From Candidatus Accumulibacter necessarius (GTDB lineage Bacteria > Pseudomonadota > Gammaproteobacteria > Burkholderiales > Rhodocyclaceae): 39,799 nucleotides of DNA. Position numbers and translations under genes: made by a program. Position 1 is the stretch's first letter. The number at the start of each line of letters is the position of its first letter. This document shows, in pieces, positions 1 through 39,799 of the stretch. The notes under the pieces are model-generated. The model saw nothing but the letters and a program-made list of their open reading frames with translations. It did not search any database and was not told where the DNA came from. The stretch lies in assembly GCA_017302435.1 (NCBI GenBank), contig JAFLDL010000042.1, positions 1 through 39,799 of the forward strand, written 5' to 3'.

Positions 1-281
1 CGGATCGCCTGCCGATGATCGGGGCCGTTGCCGACGCCGCCGCGATTGATCCTGCGCGCCCTTCGCGACCGCTCGCCGAAATGCCACGCCTGCCGGGGCT
101 TTACCTGGTCAACGGCTTTGGCGCCCGTGGCATCGTCTGGTCGGCGCTAGCCGGCGAACTGCTCGCTTGCCTGATCACCGGCGCGCCGCTACCCGTCGCC
201 GAAGATCTGGCCGGCGCCGTCGATCCTGGCCGCTTCCTGCTGCGCGGGCGCAACCGACGACCACGCAGCGACCGCGACTAG
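1..281 (+). CDS. mnmC: MnmC C-terminal end (partial, FAD-dependent tRNA modification oxidoreductase)
   Basis: This is the last ~93 residues of a protein whose 5' part lies outside the window. The segment DRLPMIG, followed by LPGLYLVNGFGARG and a closing DPGRF, matches the C-terminal FAD-binding oxidoreductase domain of the bifunctional MnmC enzyme. That domain removes the carboxymethyl group from cmnm5s2U at the tRNA wobble position; the methyltransferase domain would be upstream. The reading frame is open from base 3 to a TAG at 279-281. The stop overlaps the convergent Lrp-type gene in a CTAG tetranucleotide, so the two genes end tail to tail with no room for a terminator. A related glycine-oxidase-like (DAO family) protein is the main alternative. 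Confidence 0.75.
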   Translation, partial: DRLPMIGAVADAAAIDPARPSRPLAEMPRLPGLYLVNGFGARGIVWSALAGELLACLITGAPLPVAEDLAGAVDPGRFLLRGRNRRPRSDRD

Positions 282-748
282 GTCTCTCCGATCGGCAGCG
301 CCGTCTTGTTCACCACCCGGCGCAGAACAAAGCTCGAATGGACACCGGTCACCCCCTTGATACCGGTGATCCGATTGAGCAGCAGCTCCTGATAGGCATC
401 CATGTCCTTGACCACCACCTTGAGCTGGTAGTCGGCTGACTGGCCGGTGATGAGCAGACACTCCATCACCTCCGGGATCTCGCTGATCGCCGCTTCGAGA
501 TGGCTGAAACGCTCCGGGGTGTGCTGGTCCATGGATATGTGGATCAGCGCCATCAGCGACAATCCCAGCGCCTTCGGATCCAGCAGCGCCCGGTAGCCGG
601 TAATCAACCCCGCTTCTTCGAGCGCGCGCACCCGGCGCAGGCAAGGCGACGGTGACAGGCCGATACGGTCGGCCAGTTCCTGGTTGCTGATGCGGCCCTC
701 CTGCTGCAGTACCTGCAGGATCTGCCGGTCAAAGCGATCGATTTGCAT
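278..748 (-). CDS. lrp: Lrp/AsnC family transcriptional regulator
   Basis: This 156-residue protein has the usual Lrp length. The N-terminal winged helix-turn-helix (about residues 4-55) starts with DRQILQVLQQEGR and carries the signature LSPSPCLRRVRALE. The C-terminal RAM/AsnC ligand-binding domain (about 65-145) carries LLITGQSADYQLKVVV and a terminal TSFVL-like strand (HSSFVLR). Members form octamers that wrap DNA and respond to amino acids, classically leucine. The gene is divergent from leuA across a 175-bp AT-rich spacer, so control of leucine synthesis and autoregulation are reasonable inferences. A weak AAGGC precedes the ATG. The family call is secure; the leucine specificity is inferred from context only. 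Confidence 0.9.
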   Translation of the reverse strand: MQIDRFDRQILQVLQQEGRISNQELADRIGLSPSPCLRRVRALEEAGLITGYRALLDPKALGLSLMALIHISMDQHTPERFSHLEAAISEIPEVMECLLITGQSADYQLKVVVKDMDAYQELLLNRITGIKGVTGVHSSFVLRRVVNKTALPIGET

Positions 749-779
749 GCGATTGCCTTACTTTTTTCAATGTGGGATT

Positions 780-809
780 GTTATATCGAATACTTTGCAT
801 TTTACGCAA
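780..809 (-). promoter_or_regulatory. Putative sigma70 promoter of the Lrp gene in the divergent AT-rich spacer
   Basis: On the minus strand TTGCGT (plus 804-809) and TATAAC (plus 780-785) are separated by 18 bases and sit about 30-60 bases upstream of the Lrp ATG. The surrounding 749-870 stretch is much richer in A+T than its neighbours, as expected of an Lrp-bound region. It probably also contains the leuA promoter, for which no convincing pair of boxes was picked. Confidence 0.35.
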
Positions 810-923
810 TTTTCTGCCAATTTTGATCGCCGTTCGAGACAACAACGCAAGCACCTGCCGGCCCCTCCGGCGTAGCATGTGGCTCATCAGGAACATTCAA
901 GACAGAACCCCAGGAGCCCAACC

Positions 924-2621
924 ATGTTGAACGATCCATCGATCAAATACACCCCCTTCCCGGCCATCAGGCTCGCTGACCGCCAGTGGCCGAATCGTAC
1001 CCTCAGCGCCGCGCCGATCTGGATGAGTACCGACCTGCGCGACGGCAACCAGGCGCTGTTCGAGCCGATGAACGCCGAGCGCAAGATGCGGCTCTTCCAC
1101 ACGCTCTGCGACATTGGCTTCAAGGAAATAGAAATCGCCTTTCCGTCGGCGTCGCAGACCGACTTCGATTTCGTCCGCCAGCTGATCGAGGGGGGTCATG
1201 TCCCCGACGACGTGACGATCGAGGTACTGACGCAAGCGCGCGAGCAGCTCATTCGGCGCACCATCGAATCGCTCAAGGGGGCGCGGCGGGCGATCGTTCA
1301 TGTCTATAACGCCACGTCCAGGCCGTTTCGCGAGAACGTGTTCGGGATGAGCAAGGCGGAAGTGGTGGATATGGCGGTTGCTGGCGTTCGGCTGATCCGG
1401 CAGTTGACGGCCGAACAGCCGGAAACCGAATGGGTGCTCGAATACAGTCCGGAGACCTTCACCGCGACCGAACTCGACTTTGCTCTCGAGGTCTGCGATG
1501 CAGTGACCGCCGCCTGGGGGGCGACGCCCGACGACAAGGTGATCCTCAACCTGCCGACGACGGTCGAAGTGACAACACCGAACGTCTATGCCGACCAGAT
1601 CGAGTGGATGCACCGCCACCTCGCCCGCCGCGACAGTGTCATCCTCAGCGTCCATCCGCACAATGACCGCGGCACGGCAGTGGCCGCCGCGGAGTTGGCG
1701 ATGATGGCCGGCGCCGAGCGCGTCGAAGGCTGCCTGTTCGGCAACGGCGAACGGACCGGCAACGTCGACCTCGTCACCCTGGCGCTCAATCTTTACACCC
1801 AGGGAGTCCACCCTGGCCTCGACTTTTCGGACATCAACGCAGTCGCACGCACTGTCGAGTACTGCAGCCGCTTACCGATCCACCCGCGCCATCCCTATGT
1901 CGGCGACCTGGTGTTCACGGCTTTTTCCGGATCGCACCAGGATGCGATCCGGAAGGGCTTTGCCGTGCAGCAGGCGGATGCCCTCTGGCACGTCCCCTAC
2001 CTGCCGATCGACCCGGCCGACGTCGGCCGCAACTACGATTCGGTGATCCGGGTCAACAGCCAGTCCGGCAAGGGCGGCGTTGCCTATTTGCTCGAGGCGG
2101 AATACGGCATCGTCCTGCCGCGTCGATTGCAGGTCGAATTCTCCCGCGTCGTCCAGGGTCACACCGATCACCATGGCGGCGAGATCACGGCCGCCGAGAT
2201 CTGGCAGTTGTTCTCGCGGACCTATCTCGGCAGCGAGCATCCCGTGCGCTACCTCGAACACCATCTCTTCGAGCATGGCAGTGCCCAGGGAATACGCCTG
2301 AGCGTCGAGATCGACGGCAGGGTCCACCTGCTGGCCGGCGAAGGCAATGGTCCGATCGACGCGGCAGTGCATGCGTTGCGCGCCGTCGGCCGGGTCGTGC
2401 AGGTGCGCAGCTACGAAGAACGCTCGCTGGCCAGCGGCGGCAAAGGCAGCGACGCGCATGCCTGCGCCTTCCTGGAGGTCACGCCGGCCACCGGTTCTGG
2501 TGAATGTTACGGCGTCGGTATCGATGCGAACATCGTCACTGCGTCGATCCGGGCGCTGGTGAACGGCGTCAATCGGCTGGCAGCGGAGGCGGTCGGGGGA
2601 GATGAAACACGCGCTGCCTGA
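924..2621 (+). CDS. leuA: 2-isopropylmalate synthase (type 2 LeuA)
   Basis: LeuA condenses acetyl-CoA with 2-oxoisovalerate, the first committed step of leucine synthesis. The ATG at 924 (565 residues) is preferred over the in-frame start at 879 because AGGAG lies at 912-916 and the protein then begins [17 protein letters not shown], as type-2 (long, Corynebacterium-like) LeuA proteins do. The catalytic barrel carries STDLRDGNQ (residues 35-43, with the metal-binding Asp), [11 protein letters not shown] with the metal-binding HxH, and GNGERTGN. The C-terminal third (from about residue 430) is the regulatory LeuA dimer domain for leucine feedback. The gene is monocistronic as far as visible, divergent from the Lrp-type gene and convergent with the prenyltransferase at 2718. 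Confidence 0.95.
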
Positions 2622-2717
2622 TCCGCCGGCAGCGTCACCGGGAGCCCATCGCTCTCTGCTCCAGTGGCGCCGGGCCTTCCTGTCCTTCGTGTAGCCGAAT
2701 CCCGGTGTGGCAAGCGC

Positions 2718-3698
2718 TCACGACCAGTTCATCCAGGCGAGGACAGTCGCCAGGATCGCGGGCTGGAGGTGGGCTGCAGCGATCGTCATCGGCAGCGCGG
2801 ACCGAAGCCGGGCCGGCTCGTGGGCATGGGCGGAGAGAATCCGGCCAGCCTTGATGGCGGGCAGCAGGGCCAGCAGGGAAGCCAGGGCGAGAGGCGGCAG
2901 CTGACGCGAGCCGACCAGGCCGACGATGGCCAGCGCTGACAGGAGCAGCAGCAGCCAATAGCCTCGTGCGGCCACGGCCGGCTCGAGACGAGCCACCCAA
3001 TGCCGCTTACCGGCCAGAATATCGGCCGCCCGGTCGGGAAACTGATTGATATAAAGGATATTAGTGACCAGCAGAGCATAGGGCAGGCCGAGCAGCCAAG
3101 GCCGGGGAGAGATCGCGCCACGCTGCACGAAATCGGCACCGGCAACGATCAGCAGGAAGCCAGCTGCGACGCATGGCTCGCCCAGGCCTCGGCTGCACAA
3201 CTTCAGCGGCGGCGCGGAATAGGCCCAGCCAATCAGCAACCCGGCCAGTCCGATCCCGAACAGGCTGCCCCCCCGGGTGGCAATCAGCCACAGCCCACCG
3301 GCGATCACCCCGCTGAACAGGACCAGGGCATAGGCCAGCATCCGGCGCGGCGACATCACACCGTTCTGGATGAAGCGGGAGCCGCCGGTGAAAGGGAACA
3401 GGCGGTCCACATTGACGGCATCGCTACCGTTGAGGTGATCACAGTAGTCGTTGAGGACATTGACGCCGGCCTGGGTGGCCACGGCCAGGAACCCGGTCAA
3501 CAAGGCGAGAGTCCATGAGAAGGCGGCATCCAGGGCGCTGCTAAAGCCCAGCAGGCACCCCGCCAGGGCGATGCTCAGGAAAGCCGGCCGGGTGGCCAGC
3601 AGATAGCGCCGCAACGGGCTGGCCAGGGCTTCCAGCGTCGGTTCCAGGCGTGGGGCGGCGACCTTGCTCATACGGTTGTCGCGCGCTGACGCCGCCAT
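2718..3698 (-). CDS. UbiA-family prenyltransferase, MenA-like
   Basis: This is a polytopic integral membrane protein of up to 326 residues with eight or so hydrophobic segments. Two Asp-rich prenyl-diphosphate motifs are visible: NDYCD at residues 83-87, and DRAAD at 222-226 followed by AGKRH, the arrangement seen in MenA-type 1,4-dihydroxy-2-naphthoate prenyltransferases. The expected activity is transfer of a polyprenyl chain to an aromatic acceptor at the inner membrane; the acceptor cannot be read from the sequence. It lies 151 bases downstream of hyfI on the same strand, so it could be cotranscribed with the membrane complex, though the gap is large compared with the overlaps in that operon. 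No good Shine-Dalgarno precedes the ATG at 3698 or the alternative ATG at 3671. An AAGGAG lies further upstream, facing an in-frame ATA codon at 3722. Confidence 0.8.
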   Translation of the reverse strand: MAASARDNRMSKVAAPRLEPTLEALASPLRRYLLATRPAFLSIALAGCLLGFSSALDAAFSWTLALLTGFLAVATQAGVNVLNDYCDHLNGSDAVNVDRLFPFTGGSRFIQNGVMSPRRMLAYALVLFSGVIAGGLWLIATRGGSLFGIGLAGLLIGWAYSAPPLKLCSRGLGEPCVAAGFLLIVAGADFVQRGAISPRPWLLGLPYALLVTNILYINQFPDRAADILAGKRHWVARLEPAVAARGYWLLLLLSALAIVGLVGSRQLPPLALASLLALLPAIKAGRILSAHAHEPARLRSALPMTIAAAHLQPAILATVLAWMNWS

Positions 3699-3849
3699 GG
3701 CAGAGGTTTTTGGGGACGGTATGGGTGATTCTCCTTAACAACCCGGGCAGACCAGAAACGTCCACCTTAGCTTCAGCTGCGGCCTTCCGTCAGCGCCCCT
3801 GGCGATAGCCGGCGTCGGGGGGGGTCCGGATTGAGTCGTCAGCCGCTGT

Positions 3850-4374
3850 TCACCCCGGGGCCGCCCGACACCGTCTCACCGCCGTCAGAATCCCGCGCAG
3901 GATATCGATCGGCGCCGGCGGACAACCGGCGACCGTGACATCAACCGGAATGACGTTGGCTACGCGACCGCAGCTCGCGTAGCCCTCGCCGAAGATGCCG
4001 CCGCTACAGCCGCAGTCGCCGACCGCAACCACCAGCTTCGGTTCGGGCGTCGCGTCATGGGTCCGCCGCAGAGCCAGCGCCATGTTGCGCGAGACCGGCC
4101 CGGTGACCAGCAGCAGGTCGGCGTGGCGCGGGCTGGCAACGAACCGGATGCCGAGGCCCTCGATATTGTAGTAGGGATTGTTGAGCGCGTTGATCTCGAG
4201 TTCGCAGCCATTGCACGAGCCGGCGTCGACCTGGCGAACGGCCAGCGCCTGGCCGAGAATGGTGAGCAATTCGTCATGGATGCGCCCGGCTTCAACACGC
4301 GGAGCATCGCTGCATTCGGGCGGCGGTTCGCTGCAGAGGCCCTGGCGTGTAATCTGTCGGAGAATGCGCCACAT
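3850..4374 (-). CDS. hyfI: Hydrogenase-4-type small subunit (HyfI/HycG, NuoB-like Fe-S protein)
   Basis: This 174-residue protein is the electron-transfer small subunit related to complex I NuoB and to HycG/HyfI. Four Fe-S ligand cysteines are in place: C54 and C57 (GSCNGCELE), C121 (VGDCGCSGG) and C151 (AGCPPAP). The proximal/N2-type [4Fe-4S] cluster should therefore be assembled. It has no membrane segment and should sit on the cytoplasmic face against HyfG. The ATG at 4374 is chosen because its A is also the last base of the hyfG stop codon (TGATG), implying translational coupling; a longer in-frame extension runs into hyfG and is not protein-like. It is the last gene of the operon. No HyfH/HycF-type polyferredoxin gene is seen beside it. 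Confidence 0.9.
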   Translation of the reverse strand: MWRILRQITRQGLCSEPPPECSDAPRVEAGRIHDELLTILGQALAVRQVDAGSCNGCELEINALNNPYYNIEGLGIRFVASPRHADLLLVTGPVSRNMALALRRTHDATPEPKLVVAVGDCGCSGGIFGEGYASCGRVANVIPVDVTVAGCPPAPIDILRGILTAVRRCRAAPG

Positions 4375-5936
4375 CAGAGGTCGTGTCCTGCATAGCTGAG
4401 GTTGAAGGACTTGTTGATCAGCGGAAAGTCCGGGACGATGTTGCCGATCACCGCGTGCTCGAGTACCGGCCAGTTCTGCCACGAGGGATCGTGAACGTGG
4501 CAGCGGCGGATGGCGTTGGCGCCGCCCTCGCCGTCCCAAAGCAGCGCCACGAAGACTTCACCGCGCCAGCCCTCGACCCAGCCGGCGCCGAACGCCGCCT
4601 TCGCCGGCAGCCGCAATGCGCTGCGCGTCTCACCCTCACCGAGCTGCAAAAGCAGCAGGCGCAGCAGGCGCAGGGACTCCTCGATTTCGTCGAAACGGAC
4701 TGCCACCCGCGCAGCGACGTCGCCATTGCCTTGCGTCGACATCTTCACCGCCAGTCGGTCATAGGGTGGCCAGGGCTGATCGCAGCGCAGATCGGCGGCC
4801 CGGCCACTGGCGCGACCGGCAAGGCCGGTCAGACCGAGGCGAGCAGCCAGCTCCGGCGGCACGCGACCGGTGGTCATGAAGCGATCCTGCAGGCCGGCAT
4901 GCTCGTCATAGACCTGGCGCAACGCCTGCACCTCGCGCTCGATCAGGTCGCACTGGCGCGCCAGCCGGTCGCTGGTCGCCTGGTCGATGTCCATGGCCAC
5001 GCCGCCGGGAACGATACAGTCCATCATCAGGCGGTGGCCAAAAGCTTCCCTGGCCAGCCGCAGCCAGTCTTCCCTGAGGCGGGAGAACTGGGCAAGGCCG
5101 AAGGCGAAAGCGGCATCGTTGCCGAGCGCGCCGAGGTCGCCAAGATGGTTGGCGACGCGCTCACGTTCCAGCAGCAGGGCGCGCAGCGAAGCGGCGCGCT
5201 CGGAAACCCGGCAGCCGGCCAGCGACTCGAGCGCCATGCACCAGGCCCAGGCGTATGCCACCGTCGAGTCCCCCGAGACCCGCCCGGCCAGACGATACGC
5301 TTCGAGCGGTGGCAGTTCGGTGAAGCGCTGTTCGATCCCCTTGTGCTTGTAGCCCAGGCGTTGCTCCAGACGCAGCACCTTCTCGCCGACGACCGAAAAG
5401 CGGAAATGCCCAGGCTCGATAATCCCCGCGTGCACTGGTCCAACCGGAATTTCGTGGACACCGTCACCTTCGACCCGAACGAAGGCGTAATCGCTGACTT
5501 CTCTCGCCACCTCGGAATTTTTTTCCAGCGCCCCGTGGCGCAAGGGAAAGCAGCCCGCTGGCCAGGCTCCGTGATTGAGCCACGGCCTTTGGTCAGCGGC
5601 GCCGTCAGCCGTCACCCCCAGCAGATCGGCAGCGGCCCGCTGCATGCGCGCCGCGCAGGGAAAGATTGGCGCCAGATCCGGGTAGCTTGAACGCCTCTCG
5701 CCGAGCGGCAGGTCGAGCCAGAGCAGACCTTCGCGAACGACATACGCTGATGAGACGACCAGACTGCCGGCCGCGCCGCGCGTGCAGTCGGACGCCCACA
5801 GCGCCAGCAGGCGCCCGCCCTGCTCGGACACGCCGCGTGCCAGCACCCGCCAGGTTTCGGCGCGGACCGTCGCGCGCCAGATCGGCAGCGGAGCCGGCAA
5901 TCGTTCACAGTCCAGGCTGAAGCCGGCAATCCGCAT
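4374..5936 (-). CDS. hyfG: Hydrogenase-4-like large subunit (NuoC-NuoD fusion) lacking the Ni-binding cysteines
   Basis: This 520-residue protein fuses a 30-kDa NuoC-like domain (about 1-150) to a 49-kDa NuoD/large-subunit domain (about 160-520), as in HycE and HyfG. In active [NiFe] enzymes the nickel is held by a CxxC near the middle and a DPCxxC at the C terminus. Here the first position reads RVSGDSTVAYA (SGDS, residues 221-224) and the second reads SFNLSYAG (512-517), so all four cysteines are Ser or Gly. No further tail follows the second motif, and no maturation protease gene is nearby. The protein therefore resembles the Ehr class, intermediate between group 4 hydrogenases and complex I; its electron donor and acceptor are unknown. 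The ATG at 5936 is chosen because GGAGG lies 8 bases upstream. An in-frame TTG at 5951 would overlap hyfF. Confidence 0.9.
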   Translation of the reverse strand: MRIAGFSLDCERLPAPLPIWRATVRAETWRVLARGVSEQGGRLLALWASDCTRGAAGSLVVSSAYVVREGLLWLDLPLGERRSSYPDLAPIFPCAARMQRAAADLLGVTADGAADQRPWLNHGAWPAGCFPLRHGALEKNSEVAREVSDYAFVRVEGDGVHEIPVGPVHAGIIEPGHFRFSVVGEKVLRLEQRLGYKHKGIEQRFTELPPLEAYRLAGRVSGDSTVAYAWAWCMALESLAGCRVSERAASLRALLLERERVANHLGDLGALGNDAAFAFGLAQFSRLREDWLRLAREAFGHRLMMDCIVPGGVAMDIDQATSDRLARQCDLIEREVQALRQVYDEHAGLQDRFMTTGRVPPELAARLGLTGLAGRASGRAADLRCDQPWPPYDRLAVKMSTQGNGDVAARVAVRFDEIEESLRLLRLLLLQLGEGETRSALRLPAKAAFGAGWVEGWRGEVFVALLWDGEGGANAIRRCHVHDPSWQNWPVLEHAVIGNIVPDFPLINKSFNLSYAGHDL

Positions 5937-5940
5937 CGAC

Positions 5941-7395
5941 TCAACCTCCAATCATCTGCGCCGCCTGGCGATACCAGGCGTCGAGGTAAGGCGGAATGTA
6001 CAGGCCCAGCATCAGGCCAAGACCGAGGTGGGCAAAGACCGGGACCAGCGCTGGAGGGTGGCGCAACGGCTTGACCGAGGTGTCGCCGAAGACCATCGGC
6101 TGCACGCGGCTGAAGACCGAGGCGAAAGCAACGCCCAGCGCCAGCAGCAGGAAGGGTGTGGCCCATGGCTGCTCGCGCATGGCGGTCGTGAGAATCAGGA
6201 ATTCACTCGCGAAAACCCCGAAAGGTGGCATGCCAAGGATGGCCAGTGAGCCGAGCATCAGACCCCAGCCGACCGTCGGGCTGACCTTGATCAGGCCGCG
6301 GATGTCGGCCATGTTCTGCGTCCCGGCCTTCTGCGTCGCATGGCCGACGGCAAAGAAGATACCCGACTTGATCAGCGAATGGACCGTCATGTGCAAGAGG
6401 CCGGCATAGTTGGCAATCGGGCCGCCCATGCCGAAGGCGAAGGTGATCAGCCCCATGTGTTCAATCGACGAATAGGCGAACATGCGCTTGACGTCCTTCT
6501 GCCGCGACAGGAAGAACGCTGCCACGACCACCGACAGCAGCCCGAAAGCCATCATCAAGTGTCCGGCGAGATGACTCTGCAGCGCGCCATCGGTCAGCAC
6601 CTTGCAACGCAACAGGGCATAGACGGCGACGTTGAGCAACAAGCCCGAAAGCACTGCCGAAACCGGCGTCGGGCCTTCGGCATGGGCATCTGGCAACCAG
6701 TTGTGCATCGGCACTAGGCCGACCTTGGTGCCATAACCGATGAACAGGAAGGCAAAAGCCAGGGTGATGATGGTCGGATCAAGCCGAGCCTTGACCGCGT
6801 CGAGATTGGTCCAGAGCAGGGCGCCGCCCTCGAGGCCGATCACTTTTTCCGCTGCCATGTAGAGCAGCACGGTACCGAACAGCGCCTGCGCGATGCCGAC
6901 GCCGCAGAGAATGAAGTATTTCCACGCGGCCTCGAGGCTCGCCGGGGTCCGGTAGACGCTGACCAGCAGGACGGTGGTCAGCGTCGCTGCTTCCATGGCG
7001 ACCCACAGGATGCCCAGGTTGTTGGTCGTCAACGCGATCAGCATGGTGAAGCTGAACAACTGATACATGCTGTGGTAGAGGCGCATGCGATTAGGCGTCA
7101 TCTTGCCATGGTCACGCTCAACGCGCATGTAGGGCCGCGAGAAGATCGCCGTGGTGAGACCGACGAAGGCGGTCAGGGTGACCAGGAACACGTTCAGGGG
7201 ATCAATGTAGAACTCGCGCGACCAAGCGAACAGTGGCCCGTCGGAGATCACCCCGACGGTCAGCACGCAGGTGGCGACGAAGGTCCCCAGGCTGAAGGCG
7301 ACGTTGACCTCGCGCGCGCTGTCGCGGTGCCCGGTCAGGGCCAGAACCACGCTGCCGAGCAAGGGAATGCCGAGGACGAAAAACAGGGTTTCCAG
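5941..7395 (-). CDS. hyfF: Hydrogenase-4 component F-like antiporter subunit (NuoL/M/N family)
   Basis: This polytopic membrane protein of about 484 residues belongs to the Mrp/NuoN-type proton-pumping family. Hallmarks are YGTKVGLVPMHNWLPDAH, followed by PTPVSAVLSG, the lysine-bearing HSLIKSG, and AYSSIEHMG. These line the half-channels through which protons or Na+ move. The start is unusual: the only in-frame ATG (7476) would overlap hyfE by 80 bases and add a non-hydrophobic tail. A CTG at 7395 has AAGGAAG at 7402-7408 upstream, lies one base after the hyfE stop, and leads straight into the first membrane helix (ETLFFVLGIPLLG). The same one-base spacing separates hyfC and hyfE. CTG initiation is an inference. 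Confidence 0.88.
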   Translation of the reverse strand: METLFFVLGIPLLGSVVLALTGHRDSAREVNVAFSLGTFVATCVLTVGVISDGPLFAWSREFYIDPLNVFLVTLTAFVGLTTAIFSRPYMRVERDHGKMTPNRMRLYHSMYQLFSFTMLIALTTNNLGILWVAMEAATLTTVLLVSVYRTPASLEAAWKYFILCGVGIAQALFGTVLLYMAAEKVIGLEGGALLWTNLDAVKARLDPTIITLAFAFLFIGYGTKVGLVPMHNWLPDAHAEGPTPVSAVLSGLLLNVAVYALLRCKVLTDGALQSHLAGHLMMAFGLLSVVVAAFFLSRQKDVKRMFAYSSIEHMGLITFAFGMGGPIANYAGLLHMTVHSLIKSGIFFAVGHATQKAGTQNMADIRGLIKVSPTVGWGLMLGSLAILGMPPFGVFASEFLILTTAMREQPWATPFLLLALGVAFASVFSRVQPMVFGDTSVKPLRHPPALVPVFAHLGLGLMLGLYIPPYLDAWYRQAAQMIGG

Positions 7396-7396
7396 T

Positions 7397-8056
7397 TCAG
7401 TCTTCCTTGAGCTTTTCGAGGTGGCTGATGTCGAGGCTGTCGAACTCTTCCCGAATATGGAACATGAACACGCCAAGAATCAGGATGCCGACCAGCACGT
7501 CGAGGGCAATACCCAGTTCGACGACCATCGGCATGCCGTAGGTCGCCGAGGTGGCGGCAAAGAACAGGCCGTTTTCCATCGACAGGAAGCCGATCACCTG
7601 CGGCACCGCCTTTGAGCGCGTAATCATCATCATGAACGAGAGCAGAACGCAGGCCAGCGCAATGCCCAGCGTGCCTCGGGCAACGCTGACCGAGAGCTTG
7701 GAGATCGGGAGCGCCAGGTTGAAGGCGAAGATGACCAGGGCGATGCCAATGACCATGGTCATCGGGATGTTGATCAGGGTCTCGACGTCCCAGCGTACGT
7801 CGAGACGATTGATGACCCGATAGAGCAGCAGCGGGATCAGGATCACCTTCAAGGCCAGCGTGATGCCCGCCGAAACGTAGAGGTGTGGCTGGTGCGTGGC
7901 GTAGCCGACCAGCACCGTCGCCGCGACCAGGGTTATTCCCTGGGCGGTAAACAGGTGAATCAGGGACAGAATCCGCCGCTGCGAAATCATCGCGAACGAT
8001 AGCATCAGCAGGATTGCCGCAAAGAGATTGATCAACTGGCCGACGAGTTCGGTCAT
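7397..8056 (-). CDS. hyfE: Hydrogenase-4 component E-like membrane subunit
   Basis: This 219-residue hydrophobic protein has about six to seven predicted membrane helices and is close to E. coli HyfE (216 residues) in length. HyfE has a NuoK-like region and helps form the proton-translocating membrane arm. It has few charged residues inside helices; LSMENGLFFAA near the middle carries the membrane-embedded Glu expected of the NuoK-like part. The ATG at 8056 (MTELVGQL) lies one base after the hyfC stop. The longer in-frame start at 8083 would overlap hyfC by 26 bases and adds a polar tail. No strong Shine-Dalgarno is seen, so coupling to hyfC translation is likely. The C terminus ends LEKLKED, cytoplasmic and charged. 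Confidence 0.88.
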   Translation of the reverse strand: MTELVGQLINLFAAILLMLSFAMISQRRILSLIHLFTAQGITLVAATVLVGYATHQPHLYVSAGITLALKVILIPLLLYRVINRLDVRWDVETLINIPMTMVIGIALVIFAFNLALPISKLSVSVARGTLGIALACVLLSFMMMITRSKAVPQVIGFLSMENGLFFAATSATYGMPMVVELGIALDVLVGILILGVFMFHIREEFDSLDISHLEKLKED

Positions 8057-8057
8057 C

Positions 8058-9005
8058 TCATGCGGCCAGGAGAATGTGGACAAGCATGCCGATGACCGCC
8101 AGCAGAAAGGCGGTGGCCAGGTATTCCGGCACGCGAAAGATGCGCATCTTGGCGCTCAGGGTCTCGAGCAGTGCGAGCATAGCGCCACCGATTGCCAGCT
8201 TGAGGATCAGCGCCGGCATCGCCAGCAGTAGCGCCAGCGGCGCCTCGGCCTCGGCAACGCCCCAGGGGAAAAACAAGGCCAGGCCGATGCACGAATAGGC
8301 GAAGAGCTTCAGGCTGGCTGCCCACTCGAGCAAGGCCAGGTGCCGACCCGAATACTCAAGGATCAGCGCCTCGTGAATCATGGTCAGTTCAAGGTGGGTC
8401 GCCGGGTTATCCACCGGCACACGCGCGTTTTCGGCCAGCGAGACCATGGTGAAGGCGACACCGGCCAGTGCCAGGCTGGGATGGATTCCCAGGTCGCGAT
8501 GCGCCAGCGTCTCGACGATGGTGGTCAGCGAGGTCGACTTGGAGATGAGCGACGCCGAGAACAGCACCATCAGCAGCGCCGGTTCGGCGAGAAAGCCGAT
8601 GAGCATCTCCCGTCGGGCACCAAGCGTGCCGAAAGAGGTACCGACATCCATCGCTGCCAGCGAGATGAACACCCGCGCCAGGGCAAACAGGCCGACCAGG
8701 GCAATCGCGTCGGCCGCCGGCGACAGCGGCAGGTCGGTCGACAGGGTCGGAATGATCGCGCTCGCCAGCGCCATGCAGCCAAAAACGATGTAAGGCGCCC
8801 CGCGGAACAGCGGTGACGCGTGCTCGGCAATCACGGATTCCTTGTTGAACAGCTTGTGCAGCATCCGATACGGCTGCAAGAGTCCGGGCGCCGACCTATT
8901 CTGCAGCCAGGCGCGCCACTGATTGATCCAGCCGCTGAGCAGCGGCGCCAGCAGCAGCGCCGCGACAATTTCCAGCAGTTGCGAAAAGACGCCCAGCCAG
9001 GTCAT
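8058..9005 (-). CDS. hyfC: Hydrogenase-4 component C-like subunit (NuoH family)
   Basis: This 315-residue integral membrane protein of the NuoH/HycD/HyfC family anchors the peripheral Fe-S/large-subunit module to the membrane arm. Diagnostic stretches are PGLLQPYRMLHKLFNKE near the N terminus and ARVPVDNPATHLELTMIHEA followed by LEYSGRHLALLEWA in the C-terminal half, the usual conserved acidic loop facing the interface. Its ATG overlaps the hyfB stop by four bases (ATGA at 9002-9005), a standard coupling arrangement. The family call is clear; in this operon the partner large subunit lacks nickel ligands, so the role is structural and proton-coupling rather than in hydrogen evolution. Confidence 0.92.
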   Translation of the reverse strand: MTWLGVFSQLLEIVAALLLAPLLSGWINQWRAWLQNRSAPGLLQPYRMLHKLFNKESVIAEHASPLFRGAPYIVFGCMALASAIIPTLSTDLPLSPAADAIALVGLFALARVFISLAAMDVGTSFGTLGARREMLIGFLAEPALLMVLFSASLISKSTSLTTIVETLAHRDLGIHPSLALAGVAFTMVSLAENARVPVDNPATHLELTMIHEALILEYSGRHLALLEWAASLKLFAYSCIGLALFFPWGVAEAEAPLALLLAMPALILKLAIGGAMLALLETLSAKMRIFRVPEYLATAFLLAVIGMLVHILLAA

Positions 9006-11032
9006 TGTTTCACCACCACCAGCACGGCAATCAAGGTCGCGAAGCTGTAGAGCAGGTAGACCGCGATCCGCCCCTGCTGCAACAGGCCGATGGCGCTGGC
9101 CAGGCGCTCGACGGCGCGAGCCAGCGGCAGATAGAGCCAGTGCCAGAAGTGATCCCCAACACTGACGCGATAGCGGGGCTCGGTGTCGAACGGCGTCGGC
9201 AGTTCACGTTCCATGCGAAAGAAGGGCTCGAAAATCTGCCGGATCGGCTGCCCGAAGCCCTCGGCAGTATCCTGCATGCGGGCGTTCTGCCACGGGTAGC
9301 CGCAGTCCCAGGGCGCTGCGCGTCGCAACCGGCCGTGGTAGAGGGTGCGCACGAGGACAAAGGCAAGCGCGAAACTGGCCGCAACGCCGAGCAGGAAGAT
9401 CGCTGGCCCGTAACTCGCGCGCTCGATCGCGACCGGCACCAGCAGCCAGCCACCGGCAGCGACCGTATCGGCCATCCCGGCACCGATCAGTGACCGCGTC
9501 ACCGGATCGATCAGCGCAATGAACTGCACCGGAAACAGGCCGAGCAGCACGCAACCGCAGACCAGCCAGGCCATGCCGATCCGTTCCCAGCCGCTGGCGT
9601 CACGCGCCAGGGCAAGCTTCTCTTCGCGCGGCTGGCCGAGGAAGATGATCCCGAAGAACTTGACCATGGTATAGCCGGCGAGCGCGGCGATCAGCGCAAT
9701 CAGCGCCGCCACCACCGGGATCAACATGTTGAGGAAGGCGCTCGGCAAGGCTGGAGAGAAAAGAAAGCTCTGCAGCAACAGCCACTCCGAGACGAAGCCC
9801 GCCAGTGGGGGCAAGCCGGCGCTGGCCAGAACGCCGACCAGCATGGCCCAGGCCACCCAGGGCATGGTGCGGATCAGGCCGCCCAGCTTGCCAAGGTTGC
9901 GCTCGCCGGTGGCATGCAGGACCGCGCCCGTGCCAACGAAAAGCAGGCTCTTGAAGAAGGCATGACCCGCCACATGGTAGAGCACCGCGGTCAGCGCCAG
10001 TGCCGCCATCGGCTGCATGCCGTAGGCGGAGAACAACACCGCCAGACCAATGGCGGCGAACAGCAGACCAATGTTCTCGATCGAAGAATAGGCCAGCAGG
10101 CGCTTCATATCGACCTGCACGGCGGCGAAGACGACACCGAACAGTGCGGTGGCCAGGCCAACCACCAGCAGCAACAGGCCCCACCACCAGAGCGGGGTAT
10201 CGAGCAGATCGAAGAAGACCCGCAACACACCGTAGATGGCGGTCTTCAGCATCACCCCGCTCATCAGCGCCGAGACCGGCGAGGGGGCGGCCGGATGCGC
10301 CTCGGGAAGCCAGACATGCAGCGGCAGGATGCCGGCCTTGGCGCCAAAGCCGACCAGCGCCAGCAGGAAGGCCAGCGACGCCCAGAACGGTGAGAGCTGC
10401 TGTGCGCGCATGTTGGCGAAGGTGTAGTCGCCGGTATTGGCCTGCAGGACGCCGAAGCAGAGCAGAATGCTGATCGCGCCGATGTGCGCGATCAGCAGGT
10501 AAAGGTAGCCGGCACGCTGGATTTCGACGATGCGATGGTTGGCAGTGACGAGAAAGAACGAGGACAGCGCCATCGTCTCCCACATCACCATGAACGCGTA
10601 GGCGTCGTCAGCCACCACCACGAGCGCCATGCTGGCGAGAAAGAGGTGGTATTCGAAGGCGAGCAGACCCGGCGGCGTGCCTTCACCCTTGCGAAAATAG
10701 CCGGCGGCGAACGCGGACACACCGGCCGAGACACTGCCGATGACGATCAGAAAGAAAGCCGACAGGCTGTCGAGGCGAAAATGAAAGGGCAAGCCGGGTA
10801 GTCCGATCGGAAGTACCGCGACCTCGGGCGAACTCAACGCCGCACTCAGGGCAATCCCCGCCAGGGCCAGCCCGAACGCGCCACCGAGGGGAAACAGCAC
10901 CCTCGCCACCAGCGTCAGCCGGCGCAAGGCAAGAACGCCGGCCACGCCAATCAGCAGCCAGGCGCCAACCACCAGCAGAACCCAGTCAATCTGTAGCCAC
11001 TGCGCCGCAGCGGGCAGCCAGCGGGTGATCAC
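9002..11032 (-). CDS. hyfB: Hydrogenase-4 component B-like antiporter subunit (NuoL family)
   Basis: With the GTG start at 11032 the protein has 676 residues, almost the E. coli HyfB length (672). Antiporter motifs are present: FGAKAGILPLHVWLPEAHP, SPVSALMSG, AYSSIENIG, and the HVAGHAFFKSLLF segment with its channel lysine. The C-terminal extension includes WDCGYPWQNARMQ and a long amphipathic stretch, as in HycC/HyfB. It is the first large gene of the operon. The GTG overlaps the stop of a short upstream ORF in a GTGA tetranucleotide, which is why it is chosen over the in-frame TTG at 11107 that has no ribosome site. The membrane arm thus has two antiporter-like subunits (B and F); no HyfD homologue is seen. 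Confidence 0.9.
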   Translation of the reverse strand: MITRWLPAAAQWLQIDWVLLVVGAWLLIGVAGVLALRRLTLVARVLFPLGGAFGLALAGIALSAALSSPEVAVLPIGLPGLPFHFRLDSLSAFFLIVIGSVSAGVSAFAAGYFRKGEGTPPGLLAFEYHLFLASMALVVVADDAYAFMVMWETMALSSFFLVTANHRIVEIQRAGYLYLLIAHIGAISILLCFGVLQANTGDYTFANMRAQQLSPFWASLAFLLALVGFGAKAGILPLHVWLPEAHPAAPSPVSALMSGVMLKTAIYGVLRVFFDLLDTPLWWWGLLLLVVGLATALFGVVFAAVQVDMKRLLAYSSIENIGLLFAAIGLAVLFSAYGMQPMAALALTAVLYHVAGHAFFKSLLFVGTGAVLHATGERNLGKLGGLIRTMPWVAWAMLVGVLASAGLPPLAGFVSEWLLLQSFLFSPALPSAFLNMLIPVVAALIALIAALAGYTMVKFFGIIFLGQPREEKLALARDASGWERIGMAWLVCGCVLLGLFPVQFIALIDPVTRSLIGAGMADTVAAGGWLLVPVAIERASYGPAIFLLGVAASFALAFVLVRTLYHGRLRRAAPWDCGYPWQNARMQDTAEGFGQPIRQIFEPFFRMERELPTPFDTEPRYRVSVGDHFWHWLYLPLARAVERLASAIGLLQQGRIAVYLLYSFATLIAVLVVVKQ

Positions 11033-11121
11033 AAGCAGCAGCCCCCGCGAGGCCGGTTCACGCCGCCAGGGCGATCGGATCCGCGGGCAGAAAGCCCCTT
11101 GCCGCAAGACGCGAGGACCAT
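11029..11121 (-). CDS. Short 30-codon ORF translationally coupled to hyfB
   Basis: An ATG at 11121 has GGAGG (11132-11136) ten bases upstream, the best ribosome site in the hyfB leader. It opens a 30-codon frame (MVLASCGKGLSARGSDRPGG at the start, ending GGCCL) that ends with a TGA overlapping the hyfB GTG in GTGA. The peptide is short, rich in Gly, Arg and Cys (four cysteines), and has no membrane helix or recognisable family. Its likely role is to load ribosomes for hyfB or act as a regulatory leader peptide. It could also be a remnant of an older hyfB 5' end in another frame. The start-stop geometry is directly visible; the function is inferred. Confidence 0.45.
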   Translation of the reverse strand: MVLASCGKGLSARGSDRPGGVNRPRGGCCL

Positions 11122-11163
11122 ACTATTCAGACCTCCGCAAAACCGTGTGCAGTCAATGAACAA

Positions 11164-11190
11164 GGCACTTGAAAAGTGCCCGGCGCCGGG
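11164..11190. repeat. Two adjoining inverted repeats in the hyfB / ribbon-helix-helix divergent spacer
   Basis: GGCACTT (11164-11170) and AAGTGCC (11174-11180) form a perfect 7-bp inverted repeat around a GAA loop. It is followed by the overlapping perfect palindrome CCCGGCGCCGGG (11179-11190). Read on the minus strand the first hairpin is followed by TTGTTCATT, a weak terminator-like tail, within what may be the hyf 5' leader. On either strand these could also be protein-binding sites. The rest of the 11122-11300 spacer is AT-rich towards 11230-11300. Confidence 0.4.
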
Positions 11191-11263
11191 CGAGACTAGG
11201 CGTGTCGACCTGCGTTTTGCTCCTGTTTTAATTCATAGGTAATTGTATTAGTTCCTGATAATA

Positions 11264-11292
11264 TTGCAATGATAATTTAATTCACATCTAAT
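11264..11292 (+). promoter_or_regulatory. Putative promoter of the ribbon-helix-helix gene
   Basis: TTGCAA (11264-11269) and TCTAAT (11287-11292) are spaced by 17 bases. Transcription would begin near the ATG at 11301, giving a very short or absent leader, consistent with the lack of a visible ribosome site. The -35 box lies in the palindrome ATTGCAAT (11263-11270), itself flanked by imperfect ATAAT/GATAAT arms. That is a plausible autoregulatory operator, since ribbon-helix-helix proteins bind such dyads. Confidence 0.3.
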
Positions 11293-11300
11293 GCGCCTAT

Positions 11301-11501
11301 ATGGAAAATCGCACTTCACGCCTGACCATCCTCATCGACCCACGCAAGAAACAGATCTTTGAAGAGATCTGCGCGTCTCACGACCTGACGCCGTCCCAGG
11401 TCGTGCGCAAGTTGATTCGTCAATACATCATCGAGAATGCTGGCGACCGGCCACTGCCGGACTGGCTCCGGGGGCGATCGACGACCGAGCGGGAGAGCTG
11501 A
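11301..11501 (+). CDS. Small ribbon-helix-helix (CopG/Arc-like) protein
   Basis: This 66-residue protein has a short basic strand (SRLTILIDPRKKQ, residues 6-18) followed by two helices, the second reading LTPSQVVRKLIRQYI. This is the ribbon-helix-helix layout of small DNA-binding dimers. The strand residues R-L-T-I-L-I would contact the major groove. The C-terminal 20 residues are polar and probably disordered. It is divergent from the hyf operon and no toxin partner follows (195 bases to metY), so it is more likely a local regulator than an antitoxin. The target is unknown; the hyf promoter is the nearest candidate. Confidence 0.7.
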   Translation: MENRTSRLTILIDPRKKQIFEEICASHDLTPSQVVRKLIRQYIIENAGDRPLPDWLRGRSTTERES

Positions 11502-11606
11502 TCCGTCTCTGATCCGTTGCCGCCCAGCGCCCGGAAAGCGGTTGAGCACAGGCAGAGGAGTTCGCACTTGCCCAGCGCTGGCAGCTTGCCGACGACACTG
11601 ATCGCA

Positions 11607-11633
11607 GGTTCGAACCGCCGGTCCGACACCGGC
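11607..11633 (+). other. Structured stretch in the metY 5' leader
   Basis: GGTTCGAACC (11607-11616) is a 10-base palindrome. Immediately after it, GCCGGT (11617-11622) and ACCGGC (11628-11633) form a 6-bp stem around CCGAC. A TGCTAAG follows shortly before the metY ribosome site. No known S-adenosylmethionine or S-adenosylhomocysteine riboswitch consensus was matched by eye, so this is only noted as possible RNA structure ahead of a methionine gene. Confidence 0.25.
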
Positions 11634-11695
11634 AATTCGAGGTGCTAAGATTCGCCCGTGCAAAGACACTGCGCCAATCACCAAGGAGAACCTGC

Positions 11696-12979
11696 ATGAA
11701 ACTCGAAACCCTCGCCGTCCACGCCGGCTACAGCCCTGAACCGACAACCAAGGCGGTCGCCGTACCGATTTACCAGACGACCTCGTATTCCTTCGACAGC
11801 ACCCAGCACGGAGCCGACCTGTTCGACCTCAAGGTCGCCGGCAACATCTACACCCGCATCATGAATCCGACCCAGGATGTCCTGGAAAAGCGCGTCGCTG
11901 CGATGGAAGGCGGGATCGGCGGGCTGGCCCTGGCCTCGGGCCAGGCCGCCATTACCTACGCGATCATGACCATCGCCGAAGCCGGCGACAACATCGTCTC
12001 GGCATCGACACTCTATGGCGGCACCTACAACCTGTTCGCCCACACGCTGCCCCAATACGGGATCGAAGTGCGCTTTGCCAACCATGCCGACCCGGCCAGC
12101 TTCGAAAGGCTGATCAACGGCAAGACGAAGGCGCTGTATTGCGAATCGGTCGGCAACCCGCTTGGCAACGTCACTGACTTCGAGCAACTGGCCGAGATAG
12201 CACACCGGCACGGCGTGCCTTTGATCGTCGACAACACGGTTCCCTCACCCTATCTGTGCCGCCCCTTCGAGCACGGCGCCGACATCGTCGTGCACTCGCT
12301 GACCAAGTACATCGGGGGTCATGGCAACTCGATCGGCGGCATGATCGTCGACAGCGGGCGTTTTCCGTGGGCCGAGCACAAGCTGAAGTTCAAGCGCCTC
12401 AACGAGCCGGACGTCTCCTACCATGGCGTCGTTTATACCGAGGCCCTGGGCCCGGCGGCTTTTATCGGTCGCGCGCGCGTGGTGCCACTGCGCAACATGG
12501 GCGCTGCCATCTCGCCGTTCAACAGCTTCCTGATACTGCAAGGCCTGGAGACGCTGCCGCTGCGCATGGACCGCATCTGCGCCAACAGCGAGAAGATCGC
12601 CGACTACCTGCGGGGCCATGCGAAGGTGGCGTGGGTCAATTACGCCGGCTTGCCCGACCATCCAGACCACGCACTGGTGCAGAAATACATGGACGGCAAG
12701 GCTTCCGGCATTCTCACCTTCGGTGTCAAGGGCACCGACTGCGGTGGTTCGGAGGCTGGCGCCCGCTTCCAGGACGCGCTGCAGCTGTTCACCCGGCTGG
12801 TCAATATCGGCGACGCCAAGTCTCTCGCCTGCCACCCGGCGTCGACCACCCACCGCCAACTGGCGCCAGCCGAGCTGGCAAAGGCCGGCGTCTCGGAGGA
12901 AATGATTCGCCTCTCGATCGGAATCGAGCATATCGACGACCTGATTGCCGATCTGGAGCAGGCCCTGGCTGCCGCGTGA
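11696..12979 (+). CDS. metY: O-acetylhomoserine sulfhydrylase (PLP-dependent, Cys/Met metabolism family)
   Basis: This 427-residue enzyme makes homocysteine from O-acetylhomoserine and sulfide in direct-sulfurylation methionine synthesis. The N terminus KLETLAVHAGY, YTRIMNPTQDVLEKR, the glycine-rich SGQAAITYA, and the PLP-binding lysine K204 in SLTKYIGGHG are all family hallmarks, as is the CHPASTTH near the C terminus. AAGGAGA precedes the ATG at 11696; an in-frame upstream GTG at about 11642 lacks a ribosome site and adds unrelated residues. It is probably monocistronic. Homocysteine synthase specificity rests on its length (about 430, longer than MetB/MetZ) and on these motifs. Confidence 0.93.
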   Translation: MKLETLAVHAGYSPEPTTKAVAVPIYQTTSYSFDSTQHGADLFDLKVAGNIYTRIMNPTQDVLEKRVAAMEGGIGGLALASGQAAITYAIMTIAEAGDNIVSASTLYGGTYNLFAHTLPQYGIEVRFANHADPASFERLINGKTKALYCESVGNPLGNVTDFEQLAEIAHRHGVPLIVDNTVPSPYLCRPFEHGADIVVHSLTKYIGGHGNSIGGMIVDSGRFPWAEHKLKFKRLNEPDVSYHGVVYTEALGPAAFIGRARVVPLRNMGAAISPFNSFLILQGLETLPLRMDRICANSEKIADYLRGHAKVAWVNYAGLPDHPDHALVQKYMDGKASGILTFGVKGTDCGGSEAGARFQDALQLFTRLVNIGDAKSLACHPASTTHRQLAPAELAKAGVSEEMIRLSIGIEHIDDLIADLEQALAAA

Positions 12980-13085
12980 TCCGCCCCACCCGGTCCGAAG
13001 GGCACCACCATGGCGGGTGCCTTTCGCCGTGCACCAGCCGCCCTTTTGGGCTACGATACGCGGACATTTTGGTGCCTGTCAGCTG

Positions 13086-13997
13086 ATGCCCGATAGCCAG
13101 ACCCGCCTGCCGCTCGTCGATCTGCGTGCCGATGACCTCGAGATCGAACACTACGCTGCATTGCTCGACAGCCTGGGCATCGGGCTGCTCTCCTTCGCCG
13201 CTGACGGGTCGGTGCATCTTCGCAATAGCCGCGCCAGCGACCTGCTCGGCGACACACCGACAATCTGGGAAGACGAGAACGGGCAGCCGTTGACCGATGA
13301 CCAGCGCCTCGAAATGCAGGTCCTGCATACCCGGCAAGCCGTCCACCAGCGAGCCATGGGGATCCGGAATCCTCCCTCGGGCACGCAGACCTGGTGCAAG
13401 GGTAGCGCCTTTCCGGTGTTTTCCGCCGATGGAAAGCTGCGGCGTGTTCTCCTGATCCTGGCCGATCTGAGACAGCACGGCCGGATGGCCGGCGATAGGC
13501 AGCAACTGCCGACGCACGACCCATTGACCGAGGTCTTCAATCAGCGCTATATCCAGCTGCTGCTCGACGACGAGATTCGCCGGGCGCGGCGATATGGCAC
13601 GCCTTTCGTCCTCGCCCTGATTGCCATCGACCGCTTTGGCGATTTCAGCCAGGCAAACGCGATCCATGCTGAGCCACGGGTGCTGGCCAGGGTCGGTCAG
13701 CTGATGTGCAAGAACCTGCGCGAATTCGACATGGTCGGCCGCTTCGGCAGCGACCAGTTCCTGCTGATTCTGCCCAATGTGCGCGTCAGCGAAGCGATGT
13801 TCGGTCTTGAACGCCTGCGTGAACTGGTCGAAGCAAGCCATTGGAGCGGTAGCGAACCTTTGCTGACCATCAGCGGCGGGGTCACCGAATACACGGGCGA
13901 GGATACGCCCTTGCTGATCGAACACGCAGCCTCCCTGCTGACCGCCGCTCGCGAAGCCGGCCAGAACCGCCTGTGCGTCAACATGGACATTTTCTGA
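13086..13997 (+). CDS. PAS-like/GGDEF protein with degenerate active site
   Basis: This 303-residue soluble protein has a PAS-like N-terminal sensor (about residues 20-130: LLDSLGIGLLSF, then WCKGSAFPVFSADGKLRRVLLILADL). A GGDEF domain follows (about 143-300), opening THDPLTEVFNQRY. The signature loop reads GSDQF (221-225) instead of GGDEF, and the usual FKxxND and HxxGD segments are replaced (IDRFGDFSQA, HAEPRVL). Cyclic-di-GMP synthesis is therefore doubtful. The inhibitory-site motif RxxD is intact (R212-D215, five residues before GSDQF), so it may bind c-di-GMP as a receptor. The ATG at 13086 is used; the frame runs further upstream into metY without protein-like sequence. No partner gene is evident. 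Confidence 0.8.
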   Translation: MPDSQTRLPLVDLRADDLEIEHYAALLDSLGIGLLSFAADGSVHLRNSRASDLLGDTPTIWEDENGQPLTDDQRLEMQVLHTRQAVHQRAMGIRNPPSGTQTWCKGSAFPVFSADGKLRRVLLILADLRQHGRMAGDRQQLPTHDPLTEVFNQRYIQLLLDDEIRRARRYGTPFVLALIAIDRFGDFSQANAIHAEPRVLARVGQLMCKNLREFDMVGRFGSDQFLLILPNVRVSEAMFGLERLRELVEASHWSGSEPLLTISGGVTEYTGEDTPLLIEHAASLLTAAREAGQNRLCVNMDIF

Positions 13998-14202
13998 CAA
14001 CGCTTGCTTTCGGCGTTTGCCGGAACTTCGGGGGAGAGCCAACGCTTCGATGGAACGGCGACGATGCAGCCGATGCAAAACCCGAATGATCGACAAGCGA
14101 GAGGAAACGATGCCCGGCTTCGGCAGAGCACAACAATATGCTTGTCACGATCTCTCGTTTGGTGTGCAATGCCGGTTCCAATCGTTCCGACATTAAGCAA
14201 AG

Positions 14203-14586
14203 ATGGCTGAAAGCAAGAAATATGAAATCGCGGTCAGCGCGGTTCCGCAATATATCGCCGAGCAGTCGGATCCGGTGCGAGACAACTACGTTTTCGCCTA
14301 TACGATCACCATCGAGAACATCGGCACCGTGCCTGCGCAGTTGATCTCGCGTCACTGGGTGATCACCGATGCCAGCGGCGAGGTGCAGGAGGTGCGAGGC
14401 CTGGGCGTCGTCGGCCGGCAACCGCTATTGCAGCCGGGAGAGAAGTTTGTCTACACCAGCGGCTGCCAGATCGACACACCGGTCGGCACGATGTGCGGCA
14501 GCTACCAGCTGACGGCCGTGGATGGACGGCAGTTCGAGGTGGAAATCCCCGCCTTCACGCTGGCCGTGCCACACGTCCTGCATTGA
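14203..14586 (+). CDS. apaG: ApaG protein
   Basis: This 127-residue protein is of standard ApaG length. It has a single immunoglobulin/fibronectin-like beta-sandwich: YEIAVSAVPQYI, FAYTITIENIG, SRHWVITDASG, GVVGRQPLLQPGE, YTSGCQIDTPVGTMCGSY and IPAFTLAVP. All are conserved ApaG segments. The molecular role is unsettled; in enterobacteria the gene sits with apaH and ksgA, which are absent here. The start ATG at 14203 is the first in frame before the conserved region. The 205-base gap before it (13998-14202) holds nothing recognisable. A methyltransferase gene begins 11 bases downstream and may be cotranscribed. Confidence 0.95.
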   Translation: MAESKKYEIAVSAVPQYIAEQSDPVRDNYVFAYTITIENIGTVPAQLISRHWVITDASGEVQEVRGLGVVGRQPLLQPGEKFVYTSGCQIDTPVGTMCGSYQLTAVDGRQFEVEIPAFTLAVPHVLH

Positions 14587-14596
14587 TGGCCCCGCA

Positions 14597-15190
14597 TTGA
14601 GCCTCAAACACAGTTACACCCTGATCTCCCCGTTTTACGACGCAGCGCTGACCGCCGCCACCCGCGCACAGCGCGCTAGAAGCCTGGCTGGCTTGCCGTC
14701 GAGGCCGGCGCGTGTGCTCCTGAGCGGTGTTGGCACTGGCCTCGATCTGCCACTCCTGCCACGGCAGCACAGCTACACCGGGATCGACCTGACCCATGCC
14801 ATGCTGCGTCGAGCCATGCCACGCGCCGCGCAGCTCGATTTCTCCTGCGTTCAGGGTGATGCGCAGTGCCTGCCCTTTGCTGACCGGAGTTTCGACCACG
14901 TCATCCTGCATCTGATCCTCGCCGTGCTGCCGAATCCCTTCGCCTGCCTCAAAGAGACCGCACGTGTGCTGGTCCCCGGCGGCAGCGTGCTGATCTTCGA
15001 CAAGTTCCTCCAGGCCGGGCAGTGGGCACCGCTGCGGCGACTGGTCAATCCTGTGGTCCGGCGCGTGGCGACCCGACTCGACGTGGTTTTCGAGGAGTTG
15101 CTCGACAAGACGCCGCAATTGGTCATGGAGTGCAACCAGCCGGCGCTGGCGGCCGGCTGGTTCAGGTTGATTCGCCTGAAACGCGTCTAG
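14597..15190 (+). CDS. Class I SAM-dependent methyltransferase
   Basis: This is a 197-residue protein if the TTG at 14597 is used. The upstream in-frame ATG lies inside apaG and its extension does not look like the family. The SAM-binding motif I is [15 protein letters not shown], followed by [10 protein letters not shown] and [20 protein letters not shown], a Methyltransf_11-type fold. The C-terminal half contains FDKFLQAG and [13 protein letters not shown]. Small proteins of this kind include phospholipid and quinone-precursor methyltransferases, but the substrate cannot be assigned. Its stop overlaps the argJ stop in a CTAG sequence, so the two genes are tail to tail with no spacer. Confidence 0.8.
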
Positions 15191-16425
15191 CTGCGATAGT
15201 CCGCGTTGATCTTCACGTAGTCGTAGGAAAGATCGCAGGTATAGACGGTCGCCCTGGCCTGGCCGCGTCCCAGGCTGACGCGGACGCCGATATCCGCCTG
15301 CTGCATGATCGCGGCGCCGTCCTCCTCGCGGTAGGACGCCGCCCGGCCCCCGCTTTCGGCGACCAGAATCTCGCTTCCGGCGCTCCTCAGCCAGACGCTG
15401 ACACGATCCACATCGAGGGCGTCGATGCCGGCGTAACCAATCGCCGCCAGGATGCGCCCGAGATTGGGATCGGAAGCAAAGAAAGCAGTCTTGACCAGCG
15501 GCGAATGCGCAATGGCATAGCCGACACACTTGCATTCCTTCTGATCCCGACCGCCCTCGACGGCGATGGTGATGAACTTGCTGGCGCCTTCACCGTCACG
15601 AATGATCGCCTGCGCCAGTTCCATCGCCACGGCGACGACTGCCTGGCTGAACACCTGGTAGCCGGGCGCTGCCGAGTCGGCAAACTCGACACCGGCCTGA
15701 CCGGTGGCAATCAGCATGAAGGAATCATTGGTCGAGGTATCCCCATCGACCGTGATGCAGTTGAATGACGCATCGGCTGCTTGCGCCAGAAGCTCTTGCA
15801 GCAGCGGCGTGGCGATGCCGGCGTCGGTGGCGACGAAACCGAGCATGGTTGCCATATTCGGCCGAATCATTCCGGCACCCTTGCTGATGCCGGTGATGGT
15901 GACCGATCGGCCATTGATCTCGAGGCGCCGCGAGGCGGCCTTGGCGACCGTATCGGTGGTCATGATCGCATGCGCCGCGGCGTGCCAGTTATCGGCTCGA
16001 AGATCGGCGATGCACCGGGGAAGTCCGGCAAGCAGCCGGTCGACCGGCAAGGGTTCGAGGATGACGCCGGTCGAAAAGGGCAGCACCTGCCGGTCGTCGA
16101 TGCCCAGGAGCTGGCTGAGCGCAGCACAGGTCTCTACCGCGGCCTGCCAGCCGTGCTCGCCGGTGCCGGCATTGGCCACGCCGGTGTTGATCACCAATGC
16201 CCGGATGTCGTTGCCCAGCGCCAGGTGCCGGCGGCAGACCTGTACGGGGGCGGCGCAAAAGCGGTTGGCGGTAAACACGCCAGCAACGCGAGATCCCGCA
16301 GCCAGCGACAGCAGGGTCAGGTCACGCCGATCAGCCTTGCGGATTCCGGCCTCGGCCACACCGAGACGGACGCCATCGACCGGATACAGATCGAGGGCGG
16401 AGGGGGTACGGTAATTGACAGGCAT
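15187..16425 (-). CDS. argJ: Bifunctional ornithine acetyltransferase / N-acetylglutamate synthase
   Basis: This 412-residue ArgJ recycles the acetyl group from N-acetylornithine to glutamate in arginine synthesis. The autoproteolysis site that splits the precursor into alpha and beta chains is intact: [16 protein letters not shown], with T193 as the catalytic N-terminal nucleophile of the beta chain. Other conserved segments are [21 protein letters not shown] and the C-terminal [10 protein letters not shown]. The ATG at 16425 is chosen because the [16 protein letters not shown] start matches the family; the frame continues upstream only as non-conserved, arginine-rich translation. It lies 111 bases downstream of secA on the same strand. 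Confidence 0.96.
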
Positions 16426-16535
16426 TGCAACCTCGCGAGCGAAGACAGGCTGGCGGTGAGCATGAAGGCGGGCTACGCTGGCAGGCGGCCGGCGCCGTGA
16501 GCGCGCGCCCCGACGTCGTGGCTCACGCCAAGCGA

Positions 16536-19253
<2,718 letters not shown>

Positions 19254-19746
19254 TCTGGGAACGGTAGAGGAAGTTGCGAAGTTGATATAAGGACCCGAGC
19301 CAGCAACCGGGGCCGGTTCTTTTCCGCTTTGGTGTAAGGCTGGAGGTCGGTTCGTACCGGGCCATCGAACCGGCAGGATGACGGGAACTGCACCATCGCG
19401 CGACGCGCGGCATGGATACTACCTTCAAGACTCGATTGACGCAATTCTGGCGTCGCCCGGGGCCACAATCCAGGTCATTTCTCCGCTTTTCCGCCAATCA
19501 TCGGCCCGCTGCGCGCGCTGCCGGAAAAGCGAGATCAGATGAGCGAAATCGCCATCGGATACCCGGAGCGCGGCGAGTGCCGGGCGCGCCAGGCGAACGG
19601 GATTACGATTCCGGGTCACCGTGCCGTGCAGTACTCGCCCGGCGAGGACGAGGCCGTTATACTACCGCGCGTGCCTCCGAGCTTCCTTTCCCCGGGCTGG
19701 AAGCAGAGCCGAACCCAGTGATCCCTGCCGCCTCCCACTTGATCCC
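19254..19746. other. Spacer between divergent secA and zinc-ribbon gene
   Basis: No convincing gene is present on either strand. The overlapping frames here are Arg/Pro/Ser-rich translations of GC-rich DNA without conserved segments. It presumably carries the promoters of both flanking genes; no boxes stood out. Confidence 0.6.
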
Positions 19747-20496
19747 ATGACCAACACCAGCAGCCAGCAGCCCACCCGTCCGACAACGGCTAGTCCGTGC
19801 CCGAGTTGTCAGGCGCCGATGGCGGTTCATCATTTCAAGCGCCAGCTCAATGGCGAGGTCACCCTGGATATCTGCTTTGCCTGCCAGGGTCTCTGGTTTG
19901 ACGAGCACGAGAGCGCCCAACTGGCTCCGGCCGGCGTACTCGAGCTTTTCCGGCTCCTGCACCAACACCACGCCGACCTTCGCCAACCCTGGCCCGGCGT
20001 ACTGCGCTGCCCGCGCTGCCGCGAGCCGCTGCTCAACTGCCTCGACAGCACGCGTGCGGGGCGCTTCGCCTACAACCGCTGCCCGCAACGCCACGGTCGT
20101 TTCAGCGCCTTCGCTGCGTTCATGATCGAAAAAGGCTTCGTTCGCCAGCTCAACGGCGCCGAAGTCGAGGATCTGGCGCGCAAGGTGCAGACCATTCGCT
20201 GCTCCGGCTGTGGCGCACCGGTCGACATCCGCCGCGATCACGTGTGTACCCACTGTCGTTCGCCGATCGTGATTCTCGATCCCGACGCGGTGCAGAACGC
20301 GCTCGCAGACTTCGGCCAGAGGGCCAGCCGGCAGGCGCACGTCGACCCGCACGCCATCGCCGACGCGCTGATTGCCAACGAGCGCGCCAAGAAGCCGCAG
20401 TTGGCCGGGCAAAAGCGCACTGGCATCCTGGAAGCTGACCTCTCGGACCTGGTGCTTGGCGGCGTCGAAGCGGTTTGGCAGCTGCTCAAGCGTTAG
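19747..20496 (+). CDS. Triple zinc-ribbon protein of unknown function
   Basis: This 249-residue soluble protein has three cysteine-pair modules. The first is CPSCQAPM with CFACQGLWFDEHE (a zf-TFIIB-type ribbon, about residues 20-55), the second CPRCREPLLNC with CPQRHGR (about 90-120), and the third CSGCGAPVDIR with CTHCRSPIVIL (about 155-180). The middle module's second pair is incomplete (C..H) but could still ligate metal. The C-terminal 70 residues are helical and polar with no recognised domain. Zinc ribbons of this type bind nucleic acid or proteins; no enzymatic motif is visible. The ATG at 19747 gives a normal polar N terminus; the open frame continues upstream but is not conserved in appearance. 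Confidence 0.75.
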   Translation: MTNTSSQQPTRPTTASPCPSCQAPMAVHHFKRQLNGEVTLDICFACQGLWFDEHESAQLAPAGVLELFRLLHQHHADLRQPWPGVLRCPRCREPLLNCLDSTRAGRFAYNRCPQRHGRFSAFAAFMIEKGFVRQLNGAEVEDLARKVQTIRCSGCGAPVDIRRDHVCTHCRSPIVILDPDAVQNALADFGQRASRQAHVDPHAIADALIANERAKKPQLAGQKRTGILEADLSDLVLGGVEAVWQLLKR

Positions 20497-20603
20497 ATCG
20501 ATTACCCGATCAATCTGGCTGATCGCACGCGTACTTGTCACCGCACCTTTGGTTACCTTGCCGTTCCATGGTCCAATTCAACCCAGCAGAGGAGAGCATC
20601 ACG

Positions 20604-21602
20604 ATGTTCAACGGAATCCTGATCACCAAGGACGACGCCGGTTACCGGGCCCAGGTCCAGCCAATCGACGAGGCCGTCTTGCCGGAGGGCGACGTCACGG
20701 TGAGCGTCGAGTGGAGCACGCTCAATTACAAGGATGGTCTGGCGATCACCGGCAAGGCGCCGGTCGTGCGCCGCTTTCCGATGGTGCCCGGCATTGATTT
20801 TGCCGGCACGGTGATCGCCAGCAGCAATCCGGCCTGGCAGGTGGGTGATCGAGTGCTGTTGAATGGCTGGGGCGTCGGCGAGACGCATTGCGGCGGCCTG
20901 GCCGAACTGGCGAGGGTCAAGGGTGAATGGCTGGTCGCACTGCCAAGCACTTTCACGGCGCGCCAGGCGATGGCGATTGGCACCGCCGGCTACACCGCCA
21001 TGCTCTGCGTCCTGGCCCTGGAAAAGCACGGCATCAAGCCCGACGACGGTGAAATTCTGGTCACCGGCGCCAACGGCGGCGTAGGTAGCGTAGCCATCGC
21101 CCTGCTGGCCAAACTCGGCTACACGGTGGTGGCCTCGACCGGCCGTGTCTCGGAGGCCGAACACCTGACGGCGCTCGGCGCCGCGGAGGTGATCGATCGC
21201 CAGGTCCTTGCCACTCCCGGGAAACCGATCGGCAAGGAACGCTGGGCCGGGGTCATCGACACGGTCGGTAGCCATACCCTCGCCAATGCCTGCGCGACCA
21301 CCAGGTATCGCGGTGCGGTGGCCGCTTGCGGTCTGGCCGGCGGCATGGATTTCCCGGCAACGGTGGCACCCTTCATCCTGCGCGGCGTGACCCTCTACGG
21401 CATCGACAGCGTCATGGCTCCGCTGGCGGTACGCCAGCAGGCCTGGGCGCGCCTTGGCCAGGATCTCGACATCGCCAGACTCGACCGCATCACGCGTGAA
21501 ATCGGCCTGTCCGAAGCCATCGACGTAGCTGCGCAGTTGCTCGATGGCAAGGTGCGCGGGCGGGTCGTCGTAAATGTGCAAGGTGGGCGGTCTCCTTCGT
21601 GA
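20604..21602 (+). CDS. acuI: YhdH/AcuI-type zinc-free quinone oxidoreductase (acrylyl-CoA reductase family)
   Basis: This 332-residue medium-chain dehydrogenase/reductase has an N-terminal GroES-like domain ([34 protein letters not shown]). A Rossmann fold follows, with the NADPH-binding [15 protein letters not shown] at about residues 150-165. Zinc-binding cysteines are absent, as is normal for the subgroup. AcuI reduces acrylyl-CoA to propionyl-CoA with NADPH; E. coli YhdH is the same family. Substrate specificity here is by family resemblance only. GAGGAG lies about nine bases before the ATG at 20604, which settles the start over an in-frame alternative at 20535. Confidence 0.85.
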
Positions 21603-21953
21603 CATGAGGTCGGGCTTCGGCGGCGAGCGGGAGGGCGTTTCGGTGGCGTTCTGGGCACGGCGCCTCGTATACGAAGGCCGCCACCCCGGCGGCGATGCCG
21701 AAAGTTACCAGCTCGGCAGCCGGTGCCGGCCAGCCAACTCGACGTCCACGCGAATACCTGCGGTGGTGTTGATGATCGCTCACAGTGAAATCTGACACGG
21801 CACGACTGATCACTTTGACGTAGCATCTGGTCTGGCACATCCGCGGAGGACACGACTTTGTTCTTGCCTACAAGTGCAATGGTCATCCGCCAACACCTGC
21901 ACACAACAACCAGCACCAATGGGGATGCGACCTCATAGACAACGAAGCCGACC
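21603..21953. other. Spacer before the asparagine-synthase-like gene
   Basis: These 351 bases have no recognisable gene. The composition is more mixed than the flanking coding DNA. It probably contains the promoter for the downstream gene. A TGGCAC at about 21832 is not followed by a good TTGC at -12 spacing, so a sigma-54 promoter is not claimed. Confidence 0.5.
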
Positions 21954-23771
21954 ATGCAATCAACCGCAGCCCACACAGATTCCATGAAAGACAGACTCTC
22001 TGGCCAAATCGATCTAATCAGCCTCTTCGACGCTGACGCTGCGCCAATGTTGATCAAGTCGCTTGCGCTGCGGGGCGATGAGGTTGCCCGCGACACCCAT
22101 GCGATTTGCGCGGTAATTGGTTCGCCCTCGGTCGAGAGCGAAAACGCAGCTGGCGCTTCGCGACCATCGGGACTTGCGACAGAAATCCTGAAGGCATGGC
22201 ATACCAACGGGACGGACGTCGCCTCGCGCATCCGAGGCGCCTACGCCCTGGCCATCGTCGATACGCGGCGCGAATGCGTCTTCCTGGCCGTTGACCGCTT
22301 CGCCATCGAGACCCTCTGTTATCGCAGCGACGGCAAGACACTCGCTTTCTCCGATCGTGCCGACTGCGTTCACGGGCGTGGCGATGAACTTGATCCGCAG
22401 GCGATCTTCGATTACCTCTATTTCCACATGATCCCGGCACCACGTACCATTTTCCGTCAGGTACGCCGGCTACCGGCAGCACACGGCGTGCTCGTTGACC
22501 GCAATGGCGCACGCGAGACGCGCCACTGGTCATTACATTTTGACGAGCAACATCGCCAGCCCTTCGCTGCTGCGCGCGACACCTTCCGCAACCTGATCCG
22601 TGACAGCATCGCCGAAGATGTCGTCGGCCACCAACGCGTTGGCGCCTTCCTGTCTGGTGGCACCGATAGCTCGACGGTGGCAGGCATGCTCTGCCAGGTG
22701 ACGGGCAAGCCGGCACCCGCCTACTCTATAGGCTTCGACGCCGAGGGCTACGACGAGATGGTGTATGCCCGCCTCGCGGCGAAGCACTTTGGCTGCGAGC
22801 ATTATGAGTACTACGTGACACCGGATGACCTGGTGACCAGCATCCCGGCGGTCGCACAGCACCACGATCAACCCTTCGGCAACTCCTCCGCCCTGCCGGC
22901 CTATTACTGCGCCAGGAACGCGCAGGCCGACGGCTGCACCAAGATGCTGGCCGGCGACGGCGGCGACGAACTGTTCGGCGGCAACTCGCGCTACGCGATG
23001 CAGCGTCTGTTCGAGTTTTACCATGCAGCGCCAAAGGGAATAAGGCGACTGATCGAGCCGATGTGCGCCGACAACAGCCCCTTGCGACGCATCCCGGGCC
23101 TGAAGCAGGCCACTGGTTATGTCCGCCATTCACGCGTGCCGATGCCCGATCGCCTGGAGAGTTTCAATCTGATCACGCAACTTGATCCGGCGAACGTGCT
23201 CACCGCTGATTTTCTTGCTCAGATCGATATTGGCGAGCCGTCAAGACACATGCAGGCCACCTGGAACGAATGTAATGCACCAAGCCTGATCAATCGCATG
23301 CTCGCTTACGACTGGCGTTACACGCTGGCTGACAGTGATCTGCCGAAAGTGCGCGGCGCCACCCAGATGGCCGGCATCCCGGTCGCCTATCCCTTGCTAA
23401 GCGACCGCCTGACCGATTTTTCGATGGCCCTCCAGCCCGACTGGAAACTTCGCCGCTTCAGGCTGCGCTGGTTCTTCAAGGAAGCGTTGCGCGGCTTCCT
23501 GCCAGATGAGATCATCAGGAAGAAGAAAAAGGGCTTCGGACTGCCATTCGGCGTCTGGACGACCCGCACGCCAGGATTGAGACAACTTGTCGAGGATTCA
23601 CTGAACACCCTCGCGAAACGGGGAATCGTTCGCCCAGACTTCATCCAGAAACTGATGGGCGAACTTCTGCCGGAACACCCGGGCTATTACGGCGAGATGG
23701 TCTGGATCCTGACTATGTTCGAGCAATGGCTGCGCGGCCAGGAAACGCAGCGACTTTCGACCCCACGATGA
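21954..23771 (+). CDS. Asparagine-synthase-like amidotransferase lacking the glutaminase Cys
   Basis: This protein of up to 605 residues is related to AsnB and the exosortase-associated amidotransferases. The C-terminal synthetase domain keeps the PP-loop SGGTDSS (234-240), LAGDGGDELFGGN and a lysine-rich KKKKGFGLPFG. The N-terminal Ntn-fold domain is recognisable (RGAYALAIVD, LAVDRFAIETL), but neither possible start (21954, or ATG 21984) places a Cys at position 2. Glutamine hydrolysis by the usual mechanism is therefore impossible. It may use free ammonia or adenylate a carboxylate for another nucleophile, as beta-lactam synthetase and McjC relatives do. The neighbouring genes place it in an XrtA/PEP-CTERM exopolysaccharide locus. 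It is convergent with the O-antigen-ligase-like gene, 90 bases away. Confidence 0.85.
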   Translation: MQSTAAHTDSMKDRLSGQIDLISLFDADAAPMLIKSLALRGDEVARDTHAICAVIGSPSVESENAAGASRPSGLATEILKAWHTNGTDVASRIRGAYALAIVDTRRECVFLAVDRFAIETLCYRSDGKTLAFSDRADCVHGRGDELDPQAIFDYLYFHMIPAPRTIFRQVRRLPAAHGVLVDRNGARETRHWSLHFDEQHRQPFAAARDTFRNLIRDSIAEDVVGHQRVGAFLSGGTDSSTVAGMLCQVTGKPAPAYSIGFDAEGYDEMVYARLAAKHFGCEHYEYYVTPDDLVTSIPAVAQHHDQPFGNSSALPAYYCARNAQADGCTKMLAGDGGDELFGGNSRYAMQRLFEFYHAAPKGIRRLIEPMCADNSPLRRIPGLKQATGYVRHSRVPMPDRLESFNLITQLDPANVLTADFLAQIDIGEPSRHMQATWNECNAPSLINRMLAYDWRYTLADSDLPKVRGATQMAGIPVAYPLLSDRLTDFSMALQPDWKLRRFRLRWFFKEALRGFLPDEIIRKKKKGFGLPFGVWTTRTPGLRQLVEDSLNTLAKRGIVRPDFIQKLMGELLPEHPGYYGEMVWILTMFEQWLRGQETQRLSTPR

Positions 23772-23861
23772 TGGAGTGCAAAAGCCTTGCCAAAGCGAGG
23801 ATGGGAGCGCGGCTGGCGTCCTTGTCACTTGGCTCGGCTTGCAGGGCGAATCGACTCTTTT

Positions 23862-26369
23862 TCAGGGTGGCGCGGAAGCCCTCCCGCGCGGCAGAGCAGT
23901 TTGCGCTGGAAGCGTGAGCGCTATCATGAGCAACAGGTAGAACAGAAAGGCCACGCGCGGCGCATCGAGCAAACTGTCAAACAGGCCGACAACAAGGAAT
24001 CCAAGCACGGCGGCCCCGATCGCCGGTGACAGCGTGTGATCGCGCGCATTACCCCATGACACCCGCCAGAGTGCTGACAAGACAAGGCCGCAGAACAGCA
24101 CTAGCCCGACCCAGCCCTGCTCGAACAGAACATGCAGCAACATGTTTTTCATGTGCCAAGGCATGTGGTGCCGATCGCTGGAAAAGAACCAGCGCGCCAT
24201 ACCGCCTTCAAAGTCGCCGTTAACCAACAGTTCGCGTCCGCTGGCGTCGATGGCGCGCAAGTTGTCGAGTTCGACCGAGCGACCGCTTTCCTTTACGGCG
24301 ACCGAAAAGGTCAAGAAGTGCGGCGCGAAAAAGTCGCCGCCGGACAGACCTTTGCCGGGCAGCTGAACGACTAGAGACTGCCATAGCCCGGCCTGCGCCT
24401 TGACCGGCACTGAAGCGATCGCGCAGTCGCCGTCATCGTAAAGAAGGTGCTTGCGGCAGATCTCGAAGTGCAGCGTGACCGCGACATCTGACCGTGCGTC
24501 CACTTTCATGGTCACCGGGCCTGTGAACGGGCCCACCCGCTGGGAAACGCGCAACAACTGGGCCCAATCGATAAGGTGCTTGCCCGCGGTCAACACCAGA
24601 TGCCGCGCCCCACCTTCTTCGCGCAGGCGGTAGTCGCCGACCTGATCCTCAGGCTTGCCGGACAAGAAATGGTTGGCCGGATAGCGGCCGGTGCCCTTGC
24701 CGAAAGCCCACGCCATCTGGTCGTTCAGCAAGGACAGCCCTTGCGCCCAGTGCTGCAAGCGGTCGTCAAGGTCGCGGCCGCCAGTAGTGAAACGATCGCC
24801 CATGTACGCACCGCCGAGCATCACTCCGACCATGATCGTCAGCACGACCATAGCGCCGGCCACGCCCCCCTGCCACCGCAGCGATTGGGGCCAGCGCGGC
24901 TTCGTGCCACGACCACTCACCACCGCAAACGCCAGCAAGAGCAGGACCACCACCGCCATCGGCGAAAGTGCCGGCTCGCCGCCCCAATGGGTAGCCACGA
25001 GCAGCATCGATGCCAGCAAGGCTAGCCAGGCTGTCAAAATCAGCGCCCCCCACCACGGCACCAGCAATGCCGGCGACGGCCACCGCTGCGAGAGCAACGC
25101 CGCCGCAGTTGCCGCCCAGGCCAGCGCATAAACCAGGTAAGGCCCCTTCGGCAGCGCATAAGCCACCAGAGCCAGCAACAACGATAGCGACAGGCCCCCC
25201 GCCACTCCCACTGCCCAACCACGCGCCGGTGTTCGCTGCAGCCAGACGGCCATTGGCAGCAGCAGCACCACCGCGCCGAACAGCGCCAGCATTCCGCGGT
25301 AGCCACTGGTCGGAAAGATAGTGATGGCGCCCGCAATGAACGCAGCGCAGATCACGACTGCGGCCACCCCGCCCGCCTGGCCCGTCACCGGAGCACCAGC
25401 GCGAGTGCCTATCCGACGAGACGACAAAGCCTGCAAGCCGGCCATGGCCACCAAGCCGACCGGCACCGCCAGGTAGACCCCGCGCGAAAACGTGGTCAAG
25501 CACGCATAGGCGCCCAGCACAACGGCAGCTGCCGCCAGAGCCCAGCGCCACGGCTCGACCTGGCGAAGCAGTTCGCGCACCGCGAACGGCATGGTCAACG
25601 CCAGGAAGCCATCGAACGCTGCACCGCCGACGTGCATTTCCCAGAAGAGTGCCGTCGTCCGGTAATCACTAGAGAAGTTCGCCAAACCAGTGTGGGCCCA
25701 GCGCTCCCAGAGCGCCGGTATCGCGACCATCAGCAATCCGCCGGCTAGGCCGGTTCCGAGCCAACGCTCAGCACGATCGGGGGTCGCACGCAACTGAGTA
25801 CGCCACAGCGGTACCAATAGTATTGCGAGAAAGAAGCTCTTCGCCACCCGCACGCTGTTCATCGGCTCGTGGTAGCCTTGCCACCAGCCCCAGTTGAGGC
25901 CGCCGGCATCGGCAAAACCACGCGCCATACTGACGATCAACGCGACCGCGAAGCTGAACAGCAGCAAGCCTTTCATCGCCGTCGCGCCCGCGGCAGTAGC
26001 TGCTGGCGGTGGGCGAAGAGCAAGTCGCGCATAGCCACCGGCAGCTACGGCGAGCACAGCGAGGTCAAGCTCCTCGACAGTCAGCCAGCCTGTCCATGGC
26101 ATCAGTCCGATGACTGGCAGCGCCGCCGGCAACAGCGCCAGCCCGACCAGCGGTTGCCCGGCAGCGAGCATTGCCAGTGCGGTGCAGATGAGCACGGCAA
26201 GCGCTGCTGACAGCGGGTGATGCCAAGCGAGCGCCATACACAGGGTCGCGCAGATAAACGACAGCGCACCGTACATCATCCCGGCGACCCTTGTAACGGA
26301 CGCTTGCGACCGGTGCTTTCTGAGCGACCGCTCACGCCCCGGCTTAGCCACCGTGTCAGGCAAATTCAT
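23862..26369 (-). CDS. O-antigen ligase/polymerase-like membrane protein with an embedded soluble domain
   Basis: This 835-residue protein has a polar N terminus of about 30 residues and then roughly a dozen membrane helices (about 35-510). The Wzy_C-type periplasmic loop begins near residue 530 (GGRDLDDRLQHWAQGL, then FGKGTGRYPANHFLSGKPED). A long hydrophilic insert of about 150 residues follows (about 580-735). It is rich in beta-type sequence, with VTMKVDARSDVAVTLHFEIC, VELDNLRAID and LLVNGDFEGG, resembling a galactose-binding/carbohydrate-binding jelly roll. Then HMPWHMKNMLLHVLFEQGWVG and two to three closing helices. Ordinary ligases are about 400-450 residues, so the insert is remarkable. 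It likely polymerises or ligates a lipid-linked glycan at the periplasmic face; the exact reaction is unknown. Confidence 0.82.
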   Translation of the reverse strand: MNLPDTVAKPGRERSLRKHRSQASVTRVAGMMYGALSFICATLCMALAWHHPLSAALAVLICTALAMLAAGQPLVGLALLPAALPVIGLMPWTGWLTVEELDLAVLAVAAGGYARLALRPPPAATAAGATAMKGLLLFSFAVALIVSMARGFADAGGLNWGWWQGYHEPMNSVRVAKSFFLAILLVPLWRTQLRATPDRAERWLGTGLAGGLLMVAIPALWERWAHTGLANFSSDYRTTALFWEMHVGGAAFDGFLALTMPFAVRELLRQVEPWRWALAAAAVVLGAYACLTTFSRGVYLAVPVGLVAMAGLQALSSRRIGTRAGAPVTGQAGGVAAVVICAAFIAGAITIFPTSGYRGMLALFGAVVLLLPMAVWLQRTPARGWAVGVAGGLSLSLLLALVAYALPKGPYLVYALAWAATAAALLSQRWPSPALLVPWWGALILTAWLALLASMLLVATHWGGEPALSPMAVVVLLLLAFAVVSGRGTKPRWPQSLRWQGGVAGAMVVLTIMVGVMLGGAYMGDRFTTGGRDLDDRLQHWAQGLSLLNDQMAWAFGKGTGRYPANHFLSGKPEDQVGDYRLREEGGARHLVLTAGKHLIDWAQLLRVSQRVGPFTGPVTMKVDARSDVAVTLHFEICRKHLLYDDGDCAIASVPVKAQAGLWQSLVVQLPGKGLSGGDFFAPHFLTFSVAVKESGRSVELDNLRAIDASGRELLVNGDFEGGMARWFFSSDRHHMPWHMKNMLLHVLFEQGWVGLVLFCGLVLSALWRVSWGNARDHTLSPAIGAAVLGFLVVGLFDSLLDAPRVAFLFYLLLMIALTLPAQTALPRGRASAPP

Positions 26370-27169
26370 CTCAAGTTTGCGTGCCGCCGAATACAGTCGG
26401 CAAAGGGGGATTCATCGAGCGCGCAGAAACCACGGAGAACACAGCCACGCGGCATCGGCCGGTGTCGCAGGGAACCGAGACCCATTGACACTTCATGGGA
26501 CTGCCCGTGCGGGACAGCTACGGCCCGACCTAAGGTCAGTTGGTGATCCTTCCCCCCCCGTGTAGATCGGCCTTTGCATAGCTGACTCGTCTTGCCTTGC
26601 GTCCGTTGTGTCGATACGTTGGGTCATGCCGTTGAGCATCACTTTCACCCGGGGTAGCAAGACCGGCATGGAACCTTGTACGCCTTAACTGCATATCCGC
26701 AGATTGGCCGTTCCCCCGAATGGATGACTAAGATCCAGTGTTCGCTCCCAACCGTTGCCTGCACCATCACCAGTCCACAAACAGGCTGGAAAATGCGAGA
26801 AGCATTCCTGAGATCAAATCAACTGATCAGCCAACGGCGCCGAGTCGCCCGAACAAAGTGTACCATACACTTTGATGGTGTCCTTTTCCATGAGTGTGCA
26901 GCCGGCGAACTGGATCTTTCATCCACAGTACCGCCAAAAACCCGAACGCGCTTTGCGAGCTGCAAGAACGCCCTGCAATAGAACCGTGCCGAGCAAACGT
27001 GGGGACGCTCGACGCACAAGTCTGCTGCCAAGAAGGCCAACTCGCAGTGCCCAAGGCCAGCGAAACGTCTGTACCTTTGCTTTTTGCGCCAACCGGACTA
27101 ATTTCACGGTCGTCAAGCCCATTCTCGCTAAAATCCGTTTCCAGCACATCGCCCCGGCCTTCCAACAAC
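26370..27169. other. Long spacer between the divergent ligase-like and acyl-CoA ligase genes
   Basis: About 800 bases without a gene I can support. The acyl-CoA ligase frame is open back to 26894 but that part is Ser/Pro/Cys-rich and unlike the family. Other frames are short and likewise unconvincing. Base composition is closer to 50-55% GC than the flanking genes. It contains one clean inverted repeat (26854-26874). An acyl carrier protein gene, often next to the ligase in exosortase-A loci, was not found here. Confidence 0.55.
26854..26874. repeat. Perfect 9-bp inverted repeat (operator-like)
   Basis: CAAAGTGTA (26854-26862) and TACACTTTG (26866-26874) are exact inverted copies around CCA. 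The 21-base dyad stands in a gene-poor spacer about 300 bases upstream of the acyl-CoA ligase start. It has no T-tract, so it is not a terminator; a regulator-binding site is the simplest reading. Confidence 0.45.
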
Positions 27170-28801
27170 ATGACCGATTCCTGCCTACTCCCCGATTTAG
27201 TTAGCCACACCGCAGCTCGCCAGCCTAAGGCCATCGCACTCACCTATGGCAAGCAGTCAATAAGCTACGACCTGCTGCTGCAGTCGATCAGCGGTTTCGT
27301 CAGCGGCGTCGTCGGCCTCGGCCTGCAACGCGGCGAGCGGATCGCCATCTACCTCGAGAAGCGCCTGGAGACCGTCATCGCCAGTTTTGGCGCTACCGCC
27401 GCCGGCTGCGTCTTTGTTCCGCTGAACCCATTGCTCAAGGCCGACCAGGTCGCCTACATCATGCGCGACTGCAATGTGCGAGCCCTGATCACTTCCGCCG
27501 AGCGCCTGTCGCTGCTGGCCTCGGTTGTGCCCACCTGCCACGACCTGCGGCACGTGATCGTGGTCAACCCCGACCCGCTGCCCGCCAGCGGCGGACCGCT
27601 GGCCTGGCTGCACTGGGATGATCTCCTGCAAGTTGGCGGGCAGAGTGGTCACCGGGTAATCGACACCGACATGGCAGCGATCCTCTATACGTCGGGCAGT
27701 ACGGGCAAGCCGAAGGGAGTTGTTCTCTCGCACCGCAACATGGTTGCCGGCGCCAAGAGCGTCGCCAGCTATCTCGAGAACAACGCTGACGACACCCTGC
27801 TCGCCGCGTTGCCGCTGTCCTTCGATGCCGGCTTCAGCCAGCTCACGACAGCCTTCCACGCCGGCGCTCGCGTCGTGCTGCTCAACTACCTGCTGCCGCA
27901 GGATGTACTCCAGGCTCTCGCGCGCGAGCAGGTGACGGGTCTCACGGCGGTACCTCCGCTCTACATCCAGCTCTCCCAACTCGAATGGCCCGCCGCCGTC
28001 GGCGAACATCTGCGCTATTTCGCCAATACTGGCGGGCGCATGCCACGCGATACGCTGGCCGCCCTGCGCAAGCGTCTGCCGAAGAGCAAGCCCTACCTGA
28101 TGTACGGCCTGACCGAGGCTTTCCGATCGACCTACCTGCCGCCCGACGAGGTCGACCGGCGACCCGACTCGATAGGCAAGGCGATCCCCAATGCTGAAAT
28201 CCTGGTCCTGCGCGAAGACGGTTCGCCCTGCGCGGCGAACGAACCCGGCGAACTGGTCCATCGTGGCGCACTGGTCGGCATGGGCTACTGGAACGACCAC
28301 GAGAAAACCACCGAGCGCTACAAGCCGCTGCCCGCCAGCACGCCGGGCCGCGACGCCGGGCTGGTGCTGCCCGAAATCGCCGTCTTCTCCGGCGACACGG
28401 TGCGCAGGGATGAAGAGGGTTTCCTCTACTTCATCGGTCGCCGTGACGAAATGATGAAAACCTCCGGCTACCGGGTGAGCCCGACCGAGGTCGAGGAAGT
28501 GCTTTACGCCACCCAACTCGTCGGCGAGTGCGTCGCCTTCGGTGTGGATCACCCGACGCTCGGCCAAGCCATACAGGTGATCGTCACGCCCCCACAGGGC
28601 GGTAGCCTCGATGCCGCCCAACTGCTTGCCGAATGCCGCAGCCGGATGCCCGCCTACATGGTGCCGGCCGGCATCGTCGTCCGGCAAGGCCCCCTGCCGC
28701 GCAACCCCAATGGCAAGATAGACCGCAAGGCGCTGTCTGGTGAATTCCTCGCGAGTTCACAGGAAGCCGGCGTCGATGTCAAGCCGGCGTGCCAGCCATG
28801 A
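27170..28801 (+). CDS. Acyl-CoA ligase (AMP-forming), exosortase A system-associated
   Basis: This 543-residue ANL-superfamily adenylate-forming enzyme has the AMP-binding P-loop YTSGSTGKPKGV at 173-184, a MYGLTEAFRS acyl-adenylate motif, GDTVRRDEEGFLYFIGRRDEM, and the catalytic C-terminal lysine in NPNGKIDRKAL. Immediate linkage to the decarboxylase at 28798 (4-base ATGA overlap) is the hallmark pair of exosortase-A (XrtA/PEP-CTERM) exopolysaccharide loci. There the ligase is thought to activate a carboxylic acid for glycan or lipid decoration; the substrate is unknown. The ATG at 27170 is chosen by alignment with the usual LLxDLVxxxAARxP start; no Shine-Dalgarno is seen. Confidence 0.88.
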   Translation: MTDSCLLPDLVSHTAARQPKAIALTYGKQSISYDLLLQSISGFVSGVVGLGLQRGERIAIYLEKRLETVIASFGATAAGCVFVPLNPLLKADQVAYIMRDCNVRALITSAERLSLLASVVPTCHDLRHVIVVNPDPLPASGGPLAWLHWDDLLQVGGQSGHRVIDTDMAAILYTSGSTGKPKGVVLSHRNMVAGAKSVASYLENNADDTLLAALPLSFDAGFSQLTTAFHAGARVVLLNYLLPQDVLQALAREQVTGLTAVPPLYIQLSQLEWPAAVGEHLRYFANTGGRMPRDTLAALRKRLPKSKPYLMYGLTEAFRSTYLPPDEVDRRPDSIGKAIPNAEILVLREDGSPCAANEPGELVHRGALVGMGYWNDHEKTTERYKPLPASTPGRDAGLVLPEIAVFSGDTVRRDEEGFLYFIGRRDEMMKTSGYRVSPTEVEEVLYATQLVGECVAFGVDHPTLGQAIQVIVTPPQGGSLDAAQLLAECRSRMPAYMVPAGIVVRQGPLPRNPNGKIDRKALSGEFLASSQEAGVDVKPACQP

Positions 28802-30045
28802 GTAACCCGATCACGAGGGCTGCGCCGATCCACGCACCGATGACGCATTTCCCTGTTGAAAATGGCGAACTTGTCATCGGCGGGATGCCAATCTCCCGGC
28901 TGGCCGCGCGCGTGGGGCAAACCCCTTTTTACGCCTACGACCGCTCCTTGCTCAAGCGGCGGGTCGCCGAACTGCGGGCCGCCCTACCTGCTTCGGTGAA
29001 GCTGCACTACGCGATGAAGGCCAACCCAATGCCGGCGCTGGTCGGCCAGATGGCCAGCCTGGTCGATGGCATCGACGTGGCATCGGGCGGTGAACTGAAG
29101 GTAGCCCTCGACGCCGGCGCGGATCCCCACGAGATCAGCTTTGCCGGCCCTGGAAAGCAGACTGTAGAGTTACGCCAGGCTGTCGCTGCCGGCATCCTGA
29201 TCAACGTCGAATCCTTTCGCGAAGTCACTGAACTGGCGAAGATCAGTCACGAGACAGGTGGCCCGGCGCGTGTCGCCGTGCGCGTAAACCCGGATTTCGA
29301 GCTGAAGAGTTCAGGAATGAAAATGGGCGGCGGCCCCAAGCAGTTTGGCGTGGACGCCGAGCAGGTACCCGAACTGCTGGCCGAAATCGGGAGAGCTGGA
29401 CTCGCCTTTGAGGGTTTCCATCTCTTCGCCGGCTCCCAGAACCTGAAACCGGAAGCCATCGTCGAAGCTCAGTGCAAGAGCTATGGACTCGCCCTGCGCC
29501 TCGCGCGATCGGCGCCATCACCGGTGCGCTTCCTCAATCTCGGCGGCGGCTTCGGCATTCCCTATTTTCCCGGCGAACAACCGCTCGATCTCGCGCCGAT
29601 CGGTGCCAACCTAGCGATCATCGTCGAGCGCGCCGCGCGCGAGTTACCGGAGGCCGAGCTGGTGATCGAGCTTGGACGTTACCTGGTCGGCGAAGCCGGC
29701 ATCTACGTTTCACGCATAATCGACCGTAAGATCTCTCGTGGCCATACCTTCCTGATCGCCGATGGGGGCCTGCACCACCATCTATCTGCCTCAGGCAATT
29801 TCGGCCAGGTGATCCGCAAGAACTACCCGGTCGCCATCGGCAACCGGATGACGGTCGACAGGCGTGAAGCGGTATCGGTCGTCGGACCGCTGTGCACGCC
29901 GCTGGATCTGCTCGCTGATCGGATGGAACTTGCCGCAGCCGAACCAGGAGATCTGGTAGTGATCTTTCAATCGGGGGCTTATGGCATGACGGCAAGCCCG
30001 CAGGCTTTTCTCGGACATCCGGCTTGCGTCGAGGTGGTGGTGTGA
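28798..30045 (+). CDS. PLP-dependent decarboxylase, exosortase A system-associated
   Basis: This 415-residue fold-type III decarboxylase is related to diaminopimelate/ornithine decarboxylase (LysA-like). The PLP lysine is K74 in [18 protein letters not shown], the glycine-rich [13 protein letters not shown] and the C-terminal [19 protein letters not shown] complete the active site. The Cys of the usual decarboxylase C(E)xxD motif is present in [10 protein letters not shown]. The ATG at 28798 overlaps the ligase stop (ATGA) and defines the start. The genetic pairing implies that the ligase and decarboxylase act in sequence on the same amino-acid-like substituent; that substrate is not known. 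Confidence 0.9.
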
Positions 30046-30154
30046 GCGCTGGCGTCAGATCTCCGGCAGGACGCCGCCAACCCAGCTCGTCGCCCCGTGC
30101 AGCGACACGCGCCACCAGTCGGTTTTTCGTAGCAACACGCCAGGAGTCGTGACA

Positions 30155-31099
30155 ATGGACGAGCAAATCGTTCGCAAAGGCATCATCCTCGCCGGTGGTT
30201 CTGGCACCCGCCTTTACCCCGTCACATCAGCGATGTCGAAGCAGATGCTGCCGATCTACGACAAGCCGATGATCTACTACCCGCTCAGCACCCTGATGCT
30301 GGCGGGTATTCGCGACATCCTGCTCATCTCCACGCCGCAGGATACCCCTCGCTTTCAGCAACTATTGGGCAGCGGCGCCGACTGGGGCATCAGCATCTCC
30401 TACGCTGTTCAGCCGTCGCCCGGTGGTCTGGCGCAAGCTTTCCTGATCGGCGAGGACTTCATTGCCGGTGAGTCCTGCGCACTTATCCTCGGTGACAACG
30501 TTTTCCATGGGTCGGACCTGCTGACCAAGCTTCGCCGAGCGCGTGCGCGTCTGGAAGGCGCAACGGTTTTCGCCTATCCGGTCAGAGATCCCGAGCGGTT
30601 CGGCGTCGTCGAACTTGACACCGGGAACAGGGCAATCAGTATCGAAGAGAAGCCGGCAAGACCTCGCTCCCGCCTGGCGGTGACCGGTTTGTACTTCTAC
30701 GACAATAAGGTGGTCAATGTTGCGCGCACCCTGAAGCCCTCTGCCCGCGGCGAACTCGAGATCACGGACCTGAACCGCGCCTATCTGAAGCAGGGCAAGC
30801 TCTCGGTCGAGGTCCTGGGTCGTGGAGTCGCCTGGCTGGATACGGGCACCCACGAAGCGTTGCTGGAAGCCTCTAACTTCGTCGAGACCCTGGAGAAGCG
30901 ACAGGGTCTCATCATCGCTTGTCCGGAAGAGATTGCCTTCCGCCTCGGTTATATTGACGCAGAAAAACTGGCCTCGTTGGCCATTCAAATCGCCAAGAGC
31001 AGCTATGGAGAATACCTACTGGAGATCCTGCGTGAACGAAACCCCGCGGCGCTTGGACAACCCAGGCCTCACTCAAATGACCTCTCGACAGCCTCCTGA
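30155..31099 (+). CDS. rfbA: Glucose-1-phosphate thymidylyltransferase
   Basis: This 314-residue RmlA/RfbA makes dTDP-glucose from dTTP and glucose-1-phosphate. The nucleotide-binding start reads [16 protein letters not shown], followed by [20 protein letters not shown]. The LGDNVFHG loop with catalytic Asp, VEEKP-like SIEEKPARP and AWLDTGTHE are all intact. AGGAG at 30142-30146 lies eight bases before the ATG at 30155, which is preferred over the GTG at 30149 two bases from it. rfbB, rfbC and rfbD are not in the window, yet the product is needed by the WecE-type aminotransferase at 36071. The C-terminal tail (about 20 residues) is polar and not conserved. Confidence 0.96.
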
Positions 31100-31635
31100 T
31101 TTGACTCCACACCACCCCCGCCACCAGCGCTTCCTGTCCACCCTCTACCCGCGACCTGACCACCCCAGCGGCAAGAGCGGGTGCCAACGGCAGACGATGT
31201 GGATCAGGCTAAGCCATGTGTCAGGGGTGTTGGACAAGGCTCGATATTCACGCGCTTCACGGGAGCTCATATACTTTTGGTGGTGCCCCTGGATCTCGCA
31301 TCCCTTCTCTTTCCCGGACACAAACACGTGGCCCTTCGGCTGTCCCCGTCCATGGCGATGTAACGGACCTGTCTAATACATGAGCCTGCGTATGCGCCAC
31401 GTCCTGGACCATTTCCTGCCGCTGCACTCCGGCTACAGTTTCCGCAGCGCCCGCGTCCAGCGGGAACAAGGCCGCACACCGTCCATCACCGCAGCCCTGG
31501 GCAGCTCAGCAGCTGCGGCTCGGGGTCTCATCAGGCCCACGACATCATCTGGCGGCGCAAGATGGGTTTGTCCATCCCCTTGGCGCAACAGTTTCCGAAC
31601 CTTATGTGGGCAACTCGCACAAGATGGATCTAGCC
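31100..31635. other. Junction region between the XrtA locus and the glycan island
   Basis: About 540 bases without an intact gene. The first 280 bases show only short frames on both strands that match nothing I recognise. The middle holds a fragment of an exosortase-A-associated glycosyltransferase (separate entry), after which the sequence is unrelated up to the GT2 start. Composition falls from here onwards. It reads as a rearrangement scar. Confidence 0.55.
31380..31469 (+). pseudogene. N-terminal remnant of exosortase-A-associated glycosyltransferase (TIGR04063-like)
   Basis: The frame starting at ATG 31380 (or ATG 31392) reads MRHVLDHFLPLHSGYSFRSA then RVQREQ. This closely resembles the conserved N terminus of the GT4 glycosyltransferase of exosortase-A loci, which begins with a leucine-rich strand, LDHSLPLHSGYTFR and ILREQ. 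After about 30 codons the similarity ends abruptly; the frame runs on as Ala/Ser/Arg-rich sequence to a stop at about 31646. An intact member is about 400 residues. This is therefore a truncated gene, consistent with a break at about 31470. The family recognition is from memory of the motif and has not been searched. Confidence 0.6.
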
Positions 31636-32592
31636 ATGCAGCATAACTCCGACAAGCCGGCACCCACCCTCTCCATCGTCGTTCCGGTCTATCGCTCCCA
31701 GAATACCCTGCGCGAGTTGCACCGCCGTATCGTCGAGGCAGTCGAGCCTCTGGACTCAGAATTCGAATTGATCTTGGTGGAAGATTGCGGCGGGGATCGT
31801 TCCTGGGAGGCTATAGAAGAACTGGCTCGCACGGATCCGCGCGTGCGGGGCATCCGGCTCAGCAGAAATTTCGGGCAGCACGCAGCCACTATATGCGGAT
31901 TCGCCCACGCACGCGGGGATTGGATCGCCACCTTGGACGATGATCTGGAACAGACCCCGGAAAATCTTCCTGCACTTTACAAAGTAGCCCAGGAAGGCCA
32001 CGATTTAATATATGGCGTCTATCCGGAAAGGACTCACAAGTCCTGGCGCAACCTCACCTCCTGTGCCGCGCGCTGGCTATTCAACAAGGCCATCCCGTCC
32101 TTGAACTACTCCTATACCAGTTACCGGCTCATGCGAGGTGACATCGGCCGCGCCTTGGTCCAGTTCGACTCTGCATTCCCTTTTGTGGACGGCTATCTGT
32201 CCTGGTTGACCAACAGTTATGCCACGGTCGAAGTTCCCCATGGGACCCGCGCCCATGGCACCAGCAACTACACCTTCCGCAAACTTCTAACCCACACCGT
32301 TAATATCTTCGTCACCTTCTCCGACCTGCCGTTGCGCCTTGCCTCCTGGATCGGCCTACTGTTCTTCTTGGTTGGCATGGGCTGGCTGGGCGTAATCGTG
32401 GTAGGGAGGGTGTTCGGTTTGATCACAGTGAGCGGCTTCGCCTCCATCATGGCTGCTATCATCTTGTTCGGCGGCATTCAGCTATTGATTCTCGGCGTCT
32501 TTGGTGAGTATCTTGGACGGATGAACTTCAAGTCTTCCAGGAAGCCTTTGTTTCTGGTTGGGCATCGTACGTGGACAGGTGAACGCTCATGA
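31636..32592 (+). CDS. GT2 polyprenyl-phosphate glycosyltransferase (GtrB/ArnC-like)
   Basis: This 318-residue protein has an N-terminal GT-A catalytic domain (LSIVVPVYRSQ, LVEDCGGDRSW, LSRNFGQHAA, and the DDDLEQTPE motif that coordinates metal and nucleotide sugar). Two C-terminal membrane helices follow (about 235-260 and 270-295), ending GEYLGRMNFKSSRKP. This is the DPM1/GtrB/ArnC layout, in which a sugar is transferred from a nucleotide donor to undecaprenyl phosphate on the cytoplasmic face. The ATG at 31636 gives MQHNSDKPAPTLSIVV; 31624 (ATG) and 31606 (GTG) are possible but lack ribosome sites too. It is the first gene of an eight-gene run and overlaps the next gene by ATGA. Confidence 0.9.
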   Translation: MQHNSDKPAPTLSIVVPVYRSQNTLRELHRRIVEAVEPLDSEFELILVEDCGGDRSWEAIEELARTDPRVRGIRLSRNFGQHAATICGFAHARGDWIATLDDDLEQTPENLPALYKVAQEGHDLIYGVYPERTHKSWRNLTSCAARWLFNKAIPSLNYSYTSYRLMRGDIGRALVQFDSAFPFVDGYLSWLTNSYATVEVPHGTRAHGTSNYTFRKLLTHTVNIFVTFSDLPLRLASWIGLLFFLVGMGWLGVIVVGRVFGLITVSGFASIMAAIILFGGIQLLILGVFGEYLGRMNFKSSRKPLFLVGHRTWTGERS

Positions 32593-33245
32593 GTCTGAGA
32601 CGGGTCGTGATCATCGGCGGCAAGGGAACCGCGATCAATATTGCGGAGCAAATTGAGGATGCGCGCCTACGATTCGGGTATTCCACGACAGTCCTTGGGT
32701 TTGCCATAGACGATCCGTCACTTGGCAAAGAGATCGGAGGATTCCGCGTAGTGTGCGGCGTTCGGGAGGCTTGGACGAAGTTCCGCGACACGGAGACCGA
32801 TTTCATCTTCGCGCTCTATCGGCCGGACGTGATGTTTGAACGCGTAGCGCTGCTGCGCGAACTCGGCATCCCTGTCACCCGCTTCGCCAACTTTGTCCAT
32901 CCGTCCGCCTATATTTCCCGTACCGTATCAATGGGGCATGGCAATGTCGTGCTGTCTCACGCTTGTCTGCAACACAGCGTGTCTCTGGGCGATTTCAACA
33001 TCATCAACTCGCATGTGGTTGTCGAACATGAGGCAAACTTCAGAGATGGAGCGTTCGTAGCCGCATGCGCATGCATTGGTGCGCACGTTCGAGTCGGAAC
33101 CGGTGCATTCGTCGGTCTCAACTCGACCGTCCGGGAGAAAATGGTCATTGCCGACTACGCCTTCGTCGGGATGGCGTCCACTGTGGTGCAGTCCATCGGG
33201 CAAGGAGTGGTCGCATACGGCGTGCCTGCGAGGCCGAGGCGATGA
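32589..33245 (+). CDS. PglD-like sugar O/N-acyltransferase (left-handed beta-helix)
   Basis: This 218-residue protein has an N-terminal Rossmann-like nucleotide-sugar-binding part (RRVVIIGGKGTAINIAEQ) and a C-terminal hexapeptide-repeat left-handed beta-helix (HPSAYISRTVSMGHGNVV, HVRVGTGAFVGLNSTV). It ends YGVPARPRR, as in PglD/NeuD acyltransferases. The catalytic histidine position is filled in VVVEHEANF. PglD acetylates the 4-amino group of UDP-4-amino-sugars. With a WecE-type aminotransferase in the same cluster, a dTDP-4-amino-6-deoxy-hexose is a logical substrate, but this is inference. Its ATG overlaps the GT2 stop and its stop overlaps the next ATG, so it sits in a coupled run. Confidence 0.85.
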   Translation: MSLRRVVIIGGKGTAINIAEQIEDARLRFGYSTTVLGFAIDDPSLGKEIGGFRVVCGVREAWTKFRDTETDFIFALYRPDVMFERVALLRELGIPVTRFANFVHPSAYISRTVSMGHGNVVLSHACLQHSVSLGDFNIINSHVVVEHEANFRDGAFVAACACIGAHVRVGTGAFVGLNSTVREKMVIADYAFVGMASTVVQSIGQGVVAYGVPARPRR

Positions 33246-34216
33246 TTGTATTCGAAAGTAGGGCCTCAACAGTCCTATTCAATCTCTTGCGTTCGCATGA
33301 GGTTAGAGGCCCGTTCCTCTTGCCGGCTAATGTTTGTCCCATTGTTCCCATGGTCTTCTTCAAGGCACAGCGCCCCTTCGAATTCATTGACATCGCGCGA
33401 GATACTCTGTGCATGAATCACGATGCGATTATTGATCGTTGGTCCGTCCCCAACAACAGGCCCGCCGGAATACTCTACGTAAGGACCTATGGTGCTGTCT
33501 TCAAGACAACAGACCTGTTTTCCGCTATCAAGTCCCGTTCTCCGGATGCGCTCATCGTGGACGACCGCTGCCTGTGCCCACCTGATTTCAGCGGCACGCT
33601 AGCGCCGCATTCCGACGCCGCGCTCTTCAGCACGGGCTATGCGAAGTATGTCGACATCGGCTTCGGAGGATACGGCGTGCTCCGCGACGACATGCGCTAT
33701 GCCCACACGGGATCCGACTACAGTGACGAGGATCTCGACGAGGTGACCAACCGATACAAGCGTACCCTGCGTACGCGCGCATCCTTCTCATACCGTGATA
33801 GCGATTGGCTGGATACCGCCATACCCCGGGAGTCCTGGGAGTCGTATCGGGTGCGGGTGGAGCAGGAATTGGGTGTGGCCTCGGGGATCAAGCTCGTCAC
33901 TAATTCGATCTATGCTTCCAGACTACCGCAGGATCTCCAGTTTCCGAGCGTGTTTCAGTCATGGAGGTTCAACATTCAGGTCAGAAACAAAGAGGCCGCG
34001 CTCGACGCCATTCGCCGAGGGGGTCTTTTTGCCAGCGGCCATTATGATTCACTGGCCGGTATGTTCGGGCCGGGCAGGGCACCGTTAGCCGAAACGCTGC
34101 ATCGCTATGTTATCAATCTGTTCAATGACCGCTATTGTAGCCCGGAGCAGGCGGAACATCTCCTGTATATGCTTCTGGATTGCAAACATCTTAGCCCAGG
34201 GCCGCTTTTCTCATGA
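33242..34216 (+). CDS. Divergent DegT/DnrJ-like PLP-dependent protein
   Basis: This 324-residue protein shows distant similarity to the DegT/DnrJ/EryC1/StrS sugar aminotransferase fold. VDDRCLCPPDF (D107/D108) stands where the family has the ring-nitrogen Asp (EDAAQ). FSTGYAKYVDIGFGGYGVL stands where the family has SFxxxKxxxxGEGG, with K135 as the possible PLP-binding lysine. The N-terminal segment seen in true DegT proteins is shortened and the glycine pair is altered. It could be an aminotransferase with a new substrate or a catalytically changed relative. The start ATG at 33242 overlaps the preceding stop (ATGA). Many codons are less GC-rich than in the chromosomal genes earlier in the window. 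Confidence 0.6.
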   Translation: MIVFESRASTVLFNLLRSHEVRGPFLLPANVCPIVPMVFFKAQRPFEFIDIARDTLCMNHDAIIDRWSVPNNRPAGILYVRTYGAVFKTTDLFSAIKSRSPDALIVDDRCLCPPDFSGTLAPHSDAALFSTGYAKYVDIGFGGYGVLRDDMRYAHTGSDYSDEDLDEVTNRYKRTLRTRASFSYRDSDWLDTAIPRESWESYRVRVEQELGVASGIKLVTNSIYASRLPQDLQFPSVFQSWRFNIQVRNKEAALDAIRRGGLFASGHYDSLAGMFGPGRAPLAETLHRYVINLFNDRYCSPEQAEHLLYMLLDCKHLSPGPLFS

Positions 34217-34923
34217 AAACCGTTGTGGTTCTCCAATCGAATTACATCCCATGGAAAGGCTATTTCGATTTAGTCCATGATGCAGATGTCTTCATTTTTT
34301 ACGACGATCTTCAGTATACAAAGAACGACTGGCGAAACAGAAACAAAATCAAGACACCGAGAGGTGCTCAATGGATCACTATCCCGGTAGGTACTGATCT
34401 ACATCGGCTCATTTGTGAGGTCGCAATCAAAGATGCTGCCTGGCAGAAAAACCACTGGGATCTTCTAAAGCATCACTACGGGAAGTCCGCTTATTTCAAG
34501 CACTATCAGCCGTTCTTCGAGGAAGTCTATCGCGGGAGACAGTGGCGCAATCTTTCGGAGCTGAATCAATACTTGATTCGTGCAGTTTCAAATGATCTGC
34601 TAAGTATAAAGACCGAGTTCCGGGATTCCCGAGATTATGGCTTGTCGGGTCACAAACTTGAGAGGCTTGTGGAACTCGTGACCAAAGCCGGCGCAACTCG
34701 CTACGTCTCCGGGGCTGCCGCAAAGGACTACATCGAGCCAGCACGGTTCGCCGATGCGAGTATCGATCTAGTTTGGAAGGATTACTCGGGCTACCCGGAG
34801 TATCCGCAGAGCTACCCGCCCTTCGAGCATGCGGTGTCCGTTCTGGATTTACTGTTCAATGTGGGGCCCGACGCACCCTGGTACATCTGGGGCTGGCGTG
34901 AAAGTGGGAGCCCGCAGACATGA
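34213..34923 (+). CDS. WbqC-family protein
   Basis: This 236-residue protein has the start of the WbqC-like family (PF08889): VVVLQSNYIPWKGYFDLVHDADVFIFYDD, then QYTKNDWRNRNKIKTPRG and WITIPV. GATRYVSGAAAKDYI, FEHAVSVLDLLFNVG and PYPQ-like PEYPQSYPPF follow. These proteins are common in O-antigen and capsule loci and next to sugar aminotransferases; a biochemical role is not established to my knowledge. The ATG at 34213 overlaps the DegT-like stop by four bases. GC content is near 50%, well below the housekeeping genes, which supports recent acquisition together with its neighbours. A gap of 155 bases without features separates it from the next gene. Confidence 0.88.
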   Translation: MKTVVVLQSNYIPWKGYFDLVHDADVFIFYDDLQYTKNDWRNRNKIKTPRGAQWITIPVGTDLHRLICEVAIKDAAWQKNHWDLLKHHYGKSAYFKHYQPFFEEVYRGRQWRNLSELNQYLIRAVSNDLLSIKTEFRDSRDYGLSGHKLERLVELVTKAGATRYVSGAAAKDYIEPARFADASIDLVWKDYSGYPEYPQSYPPFEHAVSVLDLLFNVGPDAPWYIWGWRESGSPQT

Positions 34924-35078
34924 AATGGGATGTCCAGTTGTCTCGCGCATGCACGACAGCAGGGTGCTATCCGGGTCCGTATGCGCATGGTCGCCCGTAG
35001 CCAGCGCTGCTGGATCTTTGCGCTTGGATGGGATTGCGTTTTCCTCCCCCGCTCATCGCGTTCACGAAGGAATATACA

Positions 35079-35453
35079 TTGAACCGGATTATCGAACACT
35101 CGTTCATCTTTTCCACCATTCTGTTCACCGTTTACAGCCAGCTCATCATGCGTTGGCAGGTCACAGAAGCGGGTGCACTGCCCATCGACATGCCCGGCAA
35201 GGTCCACTACATCGTCGCTCTGCTCCTGAACCCCTGGGTGATCTCCGGCATCGTGGCCACCTTCTTGGCTGGCGTATCCTGGATGCTGACCATGACTAAG
35301 TTCGAGATCAGCTACGCCTATCCCTTTGTCAGCCTGAACTACATCCTAGTGCTGGCGGCGGGTTTCCTCCTGTTCCAGGAGAGTCTGAGTTGTGCCAAGC
35401 TGGTGGGTGGCGCCCTCGTGATCCTCGGAATTATCGTCATCGCGAGGGGATAG
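35079..35453 (+). CDS. Small four-helix EamA/SMR-like protein (ArnE/ArnF-like flippase subunit)
   Basis: This 124-residue membrane protein has four hydrophobic helices (about residues 8-25, 43-62, 68-100 in part, 108-122). The second half, SYAYPFVSLNYILVLAAGFLL then FQESLS and GGALVILGIIVIARG, matches the C-terminal signature of ArnE/ArnF. That pair flips undecaprenyl-phosphate-L-Ara4N in lipid A modification. The TTG at 35079 is chosen because GAAGGA lies about eight bases upstream and the remaining in-frame extension to 35028 is polar and unlike the family. Only one such gene is seen; it could act as a homodimer. It stops three bases before the methyltransferase ATG at 35457. Confidence 0.75.
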   Translation: MNRIIEHSFIFSTILFTVYSQLIMRWQVTEAGALPIDMPGKVHYIVALLLNPWVISGIVATFLAGVSWMLTMTKFEISYAYPFVSLNYILVLAAGFLLFQESLSCAKLVGGALVILGIIVIARG

Positions 35454-35456
35454 CCC

Positions 35457-36074
35457 ATGAGCCAGATCACTAGCGGTATCCGAGCCACCCTCTCACACCC
35501 CCGGGTTTATGACAAGCTGCAGAACATCATGGGCGCCCAAGCTGTCCGGCGTGATCTGGTGGACAACTTCATCCGCCCGCAAGCGGGCTGCCGTATCCTG
35601 GATATCGGCTGTGGTACTGCGGAAATCCTAGCCTTCCTTCCGGAAACCGTGCAGTATAGGGGTTATGACATCAGCCAGAGATACATCGGCGCGGCCAGGA
35701 AACGCTTCGGGCATCACGCTCATTTTGAGTGCAAACAACTAGACCGAGTAGAACTGGAGAAGCTGCCAAGGTTTGACGTAGTGATTGCATTAGGAGTGCT
35801 GCACCACCTCGACGACCCGGTGGTTATTGAGATCTTTAGTCTCGCGCGGGCGGCGTTGGTGGAGGGAGGCCGCGTGATCACAATTGATCCCTGTCTCGCC
35901 CCGGGGCAGAATGCCATCGCTCGCCACCTCATCCTCCGTGACCGCGGGCAGAACGTCCGCACTCAAGACGGCTACCGCAACCTAGCTGCCGGGTCCTTTT
36001 CTCGGGTCGATGGCACGCTAAGGCACCGCAAGTGGATACCTTACACCCATTGGATCATGGAATGCGTGGTATGA
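35457..36074 (+). CDS. Class I SAM-dependent methyltransferase
   Basis: This 205-residue soluble protein has motif I CRILDIGCGTAEIL (about residues 46-58), YRGYDISQRYI with the acidic SAM-ribose ligand, FDVVIALGVLHHLDDP, and GGRVITIDPCL. It is a Methyltransf_11/25-type enzyme. Its position in a glycan island suggests methylation of a sugar or of a lipid-linked intermediate, but nothing in the sequence decides this. It begins three bases after the flippase-like gene and its stop overlaps the wecE-type ATG (ATGA at 36071-36074), so the three genes are translated as a unit. Confidence 0.85.
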   Translation: MSQITSGIRATLSHPRVYDKLQNIMGAQAVRRDLVDNFIRPQAGCRILDIGCGTAEILAFLPETVQYRGYDISQRYIGAARKRFGHHAHFECKQLDRVELEKLPRFDVVIALGVLHHLDDPVVIEIFSLARAALVEGGRVITIDPCLAPGQNAIARHLILRDRGQNVRTQDGYRNLAAGSFSRVDGTLRHRKWIPYTHWIMECVV

Positions 36075-37207
36075 AGATCCCCTTCAACAAACCTTACATG
36101 ACCGGCAAGGAACTCTGGTACATCGCCCAGGCTCATGCCAATGGCCACCTGGCCGGTGATGGCAGCTTCACGAAAAAGTGCAGCGACTGGCTGGAAAGAC
36201 GGACCGGAACCTACAAGGCTCTGCTTACCCACTCCTGCACCGCTGCTCTGGAAATGGCAGCCATCTTGGCGGACATCCAGCCGGGAGATGAGGTGATCAT
36301 GCCATCGTATACTTTCGTCTCAACCGCCAACGCCTTCCTTCTGCGCGGTGGGGTGCCCGTTTTTGTCGATATTCGCCCCGATACGCTGAACATTGACGAA
36401 GCCAGGATCGAGGCGGCTGTTACCGAGAAGACCAAGGCCATCGTTCCGGTTCACTATGCCGGGGTTGGCTGCGAGATGGACTCAATCATGGCTATTGCCC
36501 GCAAGCATGGCCTGCTCGTTATCGAGGATGCCGCCCAGGGGATAATGGCAAGCCACCAGGGACGTCCCCTCGGCTCAATTGGACACCTGGGGGCGCTCTC
36601 GTTCCATGAAACCAAAAACATCATCAGCGGAGAAGGGGGTGCTCTCCTCATCAACGACCGAGCCCTCGCCGAACGGGCCGAGATCATTCGCGAAAAGGGC
36701 ACGAACCGTTCCAAGTTCTTCCGCGGCCAGGTGGACAAGTACACCTGGGTGGACCTGGGTTCGTCCTATTTGCCTTCGGAGTTAATTGCAGCCTTTCTCT
36801 GGGCTCAGATGGAGGAGGCGGACGCCATCACTAGGCGGCGCCTAGACATCTGGGCTAACTACCACCAATGGTTTGCTGGTCTGGAAAAGGCCGGGAGAAT
36901 TCGGCGCCCCTTGATGCCTCGTGAATGTGGCCATAATGCGCACATGTATTACTTGCTCTTGCCGAGCTTGGAACATCGCACGGCCTTTATTGAACGGCTA
37001 AGATCAGACCAGATCAACACCGTATTCCATTACACCCCCTTGCACTCGTCACCTTATGGGCAACGTTTAGGCCGAGTGGCCGGCAACATGGCAAACACCG
37101 ACAGCGTTAGTGAGCGACTGGTACGTTTGCCAATGTGGCTGGGGCTGGAAGAGGAGCAGCCACATATCATTAGGAAAATGTTGTCACTTATCGACGCACT
37201 TGATTGA
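36071..37207 (+). CDS. wecE: dTDP-4-amino-4,6-dideoxygalactose transaminase (WecE/RffA)
   Basis: This 378-residue fold-type I aminotransferase is almost the length of E. coli WecE (376). It begins IPFNKPYMTGKELWYI with GHLAGDGSFTKKCSDWLE. IEDAAQGI provides the ring Asp and SFHETKNIISGEGG the PLP lysine (K182), all characteristic of the RffA subgroup. It converts dTDP-4-keto-6-deoxyglucose, made by RfbA and RfbB, to dTDP-4-amino-4,6-dideoxy-D-galactose. RfbA is upstream at 30155; RfbB is not in the window. The ATG at 36071 overlaps the methyltransferase stop. The longer open frame from 36032 is out of character. Confidence 0.93.
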   Translation: MKIPFNKPYMTGKELWYIAQAHANGHLAGDGSFTKKCSDWLERRTGTYKALLTHSCTAALEMAAILADIQPGDEVIMPSYTFVSTANAFLLRGGVPVFVDIRPDTLNIDEARIEAAVTEKTKAIVPVHYAGVGCEMDSIMAIARKHGLLVIEDAAQGIMASHQGRPLGSIGHLGALSFHETKNIISGEGGALLINDRALAERAEIIREKGTNRSKFFRGQVDKYTWVDLGSSYLPSELIAAFLWAQMEEADAITRRRLDIWANYHQWFAGLEKAGRIRRPLMPRECGHNAHMYYLLLPSLEHRTAFIERLRSDQINTVFHYTPLHSSPYGQRLGRVAGNMANTDSVSERLVRLPMWLGLEEEQPHIIRKMLSLIDALD

Positions 37208-37252
37208 CATCCTCCACCCTTGAGAACACCTGGCTTAAGGTTTTTGTTGATT

Positions 37253-38911
37253 ATGCAAGTACTCATTCATCGAACCAAGATCCTGGTTCTGCCTGGATGC
37301 TCCCGCACTCCAGGGTATGGCGTGATAGCTCTTGTCGCAATGTTGATCGTGACGTTATTTATTATACGTCCAGTTTGGCAAGTACATGACGATGTCTATT
37401 ATGCAATGCTGGCTGAAGGTTACGGAATCTTGGAGCGCCCTGTTGAAGCCATGCCCTATATGCACCCAATAATTGGGCAGATCTTGAGTGTTGTGCGGCT
37501 GCTTGAAACGGGATATTCCTACGCAATCTTTTTGATTGGCTGTGTTTTGATTGGCACCATTGCTGTCGGGTATCGCCTACTAAAGGATGAGCAGGGGCCG
37601 TTTGCATGGGTGCTTGTTTCAGCAGGGATCGCGCCGTTTATCCTACAACTCCAATACACGTATGTGTCTGGTTTTTTGGTTGCATGTGCTGCAGTCCTAT
37701 GGGCCGGCCGCGGCGATGTGGAACCAACACCAAGAGAATGGATGTTCGGAGCGGTGCTGATTCTGATGGCGATGTTCTTTCGTGTAAGCATGGCCGCCGC
37801 CGCCGCAGCATGCCTTTTTCCGATACTGCTCTGGAACGCTCGATCACGTGCTTTGCTGAATAGGGCATGGATTATAGGCTTTTTTTCTGCAATAGCTGCA
37901 GTCATTCTTTTGCATGCGTTGGCGTCGTATGGACTTCAGGATACCTGGTTATCGGAGTTTTATCGGCTCAACGATCCCGTAGCGACTCTAAAGAATTACG
38001 GGTACATCGAAGCGATCCGTTATTATCGTGGGTTCCTGACAACGGGCTTCACAGAAAACGATATAGGACTATTAGGTGAGTGGTTTTTTGGTGATTTAAG
38101 CATGCTGGAGCCATCCAGAATGTATGCGCTCATGGAAAGCGTACCATTCGAACATGTATTAAGAGCGCGATACTGGGCCGGAATAGAATCCATCAAAAAT
38201 TTGCCTGAGCAGTTGTTTTTCTGGTTCCTGCTCGCGGCTACTTGGATGTCTTTTTTTTCCAGAATGCGAAACGCTATTCTTGTCGGAGTCGGCACGTTTG
38301 TTGTGATCTATCTTGCTTCGGCATCATTCGTTAGGCCATTCCCGGAGAGAGTTGCTGGCGGGATCGCCGCCGGGCTGTTTTTCCTTGCGTCTATTAGCAT
38401 TCAAGCTAGCTCACCGCCTAGGGCGCGCAGAATAAGCCGTCTTGCCTTATGCATAGCTATGGCAATGTTGGCGCCAGTGGCGCTTATTATTTGCAGCGAT
38501 CGCATGCGATTACACTATGAAGAACAGGCTTGGAAAAAAGATGTCCAGATGTTAGAGTCCGAGAAGCTGGTGTATGCCTTTGGAGGAGAAATAAATTTGC
38601 GAGCAGGTTATCGCCCTTTCGATGTTGGCAGCCGCTCGCCGCGGATAATATTCTTAGGTTCCATGTACCTGCTGCCTGAATTGAGAGAGCAAGAATTGGC
38701 AAGCGGTTGCGGAGGCTTCCTGGAATGCCTTGCTTCCGGCAGACGATTCAGCTTGGTGGCATCTCATAATAATGTTGAGCAACTTCAGCAATTAGTGCAG
38801 GAGCGCTATGCCAAGCCATTGGTCGTGGAAGATAGAACTGAATACGCAAGCTTTACTTTGTACGGGATTTCTGTTCAGAATGCCAAGACCAGCCTTGTCC
38901 AACAGCCCTGA
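37253..38911 (+). CDS. Polytopic membrane protein, GT-C glycosyltransferase-like
   Basis: This protein of about 552 residues has roughly ten to eleven hydrophobic helices followed by a soluble C-terminal tail of about 130 residues (from about 420). In the first external loop after helix 1 it carries QVHDDVYYAML (45-50), the acidic pair typical of lipid-linked-sugar GT-C enzymes. MPYMHPIIGQIL and an amphipathic loop follow. No close family is recognised. Functionally it fits the last step of a three-part lipid-carrier glycosylation system, transferring a sugar on the periplasmic side. The ATG at 37253 is used; an in-frame TTG at 37220 would add 11 residues. GC is the lowest of all large genes in the window (about 47-50% by eye). 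Confidence 0.6.
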   Translation: MQVLIHRTKILVLPGCSRTPGYGVIALVAMLIVTLFIIRPVWQVHDDVYYAMLAEGYGILERPVEAMPYMHPIIGQILSVVRLLETGYSYAIFLIGCVLIGTIAVGYRLLKDEQGPFAWVLVSAGIAPFILQLQYTYVSGFLVACAAVLWAGRGDVEPTPREWMFGAVLILMAMFFRVSMAAAAAACLFPILLWNARSRALLNRAWIIGFFSAIAAVILLHALASYGLQDTWLSEFYRLNDPVATLKNYGYIEAIRYYRGFLTTGFTENDIGLLGEWFFGDLSMLEPSRMYALMESVPFEHVLRARYWAGIESIKNLPEQLFFWFLLAATWMSFFSRMRNAILVGVGTFVVIYLASASFVRPFPERVAGGIAAGLFFLASISIQASSPPRARRISRLALCIAMAMLAPVALIICSDRMRLHYEEQAWKKDVQMLESEKLVYAFGGEINLRAGYRPFDVGSRSPRIIFLGSMYLLPELREQELASGCGGFLECLASGRRFSLVASHNNVEQLQQLVQERYAKPLVVEDRTEYASFTLYGISVQNAKTSLVQQP

Positions 38912-38917
38912 CGTATG

Positions 38918-38955
38918 ACCCATATCCTTATACACAACTTACCCCATATCCTTAT
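38918..38955. repeat. Short direct repeat, two copies of a 13-base unit
   Basis: CCCATATCCTTAT occurs at 38919-38931 and again at 38943-38955, 24 bases apart start to start. They lie directly after the GT-C-like stop and before the IS701-type transposase. They could be remnants of element ends, a binding site on one face of the helix (about two turns apart), or coincidence. Confidence 0.5.
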
Positions 38956-38999
38956 TTCTACTTTGTCAGATTCGCATTCACCTTCCCGTGATTTACGTT

Positions 39000-39799
39000 T
39001 GTCATGTGGTAGAATGTCATATGTCGTGATTGTTCCATCTATTCATGGAGTTGTAAATGACAATGTCAACTCCAATACGTCGATAGCATATCTGCGCTGG
39101 TCGCTTCGGCATTAGAGCACTTCGATTCGCACTTCTCGCCGTACCTTCACTGCTTTCAAAGCCGGACGCGTTCGGTAGAAGACACGGCGCGCCAGTATCT
39201 GCACGGGCTGTTCCAGAGTTCGCGCCGTAACCTGGAGTGCATGGCGGAAACCGTAGCCGACAGCCGCTATCAGCCGCTGCATCATATGCTGAGCGAGTCC
39301 AACTGGGATCGGCGCGGGGTGCTTCAGCAACTGGTGGTCGATGCCAACACGCATTTCGGCTACCCCAGCGCTCTACTCCTGGACGAGAGCGCGTTCGGGA
39401 AAAAGGGGAACCTGTCCGCGGGCGTGGCGCGGCAGTGGAACGGGCGCCTGGGGAAGGTCGATAACTGTCAGGTGGGCGTCTTCGCGGCGGTGACACGCGA
39501 TGGCGTGGCGAGCGTGGTGGATGCCGACTTGTATCTGCCGGAAACGTGGGCCAAAGATACGACACGTTGCGAGGCGGTGGGGGTGCCTGAGGAGGCACAG
39601 ACGTTCCGCACCAAGGGCGAGATCGCCCTGGACATGGTGATGCGCCTGAGGCGGGAAGGCTTGCACTTTTCGTTCGTCGCCTTTGATGGCGGCTACGGGC
39701 ACTTGCCCTGGCTGCTCGGGGAACTGGATGGCGAGGGAGAGATCTTCTTCGCGGAGGTGCATTCGGATCAGGCGATCTATCTCCAGCATCCCGCCCCTG
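39000..39799 (+). mobile_element. IS701-family insertion sequence, 5' part (runs off the window)
   Basis: The right-hand end of the window enters an IS701-type element; its left terminus lies somewhere between 38912 and 39056 and no terminal inverted repeat could be matched because the other end is absent. An extended -10 like sequence, TGG then TAGAAT (39007-39015), lies about 50 bases before the coding frame. The GC content rises sharply at about 39150, distinguishing the element from the AT-richer island it abuts. Confidence 0.7.
39061..39799 (+). CDS. IS701-family transposase, N-terminal part without an in-frame start
   Basis: The frame is open from 39061 to the window end (about 246 residues). 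It reads LEHFDSHFSPYLHCFQSRTR, SVEDTARQYLHGLF, then LLLDESAFGKKGNLSAGVARQ, GRLGKVDNCQVGVF and FVAFDGGYG. These are the IS701 DDE transposase pattern, with the first catalytic Asp in LLLDESAF and the second likely in FVAFDGG; the Glu lies outside. No ATG, GTG or TTG precedes 39241 in this frame, although similarity starts at about 39085. Two ATGs at 39057 and 39063 are one base out of frame and stop at TAG 39084. A one-base shift near 39075-39080 would join them, so the copy may be inactive. Confidence 0.8.

Follow-up and report, generated by a model that had tools for sequence, protein, structure and literature searches.

A hydrogenase-4-like operon without nickel ligands in Candidatus Accumulibacter necessarius fits the description of the Ehr complexes

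Genome annotation and several genome papers call operons of the kind treated here hydrogenase 4, group 4 hydrogenase or formate hydrogenlyase. As far as the accessible sections of the papers go, a lithotrophic role of the six-gene operon in C. metallidurans CH34 and C. eutrophus H16 was considered very unlikely in 2010 (PMC2864759), the operon of A. ferrooxidans has been labelled a non-hydrogenase (PMC7735108), and the operons of A. caldus, with carbonic anhydrase and formate dehydrogenase as neighbours (PMC3826726), and of Nitrospira, with a neighbouring CO dehydrogenase in Ca. Nitrospira nitrosa (PMC5596200), have been labelled group 4 hydrogenases. Energy-converting-hydrogenase-related (Ehr) complexes without the CxxC motif are described, in the available excerpts, from Nitrospira, ammonia-oxidising archaea and Sulfobacillus (PMC10284858, PMC10432482, PMC4378227). 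A 2025 paper, in its accessible text, still calls the function unknown and reports no rise of expression with H2 (PMC12342949), in line with the view of the first-pass annotation of our locus that the redox partner is unknown, and in the accessible parts of the open-licence literature we recognised no reaction assigned to Ehr. Another Ni-free group 4 relative, the sulfane sulfur reductase MBS of P. furiosus, which keeps two of four cysteines, still pumps ions according to the portion of its description available (PMC7684303).

Here we describe an operon in a window (the whole stretch of 39,799 nucleotides analysed; assembly GCA_017302435.1, contig JAFLDL010000042.1) from Candidatus Accumulibacter necessarius, a wastewater bacterium with a genome of 4.56 Mb in 88 contigs and a listed completeness of 100%. 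Six minus-strand ORFs at 3850-11032, neighbours overlapping or almost touching, constitute hyfBCEFGI in the order HyfB-C-E-F-G-I. The parts were identified with Pfam and NCBIfam models, and HyfG residues are numbered from ATG 5936, an alternative TTG sitting five codons upstream.

9002..11032, minus strand: HyfB-like antiporter subunit (NuoL type); NCBIfam NF005086, a hydrogenase-4 model, 928.9 bits; start at GTG 11032 or TTG 11107
8058..9005, minus strand: HyfC-like subunit (NuoH type); Pfam NADHdh, 124.6 bits
7397..8056, minus strand: HyfE-like membrane subunit; NF008556, 91.8 bits, below the cut-off of 136
5941..7395, minus strand: HyfF-like antiporter subunit; NF005045, a hydrogenase-4 model, 911.6 bits
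4374..5936, minus strand: HyfG-like large subunit (NuoC+NuoD type), 520 aa from ATG 5936
5415..5417, minus strand: E174 of HyfG, equivalent of Glu193 in the beta1-beta2 loop of HycE; E in 38/38 family rows
5265..5276, minus strand: SGDS, HyfG residues 221-224, replacing the first Ni motif CGIC
4386..4403, minus strand: NLSYAG, HyfG residues 512-517, replacing DPCYSC
3850..4374, minus strand: HyfI-like small subunit with one predicted [4Fe-4S] cluster site; Oxidored_q6 score 104.3

The Pfam profile search returned no match for HyfE, and gave HyfG 126.8 bits with Complex1_49kDa and 31.1 bits with Complex1_30kDa. Translation of HyfF probably starts at CTG 7395; the start comparison places a TTG at this position in sister species, and ATG, GTG and TTG are absent close to the true start. 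The description of the six genes as intact and tightly coupled is borne out by their overlapping or nearly touching frames and by dN/dS values of 0.05-0.20 for all six against five same-genus loci (a set without L179, whose HyfB piece, at 32% identity, was a wrong fragment), and the operon is under purifying selection. The closest named HyfG relative among the matches listed belongs to an Accumulibacter MAG (79% identity), and HyfG identity across same-genus genomes is 77-82%.

A megaplasmid stretch of CH34, from a record that is unannotated and that we infer to be the published CH34 locus, carries all six genes in an unchanged arrangement, with 66-83% identity to those of the window, and its HyfG also carries SGDS and NLSYAG. 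The published Ehr description comprises a group-4-like large subunit without CxxC together with antiporter-like, NuoH-like, large and small subunits; HyfG of the window is such a large subunit and the operon encodes all of these parts. In a comparison made by sequence for the CH34 region and by published description for the other Ehr, nothing essential differs. Judged by its sequence, the operon fits the published description as a new member, in another species, of the already described Ehr.

The loss of the nickel site is evident at each of the four ligand positions. HycE C241, C244, C531 and C534 align by MAFFT with HyfG S221, S224, S514 and G517, and phmmer likewise pairs RVSGDS of HyfG with RVCGIC of HycE, and SFNLSY with SLDPCY; S514 and G517 therefore stand in place of both C-terminal cysteines, and N512 occupies the place of the canopy Asp. 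The motifs reported earlier at residues 221-224 and 512-517 are correctly placed, and correcting the frame uncovers no cysteine, the frame being open and the aligned positions free of it. In each of 38 family rows at most one of these positions is Cys; three rows have such a Cys, at the first or second. HyfG ends at the position aligned to HycE R537, which we take to be the cut site of the maturation protease, so no processed tail is encoded, although this is not decisive against a hydrogenase because a protein with intact Ni motifs, L088a (see below), likewise lacks the tail.

The maturation genes point the same way, with due regard to where they were sought. With E. coli HypA-E, HycH and HycI as queries, tblastn at E 1e-3 found no match in the window, as the first-pass annotation had stated for hyp genes and the maturation protease. 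Further [NiFe] large subunits and HypD are encoded elsewhere in the genome, and absence from the window alone is therefore weak evidence. More telling is that HypD was unmatched in 24/44 carrier genomes of the class, and in 19/37 of those with completeness of at least 95%, so the usual route to the NiFe cofactor would be closed to the complex there. On these sequence features the hyfBCEFGI complex is not hydrogenase 4, and the earlier warning that this label misleads was justified.

What the pocket has become can be approached through its residues. HyfG has I173 at the position of the quinone-ligand His of NuoD, and G222 aligns with a NuoD Tyr that is presumably a quinone ligand too. The proton-path residues shared with E. 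coli Hyf/Hyc are retained, with H264, E417 and R458 kept in 38/38 family rows and R375 being R in 36 and K in two. The canopy Asp, apparently strictly conserved according to the accessible part of the FHL structure paper from which the pocket residue map was taken (PMC9474812), is replaced by Asn in 36/38 rows (Asp in one, Ser in one), and N512 could mean an altered or lost site chemistry. Searches agree with this affinity: phmmer against solved structures scored HycE at 191.8 bits, Mbh at 107.4 and NuoD-type proteins at no more than 96.2, and Foldseek with an AlphaFold2 model of HyfG (pLDDT 81.1, pTM 0.86) found HycE 7z0s best (E 6.6e-29, TM 0.81), with E. coli NuoCD next. Since pLDDT falls below 50 at residues 143-199 and 515-520, which belong to the site, the fold tells only of a HycE-like shell. 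By its residues the HyfG pocket is hydrogenase-like, not complex-I-like.

The remaining redox and pump residues are conserved. HyfI has C54, C57 and C121 in 105/105 rows and C151 in 104/105, with one gap, which upholds the earlier statement that the cluster cysteines are kept. Its motif is C54-N-G-C57, with the CxxC spacing of hydrogenases, and differs in spacing and in its four conserved cysteines from MBS, which, as far as the available text goes, has a cluster motif shortened to three cysteine ligands (PMC7684303). At least 98% conservation is seen for E152, K232, K310, H357, K361 and E416 of HyfB (104 rows) and for E162, K251, K330, H340, H366, K370 and E425 of HyfF (105 rows). The modules of complex I (NuoB, NuoCD, NuoH, NuoL/M) are homologous to those of the operon, but the quinone-ligand His and Tyr of NuoD and the adjacent cysteines of NuoB are both absent from the operon's proteins, and no gene of NuoE, F, G or I type was seen in the operon.

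The family is widespread. In the class, 62/369 genomes have a homolog at E<=1e-20 and 44/369 at E<1e-90; the large subunits of all 44 were inspected, and 42 have a C-terminus without Cys, the other two being G315, with an in-frame stop, and G066, at a contig end, where the C-terminus lay outside the piece read. A scan of genome contigs confirmed at least 582 relatives, of which the best 80 were kept, and the signature NKSxN..Y closes 46/49 rows, the exceptions being one truncated piece, one genuine HycE type and one no-Cys protein of another type. When L088a served as query, 70/349 phylum genomes matched at E<=1e-40, and 30 loci listed from this search comprise 27 without the Ni motif and three true HycE types. 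Among Nitrospirota, 64/87 genomes matched the same query at E<=1e-40, and the Ni motif was absent from 29/29 newly listed loci. Plasmid copies occur in Rhodococcus, Azospirillum, Methylocalor, Paraburkholderia, Bradyrhizobium and Burkholderia. Within the genus Accumulibacter the operon appears to be an accessory trait, as 11/25 genomes, the host included and some incomplete, carry it. As read from these sequences, the loss of the Ni cysteines is old and the family is kept by selection. A recent cysteine loss from a real hydrogenase, or a decaying operon, has a practically negligible chance: nothing in the window's genome speaks for it, and the stop in the single carrier G315 is set against conservation in Pseudomonadota, in Nitrospirota and on a Rhodococcus plasmid and against the low dN/dS, which refute it. 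Nor is the loss confined to the host genome, being spread across many genomes.

The operon is also reduced in its subunits. E. coli hyf additionally encodes hyfA, D, H and J; compared with E. coli Hyf/Hyc, the window operon lacks the Ni ligands, the tail past HycE R537, HyfA, HyfH, HyfJ and a separate HyfD. The full BCEFGI order was found by tblastn in 61/81 loci, and the other 20 are short of at least one operon gene, many being cut at contig ends. We searched 122 family loci and their flanks for a ferredoxin subunit using E. coli HycF, HyfH, HyfA and HycB and the L088a HycF-like piece, a search that recovered its positive controls (hyc, hyf and the L088a operon), and none of the 122 had a HycF/HyfH-like match inside the matched operon; in the window, too, none was found. 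Such matches lay in a second, different operon at L072 and L088, and a HyfA-like match at L104 lay about 4 kb off on the opposite strand. A ferredoxin subunit could be encoded outside the searched flanks. Other no-Cys types keep a HycF-like piece in 8/10 loci (L142-L145, L147, L148, L150, L151), which indicates that losing the cysteines was not by itself enough to make HyfH dispensable and that the two losses were separate steps. As encoded by the hyfBCEFGI family, the complex would hold one predicted Fe-S cluster.

The neighbourhood offers no dedicated partner. In the 81-locus survey, for which neighbour ORFs were chosen by codon-usage score, non-operon protein clusters recurred in at most 9/81 loci, and in a further set in at most 3/52; no neighbour was conserved. 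The UbiA-type prenyltransferase gene at 2718-3698, singled out beforehand as a possible conserved neighbour, was rejected as a partner; of 81 loci only that of the window has it beside the operon, and the five same-genus loci all lack it there. The commonest neighbour cluster (9/81 loci) resembles methionyl-tRNA synthetase by eye.

The position of the family was addressed with a large-subunit tree (66 rows, 344 columns) that was rooted on NuoD and built without the motif columns. From NuoD, Mbh branches first, then the HycE/HyfG-type Ni enzymes (84/43), then a clade of all no-Cys rows plus L088a (100/100), in a tree whose Ni-containing rows are sparse (Mbh, HycE/HyfG types and L152 only). The clade includes Nitrospirota rows, and no row in the tree bears the name Ehr. 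As the Ni-containing Mbh and HycE/HyfG stand between NuoD and this clade, Ehr looks like a side branch of Ni-containing group 4 rather than a stage on the way to complex I. The first-pass annotation had assigned the operon to the Ehr class and regarded that class as intermediate, in evolution, between group 4 hydrogenases and complex I; the assignment to Ehr agrees with the published description, but the intermediate position is not supported by the branching order or by the pocket, which has neither NuoD quinone ligand.

One protein complicates the history of the loss. L088a comes from a groundwater betaproteobacterial MAG that also has a no-Cys operon adjacent to it. It retains all four cysteines, in RICGVC and LCYSC, its operon encodes a HycF/HyfH-like subunit, and it shares with the Ehr clade the IPVGPxHAGIIEPGHFRF loop as well as the NKSF signature. 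At the Ni positions the Nitrospirota RISGVS / NKSFNLSYSG rows have Ser, Ser, Ser and Gly instead. The best tree places L088a within the Ehr clade (91/83, not starred), which would require two losses of the Ni site or one regain, but a placement outside all no-Cys rows, with a single loss, was not rejected (p-AU 0.138). L072a had a long branch (2.44) and was for that reason not included in the second tree. Among the loci read from the phylum and Nitrospirota searches, no further Ni protein of the L088a kind was seen. In the accessible parts of the open-licence Ehr literature we have not met L088a, the absence of HyfH, the canopy Asn or the missing complex-I quinone ligands.

The reading we favour, to which we give about an even chance, is that of an Ehr-type complex, a Ni-free, hydrogenase-derived membrane oxidoreductase, fed by a soluble carrier, in which electron transfer would be coupled to ion pumping. 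This low-potential carrier, most likely ferredoxin or flavodoxin, would dock directly at the former place of HyfH and pass its electrons to the single HyfI cluster and from there to a small two-electron acceptor held in the former NiFe pocket, with protons supplied along the retained hydrogenase path (E174, R458, H264, E417 and R375). The reaction would drive HyfC and the two antiporter-like subunits, moving H+ or Na+, and acceptor binding need not resemble that of complex I. That the operon stands alone, on plasmids and in hosts unrelated to one another, makes a general carrier likelier than a dedicated partner. If the former NiFe pocket bound a quinone in the manner of complex I, the complex would be a ferredoxin:quinone oxidoreductase, and the conversion of a NiFe pocket into the quinone pocket of complex I, as set out in the available part of PMC9474812, is a precedent for this; we nevertheless think it unlikely given I173 and G222 at the NuoD ligand positions, the canopy Asn, and a HyfI with hydrogenase spacing where complex I has adjacent cysteines. 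A complex in which HyfG and HyfI are mere scaffold to a non-redox ion antiporter or the like would account for the joint disappearance of catalytic metal ligands, ferredoxin subunit and canopy Asp, but we hold it to be very improbable in view of the nearly invariant cluster cysteines of HyfI.

Other readings can be judged by what accompanies the operon, from counts taken from listings of 44 carriers and 325 other genomes, with p values uncorrected for kinship or number of tests. HypD is about as frequent in both groups (20/44 versus 123/325, p 0.33). Gallionella, Thiobacillus and Thiomonas are chemolithotroph genera. Their presence, with Nitrospirota, among the listed carriers, as organisms needing low-potential electrons, would suit a complex run in reverse, the ion gradient pushing electrons uphill, from quinol or some other donor, so that ferredoxin is reduced; this does not strike us as likely, since RuBisCO (E<1e-30) is equally common in carriers and others (23/44 versus 153/325, p 0.53) and the operon is also found on Rhodococcus, Bradyrhizobium and Burkholderia plasmids. 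A formate dehydrogenase partner (FDH-Ehr) has been proposed, according to the accessible passages of three papers (PMC6349859, PMC7894505, PMC3826726), and Fdh-alpha above the curated cut-off is indeed commoner in carriers (19/44 versus 75/325, p 0.009, uncorrected for kinship and multiple tests). Such a partnership is quite improbable all the same, because 25/44 carriers, the window's genome included, have no match above that cut-off (three candidates per genome scored), the window's own genome has no Fdh-alpha match at E<=1e-100 either, carriers and others do not differ at that threshold (29/44 versus 195/325, p 0.51), and no neighbour gene is conserved.

Published papers, in the parts accessible, call the function of this operon unknown, although it is widespread and under selection. 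It is possible, though we lean somewhat against it, that the NiFe site was lost at least twice in the complex I superfamily, once towards complex I and separately in Ehr, that Ehr would be another way of driving the pump, with a new substrate in the pocket and the window's family as its leanest form, and that L088a would be a living Ni-containing relative near the step. If true, the leanest form would make do with a single iron-sulfur cluster and a neutralised canopy residue, and would have neither a ferredoxin subunit nor a complex-I quinone site. The presence of the operon without Hyp and its minimal set of six genes suggest that the complex may be tested in ordinary laboratory strains. If Ehr, as a side branch, lost nickel independently of complex I, nature would have provided a second test of the demands that the pump makes on its redox site.

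This organism has hydrogenase genes outside the window, with sequence matches to other [NiFe] large subunits on four further contigs of its own genome (C16, C22, C33, and C56) and a match to the maturation protein HypD on C33. Beside the hyf operon lies a gene whose product scores below all of the curated NCBIfam cut-offs listed for it. Within the operon, HyfF seems to start at a CTG just 3' of the HyfE stop, a position occupied by TTG in sister loci L161 and L164.

2718-3698: predicted UbiA-type prenyltransferase, MenA-like
7393-7395, minus strand: putative HyfF start codon CTG, directly after the HyfE stop

Two additional types of large subunit lacking the nickel-binding CxxC cysteines (no-Cys) were seen in genomes of relatives, with a gene order unlike that of the window operon. 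A piece resembling the ferredoxin subunit HycF is kept in eight of their ten loci (L142-L151).

C-terminus SFGLxxAGxDR: L142, L143 (first), L144, L145, L147, L148
C-terminus SFGLSxAExDR, with variation: L143 (second), L146, L149-L151

Tandem arrangements also occur. In a groundwater betaproteobacterial MAG (L088 and L247) two hyf operons adjoin, one no-Cys and one retaining the cysteines, the latter combining a HycF/HyfH-like subunit with the Ehr-like NKSF signature. Further pairs (L068, L072, L286, and L287; hosts in Burkholderiales and Nitrospirota) each consist of two differing no-Cys operons, and the second operon of L072 includes a HycF-like piece.

In carrier genome G315 (L300), the large subunit is interrupted by an in-frame TAG, possibly reflecting a broken copy or an assembly error. 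The hyfBCEFGI operon was detected in 11 of 25 same-genus genomes, and it therefore appears to come and go within the genus.
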